From Ascidia mentula (lineage: Eukaryota > Chordata > Ascidiacea > Phlebobranchia > Ascidiidae), in assembly GCA_947561715.1 (NCBI GenBank), contig OX387203.1, positions 124,001 through 188,000 on the forward strand: a stretch of DNA of 64,000 nt, read 5' to 3'. Each line of letters opens with the position of its first letter. The stretch's first letter is position 1. Position numbers and translations under genes: made by a program. The notes below the pieces were generated by a model. It had not been told where the DNA came from. It made no database searches and saw only the letters and a list, made by a program, of their open reading frames with translations. Of the stretch, positions 1-64,000 are shown piece by piece.

Positions 1-3000
1 GGACATATTTGTCGAAATATAATCGGACAAGTCGTTCACGTTCATCATTTCCTGGTAAATCAAATTCAACTATTTCATCGATTCGATCATTAATTGCCCA
101 ATCAAGTTGTTCAGGTTGATTGCTCGCCAATACCATCATAAATCTAAAAAATGATTTTTGAAACAGTTTTAATGTTTTTTTGTAATAAAAGTGTTTCCAA
201 AACAAAAGCAACCACTAAATGAAACTGACTTGCTGGATTGGTCCCCAGTTCTGTACAGGAAGGCATTCAAGGTCGCTCGTAAATCCTCACTAATTTTCTC
301 CTGAGAAATTATGACAACATTAGTGACAAGAATAAATTTATAATTTTTTAATGTTGCACTGCCTGAAAATTTAGAACAACAAAAACTTTTTTTACCGTTG
401 CTCGTTTTCGTAAAAATGCGTCCGCTTCATCAACGAACAACAACAACCTAAAAAAAAAGAAATCAATTAAAGTTTGGGAAGATTGAAATAAAGTTTACAT
501 AAAAACATTCAGGCCTTGTTGTTCTGAACATTTTTAGTTCAGTGGAAATCCAACTTAACAAATTTGAAAGAATCTATTTTAAAAAGTTGTCGAATATTGG
601 AGTTTGGGTCAGGTTGTAACAATCAACATTTTTATTTGTAAAGATAAAAACCATTCATGTGATAGAAATATGTACAACAATTACCCCCTCCTACTGCTGT
701 TGGCCCAATCAAACATTTTGTGGGTGGCCGTGACCCCTTCACGGCCCATCGGAGCCACATCGCCACCTGTCATTATCGCAAAGTCCATTCCGGAATGCAT
801 AGCTAGTTTCTGCAAAGTGTCACAATTACAAATTCAATTTTCCTGGATTTGAGTTGTTTCTAAGGTGATGAAAAAGTATTTCATGGAAAAAAAGGTTTCA
901 TTATTTTAGTCAGCAATGTGTTTAATTCTGGTTTGCACAAAATATTGCAAACATTTTTTCAATCTCACTTTTGAAAATAAAGTCTTTCCCGTTCCCGGAG
1001 GTCCGTGAAGAAGAATGTTTCTGTAAACTCCTTTGTTACGCTTTGTGTTTCTGGTTGCTATGGCGATATCTCGGACACGTTCTTCAAGAGTCGGCTGAAA
1101 AATGTTTGTTGCAAAATTACTGCTTGCATTTAAACATGGAAAATTTATTAACACAGGAACTTCATAAATCCTGCAAGTAGTTTCAACCTTTTTGACTTGG
1201 GGTCAAATGTCAAAGTTTCAGTTCAGTGATGAAAGAACAGATCAACAAATAAGAGCATTTAATAAAAACATTCTCATTTCGCACTAAAAGAAACCAACCT
1301 AATGTGAAAAGAATATTAAACAAACAAATTAACGTGAACCGAAGAAACACTTTCCTGCACAAAGTTGTATCATTCCACCAACACTAAAGCAACCAACCTT
1401 CAACACAACTCCCTTCAGTGCATCCTCGGGTTTGCTCAGATACCTCCTAGTGGTCGCGATCGGATGTTTCAGAGTTTCCATCATCGTGAATCGACTTGTT
1501 TCACGAACCAACGACGGTTTACCCAACCTTGCCTCAATATATCGCGCTGCAACTCCAATCGAGTTCTTTGATGTGTACACTCCCGCTGCCACTAGAGTGA
1601 GCCCAAGAGCCTAACACAAACTACTTTTACATTGGGTAGGTGTAGATGTGATTGGTTCAGACATTCATATGCAAGAAAGTTTAAACTTACAGCTGCAGTG
1701 ATTTTGTCCCAATCTGTAAGAAAAGCTTTTGCTCCTTCCCCCAAAACACTTCCAGCAGTTCTAAGTATTCAAATACATTCAAAATTAGCAACAAATCAAT
1801 ATTTTTTTATTTTTTGTATAGTTTTACTGCTTTCACATATAGAAGCATTACTAAGCCTTAAAATAATCAACTCACTTTATGGATTCAAGCACAGTTTGCC
1901 TTCTTTCCTTTGCTTCAAGTTTAATTTCTTCTCGCCGTAAATCACGATTTTCTCTGTCCGCTTTTGCCCGAGCAAACGCTTCGGCTTCAGCTCTTGCCAT
2001 TTCGTTTTCACGCCTCAGTTTCATCTCGTGTTCCAATGTTGCTGTAATTATGATGTCACAAAGGTAATCAAAATCATTTCTTTCTGTGTTGGGACCGAAC
2101 AATGTAAGCAAACGATTATGTGATGACTGGGGGGTGGAAAGAAACCTGAATCATGTGACTTCGACCAAATTAGACATTTCGGGTTAGGTTAGCATCCGCA
2201 ACACAGACATCATATATTATCCACAACAAGTTCTGTTATTCTGGGTGAGCTCTGCGTAATTTTACCTCTTCTCATTGCTTCCTGCTTCTGAACGGATTCT
2301 TCCTGTCGTTTAAGATTATCCTCGTTCATCGCTGATTGTTGCTTTAACTGGTCGTCATAGCGACGGCGAGCAAGTATATCTTGGTACTCAGCTTGCTGTG
2401 GAAACAGAAAATCAGGTAAAATACAAATACATTGACCAAATGTTGCAGATTATTATGAGGTTTTAATACAGGATGAAGTTATAACCTGTAAGCATAGTAA
2501 ATAATACACATGGGAAATGTGAAGATCCACTTTACAAATATCCTATAGACCAAAAACAGGAAAACATCGGTTGGTTTGGAGTCTATACCTCCTTTTTAAT
2601 TTTCGCATCTTGTTGTAACGTTTTTCTTCGTTCTTCTCCCTGCTGTTTAACTTGTTCAACTTTCATCTGTTCCAAGCTTATTTCATATTCCTGTGCAATA
2701 AACAGTAACCTCTTGTGGTCCATTGGAGAGTGGTACAATCACACAAAGTGCATTCACTCAACAAAATTTTGCAATCTTGTTTAAAATTTGTGTGACAACA
2801 TTCTACATTTCTTAAAACGTACCTTGACCTTCCCCTGGAATTCAATTTGTTTTGTTTCTTCTTGCAGTCTCGCTAAATCAAGCGCTTCTTTGGCATTACC
2901 TGAAAACAAAGATCATCCGTTAGATCAACTCAGCTTCACAATATCCATGTAAAATTAGTAACAGAGTTCAGTACGTTTGCATTCCGACTCATTCTACACT

Positions 3001-3211
3001 TACTTGATCTGTCCAGATCTTTTGCAGCAGCTGCAGCCCTTTCAAGACCAGTTGGATCAAAGTTGGACCATTTGTCCCTGGGAGATTTTTTCTTGTCTTT
3101 GTTCGTGTCTGGAGGGGTCGGGGGAGGGGGGATGCTGTCCGGGTCCAATGTAATGTTTGGGATGTCGGCCCCTTTACCACCGAAAAAACGTCCCAATATT
3201 GAATTATCCAT
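1..3211 (-). CDS. ATAD3: ATAD3 mitochondrial AAA ATPase (3' part off the left edge)
   Basis: ATAD3 is a mitochondrial inner-membrane AAA ATPase linked to nucleoid organisation and cholesterol and lipid handling. Twelve exons are visible on the minus strand: 3211-3004, 2899-2823, 2690-2589, 2395-2266, 2041-1876, 1760-1691, 1610-1398, 1094-969, 809-685, 447-396, 300-230 and 143 to the edge. The N-terminus is Gly/Pro-rich, followed by the family signature [15 protein letters not shown], then a long Lys/Glu/Gln coiled coil (exons 2-5), a short hydrophobic segment ([12 protein letters not shown]), the motif [14 protein letters not shown], Walker A GPPGTGKT and Walker [12 protein letters not shown], then sensor-1 VLASNQPEQ. 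The start is the ATG at 3211; no upstream in-frame exon is needed because the N-terminus aligns with vertebrate ATAD3. The C-terminal part of the AAA module lies outside the window. All junctions keep frame, and nothing looks broken. Confidence 0.96.
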
Positions 3212-4259
3212 TTATTTTAAAACACACTGCTATGATAAATAGAAAAAATATGAAGTTAATTTTAACACAGGGGTCGGACATGCAGTCTCTTTACAAACTC
3301 TAGTAACCACATTCACATGGACTGCAGAGAGCTACTGTTAAGTATATTCAAAATTACGAAATCCTGCCGACCCCTGTTTTTGCAGAACAGCAACTAAGCT
3401 GCAATATTTTTCCTAAAACTATTCGTAAATGTAACTTTTAAATTAACATTTCCAAATATTTCGTCATTCGTATTTTTTGAAGTTGAAATCACGGGCTGAC
3501 GGACAAGAAATTACAGCACCACTACAGACATTTGTTCGATGTAAAAACCTACATTAACAACATAAGTGAGACGATTTTTATTTGTAAATTAAACTGCCCC
3601 GAAAGTATAAACTATACCTAATCATTATCCCAAAATATTCCCAGCATTAAAAATAAATAAAATATTTTCTTCACGCAAGGGTTTTCGCCTACCCTGTAAA
3701 TATCGTTCACGTGCGTTGCCATTTATTTTCACAATGATTGATTTACTTACGTCATATTTACATTCAGCTGGCTAAAGTTTATTTACTTCGTTGCTGTCCG
3801 GAAATGCATGGATTCAAATCCGAAGTTGGTTAAACTGATTTTCACCAAACAACAAAAATACGAATTTTTACCTGTATAGCCCCTAAAGCCAATTAATTCC
3901 CCCATAATTTACCAACTACAATTAAAAGCAAGTCGTATTTACTAAAACGAGAATTAAATGCAATAAAAATATTTTATTTTAAATCAAGAAATAAAACCAT
4001 AGCAAGAGATGGGGAAGTAGTTGTAAAAATGAAATATGTTTGTGTATAAAGTGGACAGGGGAAGACAAAAATGTGAAAGATGTTTTATCTATTGTTCTTC
4101 AGTTGAAATAGCATTGACTGGTAAAATATTTCAAGCAATTAATGACGAGAGGGTGTATTGGGTAAATAAGGTTGTTCGACAATAAGATAGCCATTTAAAG
4201 AATTATTTTGAGTTCAGTAAGTTTAAAATAGTAAAAAGTGCACAACGTCAGGTCGGATT
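3212..4259. other. intergenic region between two minus-strand genes
   Basis: No coding exon is seen. It holds the presumed promoter of ATAD3 and the 3' flank of the small membrane-protein gene. An AATAAA on the minus strand near 3970 could end that gene. A 111-bp segment with 11-bp inverted ends is listed separately. Confidence 0.6.
3267..3377. repeat. short segment with 11-bp perfect inverted ends
   Basis: ACAGGGGTCGG at 3267-3277 is matched by its exact reverse complement at 3367-3377. The 111-bp span is non-coding. It may be a tiny MITE or a chance hairpin; I saw no clear target duplication. Confidence 0.3.
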
Positions 4260-4286
4260 TCATCCACCGCCTCTTTCAACATCACC
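4071..4286 (-). repeat. 3' end of the membrane-protein gene, copy 1 of a tandem duplication
   Basis: The last codons and 3' UTR of the gene match 5038-5274 along most of their length, for example the shared blocks gggtaaataaggttgtt and tttaaaatagtaaaaagtg. This is the functional copy. Confidence 0.7.
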
Positions 4287-5383
4287 ATTTGGTATTTCAC
4301 CAGGATTTACAAGAGGGTCATTCTCAAGAGGGTTAATACCAGGATCATTTTGGGCTCCACGTAGAGCTGCAAGGGGAACATTAGTATCATTTGGTTGAGG
4401 CTTGAAGCAGAATTGTTTTTTCATTTTGCAAAATTTGACCACGACCAAGATCACGACCAAGATCACGACAAAACCACCAACGACACAGACTATGATAACA
4501 ACATTGACAGAAGGGCCAGGATCTGAAGAACTTGAATTTGGTGGAGCAGTGGATGAAGATGCAATTGGTGGTTGGGTTGATGATGGTGAAGGGATTGGTA
4601 TAAGATCCAGGGTGTGATTCCTGCACAGTCAAAACAATAAAACTTTATCTTAGGAAACCTTTTAATGAATTCGTCTCTCTAATGTGTTTGGACCTCTTGT
4701 AGTTCCATACGATGGATTTATGTCAATTTACAAATTATTCACATTTTATCTAAAAATGTTGCATCTAATAGTATGACATCAATCATAACCACTTACGGAT
4801 AAGAACAATGGCTTTGCTTGCATCCTGGATTTACTAAACCTTCATGGCATTCTTTGATAATTGTGTCCTGAATGAATTGATCATCGAGACAGAGTTGACA
4901 CCGTCCGTCCTTCCAGCCATTAGGTTTCTCACAGTTCTGCAAGAACAACAAGTTGAAAATCATTGGTCATATTTTTAAAAATAGTAAGACCTAAAAAATG
5001 AACACACAAATAAAAAGATGAACATTATTCACTGCAAGGTGGAAAATGTTTTATTTTTACTGTTCTTCTGTTGTTATGCATACATGGGGATTAGTAACAA
5101 AGCATAGACCGGTAAAATATTTTGCAATTTATGACAAAAGAGTTTAATGGGTAAATAAGGTTGTTAGACAATGAAAAAGCCACTTAATGGGTGGTTTTGA
5201 GTTCGGTAAATTTAAAATAGTAAAAAGTGTATAATGTTAGATTGGATTCCATCCTCCACCTTTTCCAGCATACAGTTAAACATATTTTTAACATATAAAA
5301 AGAAAAGGAAATCTGATTCTCACCGCATCACATGCAGAGAACAACATCAAAAAGAAAATAAACGAAACAAAATTCTTCTCCAT
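4260..5383 (-). CDS. small type I membrane protein, unknown family (186 aa, 3 exons)
   Basis: Three exons, 5383-5324, 4936-4797 and 4620-4260, join in frame. Exon 1 is exactly a signal peptide (MEKNFVSFIFFLMLFSACDA). Exon 2 encodes a 46-residue ectodomain with six cysteines. Exon 3 holds a Ser/Thr/Pro-rich stalk, a Val/Ile-rich transmembrane helix (around residues 105-128), a basic stop-transfer stretch with KFCKMKK, and a cytoplasmic tail with repeated Asn-Asp-Pro motifs ending at TGA 4260. The likely topology is extracellular cysteine module, single span, short tail, as in a small receptor or adhesion molecule. The cysteine spacing faintly recalls TNF-receptor repeats but does not match well enough to name it. 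The gene model is well supported by phase and by one exon per module; its function is unknown. Confidence 0.75.
5038..5274 (-). pseudogene. decayed copy of the same gene's 3' end inside its intron 1
   Basis: Same orientation as 4071-4286 and alignable over about 215 bp with many substitutions and small gaps. It lies between exon 1 (ends 5324) and exon 2 (starts 4936). The copy of the terminal codons is degraded. The simplest reading is a tandem gene duplication followed by loss of the middle, leaving one gene that spans a relic 3' end. Confidence 0.65.
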
Positions 5384-6529
5384 GCTTCAACTCAAAACAA
5401 AATATGTGGAAAAACAAAACTTTACTTTCACTGCAAACACGAAGTTCAGCAAAAAAATCAAGTTAGGAAAAACCATTTTAAACAACAACAAGGATATCCT
5501 CCCAAAGTTTTTTGCCAACATCTGGGCAGTTTTTTGTCCTCGTCTGATTCATGGCCCTGACTTCATACTAAGGGCATGATGTCACAATGATTACTGCACA
5601 AAATTTGTACAATCTGGCAGATGCGACACTAAAGTTTATCTGTTTTGTTGCTACTGCGTAACACCAAGTTGGGGAAACTTCGTAAACATTAACATCTTTA
5701 GCAGGACTTTCTAAACTGACTCGAACGCGCACACACAAAGCCAAGTTGCAGTTTATAAAATGTTCCCCGAAATATAATTTACCGACGTTGCGTTTTATTG
5801 AATAACTCCCATCTAAACCAATCCATTGTGATATCAAAACATGACGCTCAGCTCGCAGGTCGCAGGTTAGCCGCTATCAGCATCAAACTAAATACTACAT
5901 CATATTGTAAACAAAAAGTATTGTTAGTATTTTGCGTGGAACTATATAAAAACTAGATTAAACCCATTGCTAAACCACAACTCACCCAAGACACTCTCAG
6001 CTTTCTGGAGAGATCCGTGGGCACAACGTGAATTTGTATTTATTAAAATCAGCTGAGTGCACTCAAGCGCAACATAATGGAAAGAAGTTTAAAACCTGCT
6101 ATATGTTATATTTCTTGGACGTTCGTAATATTCACAACCCTAGATTTCACAATCTACAAACACATCTCTGTCCCTTCGCACTATCAAGAGATAATAATTT
6201 ATTCACGTCCGTACATCATTTGTAAACTTTGCCGGCGTCTGCGTTTCGTAATCTTCTTCAACTCCTCCCAGCCCAAATAAAATCGGAGAACCAAACAATA
6301 TTAAAGTATTCCTTGCCTTTGGGCTCGCTACTGTGTTTGTTTAATTCTCGAAGGAAGCCCAGTCGTTCGTACAGGAGAAACGTCAGAAAAAAACAATGTT
6401 TTTTAACAAAAGTTGTTATTTGTTGTTTTTCCACCGGAAGAACGAACAGTTTAGTATTCATCAAAATACCTGCATGGTCAAAACCTGTTTACAGTTTCCT
6501 GCATTGAGATTTTCATGTTTTTTTGCTGG
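5384..6529. other. intergenic region upstream of the membrane-protein gene
   Basis: I see no convincing exon. An open frame on the minus strand at 5568-5837 starts at TTG, has no supporting splice sites and matches nothing I know. The region probably holds the promoter of the 4260-5383 gene and the target site of the neighbouring transposon. Confidence 0.5.
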
Positions 6530-6538
6530 TAAATTTCG
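6530..6538. repeat. target-site duplication, left (TAAATTTCG)
   Basis: The 9-bp TAAATTTCG directly abuts the element end ACCAGAGGG and is repeated exactly at 10438-10446 after the opposite end CCCTCTGGT. Confidence 0.85.
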
Positions 6539-7261
6539 ACCAGAGGGATGTTAGTTGACAAAAAAAAATCGCCAGTTAACAAAAGTTTGAACGCGCGTTA
6601 CTCGGCAACCTTACGAGGTAGCGCCATGATTTTTTCACACGATACAGATCATAGGCTGATCTTTCCAACGATACCAAAATTATTAAAAAAAAATATATTC
6701 ATATTTGGTTATTAATATCATATGCGTATTATGACATAAGTCGCGAAAACAAGATTCGCTTCGCTAAATTTTAAAGCATAACATTCTACGCGCTAAACCC
6801 TTTCAAACGATATCAAAACTTTTGAAAAATTCGCTGGGGCTTGTACAGAAAAATGAATTTATATTTTTGAAACATGAAAAAATATCGATTTTTCCTTAAT
6901 AACTTTTTTTATCGTTATGGCCCAAGTTTCAATTTACAACCATACAAAAGCTCAAAAATCAAGCTTTCCAAAAATATTAAACATGTCTAAAAACACATTG
7001 AGCTGCCGCTGTACGAGCCGAATACACTTCAACCCTACACCCCCCACTGTAAACACGGTTTAGGGGTGCTCTGGTGCATACTTTCGCCGATAAATGTTGC
7101 TACAAAGCGAGTCGCAAGCTTTTCTTTTGCACAAACCACCTTATACCATCCCACTATCGAATGAAATCAAAGTTGAATCAATTCAGTCAGAGATGCTATG
7201 CTAAATCCAACGATTACTTACTCAAACCCGACCGTCGCCCGCCGCTTTTTTAAACCGCCAA
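6539..7261. repeat. left terminal inverted repeat
   Basis: Reverse complement of 9714-10437. The inner edge lies at AAACCGCCAA, which mirrors the last codons and stop of the element's gene. The arm contains no sizeable ORF. Confidence 0.88.
7081..7229 (+). repeat. subterminal repeat, copy 1 of a direct pair
   Basis: This part of the left arm starts CTTTCGCCGATAAATG and recurs directly at 7285-7432 with almost no change, separated by 55 bp. A third, inverted copy lies in the right arm. Confidence 0.85.
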
Positions 7262-7284
7262 GCCATATGTATGGGCGTCACGTA

Positions 7285-7432
7285 CTTTCGCCGATAAATG
7301 TTGCTACAAAGCGAGTCGCAAGCTTTTCTTTTGCACAAACCACCTTATACCATCCCACTATCGAATGAAATCAAAGTTGAATCAATTCAGTCAGAGATGC
7401 TATGCTAAATCCAACGATTACTTACTCAAACC
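7285..7432 (+). repeat. subterminal repeat, copy 2
   Basis: Direct copy of 7081-7229 lying just inside the left arm, which makes the element's left side asymmetric with its right side. Confidence 0.85.
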
Positions 7433-7589
7433 AGACCGATTAGTATGAAAACTAACATTATTACATGTTCATATTATAAAATTATGTTTGCAACATTTGT
7501 TTTTATAGTTCATTACTACAAAGAATCTTACTATCAGTTGTTTTCGCAACATTATTTTTGCGTTGGACCCCATTAGGCGGGAAGTATCT

Positions 7590-7715
7590 GATAAGTCGGT
7601 GAGCCGAGTGATCGGAATCAGCGAGGCTCAAGGCCGCGCGGCGGGCAGAGAGATCGGGGGCTACGAGGCTCAAGATCGGGCGGCGTGTTTTCTGATCGGC
7701 ACAAATCGGGTAATT
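7590..7715 (+). promoter_or_regulatory. GC-rich GATCGG-repeat stretch upstream of the SGNH gene
   Basis: Several GATCGG-type hexamers and two copies of an ACGAGGCTCAAG-like block occur in a clearly GC-richer patch between the left repeats and the start codon at 7821. It could be a promoter or a protein-binding array of the element; this is inference from position and repetition only. Confidence 0.35.
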
Positions 7716-7820
7716 ATAGATTCTTCAATATAAGCAAACACAAACAGAAAGTCATTCATTCTCATTGAGAAACCAATTGCAAACGGCGAAGCTACGACAT
7801 ACATTGTTACGAAACAAGCT

Positions 7821-9725
7821 ATGGAGAAGTCGATCATTGAAAACTGGTTGAATGTTTGTACCCAGCCAAAGGTAAGAACTCTTTTTCGAGCATTGTTTAT
7901 TGTTAATGTGTATAAATTTAACTTCGTTTACTTTTTTTGCAGCCATCAAGAGTGGAGAAGTACGGCCTTGGGATATCTGGGAAGCAGACAATGTGGCGGG
8001 TTCCCGTCAAAAGCAGCCGGAAACGGTTGCTGTATATTTCCGACAGCAATGCTCGGAAATACGTTTTGCCTTATGAGGTGAAACCATCTAATTCTTTTTC
8101 TTTTGATTTTGCAGCTTTAAGCATGCGTGGTGGTATCATCTGGCATGCAATACAGGAACTATCTTCATCTCCAATCGTGGAAGACGTCGAAGTTGTTGTC
8201 ATAGGGTTTGGCACCAATGATGTTCTCGCAATGAAAGGTGACAACCCTATGAATGGTGGCATTAGCGGAATTGTTGGCCGCATGAAAGCTCTTGTCCGAT
8301 TGGTAAGGACACTTTACCCATTCGTCAAGGTATGTAGAAATACTATACATTACTTTGTGTCATTTAAACAATATACGTTCTAAGTATTTATACCCTATTT
8401 CGCGTTGCAGATTTTTCACACTGGAATATTGCCTTCGACAAAAAAGCCACGTTTGGTTACATCCCTTAACAAAGAGTTGAGGAAGTCAGCAGAAGAAGTG
8501 GAACTTCGGTTTATTGAGGGTGGCATCCCATCGCAGTTACTTAGTAACGATGGGATCCATCTTTCAGATGAAGGGCTACAACTTCTGCTGACACACGTGG
8601 AAAGGACTGTCCAATCACAGGAGGTGGTGGTCAAGGCTTCTATCCAAGATTTCCCCGAATTAAATGCGGGAACAGCGATAACGCCGGGTCCACTGTTGGT
8701 GAGTACACATGTGTTTACAACAAAACTATAACAATAACGACATTATGTTACACTAGGAGTCCATGGAGCAGATGGAACCGGTGAAAACAAGGCCAACATT
8801 TCTCGATATTGTTCAGGAAAAGACGCAGCAGGTAAATTATTACATAATATATCACAACCCACTGTATCGTAGTATAACTTGCAGTTAAACAAACTACATT
8901 TGTATTTGCTAGGTTGACAAACCGTCATATGTACGGTTAGCTCCAGTACAGCGATCGGCTCCAGAGTACGATTGGCTCCAGAGGCCTTCCCAAATATGGG
9001 GAGGAGGAGTACTGGATTCCAACCTGCGGTCTTCCACCAAACTGCACACCAGACGACAACGGAATGTGGCGCAAGCATCGGAGTCCGGATGGATGGTTGT
9101 AACAAGGCGAGGAGGAAGAACGTCGGGGTACTCGAGCAGCGAGGAGTTCCAGCCCAACCCATCACCAGAGGACATCGAGATGACCAGCCCAACACCAGAG
9201 GACACCGAGATGACCAACACCCCACTGAATAAGTGTATGAAGAGAAAGAAGAAGAAGAAGAGTCCTAACGCCAAGAAGGCCGCGTCACCGCAGATGAAGT
9301 GTGCTCGAAGGGAAATTCCCGACAACAAGAACATCGCGTCACCACCGATGAAGTGTGCTCGAAGGGAAATTCCCGAGACCGTCTCGCCAACGTCTTGTAA
9401 GGAAAAGAAGAAACAAGGTAATTTAACAATTGATATATTTGTGAGAGCAATAACTACGTTCTCAACATTTGACCCTCACGCCCTCTCGTCGTGGCATGCT
9501 TTGGTTAGTTTTTTTTCTAAAAGAAGAATGTCAAACGCAGAACGTCGCAAAAAAGTTCGTAAACTTCAAAGATTTTGGGAACGCAATAGAATTGACATAA
9601 CAACGTCTCTTCGCGAATCATCATGTAGTTGTAATATTGTTGGAAATGATAACGGCGAAGAACCTGTTTGCGCTGCTAGTCCATCCAATGTCGAATTTAA
9701 AGAACTACAAAATTTGGCGGTTTAA
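7821..9725 (+). CDS. SGNH/GDSL-hydrolase protein encoded by the transposon (537 aa)
   Basis: Five exons, 7821-7871, 7943-8329, 8411-8698, 8757-8831 and 8913-9725, all with phase-0 GT-AG introns. The start is the ATG at 7821; the stop is TAA at 9723-9725, inside the right inverted repeat. Residues about 44-215 form an SGNH hydrolase: nucleophile block YISDSNARK (Ser52), Gly block SMRGG (about 80), FGTND (Asn109) and DGIHLSDEG (Asp193/His196), so the catalytic set is complete. The family hydrolyses esters of lipids or carbohydrates; the substrate here is unknown. The C-terminal half is low complexity and basic: two tandem copies of MKCARREIP, acidic SPED/TPED repeats, a KKKKK cluster that could be a nuclear signal, and a final basic segment with ERRKKVRKLQRFWER that could bind nucleic acid. 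Esterase domains are known in the ORF1 of some CR1-type LINEs, but no reverse transcriptase is present here. Confidence 0.85.
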
Positions 9726-10437
9726 AAAAGCGGCGGGCGACGGTCGGGTTTGAGTAAGTAATCGTTGGATTTAGCATAGCATCTCTGACTGAATTGATTC
9801 AACTTTGATTTCATTCGATAGTGGGATGGTATAAGGTGGTTTGTGCAAAAGAAAAGCTTGCGACTCGCTTTGTAGCAACATTTATCGGCGAAAGTATGCA
9901 CCAGAGCACCCCTAAACCGTGTTTACAGTGGGGGGTGTAGGGTTGAAGTGTATTCGGCTCGTACAGCGGCAGCTCAATGTGTTTTTAGACATGTTTAATA
10001 TTTTTGGAAAGCTTGATTTTTGAGCTTTTGTATGGTTGTAAATTGAAACTTGGGCCATAACGATAAAAAAAGTTATCAAGGAAAAATCGATATTTTTTCA
10101 TGTTTCAAAAAAATAAATTCATTTTTCTGTACAAGCCCCAGCGAATTTTTCAAAAGTTTTGATATCGTTTGAAAGGGTTTAGCGCGTAGAATGTTATGCT
10201 TTAAAATTTAGCGAAGCGAATCTTGTTTTCGCGACTTATGTCATAATACGCATATGATATTAATAACCAAATATGAATATATTTTTTTTTAATAATTTTG
10301 GTATCGTTGGAAAGATTAGCCTATGATCTGTATCGTGTGAAAAAATCATGGCGCTACCTCGTAAGGTTGCCGAGTAACGCGCGTTCAAACTTTTGTTAAC
10401 TGGCGACTTTTTTTTTGTCAACTAACATCCCTCTGGT
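9714..10437. repeat. right terminal inverted repeat
   Basis: Reverse complement of 6539-7261. It begins within the last four codons of the SGNH gene and ends at CCCTCTGGT. Confidence 0.88.
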
Positions 10438-10446
10438 TAAATTTCG
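10438..10446. repeat. target-site duplication, right (TAAATTTCG)
   Basis: Exact copy of 6530-6538, marking the insertion site. Confidence 0.85.
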
Positions 10447-10745
10447 GTCAAGTGAACGTTATTCATGCGGAACACGCGCTTACTGAAGCATACGTTGATG
10501 CGACGGTGGTTTTATTCACACAGGGTTACGACAAAGAATGACGGAACATTTCAGCCAACATTACCTTCATGTTATTTACAAGATAAATATTCCAGAGAAG
10601 ATCGTCAAAAACTATCAAAACATTTTTTTTAAAAAGTCACAACAAAATCACATTTCTCATAAACAGGAATATTTTTTGTGAAACTCCATGACGACATCGT
10701 GCGGGTGAAGTTATGACGCATATTTCGACTGTAGGTGGCGCCAGT

Positions 10746-13700
10746 TTAGTTCTGTGCACTAGCGAGGTTACATATTATTGACATTATTCTTCCAACTTGT
10801 TGGTTCAACTCGTCGTAACTAGGGGCAACCACTATGTTATCAGGTGATGACGCAATCTGGTCGAGTTCATTCTTTGATGACGTCCCTTCAATTCCAACAG
10901 CGATAACGTTAGTGGCTTCACGTAACTTCTTGGCATTCGCGACGACGTTGTCTCTGGATGGGCCTGCAACGATCAAATGTTGGTTTCCATGGAAACAATG
11001 CAAGGTTTTGCATCTCACCTCCAACAAATACGATGACGACGGGTAATCCCCCATTTCTAGGTGTCCACCCCTCTCCTTTCGGGGTTCCGTCAAAGAAATC
11101 GTTGAAAACCGTTCCTAAGGAAACCCCCCTCCTAACTGGACGACCGGCGTACCTAATAAACTTCACCGCCCCAATCACGTTCGGTGACTTTTGAAATCTG
11201 CGATGTTTCATAGAAAAACTTTTTAGTTGTTCAAAATCATAAGAGCCGGCATGTTTAAGGAAAGGTCATGAATAAAAAATTGAATTTTACGAATTCAGTA
11301 CAAAACTTTATTGTAGTAGCGTTGCCATGGTGATTCCGCGACAAACCTACCTCAAAAAGTTGAAAATTGTTGTAGCTCGATAAAAATATTTCACTGCAGC
11401 GATTCTGGTCCCGCTCTGAAGTTCAACCGGGGGGACAGCCTTAGCAACCTCAGCAAAAAATTCTCTCTCCTCCTCTAAGGCGTTGAACCCGACAGCACTG
11501 GAAATATCAACGACGAACACAAGATCAAGTCTGGATAAACTGCATTGTGTCGTCACAGTAATTTGGACAAACGCGCTTCGGTGAATGATCCCTTCTCGCG
11601 TCGACACAGATCTGTGAACAAAGTTTTTGTATCATTTGTCTTGGAGTTTAGTAATTGCTACGTCACAAAGCGACTACGTCATACAGATACGTCATACAGC
11701 AACTGAAACCACGCAAGATTTTCCACTAACCTGACTTGCACAATATACGATTTCCCTCCAGCAAGTTGGGTGAAAGTTACTCTGTTGGTTAAAACATCCA
11801 CATTCTGTTCAACTTTCCCGGTTTCTTCATTGATTAAAACGACATTAAAGGAATCGGCGGATGTGGTCCTGTCCCAACGTACCGTGGCACTGAATATTAA
11901 AAAACATGGTTTGATTTGTTCAGCGAGAAAACGGGCTGTGGGCAGGAATTATTCAAATTTTTAATTAAGGATTTAAATATTGGTTGTAAAATATTTGCAA
12001 CTTGACAATCTTTTCTAATTCTCTTTTGTATTTCAACAATTTATATCAACATTTGCGTACACATCTGCCTGCAGTACATAATTGTACCTGTTTCCATCCA
12101 CAAAAGTAACTTTCAAGTTTTGTGGAATGTCAACAAATAGAGTTGTGAATGTTGCAGTTGAAGATTCGCTTGTCCACCCTTGTATGCTTACAGACATCAC
12201 TGGAACACAATATCATGATCACATTCAAACTACACTGAACACTAATGTAGTAAGATTAACAAATTTAAGCCCAAAAGAATAATTTTTCAACTGGCTTTGA
12301 AGCAACATAGGAATATATTCCCGAAACAATTGCAGATAAAACCATACCGGTGAAAATTAAATTTTTTTAGCTGCAATTTGCATAAAATTTAATGTCAGAG
12401 AGATTTACCTTGGACTGAATATTCAGTCCCTGGACTCAGTTGGAGAATCGCTGTCGTATCTTCGATGACTGTTTGTATAAATTCCACATCACTTGTTATG
12501 GCAATTATGTAACCAAACGCATCTTGGTGGCCAGTCCAACTCAATGTCGCTGTTGTTGCTTTCATATTCGTTGCTTGAACATTACTTGGTGAATTCACAA
12601 AGTCCCCATCTTGCAAGCAAAAATTTATTTTATTATGATGCCAGAAACTGAACAACACATAACAATTTTGCTATCAGATAAATTATTATTTTGAATATTT
12701 TCTGTCTAGAGCAACATTCTATCACAAAGGCCATGTGTTACTACCCCTAAATCATTACCATAGACTTACAATTGTCGCAATCCAGGGGGATCTGACCAAC
12801 ACCGGATACTCCGACTGCATAATCACTCCCAAACTTCTTCCTTCCAGTATTTGCATCAATACAATGACAAACTACTGATGAATTTCCTGTTGGTTTTGGA
12901 CACTTGGTTGTTTTGTAAAGTCCATCTGCAGTGCATGATGGATACGACGGGCCATCACCGCTGGGGTTTCGCTCATAGAAACCCGCAACAAATGCATACT
13001 CTATTTGGCAGCTAAAAATTTAATAAAAACAAAAACAAATTAATTATTATGTCAGATTTGGTTGCATATTTTTGATAAAACAATGTTCTGCATTAAAATA
13101 AGAAGAACAGTTAAACCACACTTTGATGAGATATATCAGTTATTTCAATTGGCATAACCCATCAGTTCTGTTTCATTTTAATCACGAACACCCACCTAGT
13201 AAGAGGAAGTGGTGTTGTTGTCGGGGCTTCAGTGGTCGTTTCCATGCCAACACCCATCGCGCTGATTGAAGCACCGAGATAATCCATCTCTGGGTCTTTT
13301 GTTCCGCTCGTGTGGACACCTTTCAATGGACTAAGTTCTCCAAGTTTGCCCTGGTAACCTGCAGCTGATGCGGCAACATAGTATGTGGTGTCTGGGGCCA
13401 GATCAACAAGCTGCACTGTTCCCCTCGGAATGTGGGAGTTGGAGTAGATCACCGTTGTTTTGTCTTCAAGATAAACCACAAGTGCATATCTCTGTGGAAG
13501 CAAAAGTATCATCTTTACTGCATGTGGATATATTTTTATTACTTGTATAAAACACTAAAATTACACAATTTTTAAGCTTTTCGTGAAAAGGGGAACTGTG
13601 ACTTCATATTTATTTTTTACCGCTCTGAGAGCAGTTTATAAAAGGAGACTTAAAATGCCTTTTATGTCATCCACAATCATCGGTTAATAAACATCAAAAC

Positions 13701-16700
13701 AAAATTGCAGACAGTTAACACCTACCCTAGCATTGGGGTTTAAACTCCACGTAACAAGGAAGCCATCATGGGCTATGTTAGAGATGGTGACACCATCAGG
13801 TGCGGGGAACGATCTGGCAGTAGGTGTTCTTGGTACTTCCACGATGGGTTTTGACATAATGGCACTCACGATAAACGAGTATACCTCCCCAGAAGTAAGA
13901 CCGGATATGTGAGCACTTGTGGCTTCGGTGTTGATTTCTTGCACAATCACCCTGCGGTTCGAACTCAGTCGCACCTGTAAAAAATACGGGTAAAATAAGT
14001 TTTATGAAAAAAATTTGTTTGAAGGTAAACAAAGCAAAGCATTTGGTTTGGGCAAAATATGTTTTTAAACAACTCTGTTTATTTAATTAAAAAAACAAGA
14101 AACTAATCCTCACTTTGACATTGTAGCTCACTGCCCCATCCACCTGATCCCAACTCAAAACTAACGAGTTCCCTAATGGAGTGATCCGCAAATTCTTCGG
14201 CTTTCTCACAGTTTCTGGATAAAAAAGGTTTGCAAAATATTTTATGTTAATTTTTCACAGAAAAATCAATTTTAGATAATAGAGTTTGTTTCAAAACTTG
14301 TGTAAGGTAAAAAACAAAGCTGTACCTCTCTTAGCAGGGCAGAGCAGTGGTGGGACGCATTGCCCAGCATGCCAGATGTAAAATGGAGCGGGACAATTAC
14401 ATCCTGGAGTACAGATCCTTGAACATATTGGGTCTGGTATGTCACAGCTAGCAACACAATCTCCTGTGCACTGCGTTAACACCTGACCACCGCGACATAA
14501 CATATCTGAAAACATTGACTGTATTTAGGAACTAAAAAAATATCTTCCCAACTTTGAAATGATTTTATGCAGCAAACATATTTATTGTCTGTATGAGCTA
14601 GGTATATGCAGCAAACATATTTATTGTCTACAACTGTATGAGCTAGGTATATGCAGCAAACATATTTATTGTCTGTATGAGCTAGGTATATGCAGCAAAC
14701 ATATTTATTGTCTACAACTGTATGAGCTAGGTATATGCAGCAAACATATTTATTGTCTGTATGAGCTAGGTATATGCAGCAAAATATTTATTGTCTGTAT
14801 GAGCTAGGTATATGCAACAAACATATTTATTGTCTGTATGAGCTAGGTATATGCAACAAACATATTTATTGTCTGTATGAGCTAGGTATATGCAACAAAC
14901 ATATTTATTGTCTGTATGAGCTAGGTATATGCAACAAACATATTTATTGTCTGTATGAGCTAGGTATATGCAGCAAACATATTTATTGTCTGTATGAGCT
15001 AGGTATATGCAGCAAAATATTTATTGTCTGTATGAGCTAGGTATATGCAACAAACATATTTATTGTCTGTATGAGCTAGGTATATGCAGCAAAATATTTA
15101 TTGTCTGTATGAGCTAGGTATATGCAACAAACATATTTATTGTCTACAACTGTATGAGCTAGGTATATGCAGCAAACATATTTATTGTCTGTATGAGCTA
15201 GGTATATGCAACAAACATATTTATTGTCTACAACTGTATGAGCTAGGTATATGCAGCAAACATATTTATTGTCTGTATGAGCTAGGTATATGCAGCAAAA
15301 TATTTATTGTCTGTATGAGCTAGGTATATGCAGCAAAATATTTATTGTCTGTATGAGCTAGGTATATGCAACAAACATATTTATTGTCTGTATGAGCTAG
15401 GTATATGCAGCAAAATATTTATTGTCTGTATGAGCTAGGTATATGCAGCAAAATATTTATTGTCTGTATGAGCTAGGTATATGCAACAAACATATTTATT
15501 GTCTGTATGAGCTAGGTATATGCAACAAACATATTTATTGTCTGTATGAGCTAGGTATATGCAGCAAACATATTTATTGTCTGTATGAGCTAGGTATATG
15601 CAGCAAAATATTTATTGTCTGTATGAGCTAGGTATATGCAGCAAAATATTTATTGTCTGTATGAGCTAGGTATATGCAGCAAACATATTTATTGTCTGTA
15701 TGAGCTAGGTATATGCAGCAAAATATTTATTGTCTGTATGAGCTAGGTATATGCAGCAAACATATTTATTGTCTGTATGAGCTAGGTATATGCAACAAAC
15801 ATATTTGTGTAATGTTGCCACAAAGCTAAGAATCATTTGCTTGTATTTGAGTGGAAATCTTAGACCTTAACATTACTGACAGCAGTTTTTCACCAACATT
15901 AGGTTATAAAATTTCACAAACACGGCGGTGTAAAATTTCATGGTTCATGGAGTTCATTTCATTGCCCCTTTCTCCCAGGATAGTAATAAAAAAAAAAAAA
16001 AACTTACGAGTTTCAAAAATTGTAGGGTCTGAGTCACAGGAGTTAAGTTTCAAAACAGAATCCGGGAACGAGTAACCGGCAGCAACTGTTGCCCGATAAA
16101 AAGTTGAAGGTTTTAATCCTGTCACATTGTAAAAGGTATCAAAGATGTTGCCAATCTCCAAGCTTAGGACATCATCAAGCATTCTGCAAATGTTAAACAT
16201 TGATGTTAGCATAAAACTTGGCTTTCATAGAGAACAGAAAAACTAACAAAAATTTTGCTTTAAAAAAGGTGGCAGCAATTTTCCTAACATTTACCTGTAA
16301 ATCCTGACGTAATATTGAGCTGCTCTTGGTACTTCGGTCCATGTTAAAGCAACATGTGTTGCACCAACACCATTAATAAATACTGTTTCGAGATCTGTTG
16401 GCCTGTTTAAATTGGGATCTGTCAAAAAAAACTGTTAAAGTGATTTTCAAACATGTTTGGGAGACATCTATTGAAGCATTTAAACCGAAACTAAGTAAGA
16501 AATAGCAGTTCCTGACCACAAATCCCTGTTAACCATAGTTGTTCATTATTTTTTTGTGTTGTTTTGTTTTTACATATTTTCTGTAAGCAATGAGAATAGC
16601 TTGGTTTGAAATTTTGTGGAAGCAATTCACATCCATCGTGTATCCATGGATTGAAACTTACCACATTTCCGTATATTTCTTTCATCTACCAAACCTTGCG

Positions 16701-17514
16701 CTACAACGTCACGAAAAACTGAAAATATACAAATATTTTTGAAAAGCGATTATTGGAATGCCAGGGAGGCAAAGTTACTCAAGTTCATGCAGTGACAGAG
16801 CACGAAAAAACGCGGAATAATTACGTCACAATATTTACTTTTTTCCTGGAAAAACTTCACCACAAAATAATCGATAAAAAATTACATCGGAAAAAAAAGG
16901 TTTCCGCATTCACGATTATACGAAATAAAATACCCTTTTTCTTGCAATATAAAAATGGAAAAAAAAATTCAGAATACAGCAGTTCCAGTGACGTCGCTAC
17001 ATATCGTTACTGTTCCACAAACAATCCACACATTATTTCTCACATTGACGTACAAATAATCACGAATTTCCGCTGAGGGGTTTAAAATCTCCATTATGAC
17101 GTGAATATGAAATTGAAAGTGGCGTTTAATTGTTACGTAATAAAACTTGATTAGACTGGACACGAGCCAAAATACGTCAATTACAGGTTAAGTGAAACAA
17201 TTCCCAAACAGTGTCGGGGGATTTGAAGTAGTTAACACTGGCCCCAATTCACCAATTGCGACGAAATTTGACATGAGATGGGATTTTAAAAGAAAACCTT
17301 CATCATTTAATTGCGGAAAAGTTGCTTATTAACAAACTACAAACGACACCAAATCTGTAACAGAATTGTGTCCCATAACAAATGATACGTCACTGCAACT
17401 GTGAAAGTGAATACTGTATGAAATAGAACATAACTTACAAACAAAACAAATACACTTACTTGTAATTAAAAATATAATTGCAAAGCTTGTCTGTGCTCTC
17501 CGAAAATCGACCAT
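10746..17514 (-). CDS. secreted FN3/TIL/thyroglobulin-1/vWFA protein (869 aa, 15 exons)
   Basis: Exons: 17514-17460, 16718-16662, 16418-16295, 16183-16008, 14505-14326, 14214-14114, 13974-13726, 13491-13196, 13011-12770, 12609-12409, 12199-12088, 11889-11731, 11611-11351, 11197-11019 and 10963-10746. The N-terminus is a hydrophobic signal peptide (TSFAIIFLIT). Then come FN3 (about 38-137), a ten-cysteine trypsin-inhibitor-like domain (138-197, CTPGCNCPAPFY), FN3 (198-285), FN3 (290-380), a Thr/Pro-rich linker, a thyroglobulin type-1 domain (413-493, with VCHCIDANTG), FN3 (497-580), FN3 (580-650) and a C-terminal von Willebrand factor A domain (665-865). The vWFA MIDAS reads DISSA rather than DxSxS. 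The make-up suggests an extracellular-matrix or haemolymph adhesion and protease-control protein. Intron 14 is only 55 bp. I know no named orthologue with this order. Confidence 0.87.
14563..15805 (+). repeat. 39-bp minisatellite in intron 4
   Basis: About thirty head-to-tail units of TATGAGCTAGGTATATGCAG plus CAAACATATTTATTGTCTG. There are three unit types: 39 bp, a 38-bp form lacking one base (CAAAATATT), and a 45-bp form with an ACAACT insert. The unit length is divisible by three, so it creates spurious open frames; it is intronic to the FN3/vWFA gene. Confidence 0.95.
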
Positions 17515-19973
17515 GGTTATACTTTTTTACAAATCCGCTCGGCTCAAGTTTAAAAACAGCTATATCTGTTCAAAAGACAGAATGTTAGTAATGGGATTTT
17601 TTGTGCTTGAAGCAGGCAGTGCTTATGTCAGCGTTGTATTGCCCTCAAGCAAAGTGTACGACTCATAATTGGTATTCAGTTCCTACAATTCCGACGAAAC
17701 AAGTTATATTTAAACCCATGAGTTTACTCTCAAACACACTTCATACGCACGAAATGGACATAATTTTGACCTTGTAAGTCAGTGAAGGTCACTTTGAAGC
17801 AAAGTAAAAAACGAACACCCTTCAAAATTTTGTTTTACAAAAACAAACATTACAATAATTAAAAGGTTATACAGAGCTGAACTTGGTTTTGTTTCACTTG
17901 ATTGTCACAAACCCCATTGTTATTCAACAATCGCATTGGATCTTCGTCAAACGCCAAATAAAAGGAAAATTTTAAGTTTAAACAAATGAAACCCATTTAG
18001 GTAAAAGACTGGATCTTCGACATAAACGATTATAAATTAAATATGAGAGGGTAATACATATATTACAGTGATATAATAATACATATTATCAATGTAAGTT
18101 TGTCGAAATGAATTTGTATGTAACCAAACGTGCGTTTTGAATGAGTACTGAAAACAGAAGTGTAACATGATGGCCTGAAACAGGTCGTGAAACAAAATAT
18201 TTAATAAAAATGAAAATATATCATATTTTCAAACTCCACACTAACAACATTTGCCAACAATTTTCAACAAAACCTGATATTTTTAACGTTTCGCTTCGAC
18301 ATCCAAAGTAAAATTGACCCAAACTTAAAATTAAGCTTCCTGACAACAACAAGACATAGCAAATTTTAACTTCTGTTTCTTGCAGTTATTCAACCGCTTC
18401 ATGCTGAACATTTGCAGGAATTAATTTCATATCCACAAACAGCAGACTTTATAATTTCCCAGCCCTGCACGAAAAATCTGCATTACCAGAAATGTCACGA
18501 ATCGTGCGCGCCAAAAAACGCACTGTGACGTCACATACAAACACGCCTTCCCCTCTCGCCGAATTGCAAATAAAGTCATCCGCGGTCGCTCGCGCTAAAC
18601 TAGGCTAGTCGCAACTTTTTTCCAGGTGTCTCCTTGTGACGTCATGAGCGTCGTCGGCCATGTGACGTCACATTGATGATACACTGGGGAGTGGCGGCGC
18701 AAGGATCTCTTGCGTGAAAGTAATTTGCCTGGGGCAAAATCCGATGAGCTGTACGACCTCGGCTGCCACAAATCGAATGTAGGTTGGACCCAACTCGTTA
18801 TTCCGGTTTCGCGGAGCCCAACAACCACGCGACACGAATATTTGTGGACAGACCATGGAATCTGTTCCAACCAGTATGAAAATAAGAATCCTATACTTGA
18901 ATATTTAGAGAACAAATCAGCAAAAATGCAACGAAATAAAAACGAAATTTAATGCGTGGAAAAAAATTGTTTCGTCATTATCACGTGATAATGGATCGAC
19001 CCAGGAAACTTTTCTGTTTTCGTCTCAAACGTTTTGTTTTCGCAACTTCCGACACCGGACAACGTCGAAGTTTAACAAATATCGTCGAAACTTTCTATTG
19101 ACTTTTGTGACGTAATAATACACCACCGGATATTTCCTTTTCTAGAATTATTTCATTCACATTTCCACGCACGTAATAAATACATTATCGGATTTTTAAA
19201 GCGAAAACTTTAATTAAAACCCAACAAGTCGAATTAGAACGCGCGCTTTTATTCCATATTCGAGAATTGTTGCCCAATTAACGTTTTCCGGAATTTATTT
19301 TTAACCTCATCCGATCTCCCGGCGGGATTATTGCCCAGCTTAAACGGGAAGTCCCCTTATAAGGGAAGTAGCCTAGGCTAAGCATGCGTTAAGCCTATTA
19401 ATGCTTAATACGGGTTCCCACACGATAGACAAAACACTGCGGATGGATATTAGGATTCCAGAACCACATTTCGACATCCAAGTTCCAAACCGAGCCACAA
19501 AAGGAATCTTCACATAATACAGGGCATGACATGAAAATTCTACAACACGAAGTCGCGCGTTGTTCTGACGTCATATCCGGCAAAGTCAATATCATGTTAT
19601 GATGTCACAATGCTGTATACGGTTGACTGAAACGCAACAATTAACGCAGAATGTTGGAGAAAACTCGAAACAATTTCGACCAACTTTCCTGTTTCGTTCC
19701 CGCGTTTTCACTGTGACGTAACAATGGGTGATATAAATAAATTTCGGCGAATTTTGTCTGACCTATGGTGGTTCTGTCAAAATCTTCCGTTTGAGAAAGT
19801 TGATTTGATCAAACTTGGTTTCAAAATCTTTATTACAACATTGTTCTGTAATAGAATTACATCATTGTGACGTAATATACGCGTCAGTGAGGAGGTTATT
19901 TCAAATCAATAATTTGCAACTTTAGGCAAATTAGTAGTTAATAATCGAACGGGCAACAGAAATATTTTTATAA

Positions 19974-20038
19974 ACTGCGGAGTCCGGGATTCGACCCAAC
20001 AACCTCCCGACTTTAACCGCCAGAAGCAACTTGAGCCA
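19974..20038 (-). repeat. tRNA-like relic (possible SINE head)
   Basis: On the minus strand an A-box-like TGGCTCAAGTTG is followed by a 5-bp stem that closes on a 7-base loop (GGTTAAA), then the B-box/T-arm GGGTCGAATCCC and an acceptor-like end. The loop lacks U33 and the acceptor stem does not close, so it is not a convincing tRNA gene; a tRNA-derived SINE remnant or tRNA pseudogene is likelier. Confidence 0.4.
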
Positions 20039-20428
20039 AGATGTAACGTCACCTTTTAATTAGGATGAGAATTTGGTTATAATCGGGCAATTCCACGTTT
20101 GATGAGGTTTACATTATGACGTTACAATTGGCTAGTGTTGCGTGGTTTAACTCGTTGGAACAACAGGACGTGATCTGCGCATGCGTGGTCTGACACAAGG
20201 AGAATTCTGTCGGCAAAATTTTTGCAGAAATTTTTAGTTTCCAAACAAACAGCAGAACCTGTTCATATCAAACAAACATTCGAGAACTTTCTGGATATAA
20301 GAGCGGTCATAATTAATAATGAAAGGTGAGTAAACGAAGGTCCATGCGAAAATCCACCGGAAAATAACTTGTGTGTTTCACAAAATATTTTCATCCCAAT
20401 GTCAACAAACTGTTTCCAACTCCTCTAG

Positions 20429-20572
<144 letters not shown>

Positions 20573-22198
20573 ATGTTTGCGGGGAAATTGCGTCGCATCG
20601 ATAACGAATGTAATCAACCAACTCAGACGTTCTTTGAATTCAAGTCTTTCACTTATTACGTCACAATCCGACGCTTAAAAGTATTTCGTGCGTCATCGAC
20701 AACGTTGACCTCGTAACAACCTTGTCATTCGTCAACTGATCTGTGTGAAAATAACGCAACAACCCTCACTTTACAATGGGTAACCCACATTGCAATGGGT
20801 AACACCTCAATAAACTTCACCAACTATCGGACAAATTCAAAACAAAAATCCAATTTGTGTTTAAAAACAAAAAGTCAACATATGAACGTTCCCACGTAAC
20901 GATGACTGGCCACATACTCGCCAAAATACCGATTTAAAAACTTCACAAACATTTGCAGTTCAGAATAAGTTTTGTCATGGCTATTGTGGAAAGCGGAATC
21001 GAATTCAAGCGATTGTTGCTAAATTTAATTACCTGATACCAGAATCGTGCAAACATTTCCTTGAAAGTCGCATTCTCGAAGTGTTTTGGCGGTTTCGCTC
21101 TTCTGCTTCGTTTCATCAATGCTGCTTGTGACGCAACAGAAGGCGTTACGGATGATCGCCCGAGGCGAAATATGATTATGCGGAAAGATATTTCTTATCA
21201 ACGTCACCGATTTGCAAGCAACAAATTGTTAAAAATATCGATTTATTTTTGGAAACACTTTTGCGCATCTGACAATCCGATGCATGTTCGCTTTCAGATT
21301 AAAGATCGCGAATCCCCCCGAAGATAAATGTGGAGCAGGAATGCATTCTGACCGATTTTCCCTTAACGTTTTAAACCTCCAGTACATTTTCACCGGCACA
21401 TGCAGTGCTGAGCACAAGAATGTCGCGGTTTCAGAGACTTTATTATTTACCTGCGAGTATATTAAAATAAATATGCGCTTTGACGTTGTTTTGTGTCAAA
21501 AACCCATTCTTACTGGAAATCAGACAATCAAAATTTCTACTCAAGAAAATTTAACCCGGGGGTTGGACCCCAATCCATTAAGGCGGTGAAATCACGATTC
21601 CATTCCGAAATAATCAAACTTTTAATAAACTAAAATTCATCCAATGCCATTCTGTAGTTAACAAATCGATAGTGCCACCTTGCGGCGCTTAATCGCAAAG
21701 TTTAAATCTGCTATGTGGCGGTAAACTTGCAACATATCTTTCCATAAACGCTGTTTTTTCTACCAGCAAGTTAGGACAGGAAAACAAAATCTGCATTACG
21801 AAAAATGTAGTGTTTCAATGTTTATGAACCGAAAGTGCGTTGTATTCGCGAACTTCGTTCTCTGGTCTCTTTTTGTCGTTGTGATAAAAAAAAAAAAAAT
21901 ATTTTGTCGACTTGGGTTCGGAGTGCACACACTTACGTCAAACCCGGTGGATTCTTTATTTGTTTTTATCTATGCTGATACGTCATCCCCATAAAAAAAA
22001 AACCAAGATTGCGTCGGATGCCAACTCTGTGTGTGTGGACTTGACCTTACGTAAAGTGTTTGGGTTGGGGAATACCCTGGAATGATATTTTATGAACATC
22101 TGCGGATTTTCGTGTGTTTTTTGTGCAGCCACGAATTCCTGAATTTATGCCGAATCTTGCCCGGAAATTTCTTCAGTTGACAAACTCAACCAATGTGA

Positions 22199-22297
22199 AG
22201 ATTATTTGATATGTAAGAACCCGGAACCAGCAGATTATTTGATATGTAAGAACCCGGAACCAGCAGATTATTTGATATTTTAGAACCCGGGACCAGC
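22199..22297 (+). repeat. 33-bp tandem repeat, three copies
   Basis: Unit AGATTATTTGATATGTAAGA plus ACCCGGAACCAGC; the third copy has a few changes. Confidence 0.93.
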
Positions 22298-23368
22298 AGT
22301 TGCAACCACTAACTTCCGTCAATATATTTAATGATCCGACAGAAGACAACTACTGTAAGAATTATTGATTGTCATACGTCACAATGCATGAACTGGAACT
22401 GAAAATAGCAAAGCAGACACATTGCACGCGTGAGCTTTATAATGAATTACAAGGGAACTTCCTTTGACATAAAGACGATGGTTAATTTCGCAAGCTGTCA
22501 TACAGCAGCTTGTTCTTCTACCAACCATGGTGACGGTCGTGGTGATTTGTGTGGTTGCCATGTAAACCGCTCTTTCAACAAATCCCATAAACTCGGAATA
22601 CCTGTTTTTTAAATTAAACTCTCTCCACTTCTAACATTTGGCGGGAATCGATTTGTGACCTTGATTGAAGTTCAAGGTCAAATCCTTGGCGTCAAATACA
22701 TTCTAAAACCACTCAAGAGAGAAATCCGTTTGTCAACTGAACGAAGAACTTGATCTATTTTAACAATGGGTTGGAGATAATGAACTTTCTGATTATGCCC
22801 CCCCACGTAGTGAAAAGTTTATCAGTTTTCCCGGTATTTCATTCAAAACATTGAAGTTATCGAGAAATTAAACTAATTACTTCATTGGGGGGGTTGCCCT
22901 CCTCGGGTATGTGGGGGGGTGGAGGTCAACTGGATAAACTGTGTGTTGAAAGTTTCAGTCCCCTACCCCTTTTAGACGCCACCAATTTCTCGGTCTTCCT
23001 CCACCGTCACTTCCTAGTTACCTTAGCAACCACAGTTAAACGTCATCAAGTCGATCCGCGTTTTTCGGATTCTTGAGGCGGAAGCGCTCGTTTATTACCT
23101 CACAATAGGTCGACTGATCGGGTCTTTAACTAAGCTTGCTCCAACGTTCTGGTTTTATTGTTGCATTTTCTGTCGCGCGATGCAGTCGGGGAAGTGATAA
23201 AATGACAACAGCATTAACAATGATGTGAACAAGCGGTGTTGTGATTAACAAAGGGCATTGTTGTATCGAACATCACTTTGTTTGAGTAATTGTTTTGATT
23301 ATTTACGTTGACAAGCGTGTGATTGTTGAAGGTTTGTTTATAATGTAACGAACGTGAAACTTAAAAAA

Positions 23369-26300
23369 ATGAATTGGAAAACTTCCTTTCTGTTGATGAC
23401 TTGGACTTTCCTCGGTTTGTTGAGGTTTTCAACACAGAATATCAGTAAGCAATAAATTATTGTTCTTTCTCGCTGAATAAATCGCTTTTGGAAATATGAG
23501 ATGCATGTTGGGGCAAAGTAACGGGTCGTGACGTCACGTAAAAGGTTACCCAGCTTTCAAAGCAGTGACCGCGTGTGTGTAAACAGTTGTTTAGGACATA
23601 GTTTCAGTTGCACGCAGATACCCTGCATGTAAACCCGTGTCCGCGTGGATAGATGGTGGCCGACTTCCTACGTTTGAACTTTTCTAAATTAATTGAAGGA
23701 AGTTTTCTGTAAAGTCACGTGACACGATTGAGTTTGGGGCAAAAACGTCGCAAATTTACGGTCAACTAAAACACCGCGAATTGTTTTCGGTTTCTATTGT
23801 GTCTGTGACGTCATACACGAATGTTACATATGTATTTCGCGTCATGCAGTTAAATTTAAACTATAAAGGGTGACAATTAATCGTGGTTAGATTTAACTTC
23901 GCTGCCTCGCATTTGAGTGATGATGTGTTCCTCCCCACACAGGTGTCTGTCAATCCTGTACCGCCCAACTATCCTCACTCAACCACTCTGTGAACGTCGT
24001 TCAATGCCCGGCTAACTGCTGGTCCCAGGCCGCAGGAGTTTGTGGAAGCGGGCCCTACACATCAGGATCAATTTGCCGAGCTGCCATGCACGCTGGGGTT
24101 GTCTCAAGTAAGTCTCAAGTGTATTGCGTCACCACTTCTTACGTCATTGGTTATTACATCATTTATCAATCAAAGTGAATCCCTTTTAAGCACAACTAAC
24201 TTTCCCACAAGTTCTTTTAATGATTCTTGCTGTTCAAGTATTTCAGTTTGTGACGTCATAGTGGCATGGGTGGTTTAGACAATGCATCATTTTCGTTTTA
24301 GAATGACATGTAAAAAAATCCATTAATTTCCGTGAAACGCGATGGATGTTAAATTCACTGAAATTATCCACAATGTTTAACAAATTTTAAAAGGAATTTT
24401 TGTGCTGTTCTGCTCTGTCCGGTGCAGGATTTACAAATCCGTTCGGTTTTCTCGAAAATACATTTCAAATTATTTTTGTGTCTGGAATTACCAGAGGTCA
24501 CAATAGCTCATGGGTCGTGTTTAAATCATAATCCACTCGTCCTATCGCCGCGTATCCCACGTTACACATTCTGTGAAAGCAAACATTCATATTTATTGTT
24601 TTTACGAATAACAAAAAGTAATATGGGGAAAATATTTTTCATACAAAGTCCAGAAGGGACCACAATTTTATTCTAATGAGAAAATCTCCACCAACATTTC
24701 TGTTCATCTCACAATGAAATAACTCGAAAGCGGAATATCTTCATCCGGTCTGAAATTTTTTAAATAATTCCCTTTTTCCACCATCAGACTCTGGTGGAAT
24801 TGTGACTGTTTATAAAACCGGTTTGGCGAACGCGACAGGAAATTTTTCGTACGGAATCAATTCATCTACTTGCCCTGGGGAAGCTGAAGGTTACAATTTC
24901 CAAGGTGTGGAATCTTAAAGAAAACCTCTAAGCTTAAATGTTAAATTTTTTTGTTGAGAAATGTGAAAAAAATTTTCTTTAAATTTCTTCCAAGTTTTGT
25001 CAATCTTTTAAACAATCTTCAAAGCTCCAATAAATATTTCTGTGACGTAGCAACATGCGAAACTACGGGAGATCCCCAGTATGGAGTGACATCACTGCGC
25101 TGCCCTGCCAACTGCGCGGGCCAGGCAGTCTGTGGCTCCGGACCCTACGCCAGCTCATCCTCTATCTGTGTGGCCGCCATTCACGCTGGCGTCATCACAA
25201 GTACGTTTGTGACGTAATAATTATATTTATAATATATTATATTGTGACGAAAGACATCTGTCTGTTCGAATCCCAAGTACATCATTTGAATCAAAATAAA
25301 AACTTAGAAAATATTAATTTTCAATTTCACGCCCCTGTTTAAAAATCACGACTGGATTGTCTTTAGTTCCGGAATAATTCGCGTCGTGATTGACGCTACC
25401 GCTCTAATACCGCATGCGCTGACTTATCGTCCTCAAACTGCACCTTGCAGTTCTTCAAAATTTCCTTTAAAATTTTCACGAAACCGGGCCAGGAAAAATA
25501 GATTGGTTCTGGTAAACGCTCCAGTAAGTTTCGTTAAAGCAAAGTGGGTCCATTATATTTGTATATCAACAAGGTTTCATTGAACAGGTAAAACCTAGTC
25601 ATTGTGTGTTTTTGGATGGGAATGTTTCTGGACTTAAACCCAAAGCCAGTGCATCCAATTTTCAAAGCTCCGATCACACAAACCTAGTGTTGATAATCCC
25701 TGACCTATAATGACCTTGGAATATGCTAAAGGTTTTAGGGCGCCTCAGTGATGACCTTGCTCCGATGAGCTTTCCGGGTATACTCCGTTATGGAGCCTCG
25801 CAATTCGCCAAGATCAAAGGTTTCAAATAGGGATCCACCGAAACTAAGGTTTTGATAATTGTTCGGTTTCGGCCGAGTAAAAACATTGCTGTTTTGGTGC
25901 ATCCCCTACTTCCAACCCTGAACTATGTTGCAATCATAAAATGTCACCAAATATATTTCGCGATAGAAATAAACTGTAGTTGTTACGCTGAAAAAAAAAA
26001 ACAGAATAATACCGAGGCGGACAAATAAGCAGACCTTATTCGGAACAATGGCATCCAGTGACGAAACAATAGCAATTACATGAACAATGGCATTAGCCTT
26101 TCAAACTTTACAATGAATGAATCACGAAAATTCTCGGTTTCGCAAAAAACAAAAAACTTAACTTGGAATTTTTGAATGCTTCGTGTGTCCGAAAGAAAAG
26201 CCGTCTAGGGGCCGCGTGTTTGAGATTTAATTTAATCCACGACATCCAAGCACTTTTCTACCGTATTTACCCGACGCGCGCTCAAAACTAAAATCACAGA

Positions 26301-29300
26301 CAGATCTAAAACAAACCCAAAACGTCACAAACCTATGTAATTTGGGGAAGGATTCTGCGGGATTGCAGGAATCCGAGGAATAATTGAGGTACTAACCATG
26401 TTTTCCAGACGCAGGCGGGAATGTTCGGATCATCAGAAGACCGGGTCTATCTTCTTATGCGGTTTCTACACAGAACGGTGTAACATCTCAAACCTGCGCT
26501 ACGTCATCAACTTCGTTCATCTTCAACAATTCCCTACCGAGTATGACGTCATTAAATATTACGTTGATAATCGGTGATAACCATGGCAACGTTAACAAAA
26601 CAAACTTTATCTAAGCCAAGCAGTGCCCGCTTCAACCCAACCCAACATAAACTATAAAATTAACGAGCGCAACCTATAGCAGAATAATCAATCGTGGACA
26701 ATCCGAGCATTCTATCATCTCATTGCCCTTGTGACATCACAGAGGACGCGTTTCCGGCGAGGCTCATGAGCGATTAGCTTTACTTATTATCCCCCCCCCC
26801 CCAAATCAATATTTTGCAAAAACGTTTCATTTTTTCAACAGTTTTATAGAATCTGACTTTTAAGATAATAAAACGTCAACCAATTCGATCCACACAAAAA
26901 CACATCTAACCACAGTAAACACATATTCCTTATGCATGAATTGTCCGGGCGTCACGTGATGTTACGTCATACTATTCACCCATTCCCGTGTAATTTCCAG
27001 CTGATGAATGCCAGACGGCCACTTGCGGGGCGGGAAGCTGTACACAAGCAATCAACGCTTATTACTGCAGTTGTGACTCAGGCTACACTGGAACGAACTG
27101 CGAGACAGGTAAACATTAAATATTTATAATGAAACGGATGACGTCAGCTAAAGATGACGAAACGTTAAAACGTCCCGAAAACATTTTTAACAGTAATAAT
27201 GATTTTGGTAAATTAAGCATTTTGTGATGAAGATTTTTTGTTGTAAAAGTTTTTGAAACACATCAGATGCTCAAAGGATTTCCCCCAAAGAATTCTCAGT
27301 TATTTTTCCAAACAAAACTTTTGTTCCATTGCAGACATCGTGGATTGCGTCCCAAATCTGTGCCAGAATGGAGGGAACTGTACAGATTTGGTGAACGATT
27401 ATAAGTGCTCCTGTAGTTTCGGTTACGATGGGAAGAATTGCTCAAATTGTAAGAAGAAATAATGTTTTAAAAAAATTTGAGGCTTTTTTTGTATTTTAAC
27501 GGCGACGTCACGTGTTTCGGGTTAGCCAATCAGAGCGATTGTTTTTGATGAAGAAGTAACAATAATTTGAATTGTGTAAGCAGCAGACAGATGGCCACTG
27601 TTTCGACCTAAACATAACAATAAGTTCGACTTAAATCTTGTTGTCAAAGAAATGTTGGTGATGCAACCTTATGTTGAAGCAATAACCTTACGTGAGAGTT
27701 ACCTTATGGCGATGCGTGTGAGCCCAGGGTGACGACTCTTGTCTTCGTCCCCAGATATCGGAAAATGTTTCATAAAACCTTGTCAGTTTGGAGGAACCTG
27801 CGTTAACGGAACTGACACAAATTACACGTGCATCTGCATGCCTGGATACGATGGAATCAACTGCGAAAATGGTAAAAAACTGGTTCCCTGTTTGTATCCA
27901 CGTGGGGGGATAAACACGTGATCTTATGATACGAGTTGTCATCGAGTTGTGGCTTCTTCATTGTTTTACCAAACAGCAACGAAGTCCAGTGCAATACACG
28001 ATAGCACATAACAATGTCTTGGGACTCACAACAATGTATTTAACCACAATCATGCAAGTTGTTACCAAACCTGAGGGTCGAAGGTTCGAACCCCGGGCAG
28101 GGATAACATGATGTTTGATGTTCAGATATCAACGAGTGCGATCCCAACCCCTGTGTGTCCGGTGGAACTTGCGACGATCACGTGAATTCCTACACCTGCA
28201 CTTGTCCGAAAGGGTATAGTGGACCGACTTGCGCCAACAGTAAGTAATGTCAAGCGAGTTTCTCCATCGCTGAACCTGAATGCCTCGGCTATATATAAAG
28301 TTGTATAAAACACACATATAAATAATTTATGATGAATAGTGACGTCAACAAATTGCGCCTTCCGCGGTTTTGTGAAACGAACCCGATATTTGCGCAAATT
28401 TGTCGCGTGACGTCGTCTCAGTCATCCCATTGTTGTCGACGTCATATTTATTGACTTCAGAATACTTTTCAGTTAATATTCCGATTGCGACGTTGGTGTC
28501 GTTGCCTTTATTCGCCCAGATCATCAAACCTGAACAATCACAAATTCCGAACGCGCCGGCAAGAAGTTATTTTATCTGCAGTTGTCGTGGCAACAAAAAA
28601 TAAATTCAAAAAGAACAAAGCAGTAAAATACAAAACAATCGTTTGCAGAGACACGAGACGCTCGTCTACGCTCTCATATTAATTGTTTGTTTTTAATATA
28701 AAACTGTATAAAGCATAGGCTTGTTTCTTATACATTATCTTATACAGAGATTCCAAAATATTGGTTTAGATGTTGTTGGATGATGGCAAGATTGCTTTTA
28801 GCGAATTTTAATAACAAACTGCGTGGACTTCAACCAGTTGGAGAAATAAAACGAGTTATCACGAACGACAATTCATCTCCAACTAAACGACCAACGCCAT
28901 AAATATCTTCATTAAATATTTTCAGGTTTTCGTGATAACATTTTCAATATTATTTAATACAGCGGATAACGAGTGCGCATCGTTTCCGTGCCTCAATGGG
29001 GGTACCTGTCAAGATCTTGTGCTCGCGTTCAACTGCACGTGTTTGCGCGGTTACAATGGAACTACATGTGAGATTGGTAAGAAATGCTGACTCATCACAA
29101 TTTTTTCGCCACTTTTAGGGTTTTTGTTTAAAGTGTTTTAATTTGAGACAAAAGGTAGAAACAAGCGTTGTACAAATATCCAAATATCCTGTGTATGGAA
29201 AACTTCCAGTTGCTTTCAGTAAGTTCAACATTTTCATCAACAGCTTTAGGAAAATGCCACGGGGTAACGTGTTTACCTAACGGAGTGTGCGATTCCGAAA

Positions 29301-32300
29301 CTGGAAGTTGTAAATGCAAACCGGGTTACTCTGCTACGCCACCTACCGGAATTCCAACTTCATGTGATTGTGAGTCGATGATCACGAGTTGTTTTTCACA
29401 AACTGTTCGAGCGCATTTTCACTCTATTTAAACAATTTTAGTGAACAGGAAAAAACGCACTTCTGTAAAATAAACGCTATTGCGTACAGAGGTGGTAATG
29501 TTCAACATATAAAAGTGGTGACAACAAACGAATTTACTCAAACATTAACCAATTATTGACAAACTAAGCGACAAAATTTAAAAACAAAAACAATAGTTTA
29601 ATTATTGAACTTCTTACTCATAATAAAGCAAATAACAATGTGTTGTTACGTCACAGTGAGATGTGCTGCGTTCAAAGAAGCAAATTTAACTTTCCCAGAA
29701 ACTTCAATCGGGTCGAACGTGTTTTCGATCGAAAAGTGCCGAGACGGTATGATTATCACGTCATAATTAGCTATTTTTCTTAATCGCTTTGCAATTATGC
29801 CCAATTTATCAATCTAAGTTTAATTTTAGATTTTTAGTTCACCTGAAGGTTCTTTTAATGCCAACTTGACAAAAATAAAGTTCAGTCCCTATAATAGCTA
29901 CTACACCTATAAACCCCGACTTTCAATCAATCCCGAACCTATTCTATCTGTTCTGCTGCGCTGCGTCGTCTAGCGGTAGTAGTAAATGCGGTTAAATGTT
30001 GGCAGGTCGGGCGGAGGCTTCCGCCTCGTGTGCTATTGGGAAGGATACTGGGAAACCAACTGCAAATTTCACCAACATTGTATCGGTCCCTTGCACCAGC
30101 ACCACCGCTGACGTCATATCCAGTGTAAGTGATGCTCATTAGTGCCACCTAGCGGTTTAAATGCGCTTTGCAACGAAACCATTTGTTTGGATTCAACATC
30201 AAAAGTTGAGAACCTTATCGGGGGATTTTTCGTTATATGACCTTGTAACCACGGCAGATAAACGTCACTGACCCGGCAACCGTGACAACCAAGGTCGTCG
30301 AAACGTCATTAACACAATTGGCGATTGTGGCGACATCAGCACAGAACACGTCATCAGCTCCAATCTCGGCCAGCGACACCCAGAAGGCGATCGATATCCT
30401 GCTGGTTTTCAACAACACGGACGCTTCAGCGGTGGCGGTAAGACGAGTAACCATGGTGATGTAACGACGTCACAACTTATGACGTCATGTTAATTTTCCA
30501 CGATAAGTGTTGTTATCAATCATTACAAGTGCTTGTGCGGGATTCGAACTCTCAACCTTTTGTTTCAGATCACAGCAAACGCTTTGTACGACAGCATAGC
30601 AGTTGTGAGCGTCCTGGCTGTTTCCGTTGTTGCAACTGGAAATCAAACACAACAAGCAAAGTAAGTAACCCGGACCACTTAAATATCAACATTCATGTCA
30701 GAAGAAACAAATACAGCAGCAGATCATAATCCCGCATAACATTTCACCTGTTAACCAACCCACTCGCTCGGGGATTCGAACCCATAACCCTTGTACTTTA
30801 TTTTATGAAGGCAATCAAACCAACTGGTGTCCGTGCTCCAGGATTTCAGTCGACGAGTTGTGATTCCTCCAAGCGAAAATACGGTGACTCTCTCAACCAC
30901 CGACATTTCCTTGCAGGTAAAAATTTATTGGTGGAAAACCACAGAGTATTTCCGCATATCTTGTGGGAGGTCAAATTGTTTTGTTAAATACAAACAGAAT
31001 GCCATGGCAACAACATGAAAATTGTGTGACGTAGGACGATTTGTCGATAGGCAAGATGATGTGTTGTCATGGAAATGCCTGTGTTGTCATGGAAATAGAA
31101 AGGTTTTTACAATTTCAACTTCTGTCAATGTTGAAAGATCCATCACAAATGCTTAACCAACAATCTTAGACTTTTTCCAATGTCCATCAAAAACAAGTTA
31201 CTTTAACATAACATTTATGCGCTTAACTATCCCAAGGTGACCTTGCCAGTGAAGAACTCGTTGAATCAAACCAACAACGTCACTCTAACGCCATCCGGAA
31301 ACAAAACCCTCCCCATCGGTGCGGTCGTTCCGGGTTCATTAATCGATTCTCTGGCGACGACCTATCAGAACGTGCCACGTGTCACCTTTATCGTCTTCCT
31401 TAATGACACTCTCTTCAAACAAAACCAACCGAGCAAGAAAAAACCGACCACTGTGAGTTGGTTCTGCCACAATGATGTCGTCACAATTAACACTTATTAC
31501 GTCATACAGATAATTACCATCGAAATCGGTACGATAACCGATCTTCCACCAGGGAGCTCAATTGTTCTGACTTACAAACAAAACCTGACATATGGAGAAG
31601 GGAAGAAAGACAAGAACAACCCAACAAAGGTCATCACTATAGCAACCTAGTCACGTGTATAGAATTAAATTTAACCAGGTTTTTGTGCTCTGGATTTATT
31701 GACGTATCAAGTCGTCTTGTGGCGTAACAATAATATATTTGAATGAAATGGAACCCATGGTTTCTTACAGGCAGTTTATACGGATTATGAATGTGGAGGT
31801 TGGGACCAGATTACCCGAACTTTCACCAAACTCTGCACCTTCCACAATGGAACGACTGAGAAGAAATGTTTGTGCAACAAAGTCGGTAGTTTGTCCCTCC
31901 TCTTCGTAAGTACTAGTGGATAGTTGTGCTGTTTGAAAACGAGATGGCATCAGTAAATTAACGTAGGAGTTCGCGGACTTTGTAAATAAGGCCAGTGACG
32001 TCAGAAAGATTGGTTGCATGATTTTAACCCACAATAATAATTGTCGAACGTTTTCCCGGTGTAACTCGACCACGTGACATCAGTTTGCTTTGAATATTGA
32101 CAACAAATTTCGTCCCCAGCAATCGGAAATTCTCCCGTCCAGTTTCATCCAGGAATGGTTCAGCACAATCGGTTTGTCCGTCTCCAGCCTCGGTCTATTT
32201 CTGACAATCATCATTTATTCGGCGATTCCGTGAGTTATTACATCATAATTATACAAACCTTTGACCTTGAATGACCTCACTTTATAATATTTACGCATGA

Positions 32301-34032
32301 AACGCTCACTGTATCTGTGCCTATGAAACAGTAGCTTTAATGTAAAATGTCACAGCTGGTGGAGAACGGAGCGGGTAATCACGTGACCAAGTGCAGACCT
32401 GCCCACAACAACAGAAATCACATAAAATTTCCTCCCCCAGAGAACTCCGGATCCGTCAACCTTCCATCTTCCTCATCAACATCTGCATCTGTCTCCTAGC
32501 AACCAACCTCATATTCCTACTCGGTCTCTCGAACGTGAAACGCGACGCCGAGTGTTACGCCACAACCGTTCTGCTTCACTACTTTCTCCTCGCCGCTTGG
32601 TGCTGGATGACGTCAAATGGTTACAACATGTACAGAGCACTGGTTCAGGTTAGGGGATTTCCGAAATGGCGTTGTTTGCGATCAAAGTTCGTTGGTGACG
32701 TGACAAACAAACGATTGTTGTAATTGGTTTGACACAAGATTTCTATGTTCAGGTTATGTCCGCCAAGTCCAAGAACACGTGGAAATTCGCTGCCTTGTTT
32801 TCGTATGTACTGCCTCTAGTGGTGGTCGGTGTGACAGCAGGGGTTACCTTGATCCACTTAGATCCTCTACAACCTAACATAGGTAATTATATAACAGTTC
32901 CCATTCAATTGACAGGGATGAATGCCCATTATTACGTCACACACGTATTCGCAGGACAACCTCTTTTCCAATCCACGTACAGAGCTCGCAACATGTGTTG
33001 GCTTCAGACTCTTTCCCTCAGATATTCCTTCATAATCCCTGTAGGGATAATGGCTATAGCGAACTTGCTCTTCTGCTCATCCATCATAGTCCACCTCACC
33101 TGCAAGCGGGGAGCGGTAAGATCACGTGACAGCGTTGCTATAGTGACACCGAACCTTTTCTTTCGAAATGGTGGTTTAACTTTTTGTGCAATAAGCGAAG
33201 AAAAAAAAATACAAATACACATTACGTCACCACCAATGACGTCATATTATGAATGCAGATCCAGTCTTCTGCCGCCGAACGCACAACGTCTCATGACATG
33301 ATTGTTGCCGTGACACTCGTTGTCATGCTTGGAGTCACGTGGTTGTTTGGGTTCCTCATGTTGGTGGCTGACAATAAGATTTACCTGGAAATCACCTCGT
33401 GGATCTTCTGCATCTTTAATGTCTTCCAGGTGATTCCCCTAATTAGGTGTGGGCACATTCCAGGCCTCAAAGTAGGGACTTTCCCAACAAGTTTATTTAA
33501 CAAGGGGAACGAAGAGGCTGAAATTTATGATAAATAAGAGTTTAAACCATGTATTAAGCATTAAGTATACAGATATTGGGGAAAAAAATATTGAGTATAA
33601 AGATATTGAGTATAAAGATATTGAGTATAAAGATATTGAGTATAAAGATATTGAGTATAAAGATATTGGGGAAAAATTATTGAGTATAAAAATATTGAGT
33701 ATAAAGATATTAAGTATAAAGATATTGAGTATAAAGATATTGAGTATAAAAATATTGAGCATAAAGATATTGAGTATAAAAATATTGAGTATAAAAATAT
33801 TGAGTATAAAAATTTTGAGTATAAAGATATTGATCCGTTGTAATCACTTTCCCACCAGGGTTTTTTGATTTTCATCCTAAACTGTGTGAGACAAGACAAC
33901 GTCAGAGCTCTCTGGCTCCACCCAATGATGAGATGCTTGACGTGCGGAAATTATTACGCACCCAAACCAACAACATCAACAAAATCAACCTCTTCGCCCT
34001 ACACATCTCAAGTCAACTCGTCGAAGATTTAA
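23369..34032 (+). CDS. adhesion GPCR with LCCL and EGF domains (1138 aa, 24 exons)
   Basis: Exons: 23369-23444, 23943-24107, 24788-24904, 25051-25200, 26409-26540, 27001-27108, 27335-27448, 27755-27871, 28126-28239, 28963-29076, 29244-29369, 29657-29746, 30006-30124, 30258-30437, 30569-30660, 30811-30916, 31237-31452, 31510-31629, 31771-31905, 32120-32229, 32441-32648, 32753-33115, 33259-33429 and 33859-34032. Order: signal peptide; LCCL (26-119, VQCPANC...VCGSGPY); LCCL (120-213); six EGF-like modules (214-444), the fourth calcium-binding (DINEC); a HormR-like segment (FPETSIGS); GAIN-like region; GPS (753-797); seven TM helices (about 800-1090); short tail. The first twelve exon junctions are phase 1, the classic shuffled-module arrangement. 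The GPS keeps CLCN but has KVG where HLT is usual, so self-cleavage is unlikely. A large ectodomain receptor for adhesion or matrix sensing is inferred; the ligand is unknown. Possible poly(A) signals lie near 34945 and 34980. Confidence 0.93.
25828..25908. mobile_element. hAT-like miniature inverted-repeat element
   Basis: The ends TAGGGATCCACCGAAA and TTTTGGTGCATCCCCTA are imperfect inverted repeats of the TAGGGATGCACCGAAA type common in hAT/Charlie elements. About 80 bp, non-coding, in intron 4 of the adhesion GPCR gene. No clear 8-bp duplication was seen. Confidence 0.4.
33559..33835 (+). repeat. 15-bp minisatellite in the last intron of the adhesion GPCR gene
   Basis: About seventeen units of GAGTATAAAGATATT with single-base variants and two longer spacer units (GGGGAAAAA type). 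It lies between exons 23 and 24 and ends 23 bp before the acceptor. Confidence 0.94.
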
Positions 34033-36542
34033 ATCAGAAACATTTTCCGAACCCCATGACATTTATCCATGGAAATAACTTACGACCAACCAGGGTTCAA
34101 TGCCTGTATTTGTGTTTTGCATTTCCAGCCAATCTAATAGTGAAGTCTTTGTAGTCAACCTTCGTGCCCCATTAGCGGGGTGCAAACCCCACTTGAGAAA
34201 CACTGACTTAGCAACTCAATCGCGCTATCTCGCGGTCATTTTTTTTGGTAAACATCAAGCCTTTTAGCATAGCAATGCCCGTTATTTAAAACATTCTTTG
34301 CAGAAATTAATATTTTTTTAATTTGATTGTAATCAGATTGTATCAGCTTAGGTGTTTAAAACAACTAAGTTTGTTGAAAAAGATTCAGTCTTGATTGATA
34401 TCTTGTACATAGGAACTGATTTTTGATGAAATTTTGGTGTGAATTACGAGATATTTTATTGTGTTGTGTTTGGGGAGGAAAATACTACTACACCGGGTCA
34501 CAAAGTTTTTTCCAAACTTGATCCACATATAAGTCTGTGTAAAACAGAAATCTGTGTGAATTTCAATGATTAGGCGTGAACAGGGCAACCACCTGTTATT
34601 TTTGTTTATACATTTAAGTTGAAATACTGCACGAATATCGTAGCCTTAATATTCGCACAGATTTCTATGTTACATAGATTTACATGTGGATCAAGTTTGG
34701 GAAAACTTTGTGACCCGGTGTAGTAGTATTTTCTGTTTGGGGATCCTAATTGTGGCGATTCAACTTTTGATTTTTGGAGAACTTCCCATTGTTCACATGT
34801 AAATATTTCATCATTGTGTTTCTGACAAGTCGCAATTTTATTCTGGATAAGTTTAGACTAAAAGAAACTTCATAACTTCGCACAATTTAACCGCAGTAGA
34901 TGTTTGTTTTCACTGCACTTCATGCGCACCAATAATTACTGTAAATAAAACAAGTGATCCATCATGATTTCGTCATCTTTAAATAAAGCGGGAACGTTGG
35001 CCTACGGTGTGAACTCTGTTGGCCCTCATTCACCCGTTACAATTTAGAAGAGATTTATTTGGGGATGTCTCTAAATGAACTTCATTACTAAAAGTTTAAG
35101 GGTTTGGAAAGTCCCGTGGAAACCCCCTCGATACGTCACTGTGAGCCCCCAGATAGGATACGGTGTCGTTAGGGTCCCCAGACCTCCAGTTAAGAAATCT
35201 TGTTCAATTTCAAGTTCCACTTTTGCCGTCAACCCGTTGTGAACTTGACTGGAACAAGCACCATAATGACCTTGAAGTCTCAACGGGTACAAATGATGAC
35301 CTTGAAGTCCATTTGTTTTCGCGCCGAAATCTGCTTCGCACAAACAAATTTGCAAAATACGTGATTGCAACATCCCGACCAATGGATACGTAACAATACA
35401 CCGTTGTGACGTCGTGAGGTGAAACAATGGGGTTTTGAAAGCGGAGCGGATGAGGTTTGACGTTAATTGCCTTCTTACAGGAAACGAAACTTATTGAAGA
35501 AACAAAAATAGAATTGATTCGATCTGCAGAGAACCTGAAACCGTGGAAAGCATCGGCATTCTTAGTCCGGACCATCAGAGGTTTGTCCCGACTTTTATTG
35601 TTTAAAATCGGATTTCAATTTTGCATCAATCAGAAACTTCTACTGATATTCAATGACAAGAATGTTCAAGGAATGTTTGCAACGTCAGGAAACAGGGGTA
35701 AGAAAATATGTTTGAGGAAAATCACTGCAGACCTGAAACATTATCTGAAAATATTTCATAATCCACGGTTATCTTAAATCCTCCGCAGTAGAGGAAAGAT
35801 AAGATTCTATCGGTCAGGATTCTATCGGACTTCAAGTTCAGTGCGAATTTACTTTCGCAGAAAAAGGTTGTCGGCATTTTGCGTTTCAAGAATATTCATT
35901 TGTAGAGAAATATAAAGAAAAGCTGTTTTCGTGGAAACGTTTATTTAATCCCGACGCAAACGTTCGAATGAAAACTTCCTTAAGGTTTAAAATGAGTTGG
36001 GTTGTTTTGATGGAAGTTCCACCCGCGTTTAGTGGAAGGATATTTAACTCCCACGGTTTCCTCACACACGAACCAACCAATCAGAAGGGAGAATATCACT
36101 AGAGTGTTTACCAATGCGTACTGGACCTTTTTAAGCTAAACAATTTTAAGAAGTGGCGCGATGTTGAGTCAGATATATTCAAGATCAAATGGGATTTTTT
36201 AGTTTACAGAAAGCAGTTGTTCACAATCTTGAACTGTCTTTGAATTGAACCGAAGTTTTAGTTCTTTGGCAATTTTTTCTCGTCAGATCCCAGTGCAACT
36301 ATTTGCTGGGGTAAATTCTAAAGCATTGTTTTTATCACTGCTACCGTGTCTGTCTCACTTATCCAAGGTTGAGTGACGTAATAAATGACGTAACAACCAA
36401 GAACGAAACTTAAATTAAAATATTTTCCTTTTCAAAGAACTTAGCACTGCTTAGGTAGCTTTACGTTTGAAGTAATTTATTGATCAACGTTCGGACGTAT
36501 TGCTTCCTGTCATCCGATCCTCGGGGATATTAAGACGCTCTG
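34033..36542. other. intergenic region between adhesion GPCR and GPCR A
   Basis: It holds the 3' flank of the adhesion GPCR (AATAAA near 34945 and 34980), a 257-bp MITE, and one exon-like island at 35481-35580 (a good CTTACAG acceptor, then 33 open codons reading ETKLIEETKIELIRSAENL and so on). I cannot attach that island to either gene. Confidence 0.5.
34477..34733. mobile_element. MITE with about 80-bp inverted arms
   Basis: The arms start GAAAATACTACTACACCGGG and are mirrored at 34655-34733 with a few mismatches. TGTTTGGGGA flanks the unit on both sides (34467-34476 and 34734-34743), consistent with a roughly 10-bp target duplication. Non-coding; family not recognised. Confidence 0.75.
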
Positions 36543-39500
36543 ATGATGTTCGGGACAACTTCTAACCCGTTCGGTTACGAAGATATTCGCAACCTAACCA
36601 ACAACAATTACACTGACAACTACAACAACAATTACACTAACAACTACAACTACAACAACAACAACACTAACAACAACACTGACAACTACAACGCAAACGT
36701 CGATTACTATGACGACGGTGGCAAGCAGAACAACTCGAGTAAGTTTTCAATTCAATCCACATTGGAATTTTCACCAGGGTTTACTTAATGTTTTTACTGC
36801 AAGGTTTTTGTGGTGAAACAAACGTTCCAACGTGGATTCCCGCGGTTGCATCAGCCATCTCACTTGCTGGCCTCCTCTGCAACGCCATCGCCATTTTCGT
36901 CATCATTGTACTGAAAGACTTCAAGAAAAGCATCTCGCACTGGTGACGTATTTATGTCGTCGTCTTACGTATTTTGAGTGATGACGTATTTCTCACCACG
37001 ATGAGTTATAATATCATCACGTGATCTAGATAATCTTCTTCTTCTTTCCACCAGGTACGTCCTCCAACTTGCGATCGCTGATTCCATCTTCCTCGCTCTC
37101 CTCCCGCTCCGGATCCTCCAGGACATAAGAGGAGAATGGAATCTTCCTGAGATCTTCTGCAAGATGTACCAGGGAATCTTCATGCTCAACTATTACTCCG
37201 GGATCTTCTTTCTCACCGTAAGTTCCCAATGATTAATTTAACCCGAAGGTTGTGGGTTCGAACCCAGCACAGGTAACTTCCTTACTGTAAGTTCTCAATG
37301 ATTAATTTAACCCGAAGGTTGCGGGTTCGAACCCAGCACAGGTAACTTCCTTACTGTAAGTTCTCAATGATTAATTTAACCCGAAGGTTGCGGGTTCGAA
37401 CCCAGCACAGGTAACTTCCTTACTGTAAGTTCTCAATGATTAATTTAACCCGAAGGTTGCGGGTTCGAACCCAGCACAGGTAACTTCCTTACTGTAAGTT
37501 CTCAATGATTAATTTAACCCGAAGGTTGCGGGTTCGAACCCAGCACAGGTAACTTCCTTACTGTAAGTTCTCAATGATTAATTTAACCCGAAGGTTGCGG
37601 GTTCGAACCCAGCACAGGTAACTTCCTTTCTGTAAGTTCTCAATGATTAATTTAACCCGAAGGTTGCGGGTTCGAACCCAGCACAGGTAACTTCCTTACT
37701 GTAAGTTCTCAATGATTAATTTAACCCGAAGGTTGCGGGTTCGAACCCAGCACAGGTAACTTCCTTACTGTAAGTTCTCAATGATTAATTTAACCCGAAG
37801 GTTGCGGGTTCGAACCCAGCACAGGTAACTTTCTCACTGTAAGTTCTCAATGATTAATTTAACCCGAAGGTTGCGGGTTCGAACCCAGCACAGAGAACTT
37901 ACGAACAATCCTAAACATCCTAAACGTCCGACAATCGGCGGGTTAACTAATGAAGTTTTGAGCGGGGATTTAAGCCGAGCTTAAAGTTAAGCGGGGTTTC
38001 TGCATATACCACCCTTAGAATCTTACACAACTACACGTCAATTTACATAAGGAATACTTCTTAAACCTTTTTGATTCTGTTATCCAAAGAACTGAAGAAT
38101 TTTCGCCCAGGTTTTCACATTCGCTTGTTTCAGGTGATGAGTTTTGACCGCTATGTGGCGATAGTGCACCCCATGTCCGCCGCTTGGAGGCGCTTTCGTA
38201 CCCATAGCAACGCAGTCCTCGTCACAATCGGGGTCAGTACGTAATTGTGACGCCACATTCCACAATTACGCTTTTAAAATTTCTGGTTGCTTGATATCAT
38301 TTCACTTTTTGATGCCCTGCAGGTTTGGATAATATCGGCAATAATTTCCCTGCCGCTGTGGATTTTCTCGAAGAAAAACGGATGTGTTTGTGAATACGAC
38401 TTCCCTGTAACTGATGAGGAGTTCGCGCAACACCACGGGATCCCCATGGAAGAGTGGGAAAAATTAAGTAAGATTGTGATCCGAAACAACATGATGAAAA
38501 CCTTTGTTGGTTTCTTGACAAAATGTTTGTGGCGGAGTTCTGTATATTTATGTTGATCACGTGACACTTCTTGGGCCCGTCTTTGTCTTACATAATACAG
38601 AATCATGCGTATAGACAATCCCACCCAATATCGTGAAAAACTAACCTCAACAAATTGTCGCCTAATTTGTATTTTATTTTTCAGGCTCTTATGACGTGGA
38701 TGACGTAAGTATTCGATGACGTCAGTAAAATAGAGTTGATGTTGATTTAAACCTGACCTGTTTTTTTCAGTTACTTTACATGATGGAGTACGGTGAGTGT
38801 TAAAACATGTCATTTTAAACAAACGTATCAAGGCAAAAATTTTATAAACAAATTCAACGTTGGAACATAACTGACGGTTTTTATATCTTGAATACAAACA
38901 AGATAACAAATACAATTGTTGAGAACTTCATACTACAGACGTTTCAATTGTTTTCTACATTTTACACTGAAAATGATTGAAGAAAACAATTGAAAATCTT
39001 GTTCGTATTAAATTTAATATTTGTTCGCTACGGTTGGGCGACCACGGACATTGTGTGTGTTTCGACTGACAGAATATTAATATTATTATAGAAGAAGAGG
39101 GGATGGGTGCTGAGCAAGGAAATGAGGTGGATATACGTGATGTGGGTTCCTAAACATTATATAGAAACATACGTTGATTGATTGCAGGCATCTTGTCGCC
39201 ACAAACCTTACCTATCGTTCAAGATATGGGTTTACACCAACTTCATCATAGCTTTCCTGTTACCAGTGTTAGTGATGACAGTTTGTTATAGCCTCATATT
39301 ATGGAGGGTTCTACATCCAGCTGTGAGGTGAACTAATCAACCAACCGTATCGCTTCGCCATTGCTTTGTTGCCGGTTTAACGAGTATATATGACGTCACA
39401 ACCAATGAACCTTGCCATAATGACAGAAATTTGTTTACACAGAGTATTCAATCATAAAAACGTTACTAAAAGACGAATGTTTTTGTCATGTTAGGTCGGC

Positions 39501-40341
39501 AAACAGAACCGCTGGGCGGCGCAAGAGCGCAGGAGAGTCGCCACCTCGTGGAAAATTAAGATATCTTCTTGGTTCTCTTCGATCTGCAACATCCTCTTCA
39601 TCCGGACCTACAGGGAAGGAACCAAAGAAACTTTCTCAAAAGCAGAAAGTCACCACGATTGTAGTAAGTTTTACAACCGCTAGACGGTGCGCGAGAGCAC
39701 TGTCTGTTGAGATTTTTAATACCCAGATTTCGTTGGTGATAATCTTCATCATATGCTGGCTGCCATTCCAAATCAATATGATTGCAAAGTTTAACGGAAT
39801 CAATCTTAATGCAAGGGAATGCGTCATCATTACTGACGTCACATCTTTGTTGGCGTTCGCCAATTCGATGCTCAACCCGATTTTCTACACGTTTCTCGGT
39901 AGGTGATGGACTTCTACTTCTGACCTCTACGTTTGACCTTGATATTCCACGTGTCCTTCGCAGGGTCGAGGTTTTACCGGCGCCTTAGTGCCGCCACGTG
40001 GTCGTTTTTTCGTGGACGCGGCAAGTCGTCACGCTTCACCGGTTTCTCCTACAGTCGCGCGAGTCGCGCCAGAGCGCCGAGTGGTGGCCGAAGTGGAACT
40101 GGAAACGGAACAAGGGTGAGTGACGTCAACATTTCCTGACATCACAACCTAGTGACGTAACAAAGTTTGGTTTTAGATATCAGATGCTTCAAATGCCCAC
40201 CACAGCGTTCATTCAACCTTGACGAGTGTAAAAATGTTCCATCCAAAAGACTTACGCCACCCAGTGAGCGAAGATCATGACACATGTGACAGCCAGAGGG
40301 CGCACGAAAGCGTAATAGAAATGAAGAGACTAACTTTCTGA
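36543..40341 (+). CDS. class A GPCR, peptide/chemokine-like, copy A (543 aa, 13 exons)
   Basis: Exons: 36543-36738, 36804-36942, 37055-37217, 38134-38232, 38323-38467, 38685-38704, 38771-38792, 39092-39141, 39188-39327, 39495-39663, 39727-39898, 39964-40115 and 40177-40341. The N-terminus is Asn/Tyr/Asp-rich with many N-x-T sites. TM1 ends SISHW; TM2-TM3 share exon 3; DRYVAIVHP follows TM3; TM6 has CWLPFQ and TM7 NPIFY, with a basic Ser/Arg tail. Extracellular loop 2 is long and acidic, built from exon 5 plus three micro-exons of 20, 22 and 50 bases, and its CVC would pair with the TM3-top cysteine (FCKMY). Motifs place it among somatostatin/opioid/chemokine-type peptide receptors; the very long acidic loop 2 also recalls the C3a receptor. 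The ligand cannot be read from sequence. Confidence 0.92.
37218..37893 (+). repeat. 69-bp tandem array starting exactly at the exon 3 donor of GPCR A
   Basis: Ten units in register every 69 bp. Each holds GTAAGTTCTCAATGATTAAT, then the T-arm/B-box-like GCGGGTTCGAACCCAGCAC and a second donor-like AGGTAAC. The first GTAAGT is the real 5' splice site of exon 3, so the array repeats the donor ten times within the intron. Confidence 0.95.
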
Positions 40342-42843
40342 TTCCGCATGAAAGTTATGATATTCGTATTGTACACGTATTATTCGGATATATGACGTAA
40401 TTACATTGTTGAACGTAACTATGACGTATGCACAGTGATTGTTATATGATGTAAAATATGCAGAACTTCTTGGAAAACGTACCGTGAATAAACAGGAGTA
40501 AGTTTCACATGAATTTGCATCAGATATGATTTTCAAAATATCACTGGTAAAACTTCAGTGGCCTTTATTGTTATCCACAGATGTAATAAGAGAACGCACT
40601 GATTGGTGGGTTATTGTTACGTCAACAAACCACACACAATGGTCAGACGTTGAATGAGGAAAGGGTTGGCAGTGATTGAAATATAAATTATAACCGTGAG
40701 AATAGTGGAAACCAAATCAAAGTTTTCCACACTTATGAGCAACAATATACGGGAAGGAAGCCACCCACCTTCCAATGCTTGGAGGAGACCCACGAACAAC
40801 TCTCGATGCCTCAAGCTTTCTAACGTTCTGTTTGTTGAATCGCGTTTTAGTCTCAAGCAGTGGAAACAGATGAAACTGTATAAGATCCACATCGTGACGT
40901 AATTAAACGTATGTGTGTACGTCACACACGTGATTACGTCACATGTTGATTAATGTGTGAGGTGATAATTTGTTTTAGTTACTTTCATACGTCACTGTGA
41001 CGTCATGCCGCTGGTTCTTATGTATGATCTGTTACTTAAAGGCAGCTTCGCGATTAAAGTCAAGTTTGGGTTCCGATAAAGATTGTTGGAAGATCAACAA
41101 ATAAACTGGTGAAGGCCATAACGTAAGTAAGTGGGATGACTGCTACTTACAGTAGCTGATGTTGTGTTTACAATATTTCAAACCAGCTTACTGTAGTAAT
41201 GGTCGGGGAACGCCAAACCCCTCCTCACCACAGAGTAGGAAATTCGCTCGATCAAATTTGCATTATGACTGAGTTTTATCGCTCGTATAGTGACGTCATA
41301 GGGGTATGTGGATTGTAAACAATGGGTGCGTTCAACCATTCGCTCCAGCGCAAGTCAAACTAAACTAGGTTTGTACAAGGAAGAAGTTGTTTTCAGAGGT
41401 TGCATTAAGCAGGAGGCTCCAACCGGAAGTGACATCACAGTGGTCAATTGAAACGACAAACAGACGGAACAATATCTTGAGGGGGGGGTTGTAAATTTTG
41501 ATTGAAAATATCGCGCAGTATTTTTTGACATATTGTGCCCTGGAATGTTAAATAACATTTGTCAAAACGATCTTGGCTCAACTTAATAATTAACACCTTT
41601 CCAAAAATCCATTTAAGTGCTTTTCTCATAACTAAGTAATAAGTTTCAAGTAATGAGATTTCTATGGAGGTTAAAGCATGAAACAAACCTCCAATATCCG
41701 ATGAGGTGTAAGTATGGTGAAGGTGAGACTGTTCCACACAAAACCTTCACTGACGTCACCGCTCAATTCCTGTTACAAAATATAATGTAAAAGGAGACGC
41801 TGCTCACACGTGATCATATTGTTCAATCAGAATATACTGGGCTTTGGTTGACCTTGCAAAGGTCAGCGGATCACGTGATCACTATCAGAATTAATACGGC
41901 CTTGCAGCGACGACGCGCGCGCGTGAAAAATTCTGCAAATGTTAAAACAACAAAATATTCTTAAACTAGTTACAGCGGGAGAAGCGCAGAAGGTGGTAGG
42001 AATTTAAACGTACCTAAGTTGTGTCACCGTGTTTGCGGGGAATCGGAATTACAGCATGTTTTGATTGATGGCCGGAAACTGACGACCAATGATTGGAATA
42101 ATCGCGTCTGTGTTCTGTGTGCCCATCCGCGCTTCTCGCGAAAACAAGCACAGCTTTCCTATCAATTGTTGTCGGTTCGACAACCGTTTGTTATTCACGC
42201 GTTTCAACGCGATTTGCAGAAAGTCAATTCCAGTGCAAGCGAGATGCCGATAACCGAGATACGTCGCTTTTGTCACTCAACGATTTTGTGGCAATTAAAT
42301 AATTGTAGAAGATATTAATGGTGCTCGAAATATTTTGTTCGTTAGACGCGAAAGCTTGTGAGTAAGAAGTGTAAAGATGCAAGCATCGTTACGTAACAAA
42401 CAGGTTTGGTGTTTGAGAGAATGAGGAATTTCTACAAACTTGCAGAAGTTTCTATTAAATGTTGTCGCGGCAATAATTTGTTTGAAAATGTTTAAGGGCA
42501 AAGATTCTTGTGGACATGAGTAATATTGTTACTATTTTCAGTTCAATTTTAAGCCGGTGATGGAAATGTAAATACGATAACTTTAATATCTTTTAAGTTG
42601 CGATTTTGCAAAAAACAATGGTGTTTTGATTTGACGTCATAAATCGTTGCAAGGATTACAGAAGAAAATATTGTTCATGCGTAATTTGAATCACGTTTAT
42701 AGGAAACGGTTTTTGTTGTGTTGCTTAAACGAGTTCGCAGCATTAGCATAGACAGCTGTCAATCACCCGCGTGCAAGCCCCGCCCTTTTATTCCATTGTT
42801 TCAAACAGGAAAAGTTGCAGAATTGTCGCAAAACTTTGTGGAA
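40342..42843. other. intergenic region between the two GPCR copies
   Basis: It carries the 3' flank of GPCR A and the promoter side of GPCR B. A 100-codon open frame at 42019-42318 starts at TTG and shows no family resemblance. Palindromes such as GATCACGTGATC (41873-41884) and TGACGTCA are frequent. Confidence 0.5.
40487..40492 (+). terminator. AATAAA poly(A) signal of GPCR A
   Basis: Canonical hexamer about 146 bases after the stop codon. Confidence 0.6.
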
Positions 42844-45800
42844 ATGGATGGATATGAAATGACTGGCGCTACTCCTAATGCATACATCGGCCATGAAGAT
42901 GATTATTGGCCAGCTTACTTCGCCAGTGCGTTACCGACATAAGCATGAATAATCCAACGCACCGGATTGGGCAGATGTACCCCACGTGACAGGGGTTACC
43001 TCGGTTCAACGATATTATATTTCAATAAAAACCCTCAAACTTAAACTCGACCAAAATATAAAACAATCTTGAATCTGATTGGACGAGGCAATCACGTGAC
43101 ACAAGTTTGATCCAAAAGTTTCCACAATACAGCATATTGTCCAATTGTTTAAACAATCCAGCAGTATGACGAAGCAGCCATTAATTATATCGCCTCAATG
43201 CTCCAAAACCCAAACTGCACTCCCAGCTTTTGTTTTTGTTAAAAGTAAAAATAAATGACGTCACAGTTGATGTCGTCATAATATCCTAGATTTTGCGAAA
43301 ATATAATTTGGTTCAAATACAAAATATTCAGTTCGTCATTAAGGTCCTGGGTTTGACCGAAGAAGTTTTAAAACACGCGAGTCAGGTAGAACTGGGGATT
43401 AAAATTAACCGCAAGAAAACGTAAAGGTGTTGAAATGAATTGGTCCTTTGTCCCCGAATCAAACAGGAAAGTAATTTGATCGCTCTAATTTAACCTGCGG
43501 TTAGGTTGAAGCCGGAGGAGTTGAATAAGGCCGGCTACGTGTTTGTGTCACCACGGGTTAAACCACATATTTTTTGCTTTGCTTGAATTTCGGAATGGTC
43601 GTCATTGTCTACCCAGGTTCTTGCGAGCCGATCATTTCCTTAATGCGAAGCCATGACCTCGTCAAGTGGGGGGGGGGGAGCATTGTTTTAATCACTGAAA
43701 TCAATGTAAACAAATACATCGACATTTGGACAAATCAACCGACCTCAAAATGGACAAATATTAAAATTAAGAACGTTTTTCTTCAAACAACAGCACAATT
43801 TTAGACATCAAAACACGCATGACGTAACAATGAATCGATTCTAATATTATTGTTTACGTAATGAAAGAAAATATTTCACAGACGAATCTGACGAATACGG
43901 GATCGAACTCCTCGGTAACTGCAGTGATCACGTGATGAATCATCACCCGACGTGGGTTCCTGCGATTACTGCTGTTATAGCGGTCACCGGTCTCCTGTTT
44001 AACGGGTTGGCTTTATTCGTCATAATCGCTCTTAAGGACTTCAGGAAAAGCATCTCGCATTGGTAACTGAATACAATCTTACTTTCTATGCAACGGTTTC
44101 AACCAAATATCTTAAACTTTCACCAAAATATAAAAAGGAACAGAGAAGGAAAATTTAATTTGTTCCTCCACCAGAAGCGGAAGTGGAGGATTCACTCCCG
44201 GACTCTGATGATGAAAGAATCACGTGATCTAGATAATCTTCTTCTTCTTTCCACCAGGTACGTCCTCCAACTTGCGATCGCTGATTCCATCTTCCTCGCT
44301 CTCCTCCCGCTCCGGATCCTCCAGGACATAAGAGGAGAATGGAATCTTCCTGAGATCTTCTGCAAGATGTACCAGGGAATCTTCATGCTCAACTATTACT
44401 CCGGGATCTTCTTTCTCACTGTAAGTTCTCAATGATTAATTTAACCCGAAGGTTGCTGGTTCGAACCCAGCACAGGTAACTTCCTCACTGTAAGTTCTCA
44501 ATGATTAATTTAACCCGAAGGTTGCGGGTTCGAACCCAGCACAGGTAACTTCCTTACTGTAAGTTCTCAATGAAACCCGAAAGTTCTTGTTCCGCACGAT
44601 GCGGCTGTTTCCATGGCAACCACTTCAATCGTGTTTTGCAGGTGATGAGTTTTGACCGCTACGTGGCGATAGTGCACCCAGTTTCGGCCGCTTGGAGGCG
44701 CTTTCGTACCCATAGCAACGCGGTCACCATCTCAATCGTTGTGAGAACTTTAACGATTTTACTCGATTGTTTTTTTTTGAATTTTTGTTAAATATTTTCA
44801 AGTCGTAGAAATCCAATGTAAATTTTTGCTTAGATTTGAATCAACTTCTGCGCAACCCCAAAGTCGGTTTGTTGACTTGTGATATTTCCTGTGCAGGTCT
44901 GGATACTTTCAATTACAGTGTCCCTGCCGCTGTGGATATTTGCCGAAGCGAAGTGCGTTTGTTCTTACAACTTTCCCAGAACCTTCACAGAGATAAGCAT
45001 TGAGCACAACGCCAGCATCGCCACGGTGCAAGCTATCGGTAAGTTACCATGGCAGCATTCAGACGTGTTTTCTTATATGCAAATGATGTCATTACTTGGG
45101 TGGTAAGCTGACAAGATTGTTCGAAACCACTAAAGCTGCACGGCTATGACCTCATAGTGGCCATCTGTCTTTAACTCATCACATTCATGAAATCCAATAT
45201 TTTCCGCAGCAAACGAAGGCCACAGCATTATGAGGAATGCTTCTTACTACGCACACGTGAGTGACAACTCTCAAATCAAAATCTTGGTGGCAATTATCAC
45301 CAACAAACTGACTTAAATTCGTTTCAATGCATTTAGAACTAATTTAGTTTCGTACAAACACTTTTTCCACATTGCTAAAATATCTGAGGGTGAGAATATC
45401 ACTTAATTTCATTATCACTTAATACAACTGAGTGCTTCTTTACATTATCACTTAATACAACTGAGTGCTTCATTTCAGTTCGACTACGACTACGAACCTC
45501 TGGATATGAGTGAGTGAATTCTTGACTTCTCAATATTTTCAAACAAATTTTAATTAATGTGATTTTTTGTTTCAGGCGAACCGCACGGGAATTACGTGAG
45601 TAAATTGTTCATTTCAACCACGAAGTGATAAAAACATTCTTTCCACAATACCCTTTATTACGTCACAGCGCTACGTGATTTGGTGCCTCAATAGTAATTG
45701 TTGATTGATTGCAGGCATCTTGTCGCCACAAACCTTACCTGTCGTTCAAGATATGGGTTTACACCAACTTCATCATAGCTTTCCTGTTACCAGTGTTAGT

Positions 45801-46848
45801 GATGACAGTTTGTTACAGCCTCATATTATGGAGGGTTCTACATCCAGCTGTGAGGTGAACTAATCAACCAACCGTAACGCTTCGCCATGGCTTTGTTGCC
45901 GTTTGAGTATATATTTCTTTAAATATGACGTCACAATCAAAAACATTCTAAACAGGTCTGTCGAGAGGAATGCCGGAGATCGAAACCGCGATTCAAAAAA
46001 AAACTTCTTGCTGTCGTCAGCAAGGTCATCTGTGTCGTCATCAAGGTCATCCACCATGCGGAAAAAGAAGGGACTCACACAAAAGCAGAGAGTTACAACT
46101 ATCGTGGTAAGCTCACCCACGCCGTCTAGCGGTTGTTTTATTTCACTTGCCTCCACTCCTCCAGGTTTCTCTGGTGATAATTTTCATCCTGTGCTGGCTT
46201 CCTTTCCAAGTCAACCTCCTCGCAAAATTTGACGGATACAAACTCTCACACTACGATTGCGTCACCATCAATGACGTCACATCCCTGCTGGCATTTGCTA
46301 ACTCGATGTTTAACCCGATTTTCTACACATTCCTCGGTTTGTTATGCAAAAATAGCGACTATGACGACATAACGGCATTTTTATTTTTACGACACTTTTA
46401 GGTTCAAAGTTCCAACGTCGACTCTCGGCTGCCATCATTTCGCTGTTTAGGGGTCGCCCCCCGGCACGCATCAATGCACATTCCTCGACAAGAAGCAGCC
46501 GCACGAGGGCGCAATGGAGCGGGAGAAATGCCACAAAGGTGAATTGTAAAACACGGTTTTTTGGCAGACATTTCAGTATCTAACAATACTTACTGTGACA
46601 TCACAGACCGTTAAAAAAGTTTGCCAACTTGTTTAAAGAACTTTGATTTAGTAATTTGTTTAACGAAACGGGGGAATAACCTTCTTCCGCGTGACGTAAT
46701 ACAGATGTCTACTTTGACGCACCACTCTGTTCACTCAACCATGACCACCACAAAACCTTGGCAGGCAGCTCGACAACCCCACCTATCGGCCGGTGACAGC
46801 GATGTAAGCGAACACCAAGTGGGGCAAGAGATTGCGACAGGAGTTTAG
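42844..46848 (+). CDS. class A GPCR, peptide/chemokine-like, copy B (502 aa, 13 exons)
   Basis: Exons: 42844-42925, 43882-44062, 44258-44420, 44642-44740, 44897-45038, 45210-45256, 45479-45509, 45576-45595, 45715-45854, 45956-46106, 46165-46336, 46402-46538 and 46705-46848. Exon number and intron phases match copy A one for one. It has DRYVAIVHP, CWLPFQ and NPIFY. The N-terminus is short, acidic and Tyr-rich (HEDDYWPAYF, ESDEYGIE). Loop 2 has CVCSYNFP plus micro-exons of 47, 31 and 20 bases rich in Tyr and acidic residues (FDYDYEPLDM). Exon 3 with its upstream flank, and exon 9, are almost identical in DNA to copy A, whereas the N-terminus, loop 2, loop 3 and tail are very different. This is a tandem duplicate, probably touched by gene conversion. 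Confidence 0.92.
44421..44574 (+). repeat. short 69-bp array at the exon 3 donor of GPCR B
   Basis: Two full units and a truncated third, of the same 69-bp sequence and register as 37218-37893, again starting with the genuine GTAAGT donor. Confidence 0.93.
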
Positions 46849-47712
46849 AAGAGATTGTGAAGTTGGAAGGTTGAGGGTTCGAGTCCCAGCCAGGGAACAA
46901 ACATTTTACACATATTTATATTATTCGGATCGCCTAATATTTGCTGCCTCCATTTCAGTGTATTATGTTTGACTCGTTGTGTACATAAGCGGCAAAATAA
47001 ACATTTGCATAAAACCTCCCTTGTGAGTCCTTGTGTGAGTTTGGGACACAAAAATATTCGAATTTCTGTTCAAACACAATCAGACAATCCGAAACTGACG
47101 TTACAACAATAGTCACGATTCGACTGTGACGAAACTAACGCAGTCACACAACAATCACGTTTTATGACGTCATGATAGTAAGAAACGAGGCGCGCGCCGC
47201 CATAAATATACCTCGGCCATTTTCAGAAAAATTTTTAATAATCCTTCGTTAAGTTTTGCCTCCTAAGTATTCCGTGTTTCACGTTTTTGTGGTTTGTCAG
47301 TCAGAGGCAGGGTCTACAGCAGTGGTTCTAAACACGAGGTTGTTTATTATGGGTTCGACGACTGTGGCTTGACGGCAGTAGTTTACAAACAGCCAGTAAA
47401 TAAAAATACTTCAGTATTGCGAATGTAAACAAAAAATAACCAGAGCAAAACAGACAACAATTTGACGCGGATAATTCTGCCGTTTTACGAGGTAGCCACA
47501 TAATTATTGAATTGTTTGCACAACATTTGTGTCGGAGGAATTTGTGGAGATTAAAAACCAATCGTTTGAACAAACTTTGTGACGTTTATTGTGGCTTGCT
47601 GACAGGTTTCTAATTTACATCAGTAAAAGTTTTTTGGCACAATTTAAACGAGTTTCAGAATAATTTTATTGATTGTTTCCAAAAACTTTCGCTTGACCAG
47701 GTTTCAGTTACG
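46849..47712. other. intergenic region between GPCR B and the TLR gene
   Basis: AATAAA at 46996-47001 probably ends GPCR B. A T-arm/B-box-like stretch (GGTTGAGGGTTCGAGTCCC) lies at 46869-46887. The rest should include the TLR promoter; no exon was seen. Confidence 0.55.
46996..47001 (+). terminator. AATAAA poly(A) signal of GPCR B
   Basis: Canonical hexamer about 148 bases after the stop codon. Confidence 0.6.
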
Positions 47713-50700
47713 ATGATTGGAAATAATTTTGTTGTTTTTTTCATCTACTTGTGTTTGTTTTGTTCCGCTTTGTCGGTTTTGGCCAAACGAAAAAACATCT
47801 GTCCAGACGCAACGGGATGCAAGTAAGCAATTCATCATAATTCGGTCGCTTAAATTGGACACGGAAAGAATTAATTAATTAAAAAAATTAGTTATAGTGG
47901 AATTAGTCATGCATGAGTGAGCGGGATAAACATTATGATTTTTATGTTTTAGATGCGTCGAATTTCCTCTGAACTCAACCAGGGGGAATTTATTAGTGAC
48001 GTGCAGTGGGGATAACCCCAAAGTGGAACTCGTGCCTCTAACAGACGTTGAAACATTCACGTTTCAAGGTTTGCTCAGAGTTCGCTGCCGGTTGAGGCCG
48101 AGACGTTTTCAATTGGCTACATTTAAACATATTTAAACTATTTTACAAAATATTGGCTCTGTTTTAAAAAATAACTGTAGTTTCACGGATTCTTGTTGGT
48201 TTTATTTCCTTATGTTGGGTCCAATTGTGATTCGACAAAAATACAACAAAACATTTCAATTTTTGTTGACGTTAGTTTGCAAATATTTTCTTTTTGAGCA
48301 GAATTCAATTACAGCAACCCCCGACAACTGACTGTACTTCGAAAAGCGAAGTATTTGAAACGAGTCTCCTTTTTCAAACCGGGTTTTTCGGATTTTTATT
48401 GGGAATGGTTTCCAGGTCAGTGGAAAACTTCTTCATGAAAACCAAAATTCTCATGTTAAATATTTTCAAAGCTTTCTGCAAAACCGTGCACGTGACCTAC
48501 CCCAGGGTCGAAATCAGGTTCGTTGGCCAATCAGAAAACGCCACGTGTACGTTTCCAGAAAACCTAAACGTCAGTTTTCTGCATATGTCGGCGAAAGACG
48601 GAACATCGACAACCCCGTCCTGTTACCCACAATCCATCACTATATTATCGTTCCGGGTATTCCCCTTTTTCAATTTTGCTGCCATGGCAACACCAGGTAG
48701 TAACACGTCATCAACGACGCACATTACCTGGCCGAAATACTTGCGCGCGCTTCAAATCAAAGAAGCAGCTTTTCCCGTAATCGGTGATCACGTGTTTCGT
48801 CACGCACCATTAACCCTCAGAACATTATTGATTGCTAACTGCAAAGTTCCCATTAGGGGGCTTCCCCTTATTTGGCCGGAAAACCTCGAACTTCTACAAC
48901 TTACAAAATGCGACATAAACCACACCAAGGTCATGACCTTTGACCTTCTCAAGCACGTGAAACACCTCATGATCCAACGCAACCACTTAGTGTCGGTTCC
49001 GGGGAATCTACCGCCGTCGCTAGAGGTCATGATTCTTAGTAACAACGACATCAGACTTATTAGCGACACCGCGTGGTCGGGTGTTCCCAATTTGAGGAAG
49101 TTGTGGGTGTCCCGGAACAAGTTGGAATCGATTCCGCTGAACCTTCCCTCTGGAATGATCGAACTCACTCTTTCCTACAACCAGATCGAATATTTTAACT
49201 CAAGAGCCTTCAAGCATTTGACGAAACTCCGACAACTCGATTTGTCGCGAAACAGGTGCGAACTTTCACGTATTCAAAAATCGCGTGACGTCACATGTCG
49301 CTCGTGCATGACGTCAGCTCTTCTGAAGCGAGAAAAAAGTTTCACGGAGGAATATAGAATCCAACCTTAAACCACGTGATTAATCCTATAAACCCACATT
49401 GTGACGTCATACTTGCCATAACTGAGTCAAACTTTTTTACGACGCGGAATCTCGTGACTGAAATTCGATTTTTCCTCAGGTTGTTGAATATGCCGGTTAA
49501 CCTCCCCAGTACGATGACGAGTCTCAATATCGGCTTCAATCGTATCGCGTTCGTTCACTCCTCAGAAAACTACGAATTCTGTGTCAATTGTTCTTTGTTC
49601 CACGTGACCGGGAATCCTTGGGTTTGTGACGAAAACTTCATCACAATGTTGATCTGGATCGAACGGCATCCGGTCATCGTTAGATCTGTGTACAAACTTA
49701 AAGGGAGGTGTGCCGCAATACAACAAGGTCGGTTGGTTTTCCTTTAACTTCGGCGTTTTCTTTAACTTTTCTTCTTTGGGTTCAGGATTTTCTTTGCAAG
49801 ATGTTTTTCTGGTGAAAGAATATCACAAAGATCTAACGCGAATCTCGAACAACACTTGTCAATTTAATGTCACAAACCTTTATTGCGTCAACAATGGATT
49901 ATACGAATTCCCGCCAAATCCCCCGCTTAAAGTTATTCGAATCGAGATTCGACAAAATCAGAATCTCACAAAAGTCCCGGATGGAATTTACGTCACGCAG
50001 ACCGAGATGACAGAGTAAGTTTACCGTGACTCAACAGATAATTGCTATTACCAAACCGAAACAACTTCAAACAGACAGATGACTTGGGACTATTTATCAT
50101 ATTTTATATTTTTGCGTAGGTTGAATTTGAACCAGAACTCTCTGACGTCATTCCCACATGACCTGCCTCCGTCACTGGAGCGTCTTTCATTACGTAACAA
50201 TCGTATCAGAGCCATCACAAGTGAAGACCAACCCACGATAAACAGACTGACCCGACTCAAACAACTTTACCTCGATGATAATGACATCACAATCGTTTAC
50301 GATTATCAACTCACGCCCATGACGTCAATACGGTGGATCGGTCTCCATGGAAACCCGTTGGTGCGTCATGACAACTATAGGATAATTTACAAACCAAGGC
50401 ATACAATTGAAGTTGTTTCTCTCATCCGTGTCTAGCGTTGTGACTGCTCGATGCAATCCCTGATGAAGTATTTGGATGAGAAGATAGGACTCGACCGTTC
50501 GTTGCTCGGCGTCGTCCACACAACACCAAGATGTGCTTCCCCACCGATATCCGCTGGACGATCAATTATTCATCTTACAGGAATTTTTACGTAAGTGTGA
50601 CGTCGGGCGGAGATGACGTCATAAACGATGTTTTTCTACGCAGCTACCACTTCCGGTGTTTACCTGCAAGATGCAACTGGGAGAATACGTCACTAAACTG

Positions 50701-53077
50701 CTCGCGAGCGACACAAGTGGTAGAAGATCAACCAAGTGACGTGTAAAACACGTGACCTGATGATTGTTTGTTTCCCAGGCGATAAACACGCGGATCCCCT
50801 CCACCCCCGGGGAACTACCTTATTTACCCCACAACACATACTGGCAAAGTTTGGACCTCAGTGGTTTGGATTTAACGGAAAGTGTCGTAGATTTGAGGAA
50901 TTTGAGCAGATTATCGGAATTAAATTTGCACGGTGAAAAATGTTTTCTAACAGAATTTGACGATGAACTTTCCAATAAAAATTTTTCCCTACAGATAATC
51001 GGATGACGTCACTCCCACCTAAACTTCCACTCAGCTTACGTCATCTCGACGTTTCGCGCAACAATATCACGTCACTGTTTACGTCGTCGAATACGTCAGA
51101 GAACTTGAAAGGTTTAAAAACACTGGACTTGAGTTGGAACAAGATGAGGTTCTACACCAACTGTGACGTAATAAAGGCTCTTCCATTGTTACGTCACAAA
51201 TTATGTATTTCTACAGTACATTCTCGAAGGAAGAAATTTCGTTTTTCGTCGGTTTGGATCGCGTGGAATTAGCGGGGAATCCCCTACATTGCGATTGCGA
51301 TTCAAGTTCGTTTGTGATTTGGATGAAATCGAACGAGAATTTAACGAAATTTTTAAACTTAAAGGTAGAATTCAACTCCTTGCGAACCAATATCAAAACG
51401 TCACAACTTGAAATATATCATTTTTAGAATCTTACTTGCACGGGGTCGGATGGTAGCGTGTATGACGTCATCAAAATTACGGAAGATCAGTACTGCCCTC
51501 CAGTGGACAGTTGGAAAATGAAAGTGGCATCAATTTGTGCAGTTGTAGCACTTTTGTTGTTTGTTGTAATTCTCAGCATTTACCTGCATAAGGTAAGAAG
51601 AAAAACATTGAAATATTGGGGGAATTTACATTTTAATACACACGGTCACGGTCAAGGTCAAGGTCAAAGTATGGAACGGGGGCTAAGGTTGTCGTGACGT
51701 CACCTTAAATTAGATAACCTCGCGAAAGAAATTTTGGGTAAAAAACTGTTTATAATCGTAAGGAAGGTTGGTTGGGTGGCAACCGAAACATTTGGTTATC
51801 GTGGTGCTTCTGACAGTTGGATAGATGTATGTTGTGTTTCTAACGGCTGATCAAATATATTCCTTTGCTTTCATTCAATACATAAACAAAGCTAACAAAC
51901 TTCCAGCAGCAAAATCATAATAATCCTAAAATACATGAAAAGACCGGGAAAAACTTTACAAAATCCCAAACGATAAACAGTTAATTTGAACCAACGTCTC
52001 GAGTCGTAACATTCGACATTGTTGTTAAGATTGTTCACAAATCTCAGTTCACAAAGAAAATCGCGGCGCGCATGAATCACCCGCTTCCAAATTAACCAAG
52101 CGGAACGCGGAAACAAATTTGCCTCTGGGAAATTCCAACCATTTGTTCTCGAGAGATTCGATTACTCTGAATTTTCTTCCATTCCGCGATCACGTAATGT
52201 CGCTTGAATGACGTAATAAGATTTAGACAAATTCTGGGACTCAGTTTCGCGGAATGTGACGTCACAATGTAGTTTCTTCTTTTATGACCAAATAAAGCCA
52301 CAGAATAATTTTTCATAAGTACAAAAGAAATTGGAAATAATTTGTCACAAATATTTCCCTCAGCGACGAAAGAACAAAGGTCGTGACGTCATAGTAGACG
52401 GATTCCAGAATCTTCTCTGGCGGGAAACACAAGCTGCAGAAGAATTGTATGCTGCTAACAAAGGGTATCCCCCTGTTGCATTCCTGTATGACGCGTTTGT
52501 TTCATTTGATTCGGCGGACGAAGAATTCGTTTTTCAACTCGTGGAGGTAAAAGTTTATTCGAAAATACAAGATTTGTTCCAGAAATATTTTAAATTTAAA
52601 AGAACTTTTGTGACTTTTCTTATTTATCTGAGATTTTTACACAAAACTATTTAGAGATTATTTGAAACCAAGTCGATAATTTTTGTTCATAACAAACATA
52701 TTTGTTCTCTAACAAAGGAATTGGAATCACGCCGCGGTCGTAAGGTTTGTTTCCACATGCGAGATTTTATCGCGGGTCGAAGAATCGCAGACAATATCGT
52801 GCAAATGATGTCACAATCGCGTCACGTGGTCATGATTCTATCAAGTAAATTCCTGAGCAGTGATTGGTGCAAATACGAAGCGACCGTCGCGATGCAGAGG
52901 TTACACGTCACAATGGACAGGAAACTCGTTGTTCCCATAATGATTGAGGTAGGTCACGATATTCAGAAGGTTAGAAGTGATTTTGTTTCTCAATTTTGTG
53001 GAATTTTGAAACGAAGTTGGATTATCAATTCTGCGGAACCCAACTACCGTATTAACTCGATTGTAAGCCGCACGTAA
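47713..53077 (+). CDS. TLR: Toll-like receptor with several cysteine clusters (1085 aa, 15 exons)
   Basis: Exons: 47713-47822, 47953-48068, 48302-48415, 48472-49255, 49480-49727, 49786-50014, 50120-50360, 50436-50590, 50644-50740, 50779-50932, 50995-51148, 51217-51364, 51428-51592, 52364-52546 and 52718-53077. Signal peptide (VVFFIYLCLFCSAL); first leucine-rich block ending in an LRRCT (GNPWVCDENF); then an LRRNT-like CQFNVTNLYC, a second LRR block and LRRCT (GNPL-RCDCSMQ); then CLPARCNW...LNC, a third LRR block and LRRCT (GNPLHCDCDS); TM helix; cytoplasmic TIR with YDAFVSFDSADEEF, RDFIAGRRIADNI and SSKFLSSDWCKYEA. It senses microbial or endogenous ligands and signals through TIR adaptors. 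The last 30 codons could be replaced by a further exon if the GTAGGT after PIMIE is used. Several donors (GTTCTA, GTGTAA) are weak but needed for phase. Confidence 0.92.
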
Positions 53078-54330
53078 ATGTTAAAGGCAAACTTAGTTGC
53101 CCTAAAACAATAATTGTCAACAAATCTGTCGTTTAAAATTGACAGATACGCAGACAATCTTGGGCATAAAACATATTGGTAAAAGTGAATTTCCTTGAAA
53201 CACAGAGCGCAGACAAAATACCGGCTTGACGTTAAATAATGTACTCGATTATAAACCGCACAAGGTTAAACAACTTTATAAACCTCGGCTTACGATCGAG
53301 TGAACACGGAATATTCTACAAGCTCCGAATTTATTTCTCTGAAAGGATTTCCCGAAAACTGACGAATTGAGTCGGAATCTTCAAACTCTCATCTCGGTTA
53401 ACCCGCCAATATATCTACCGCATGGTGGCGCTGCCGAGTGGAAAAAGTTTTGGGGAAAACTTGACAGCGCCGTTGGTGGCGGAAAGTTGCAACCGCAAGA
53501 CAAGTGAGGAAAACCCGACATTGAATGAAATGACCCAGAATGTTGAATCAATCACTACACAATGAACCTCTGCAACCTGATTGTGACATCACACGTTCAA
53601 TAAATCGATTATGGCGTCCCTGGGACACTGCAGTGGCAGATGGTTTTACAATTGATTTTTGTTCATCACGTTTGTTCGTCTGTCACGTAACTATCGCAAA
53701 TCGCAATTATTACGTCAAAATAATTTTCGTGTGAGCGAGTAAGTTCTGCTTGTTTGTATTCGAATTAAACAAACTCAAATTCATCCTGTATTTTATTTTG
53801 AATCCAGAAACTTCGAAACATTTTGCAACAAAACAAAAAAATAACTTCAAAATATGAATAAATTTACTGATAAAAAAACATGTTAAATGACGTAACAACA
53901 CCGGCAAACAATGACCTTTGTGTCGTTAAGAATGAAACAATTCAAGCATTCTACATTAGGACAAAGCAATTAGAAATCTTTTGTGACGTCACAGAGGGCA
54001 TTGTTGGTCGGGGCGGCGGCGGATCTTGTTGTAATTAATCTGGGGATCGGAGACTGCCGGGAGATTAGAGCGCTGTCGTTGCCTGGCAACCCGTGAAAGG
54101 ATTTGGGTCAGTTAATTATTAACAATCGATTATTGGAGGTCGATTTGCTGATGGGCAAAAACTGCACGCAGGGGGTTTGAATGTTCTGAAATTTTGACAT
54201 TTTTTAACGCTACTTGCTTCAAACGAAGGTTTTTTTTGTAAAATAATACAAGCAGGAAAATGTTGTAAAAGCCTTAAAACACAAATTACATCGAATTGAG
54301 ATAAGTCAGGGATTGTGTGGAGTTCTGGAA
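53078..54330. other. intergenic region between convergent genes
   Basis: Shared 3' flank of the TLR (+) and Na/K-ATPase beta (-) genes. AATAAA occurs near 53599 on plus; its complement at 53792-53797 could serve the minus gene. No coding exon was seen. Confidence 0.55.
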
Positions 54331-57300
54331 TTAATCGATTCTCATGACAAAGGAATAATATCCAACTCGCATTCTCATGTCGTCCAAGATGTTCTTCGCA
54401 TAAACTTTGCAGTTCACGTTGATATCTTGACCCGTCTGTGATGGATAACATGATTTAAAAATAGTAATTATTTTAATTATTGGCAACAATTCTTAGAAAA
54501 CCAAAATATAATATACATTTACACCCAGAAAGCAAACTTACAGTAACGTTGTTGAACTGAACGGCCACCACTGGAGATCTGTAGTTAGGGTCCAAATTGT
54601 TTCCGTAATATGGATAATATTTGAACTCAATACCGCCATCTGCTGGGTAATATGATGTTTGTGAGCTTACTTGGTTGCTGTCGCCGTTCAAGTTCACATA
54701 ATCTGCTGGTTTCTGTAAGTTGACAAACATTTTAATTGAAATCAACAACAATTTTGTCAGCTGAAAAGCCAAGCAAGACTTCCACTTTGTGGTGACTATA
54801 CATCCACCACTAACCATTGGACATCAAACTAGGTGTAACCCACCGGAAACAATATATCAAGGAATTTTACAAACAAGGTTGTGTAACTATTCTAAAGCTT
54901 GTTGCTTTTTTTGTTAAACTTCTGATAATAAGTTAGATATAAATGAACTTACTCTTCCATAGCACGCTGCATATATCAGTAGAGGGTTGTAGGCCTTCTG
55001 ACGGACTTGTAGGACCTCACTTAAAGGGGGGGCTTTTGATTCAGCGGTCCCAGTGACCTTGGAAATATCTGTGTAACCAACAGGAAACCAGTTGATGATC
55101 TGCAACAAGAAATATGTTTAAAATATCGAGGATGAAAAAATAGAGTGAAAACCCACACATGTAAAAAAATCTTCTGTATTTGATCAGTTTCATAAAATAG
55201 TTACGTTTTGTAACTAATCAGATCAAAGGTAAAGAAAAATCACAAATTCACCTTATTAACTTTGACGAGGATACACGGTTTCCCCACATCATAACCATAA
55301 GGAGATTGGGCACAAGGTCCCAGTTGGTTTTTGTCGAACGCACATGGAACGTTTATTTCATTATCAGCAAATTTCTGGAAGTTCCCGACTTTTTGGTTGG
55401 TGCAGTTTCTGAATGCTGGCGCACTCTGGTTTACATTCGAGTAAGCTGGAACAACATTTTATTTCATTAAAATCACATAAACAACTGTATATTGTAGCAT
55501 TTTTCTTTAAATTGTTAACTTATACTTTTTGCACACTTTATACCTGGACATATACGAGGATAAATTACTTATTTTAAGGCAAATAAATAAAGTTTTCGAA
55601 CCATAGAGGAAAGTAGTCATTTGGTCGACCAGAGGTTTGTACGTTTTTTCATCTCCGACTGTGAATTTGATGTCTGAGTTCAAAGCTTGGCGGGAGTTTA
55701 GTCTGGGTTGGATCGACATTCCTAACAAAATAGTAAGAAAATCTCATGAGCATTTGTGAACACAGAATATTTGTAAAAGCAAAATTCCTAAATGTAAAAA
55801 TATTGTAGAATTTTTTTAAGTTGAGCGATTTTTTTTAAGTTGAGCGATTGTTGCTCAAAAAGATTGAAAAAAATATCTTACAATTTACCGAATTATTACC
55901 TGGGGTTTGGAGCCTGGTTTGAAATCTTGGTACATTCTTGTCAAGGGTGCTCAGAACAATGCTGATGGATGCAGCGAACAATGCAGCCAGGAAAGAGTAG
56001 TAGAATAGGTAGAACACAAGGATTCTTCCTATAAAAAAATAATAATATTAAAAAATATCAACTTATAAATTTAAAACTAATGTGTCAAAAACAATAACAT
56101 TGTATTTTTTTTATAAATATTTGAAAGACTTGTTATGTTTGGATGTAGATTTCGTGCAGTTTGTGATCAAATATTTTTTACCCCAGCTGTTGGCATCTCT
56201 GCCCAACACAGTTTTTTCCTCGGTATTAACCAAAAACTTCCGGAAATCGTAAAAAGTTCGAGCAGCGACCACATTCCATGGTTCCTTCTTCTTTTCACCC
56301 ATGTTCGAGATAATTAAAATATTTTAAACTCTATCCGATTAAATCTGGAAACCCCATAAGCAAAATTAATATATAGGAACACAAAGAATCCTCAATCACA
56401 AATATCAAACAAATCTTGGTTTAATCGTGAATAACTGATAACTATAGACTGGAAAGACAATCAAATAATTTACAAAATTACTTTCCTATCAGCATACAAA
56501 CTATTTGTCTAAAATATCCCCAATTTACAATCATCTGGCTCCCATTACTCCCAGCAAATATAAAACAGTCGAAAATCTGTTAAATTTCAACGGTCTAAAA
56601 AAACCCGAATTCTGCAGTGGTTTGACCTGGAAAATTTCAACAGAATATTCAGCTTTAAAACAAGCCAACACATTTATAGCAAAGACACAGCTGAGCAACC
56701 AAGCATTTAACTGTAGTCTGGTTCGTTTCTTGGTAAAAATTTCCACCACATCAGCACCCGGCAGCCAGCATAGCAGATTCCTGCCACGCATCGAAACTCA
56801 ACACGAATTTCCGCGGTGTAACCCAACATAAATAAAACAATTACTTCTTCAACACCGTCCCACAGTCCGAGTTTGCTCGTGTGTTTTACTGTGGAGCAAG
56901 GTCGGTTTATATACAGTGGCCGGCGTGGAAACGACAGATGCACAATTTTCATAAAATACAGATTAAAAGATTACGAGTCGTTTTATGTTGAAGCGGATTT
57001 AATGCTGAACGTTTTAATTTCTCCCAGAGAAACCGTGGCGTCGCTCAACGTTTGCATCGCACTCTGTTTATGCGGTTTCGTTTTCAGATTGTTGTAGAAA
57101 GTTAGTTGTTAAGTTTGTTAAGTCAGAAAAAATACTACAAGGTGGCAGAAAAAATGCTAGGCGAATCTACTACGTCATATTTTCATTGAAGTTCACCAAA
57201 AACTCAAAAACATTCGCGTAAAATTAACACTGCGTCATCTACCTCAATCAGCTTGATACAAATCAGAAGCAGTAATAATCTGGACGTTTCAGAAAATATT

Positions 57301-59312
57301 TTAAACCCGTCACCACCTGACAGCATGGTGGACTGGTTGAATAGTTAAATGAGGAGGAAGCGTGGATTTCTTTACAAAGTGGAGGTGGCCGCGTTTCTGC
57401 CTCGGGCAATTCAGTGAAAGTCAGATAAAAAAGCTCAACGTTGAAAGAAGAGAGGTGTTAGCGGGAATACGAGAATAAAAAGCTTTACAATTTACTTTGT
57501 TTAACTCCCGTTGTGTAAAGAATCGTTAGAAAGCCACACAAAAGAACAATAAAGTGAGATAGACTCCAGTAAAAAGCCTGAAGCAATGTTACGAATCCTA
57601 GTTAACAACGGTATTGATCAGGTGGAGAAGTTATGAGGAGACAACACAAAATATTCATCATCAGAATTCATCATCAACATTTTTAAAGGTGGGTGTGGTC
57701 ACGTGAGAGTTTGTGTGTTGTGATTGGTGGAGGCCAGGTGCGGAAGTTGCGTAATATGTGACGTTGCTACGAGTTTAGTGTGTTAGGAGTGAATCAACCT
57801 TGCTACCTTGTGTTGACTAAATAGTTGATTGTGGCATTGTTTTACTTGCTGCATTGTGAAAAGTAAAAATATATATATTTAACGTTTTACAAATGTTTGT
57901 ATTAAAAATATTTTATCACCAAAGTTTGGGAAGTTTTTGTCCTTTTTCCAACAATTCGTTTGTGGCAAGATAACCGTAACCTTATCGCATCTGTTTAATC
58001 TCGAAGCGCGGTTAAATAACGCGACCTTCGTCCTACAGAGCAAGGTGATCGCGAACATTCCAAACCGGCATGGGCGGATCACGTGATCATGCGCGCGCAC
58101 GACCGGCGAGTATCGGAAAACTACAGGAGTTGTTCGGTTGCATATTTGAACGAACACAGCCCGCCATCTTAACCTCCCATGACTGCTTTCACCAAGATGT
58201 TTTCCTACTTCAGGTCGACGTAATTGGAAGTACTCAACAAGTTACCATGACATTAACTCGCGACGAAACACAATTTTGACACAAAACACCTTTTGATTTT
58301 TAAACAGCAGTGAAATGTTTGGTAAGACACTTTGAAAGTTGACCCCTTGATTTTTGCATCCAAATAAAACTTAGCAATTGTATTTAATTTTATTTAATCT
58401 TGCTTAGTTTGAAATGTCATTTTCTTGTTCTGTTGAAGGTGTTTCCTTTCAACCAGAAGTGTGATATTGCACAACAGAAATAACGACTTGATTCACAACC
58501 GGTAAACACCACTGTGTTATGTTTGGTGACAAGTGATTCAAAACAAGAGACAATGAGGTATAATACTAAACAACACAATCATTGCAACAAATACCTGCAT
58601 AACATTGTTATGTTGAACCACACATTATATCCAACATTATGAAAATTAAATGAAGTTTGAGCATTTTATGGCCATTATTGTTTTGTAGATTGTTATGAAA
58701 ATTTATTTTATTTTGTTGCCAAACAGCTTGTGAATTCAGAAACAAACTTTTACATTTAGAATGCCATACAAGTACAGAATGCCATACAAGTAGAGAATGA
58801 CTTCGTGGCAAGTTTTGCGATCCAGCAACTTTTACTGCTCAAGCAAATATTTGCCAAACGTGAGTCAAGTCAACTTGATTTACAACTAGTTCAACTTTAT
58901 GAGAAGGTTATAATATGCTTGGTTTGATTTATTCCCATTATTTAACTTCATGTCAAATGTAAATATATTTGTTTTTGTGCAAATGTGTTACTTGATATTC
59001 TTTACATATATTTTTGTGCTTATTTTGGTTTCTATTTTAAGTTGTGTTAATTTCTTCTTCGTTAAAAACAAAACATTTTAATCTATATAAAAACATTCAA
59101 ATTTGTATCACTTAAATCATACAAAATACATAATTATAACAAGATTGTTGTATCTTACCCCAGCTTTTTCCACCCCTTCCGAGGACAGTCTTGTTGGTTG
59201 GATCCCACAAAAACTTTGTGAAATCCGTCCACTTCTCTCCAGCACTTCGAAAGAATCCGGCAACACAGCCAATGTCCTCACCCTCGTCGCTACTATTGGT
59301 GCTTCTTGGCAT
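54331..59312 (-). CDS. ATP1B: Na+/K+-ATPase beta subunit, two alternative first exons
   Basis: Common exons: 56028-55900, 55721-55602, 55445-55252, 55099-54953, 54712-54542 and 54435-54331. Alternative first exons: 59312-59159 (51 residues, MPRSTNSSDEGED...) and 56302-56182 (40 residues, MGEKKKEPWN...). Both end in VLGR..xSWG with the same phase. The protein is a type II membrane glycoprotein: a cytoplasmic tail with the family FLW/FLV...LGR...SW motif, one TM helix (FYLFYYSFLAALFAASISI), a PRFQTRLQTPG neck, then an ectodomain with paired cysteines (NCTNQ, VPCAF, GPCAQSPYGYD, KPCILVKVNK) and a C-terminal NVNCKVYAKNI. It chaperones and stabilises the alpha subunit and supports K+ occlusion. 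It ends at TAA 54331. Beta-2/3 or H,K-ATPase beta assignment cannot be settled by eye. Confidence 0.93.
56182..56302 (-). CDS. ATP1B: alternative first exon (1B) of Na/K-ATPase beta
   Basis: ATG at 56302; 40 codons plus one base; donor GTAAAA at 56181. It ends TVLGRDANSWG, parallel to TVLGRGGKSWG of exon 1A about 3 kb upstream. The nearer position and different tail imply a second promoter between 56303 and about 57500. Confidence 0.85.
56303..59158. other. first intron of the long ATP1B form and promoter region of exon 1B
   Basis: About 2.9 kb with no other exon that I can support. It holds a GATCACGTGATC-type palindrome near 58076 and AT-rich simple sequence near 57860. Confidence 0.5.
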
Positions 59313-60711
59313 TTTCGTTTAATTTTTTTCTACAAATTGAAAACTTAAACTTCCTGTTAAGCACAAAAACTTTAATATTTAATTGAGCTATGCGGATCCT
59401 AACAACGTTTAACCCAGTTGCAGCCAAACGGCAAAACTTGAACATTTAACAAAATGTAAATTATTAAGCCCTCATGCAAACTATTGCATTGGGAAACTAT
59501 TTTTCTATTTTTTTTTAAACTATTATTTGCTAATGAAATTCGCTCCACACTTTCACAGTAACCACGCCCAACCTTGGTTCAGTTCCAGTAAGTTTGGAAT
59601 ATAGCAGTAACACACAACCACACAAGCTGCTTCATAAATAAATCAGGCCGACAACTGTCAAGAGAAAAAAGCGCCCTAGTTAAAACAGCTGCATGGCGAC
59701 TGACCTCGAAAACCCTTTCACTGTTTACGATTCGCAATGTATGTAAAGCTCATTATGCAAACTATTTGATGACAATTTGCTCCGAAATTATTTCAAGTCT
59801 ATCGAAAAGAATTGAAAAAATAAAGTTTTTTTTGAAGCAATTCACAGTTACAGCATCAACATAATAGTTGGAGGATGCCGAAATATTTTCCCTTCGTTTG
59901 GTCGCAGTAAAACCAGCACTAACTCAACCACGCTTTACAACAAACATTATTAAGTTTGCCGTCATTTTCTTGGGTGTCAGTAATTTATTAACATTCCATC
60001 TCCCCCCATGATTTTGGAAAAAAAATAGAATCGATGGCGCCCTCCCACGGGAAATTAAAACGCGGTCGCCATCAACATCACAATCAACTTCTTCCAATAT
60101 ATTGATTTGTTCTGACACAAAAACTAATCTTAAATTCAATTGCAGTGTGGCCATTTTCTTTTTTTATTTGATACGGTCATTATGCTGTACAAAATCTTTG
60201 TATCTGTATGTGTTTATTTGTCTTTCGTGCCCAACTACAATGCAAAACCCCTTTCTTGTTTTTTTGTCTGACTCTTTTCTTTTGAAAAAAAATACATAGA
60301 TGCGATTACATGGTATATTACTGGGTACATGAAAGCAATTTACAAAAGCTTAAGTGCTCCGGTGCATTTAACCCACAATTTACAAAGTCTATTGGTAAGA
60401 AGATACTCACCAGTAAACCAACGTCGAAGCCAGAGCTAACTGATAACGGTAATAAGTTCAAACGATTAACAATTTCAAGGTCAAGCAAGTTGAGCAATAT
60501 TGACATTATTTGACCACAAGAGGTGCCAAAACCAACACCTCGTCAGCCAGATGTGTTAATTCCTTTAAAACGGGAGTGCAAATCTTACAAACGGCAATGA
60601 CGACACGATTAAGCAACAGTTTCTAAACATACAACAGCTGAAAACAAGCAATTCTTTTACCATTACAATTCCTTATGACGTCATACAGACAAACTGTGAC
60701 TTAACAAACGA
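59313..60711. other. intergenic region upstream of ATP1B exon 1A
   Basis: Should contain the distal ATP1B promoter. AT-rich, with no coding exon recognised. Confidence 0.5.
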
Positions 60712-60975
60712 CTAAACCCTGTTTTCCTCCTGGACTCGATAATCGGGTGAATAAGGAGACACATTGGCTCCTATTCCGTTGACGCCGACGTTACCATCTT
60801 CCTCCTCAACCTCCTCGAATGCGTCATTCTCATAGATGACGTCAGCTGGTGGGTATTCCCCCACAGATTTAGTTGGGGATACATCAGCCACCGACTTTCT
60901 GTGGTTCAACAGCTTTCTTGTGGCTGGTCTTGGCTTCCGACGAGCTGTTTTCTGGAACCGATGAGATTTCCGAAT
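60712..60975 (-). CDS. possible alternative last exon of DUOXA (or separate small gene)
   Basis: An 87-codon open frame preceded by a CCACAG acceptor at phase 0, which fits the donor at 62387 of the DUOXA gene. It starts basic (IRKSHRFQKTARRKPRP) and ends acidic with IYENDAFEEVEEEDG. The canonical DUOXA last exon (62180-61965) has the same layout: basic start, ENPGF, acidic end. An ATG twelve bases before the acceptor position (60987) would also allow an independent 91-residue protein. Transcript data would be needed to decide. Confidence 0.5.
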   Translation of the reverse strand: MRKSHRFQKTARRKPRPATRKLLNHRKSVADVSPTKSVGEYPPADVIYENDAFEEVEEEDGNVGVNGIGANVSPYSPDYRVQEENRV

Positions 60976-61964
60976 CTGTGGCGACATTTTGGAGTTAGAT
61001 TGTTAGAGCTGTGTAGCAATTTCTACAGGCGTGCCCTTAACATTTGCTGTGAATTTTAGAATCTTAACATATTTCAGTTGTTTCACTTTGGAAGCAATCT
61101 TTGTAGGTAATTTTGCAACATGGATTTTATTTTAACTTGTAGTTTTAAATATTGTGTTAGCCGTGCCAAGCTTAAACACAGCGGGCGTTTGCGAAAGCTA
61201 CAAATTAAACCACACACACACACACATGCTAGGAGTGACAACAACAACAACAATTTGGAGAGGATAGTTGGTCACAACAAAAACAAGAAAAAGTTAAAAT
61301 TATTCAAACTGAAAGGCATTAGCAGCAAGCCACACAACGGTGAAAAACATGCAGTTGATCATCAGAAAAAGAATAAAATTAAGTTCGAAAAACTTTGACT
61401 CGAGCAAGTTGGAAAACTTGAAACCACTTAACAGCCAACGAGAAATCAACACGTCATGCCTACGTCACAACATTTCCCAAGCGTTCAAACCTTAGGCCTG
61501 TCCATATACAGTGACGTCACAGTCGTCTTGATGTCGTCATAAAAGAACTTATGGTATTGTCTGCTTGTGTTTGAAGACATTTGTTTTTGTTTGAAGAAGA
61601 GATTTAATATTTACAGAAAAGTGCGTTTGTGTTTTGAAGAAAATTTGTGTCAAATAATAACGGAATCTATTTACAACACTGCATAGCTGTAAGTATAACA
61701 TTTTATGTGTTTTTGTGAATTGTGTATAGGTTTACGACTTGATGCACCAATAAAATAAAATACATTAATTTCAGCAAGTTTGCTGGCTACGTTTAATAGC
61801 GCAAATTAAGTTGAACTCGTAATACATATAAGGGTCTGTGTATATGTTGTTGTTGTGATGTGTTTGTGTGTATGTTGTGTTGTTTGTGTGTTGTGTGTAT
61901 GTTGTGTTGTTTGTGTGTTGTGTGTATGTTGTGTTGTGTGTATGTTGTGTTGTTTGTGTGTGAT
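60976..61964. other. non-coding stretch 3' of the DUOXA last exon
   Basis: Holds a GT-rich simple repeat next to the stop codon and small CA runs near 61210. No further exon was seen. Confidence 0.5.
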
Positions 61965-61966
61965 TT
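61845..61966 (+). repeat. GT-rich simple repeat (TGTTGTGTGTAT units)
   Basis: Imperfect tandem of TGTTGTTTGTGTGT and GTATGTTGTG units immediately after the DUOXA stop codon on the minus strand. Confidence 0.9.
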
Positions 61967-63724
61967 ACAGTCGCGTGTCAGTGGCCGAAACTCCCTCCCC
62001 AGAATCGCAATCAATCCCCCCTTTATCCTCGAGCACCAGATCGGACGGGGTTTCCCCGACGTCGACGTCATCAGCCACAAATCCAGGATTTTCGGTTCCG
62101 TTCGTGTCGGTGGATTTGGCCCGCAAGGAACTGCGGTCCTTTCGGCGCCGAGAGGCCGAAGCCAGACGCCTTAAACGCGACTGCGACAACATGCGGTAAA
62201 ACAAAATTAAAATCCCACCGCTAGGTGGGGTGCATCACTGGTGATAAATCTTTGCTGACATCACTGGAACAAATTATTGAAACAAAATAATTGCGTTTTA
62301 ATGAAAACAAAGGAATGAATTGGACACACGGGGTGACAAAATCGTGTTTAGTGAATTTGATTTTTTGGAACAGAATGTGAGCTGACCTTTGATTGAACTC
62401 CGCCGCGACGATGAGCTGATCCGGGCACAACGGCAGTTTCTGGGTCTGGAAAGTTGGAATGGTTTGGTTTAAACCCGAAACTAACAACAACCAGTATATT
62501 CTTGTTACTAAAACTATTTGATTTTTTTCTTAACCTTGAACAAACCGACCTTTCATCACATTGTCTTCATCAGACTCGTCGTCCTGGTGATAATATTGTT
62601 CTGTATCTTGGAGAACGTCATTCCCGAAGAAGTCGGCTATCAACTGCGGGCTCCACAAATCCATCGCCACAATGATGGCCCCACACAGAAATGATACTAT
62701 TCCTATATAAAAGTACGTCATCAGTGATGACGTGATCGTTTGCATCGTTTGCAGTTTCGGGAATAACGATGACGTTGCAACTTCCCAGGTGAATGAAAAT
62801 TATAATCGCCACTACAGTGACGTCATCAATAAACAGCCAACTTTCAATAACACCCGTAATAAGTGTATGACGTCAGCAAGTTACTACACTTTACGGTGGC
62901 CACCTAGCGGCAGAAGATATAATTCTCCGTGAGGAAATCACCATAAACATGGGCGTCTGACTCGATCCATAGTGAGTTATGTTTTTATCGGTGTAAATAT
63001 ATTTTATTCCTTGGTGTTCACCCGCATAGTTGTTTAGCGCAAAATGCAAATGGTTTCAACTTAAACCAACCTCCGACCAACACAAGCCAGAAACTGGGCC
63101 CATAGTGAGTGTAGAGAGTGGCGTCCTCGAATGGAATGAGTAGAGGTTGAGTTCCCCACTTAATAGTCGACCATATGATGATGCTAACCAACATACAAGT
63201 TCCTGTAAGGATGAACATCCAACCGGCGTAGAACAGGACAACCACGGATAAAATGTTGGCGATTAACCAGAGAGGGAAGGCTGTCCTACGTTGTAAGAGG
63301 CTGGGGTTTAATATCTGAGTGTTTAGATCATCACTTAAGGTCTGGTACAATATGTTTTATAAAATGCAAATTTACTTTTCCTAAAATATCACAATCATCC
63401 CCATATGCATTTTCCAAGAAATATTCGATCATTTTTTACTTTGAAATTTAAGATCGGTTTTGGACATTTTATTAAAATCAGTCGGTCGCCAAAGACGATT
63501 CCGAGGTAAACATACAAACACACGAACATGCAACAAAAATAAGACAACTAGTGTATATTGAGTAGCTTACCACAAGACTTGGTATGAGAACCAACCAGCT
63601 GTCCTGTACGACCTCCCCCATCTGATAAGTTCGCCATCCAATGTGAAATATTCGGCAACCCACAATATAGGGAGGGGAAGTCCCCTGTATTGAGCTGCCC
63701 TGAACTCCCGACTAATTCGACCAG
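61965..63724 (-). CDS. DUOXA: DUOXA-like dual oxidase maturation factor (5' exons beyond the right edge)
   Basis: Visible exons: 63724-63571, 63285-63071, 62702-62550, 62445-62387 and 62180-61965, all in phase. They encode GRISREFRAAQYRGLPLPIL then WVAEYFTLDGELIRWG, which parallels the DUOXA block before its third TM helix. TM helices follow (WLIANILSVVVLFYAGWMFI; TGTCMLVSIIIWS), then LYTHYGPSFWLVLVGG (vertebrate LTTQYGAAFWVTL), a last helix (IVSFLCGAIIVAM) and an acidic tail (HQDDESDEDN), ending in an Arg-rich then acidic C-terminus. DUOXA is an ER multipass partner that lets dual oxidase mature and reach the surface to release hydrogen peroxide. The N-terminal TM helices are outside the window or in exons I could not find. 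Confidence 0.82.
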
Positions 63725-64000
63725 CTGAATATATATTTGTTTGTTAATTAACCGTAGGAAGCTACGTTGGATGCGGTTACTCGGCGTGGGGGACACATAA
63801 GGCTTGATTACTGTAAACGTATTGGTCTCATTTGAAGCAAGTTTACACCCGCCGCTAGATGCCGCCACTGGTCACCACAACACCATATTTACAAAGGTAG
63901 TTTTTTTTCTTCGTTCGCGTTATTTTGGTGATTATAAAGCCAGCAGTATTTTAACAGAAGTTTGGTAATTTCAATTGTTTTGATTTAAAGAACTGAAAAC
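63725..64000. other. right edge, presumed DUOXA intron
   Basis: An open frame on minus at 63733-63868 lacks a usable donor in the needed phase; I could not support a further exon here. Confidence 0.4.

Follow-up and report, generated by a model that had tools for sequence, protein, structure and literature searches.

A probable internally deleted copy of a Rehavkus-like DNA transposon in Ascidia mentula, and the SGNH esterase that its longer relatives appear to join to a transposase

Among DNA transposons with terminal inverted repeats (TIRs), the Mutator-related group Rehavkus is described in the available text of PMC6446971 by a 9-bp target duplication, TIRs of 26-400 bp, one open reading frame, a PHD finger and a minisatellite. 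One member, Rehavkus-1_TC of Tribolium, is 9.5 kb long and has inverted termini with a 164-bp tandem unit, according to the accessible part of PMC10218199. SGNH esterases, for their part, are recurrent in the ORF1 proteins of LINEs (PMC3905857) and occur also with Helitrons (PMC4021074), and their role is unsettled. For the ZfL2-1 esterase, ester hydrolysis and phospholipid binding are reported in the accessible text, whose authors favour membrane targeting (PMC3905857), and a similar role is raised in the discussion part of PMC4021074 for texim, the SGNH hydrolase of fish Helitrons. In the literature covered here on SGNH proteins with transposases and on Rehavkus, a body of partly available texts with Repbase reports and most subscription papers outside its scope, none describes an SGNH protein joined to the transposase of a TIR element. 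The available main text of PMC6446971 contains none of the words "SGNH", "ULP1" and "esterase", and the available text of PMC13359780 none of "SGNH", "ULP1" and "PHD".

Here we describe an element of 3,899 bp (6539-10437) in a window of the Ascidia mentula genome, the window being the whole stretch of DNA analysed, 64,000 nucleotides in length. A first-pass annotation made from the letters of the sequence had read this element as a young long-TIR transposon with an intact SGNH hydrolase as its sole gene and with no known transposase, and had offered two explanations, namely captured cargo still under selection, or a new class of element in which the SGNH protein with its basic tail takes part in mobility or host interaction. 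The features are as follows, in positions of the window.

6530-6538, no strand: left target duplication TAAATTTCG, 9 bp
6539-7261, plus strand: left TIR, 723 bp
7283-7438, plus strand: incomplete second repeat (156 bp) of the 204-bp tandem unit starting at 7079; more units in other copies
7821-7871, plus strand: exon 1 of the SGNH gene
7943-8329, plus strand: exon 2, SGNH domain with Ser52, Gly80 and Asn109
8411-8698, plus strand: exon 3, end of the SGNH domain with Asp193 and His196
8757-8831, plus strand: exon 4 of the SGNH gene
8913-9725, plus strand: exon 5 of the window copy, basic repetitive linker and beginning of the next region; exon 5 of the sister copy L014 extends into the DDE region
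9701-9713, no strand: 13-bp filler at the deletion junction, with L014 homology up to 9700 and TIR homology from 9714
9714-10437, minus strand: right TIR, 724 bp, containing the gene's stop codon at 9723-9725
10438-10446, no strand: right target duplication TAAATTTCG, 9 bp

The anatomy first read from the sequence was borne out by measurement. The two TIR arms, of 723 and 724 bp, are 99.4% identical over an alignment of 724 columns, and the same perfect 9-bp duplication stands on both sides of the element. The view of a young long-TIR DNA element was right. The left arm also contains a 204-bp tandem unit, at 7079-7234 and then as a second partial copy at 7283-7438, which had gone without mention, as had the deletion junction at the 3' end of the gene. 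The gene is intact in the way that had been claimed: its five exons are open from start to stop and encode 537 amino acids, and its introns are all in phase 0 with GT..AG borders. The protein matches the Pfam family Lipase_GDSL_2 (PF13472) at 33.1 bits against a cut-off of 32.9, which is a modest match for a single sequence.

The window copy was compared with 27 other TIR-bearing loci of the same genome, giving 28 copies in all, with one locus taken in two pieces and some loci showing a single end within the fetched stretch. Copies had been proposed to be counted by their TIRs, and in the genome of 196 Mb the window TIR has at least 112 matches, a figure that takes in tandem units and is a lower bound because 40 of 491 candidates were scored. 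SGNH is not present in every copy: by segment coverage, exon 3 is complete in 10 of the 28, and 7 have half or more of the DDE region. Not one of the 28 carries the full set of segments, and none is a complete, intact member of the window family, in a search that scored 40 of 491 candidates; together they form an overlapping set of internal-deletion derivatives. TTAGGG repeats are present in the genome, and a scan for viral contigs returned 73 pattern matches with no confirmed relatives.

Four of these sister copies are informative about what lies beyond the SGNH gene. In L014 all five SGNH exons are present, the fifth leading into the DDE region as a frame of 882 amino acids. L018 is without SGNH and has a frame of 1,248 amino acids that runs from the linker through the DDE and C48 regions to the stop of the PHD finger. 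L025 combines SGNH exons 1-3 with DDE, C48 and PHD segments and has stops within the DDE region, and L042, from a sister subfamily, has matches to SGNH, DDE, C48 and PHD, its exon 5 being spread over two overlapping frames and its C48 part gapped. The statement of the first-pass annotation that SGNH is the sole gene next to no known transposase holds for the window copy and fails for the family, where sister copies continue exon 5 in frame into a putative DDE-type transposase and L018 goes on to C48 and PHD.

The structure of the window copy accounts for this difference. Homology with L014 reaches 9700 and homology with the right TIR begins at 9714, the 13 bp between them being filler, so that the last codons of the window gene and its stop derive from filler and TIR. 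About 3.5 kb of L018, comprising DDE, C48 and PHD, is missing from the window copy (3,480 bp between the arrays and the shared part). The "basic tail" of the window protein is therefore the linker that joins SGNH to the transposase, and the lack of a transposase is true of the window copy only. Our main reading, to which we give a probability of roughly 85%, is that the window element is a non-autonomous derivative, by internal deletion, of a longer Rehavkus-like DNA transposon. The longer element would encode, apparently in one gene, a protein that starts with an SGNH esterase at its N terminus and continues with a basic repetitive linker, a DDE-type transposase containing a C(2)H motif and a C48 (Ulp1/SUMO-type) protease before ending in a PHD finger, the exons from SGNH to PHD being presumably spliced into a single mRNA.

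The DDE region was aligned for eight sequences from the window family, the sister subfamily and the diverged subfamily, the last being 25-28% identical to the rest. D238, D311 and C358xxH361 are invariant in all eight, and the seven rows that extend as far as TQGI(M/I)E all have its glutamate, L014 ending before; these positions together are the putative catalytic residues. For the eight members of this alignment no Pfam family was found at a meaningful E-value, and the DDE region has no match among PDB sequences. The AlphaFold model of the region is poor (mean pLDDT 37); strands and helices follow one another in it as in an RNase H fold, which weakly favours such a fold. When excised, the C48 stretch of L018 reaches 26.4 bits against the Pfam cut-off of 20.7, and its PHD finger matches PF00628 at 28.2 bits against a cut-off of 24, with PDB matches from 2e-5. 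A profile comparison of C48 between the window family and the diverged subfamily was non-significant (probability 0.2, E 0.31), with common His/Asp/Cys motifs inside the aligned part.

The SGNH part is 53% identical in the subfamily of L047 and 32-33% identical in that of L038-L041. In an alignment of six sequences, including L047 and the diverged subfamily and leaving aside L046, of which exon 2 only is present, Ser52, Gly80, Asn109, Asp193 and His196 are unchanged in all six, in agreement with the full catalytic set first annotated. Against the PF13472 cut-off of 32.9, L039 scores 40.6 bits and L047 31.8 bits, which is below it. L047 has TIRs, and no transposase was found in L047 itself; damaged transposase pieces lie near L046.

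The ratio dN/dS had been named as a check across copies. For WIN (the window copy), L014, L025, L028 and L042-L045 it is 0.26-0.46 in pairs with dS above 0.05, for L046 and L047 it is 0.08 over 120 codons, and in the diverged subfamily it is 0.12-0.25, where pairs with L038 have dS above 1; between lineages it is thus well below 1. The most recent pair, WIN and L014, differs by four nonsynonymous and two synonymous changes in 225 codons and therefore shows no sign of selection after those insertions. Higher values were obtained for WIN-L014 (0.63), WIN-L023 (0.57), WIN-L012/13 (0.51), WIN-L021 (0.86) and L025-L021 (0.94). The pairs with these values involve very recent, short or broken copies.

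In the diverged subfamily, 30 SGNH loci (31-37% identity) were set against 29 DDE loci (26-39%), with pairing allowed within 8 kb. At 19 of the 30 a DDE locus lies 3.2-5.7 kb downstream on the same strand, compared with a mean of 0.017 pairs and a maximum of 1 in 2,000 runs of random placement. For the remaining 11 SGNH loci the 8-kb range contains no DDE match, and 10 DDE loci are likewise unpaired, in a DDE search that scored 98 of 193 candidates. The open frames here extend over 2,181-2,382 amino acids, as limited by the ends of the fetched stretches; each of the three proteins scanned has a PHD finger together with a UCH (deubiquitinase-type) domain, the frames also hold the DDE region, and a C48-like stretch reaches 14.4 and 13.1 bits, below the Pfam cut-off of 20.7. 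At C72:4743885-4763871, the SGNH and DDE loci lie between two oppositely oriented arrays of a 206-bp unit, and on this ground the diverged element is about 20 kb long. Because the transposase gene of the family appears to begin with the SGNH part, SGNH looks, at the level of sequence, like a built-in part of this transposon family rather than a lone passenger gene; and its recurrence in diverged subfamilies, with catalytic positions kept and dN/dS well below 1 between lineages, argues that it is not random cargo.

Regarding mobility, the perfect 9-bp duplication occurs in 8 of the 17 two-ended copies, 8 of 9 bases agree in 2 more, and the other 7 have 4-7 of 9; the scoring tolerated ends displaced by as much as 2 bp. 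L027, which is among these 7, may combine ends of different elements. Movement would be of the cut-and-paste kind, producing the 9-bp target duplication, and the deletion with its filler in the window copy may have arisen from incomplete repair after excision. Copies such as the window one would be mobilised in trans by the protein of longer copies. Four copies in which SGNH is absent (L010, L011, L015 and L030) have perfect duplications, and SGNH is therefore not required within the moving copy. The earlier proposal that SGNH takes part in mobility is one with which we agree to this extent, that it may well do so.

Three other explanations of the SGNH gene have to be weighed against these observations. 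It might be a captured host gene, a passenger as in pack-MULEs with no role in transposition. Precedent exists in the SGNH gene taken by fish Helitrons, as given in the available text of PMC4021074, and the four SGNH-less copies with perfect duplications show that a moving copy need not contain it; against this, SGNH is found in diverged subfamilies with invariant catalytic residues and with dN/dS below 0.5 in most between-lineage comparisons, a transposase accompanies it at 19 of the 30 loci of the diverged subfamily, and the two share a reading frame in the window family. We regard capture as improbable, and plain capture of a host gene is rejected on the sister copies. The in-frame continuation, the pairing and the conserved catalytic residues likewise disfavour the captured-cargo alternative first offered. 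What had been expected to overturn the first reading, namely copies with a standard transposase together with a host gene free of purifying selection, was found by half: transposase-bearing copies exist, with a transposase that Pfam does not recognise, but SGNH is conserved across diverged subfamilies. The opposite proposal, a new class driven by the SGNH and basic-tail protein alone, could appeal to a window gene that is open from start to stop and to a perfect target duplication; yet that gene takes its final codons and its stop from filler and TIR, a transposase is present in sister copies bearing these TIRs, and copies lacking SGNH show perfect duplications too, so we give this proposal practically no credence. 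An SGNH-only class of elements is ruled out by the transposase-bearing sister copies, and SGNH as the sole product of such a class had to be given up, as these copies continue exon 5 in frame into DDE-type transposase, C48 protease and PHD finger.

A more substantial doubt concerns the number of products, for the SGNH protein and the transposase could be two genes or products of one element, in the manner of LINE ORF1 and ORF2, instead of one polypeptide. An intervening stretch separates the SGNH exons from the frame of 2.2-2.4 thousand amino acids in the diverged subfamily, and exon 5 of L042 is split over two overlapping frames, whereas L014 is stop-free from the start of exon 5 to the DDE region with SGNH exons 1-4 ahead of it. 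We consider two products unlikely, although clearly less so than host capture, and prefer the reading of a single gene that begins with SGNH.

As to what the SGNH part does, a profile of six relatives finds as its best PDB match the ORF1-encoded protein 4c1b (E 6.4e-6), which we take to be the ZfL2-1 esterase, and PAF acetylhydrolases come next from E 1.1e-5; this margin is small, and either LINE ORF1 or PAF acetylhydrolase may be the nearer kin. The SGNH part might remove acyl groups or bind lipids on behalf of the transposase complex or its host partners, as proposed for the LINE ORF1 esterase. The PHD finger and the SUMO/ubiquitin-type protease domains suggest a nuclear, chromatin-facing protein, so that the SGNH part could as well deacylate the transposase complex or host proteins as bind lipids. 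Our tentative view, held at a little under even odds, is that in a lineage of large Rehavkus-like transposons an active SGNH esterase may have become a functional component of the transposition protein, alongside a chromatin reader (PHD) and proteases of the SUMO/ubiquitin type (C48, with UCH added in the diverged subfamily). If true, it would be a DNA-transposon parallel to the LINE ORF1 esterase and would suggest that deacylation or lipid binding aids very different mobile elements. An SGNH gene conserved upstream of a DDE-type transposase, and in one family in frame with it, offers a second kind of mobile element for testing the role of the esterase. The window copy also illustrates that a deletion derivative, read alone, can pass for a new class of element.

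Compared with known systems, the element shares long TIRs and a 9-bp duplication with canonical MULEs and differs in its transposase, as the MULE profile PF10551 matches none of the eight aligned transposases and, of its 49 places in the genome, none lies at the DDE loci by eye. KDZ transposons have multi-domain transposase proteins, as the element here does, and the KDZ profile PF18758 again matches none of the eight, its 6 genome places including none at the DDE loci by eye. Identity with a canonical MULE or with KDZ is ruled out by these Pfam results. Like the SGNH proteins of LINE ORF1 (ZfL2-1, CR1/L2), the esterase here stands at the N-terminal side of a mobile-element protein, but those elements are reverse-transcribing and this one has TIRs. 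Like texim of fish Helitrons, it is an intron-bearing SGNH hydrolase gene tied to a DNA transposon; texim, in the available text of PMC4021074, is captured and goes with some Helitrons only, whereas here an in-frame exon leads into the transposase and the association extends across diverged subfamilies. The closest described kind is Rehavkus, and the element works and looks like one, a likeness drawn by structural description only. As far as the available Rehavkus descriptions go, SGNH, C48 and, for the diverged subfamily, UCH are absent from them, and the TIR of 723 bp here exceeds the published 26-400 bp, a range taken from few elements. We call the element Rehavkus-like because three structural features agree and TIR length does not: the 9-bp target duplication, here perfect in 8 of 17 two-ended copies; the PHD finger, here in L018 and in the three diverged-subfamily proteins scanned; and tandem units in or next to the inverted termini, here of 204 bp in the window family and in 206-bp arrays in the diverged one. 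A DDE-type transposase, here a putative one, would be a further likeness in the same partly available descriptions.

A possible sign of exchange between elements comes from the subfamily most diverged from the window element, in which one locus combines SGNH and DDE-type transposase segments of discordant divergence.

L040:2001-3851, probable mosaic SGNH/DDE copy, compared with the subfamily loci L039 and L041

In the dS comparison, the SGNH segment of L040 is separated from those of L039 and L041 by only 0.22-0.29, but its DDE segment by 1.9, while L039 and L041 differ by 0.22 in DDE; these sequence divergences therefore suggest that L040 is a mosaic, with segments swapped between diverged elements. 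The same subfamily includes elements of about 20 kb, whose inverted termini are formed by arrays of a 206-bp satellite unit, with the SGNH and DDE loci between them and PHD and UCH domains in long open frames.

G000:C72:4743885-4763871, satellite-ended element (L039)
C69:20720579-20742088, satellite-ended element
C69:18926449-18946478, satellite-ended element

Residue 79 of the window SGNH protein (exon 2), adjoining catalytic Gly80, is Arg, where the SGNH sequence comparison gives Pro in L025, L047 and L038-L041 and Ser in L014; this Arg may impair the enzyme of this copy. Two other open frames were recorded, the first of which resembles an integrase-core protein on visual inspection.

L026:3411-4574, minus strand, 388 aa, in a TIR-bearing locus
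window 33476-33865, plus strand, mostly short tandem IEYKD-like units

One related element lies within the SGNH part of another copy.

L012:4155-5730, nested related element, 1,576 bp, ends with about 82% similarity to the TIR of the window element

Two loci on G000:C67 (L020 and L021, at 6.58 and 6.65 Mb) share one rearrangement, in which part of exon 5 is inverted and abuts the exon-1 side, and thus the derivative form itself has multiplied. SGNH exon matches of 84-92% identity, repeated along two further regions, perhaps reflect local amplification.

G000:C2:1158424-1403600, SGNH exon match series
G000:C71:17849441-19015378, SGNH exon match series
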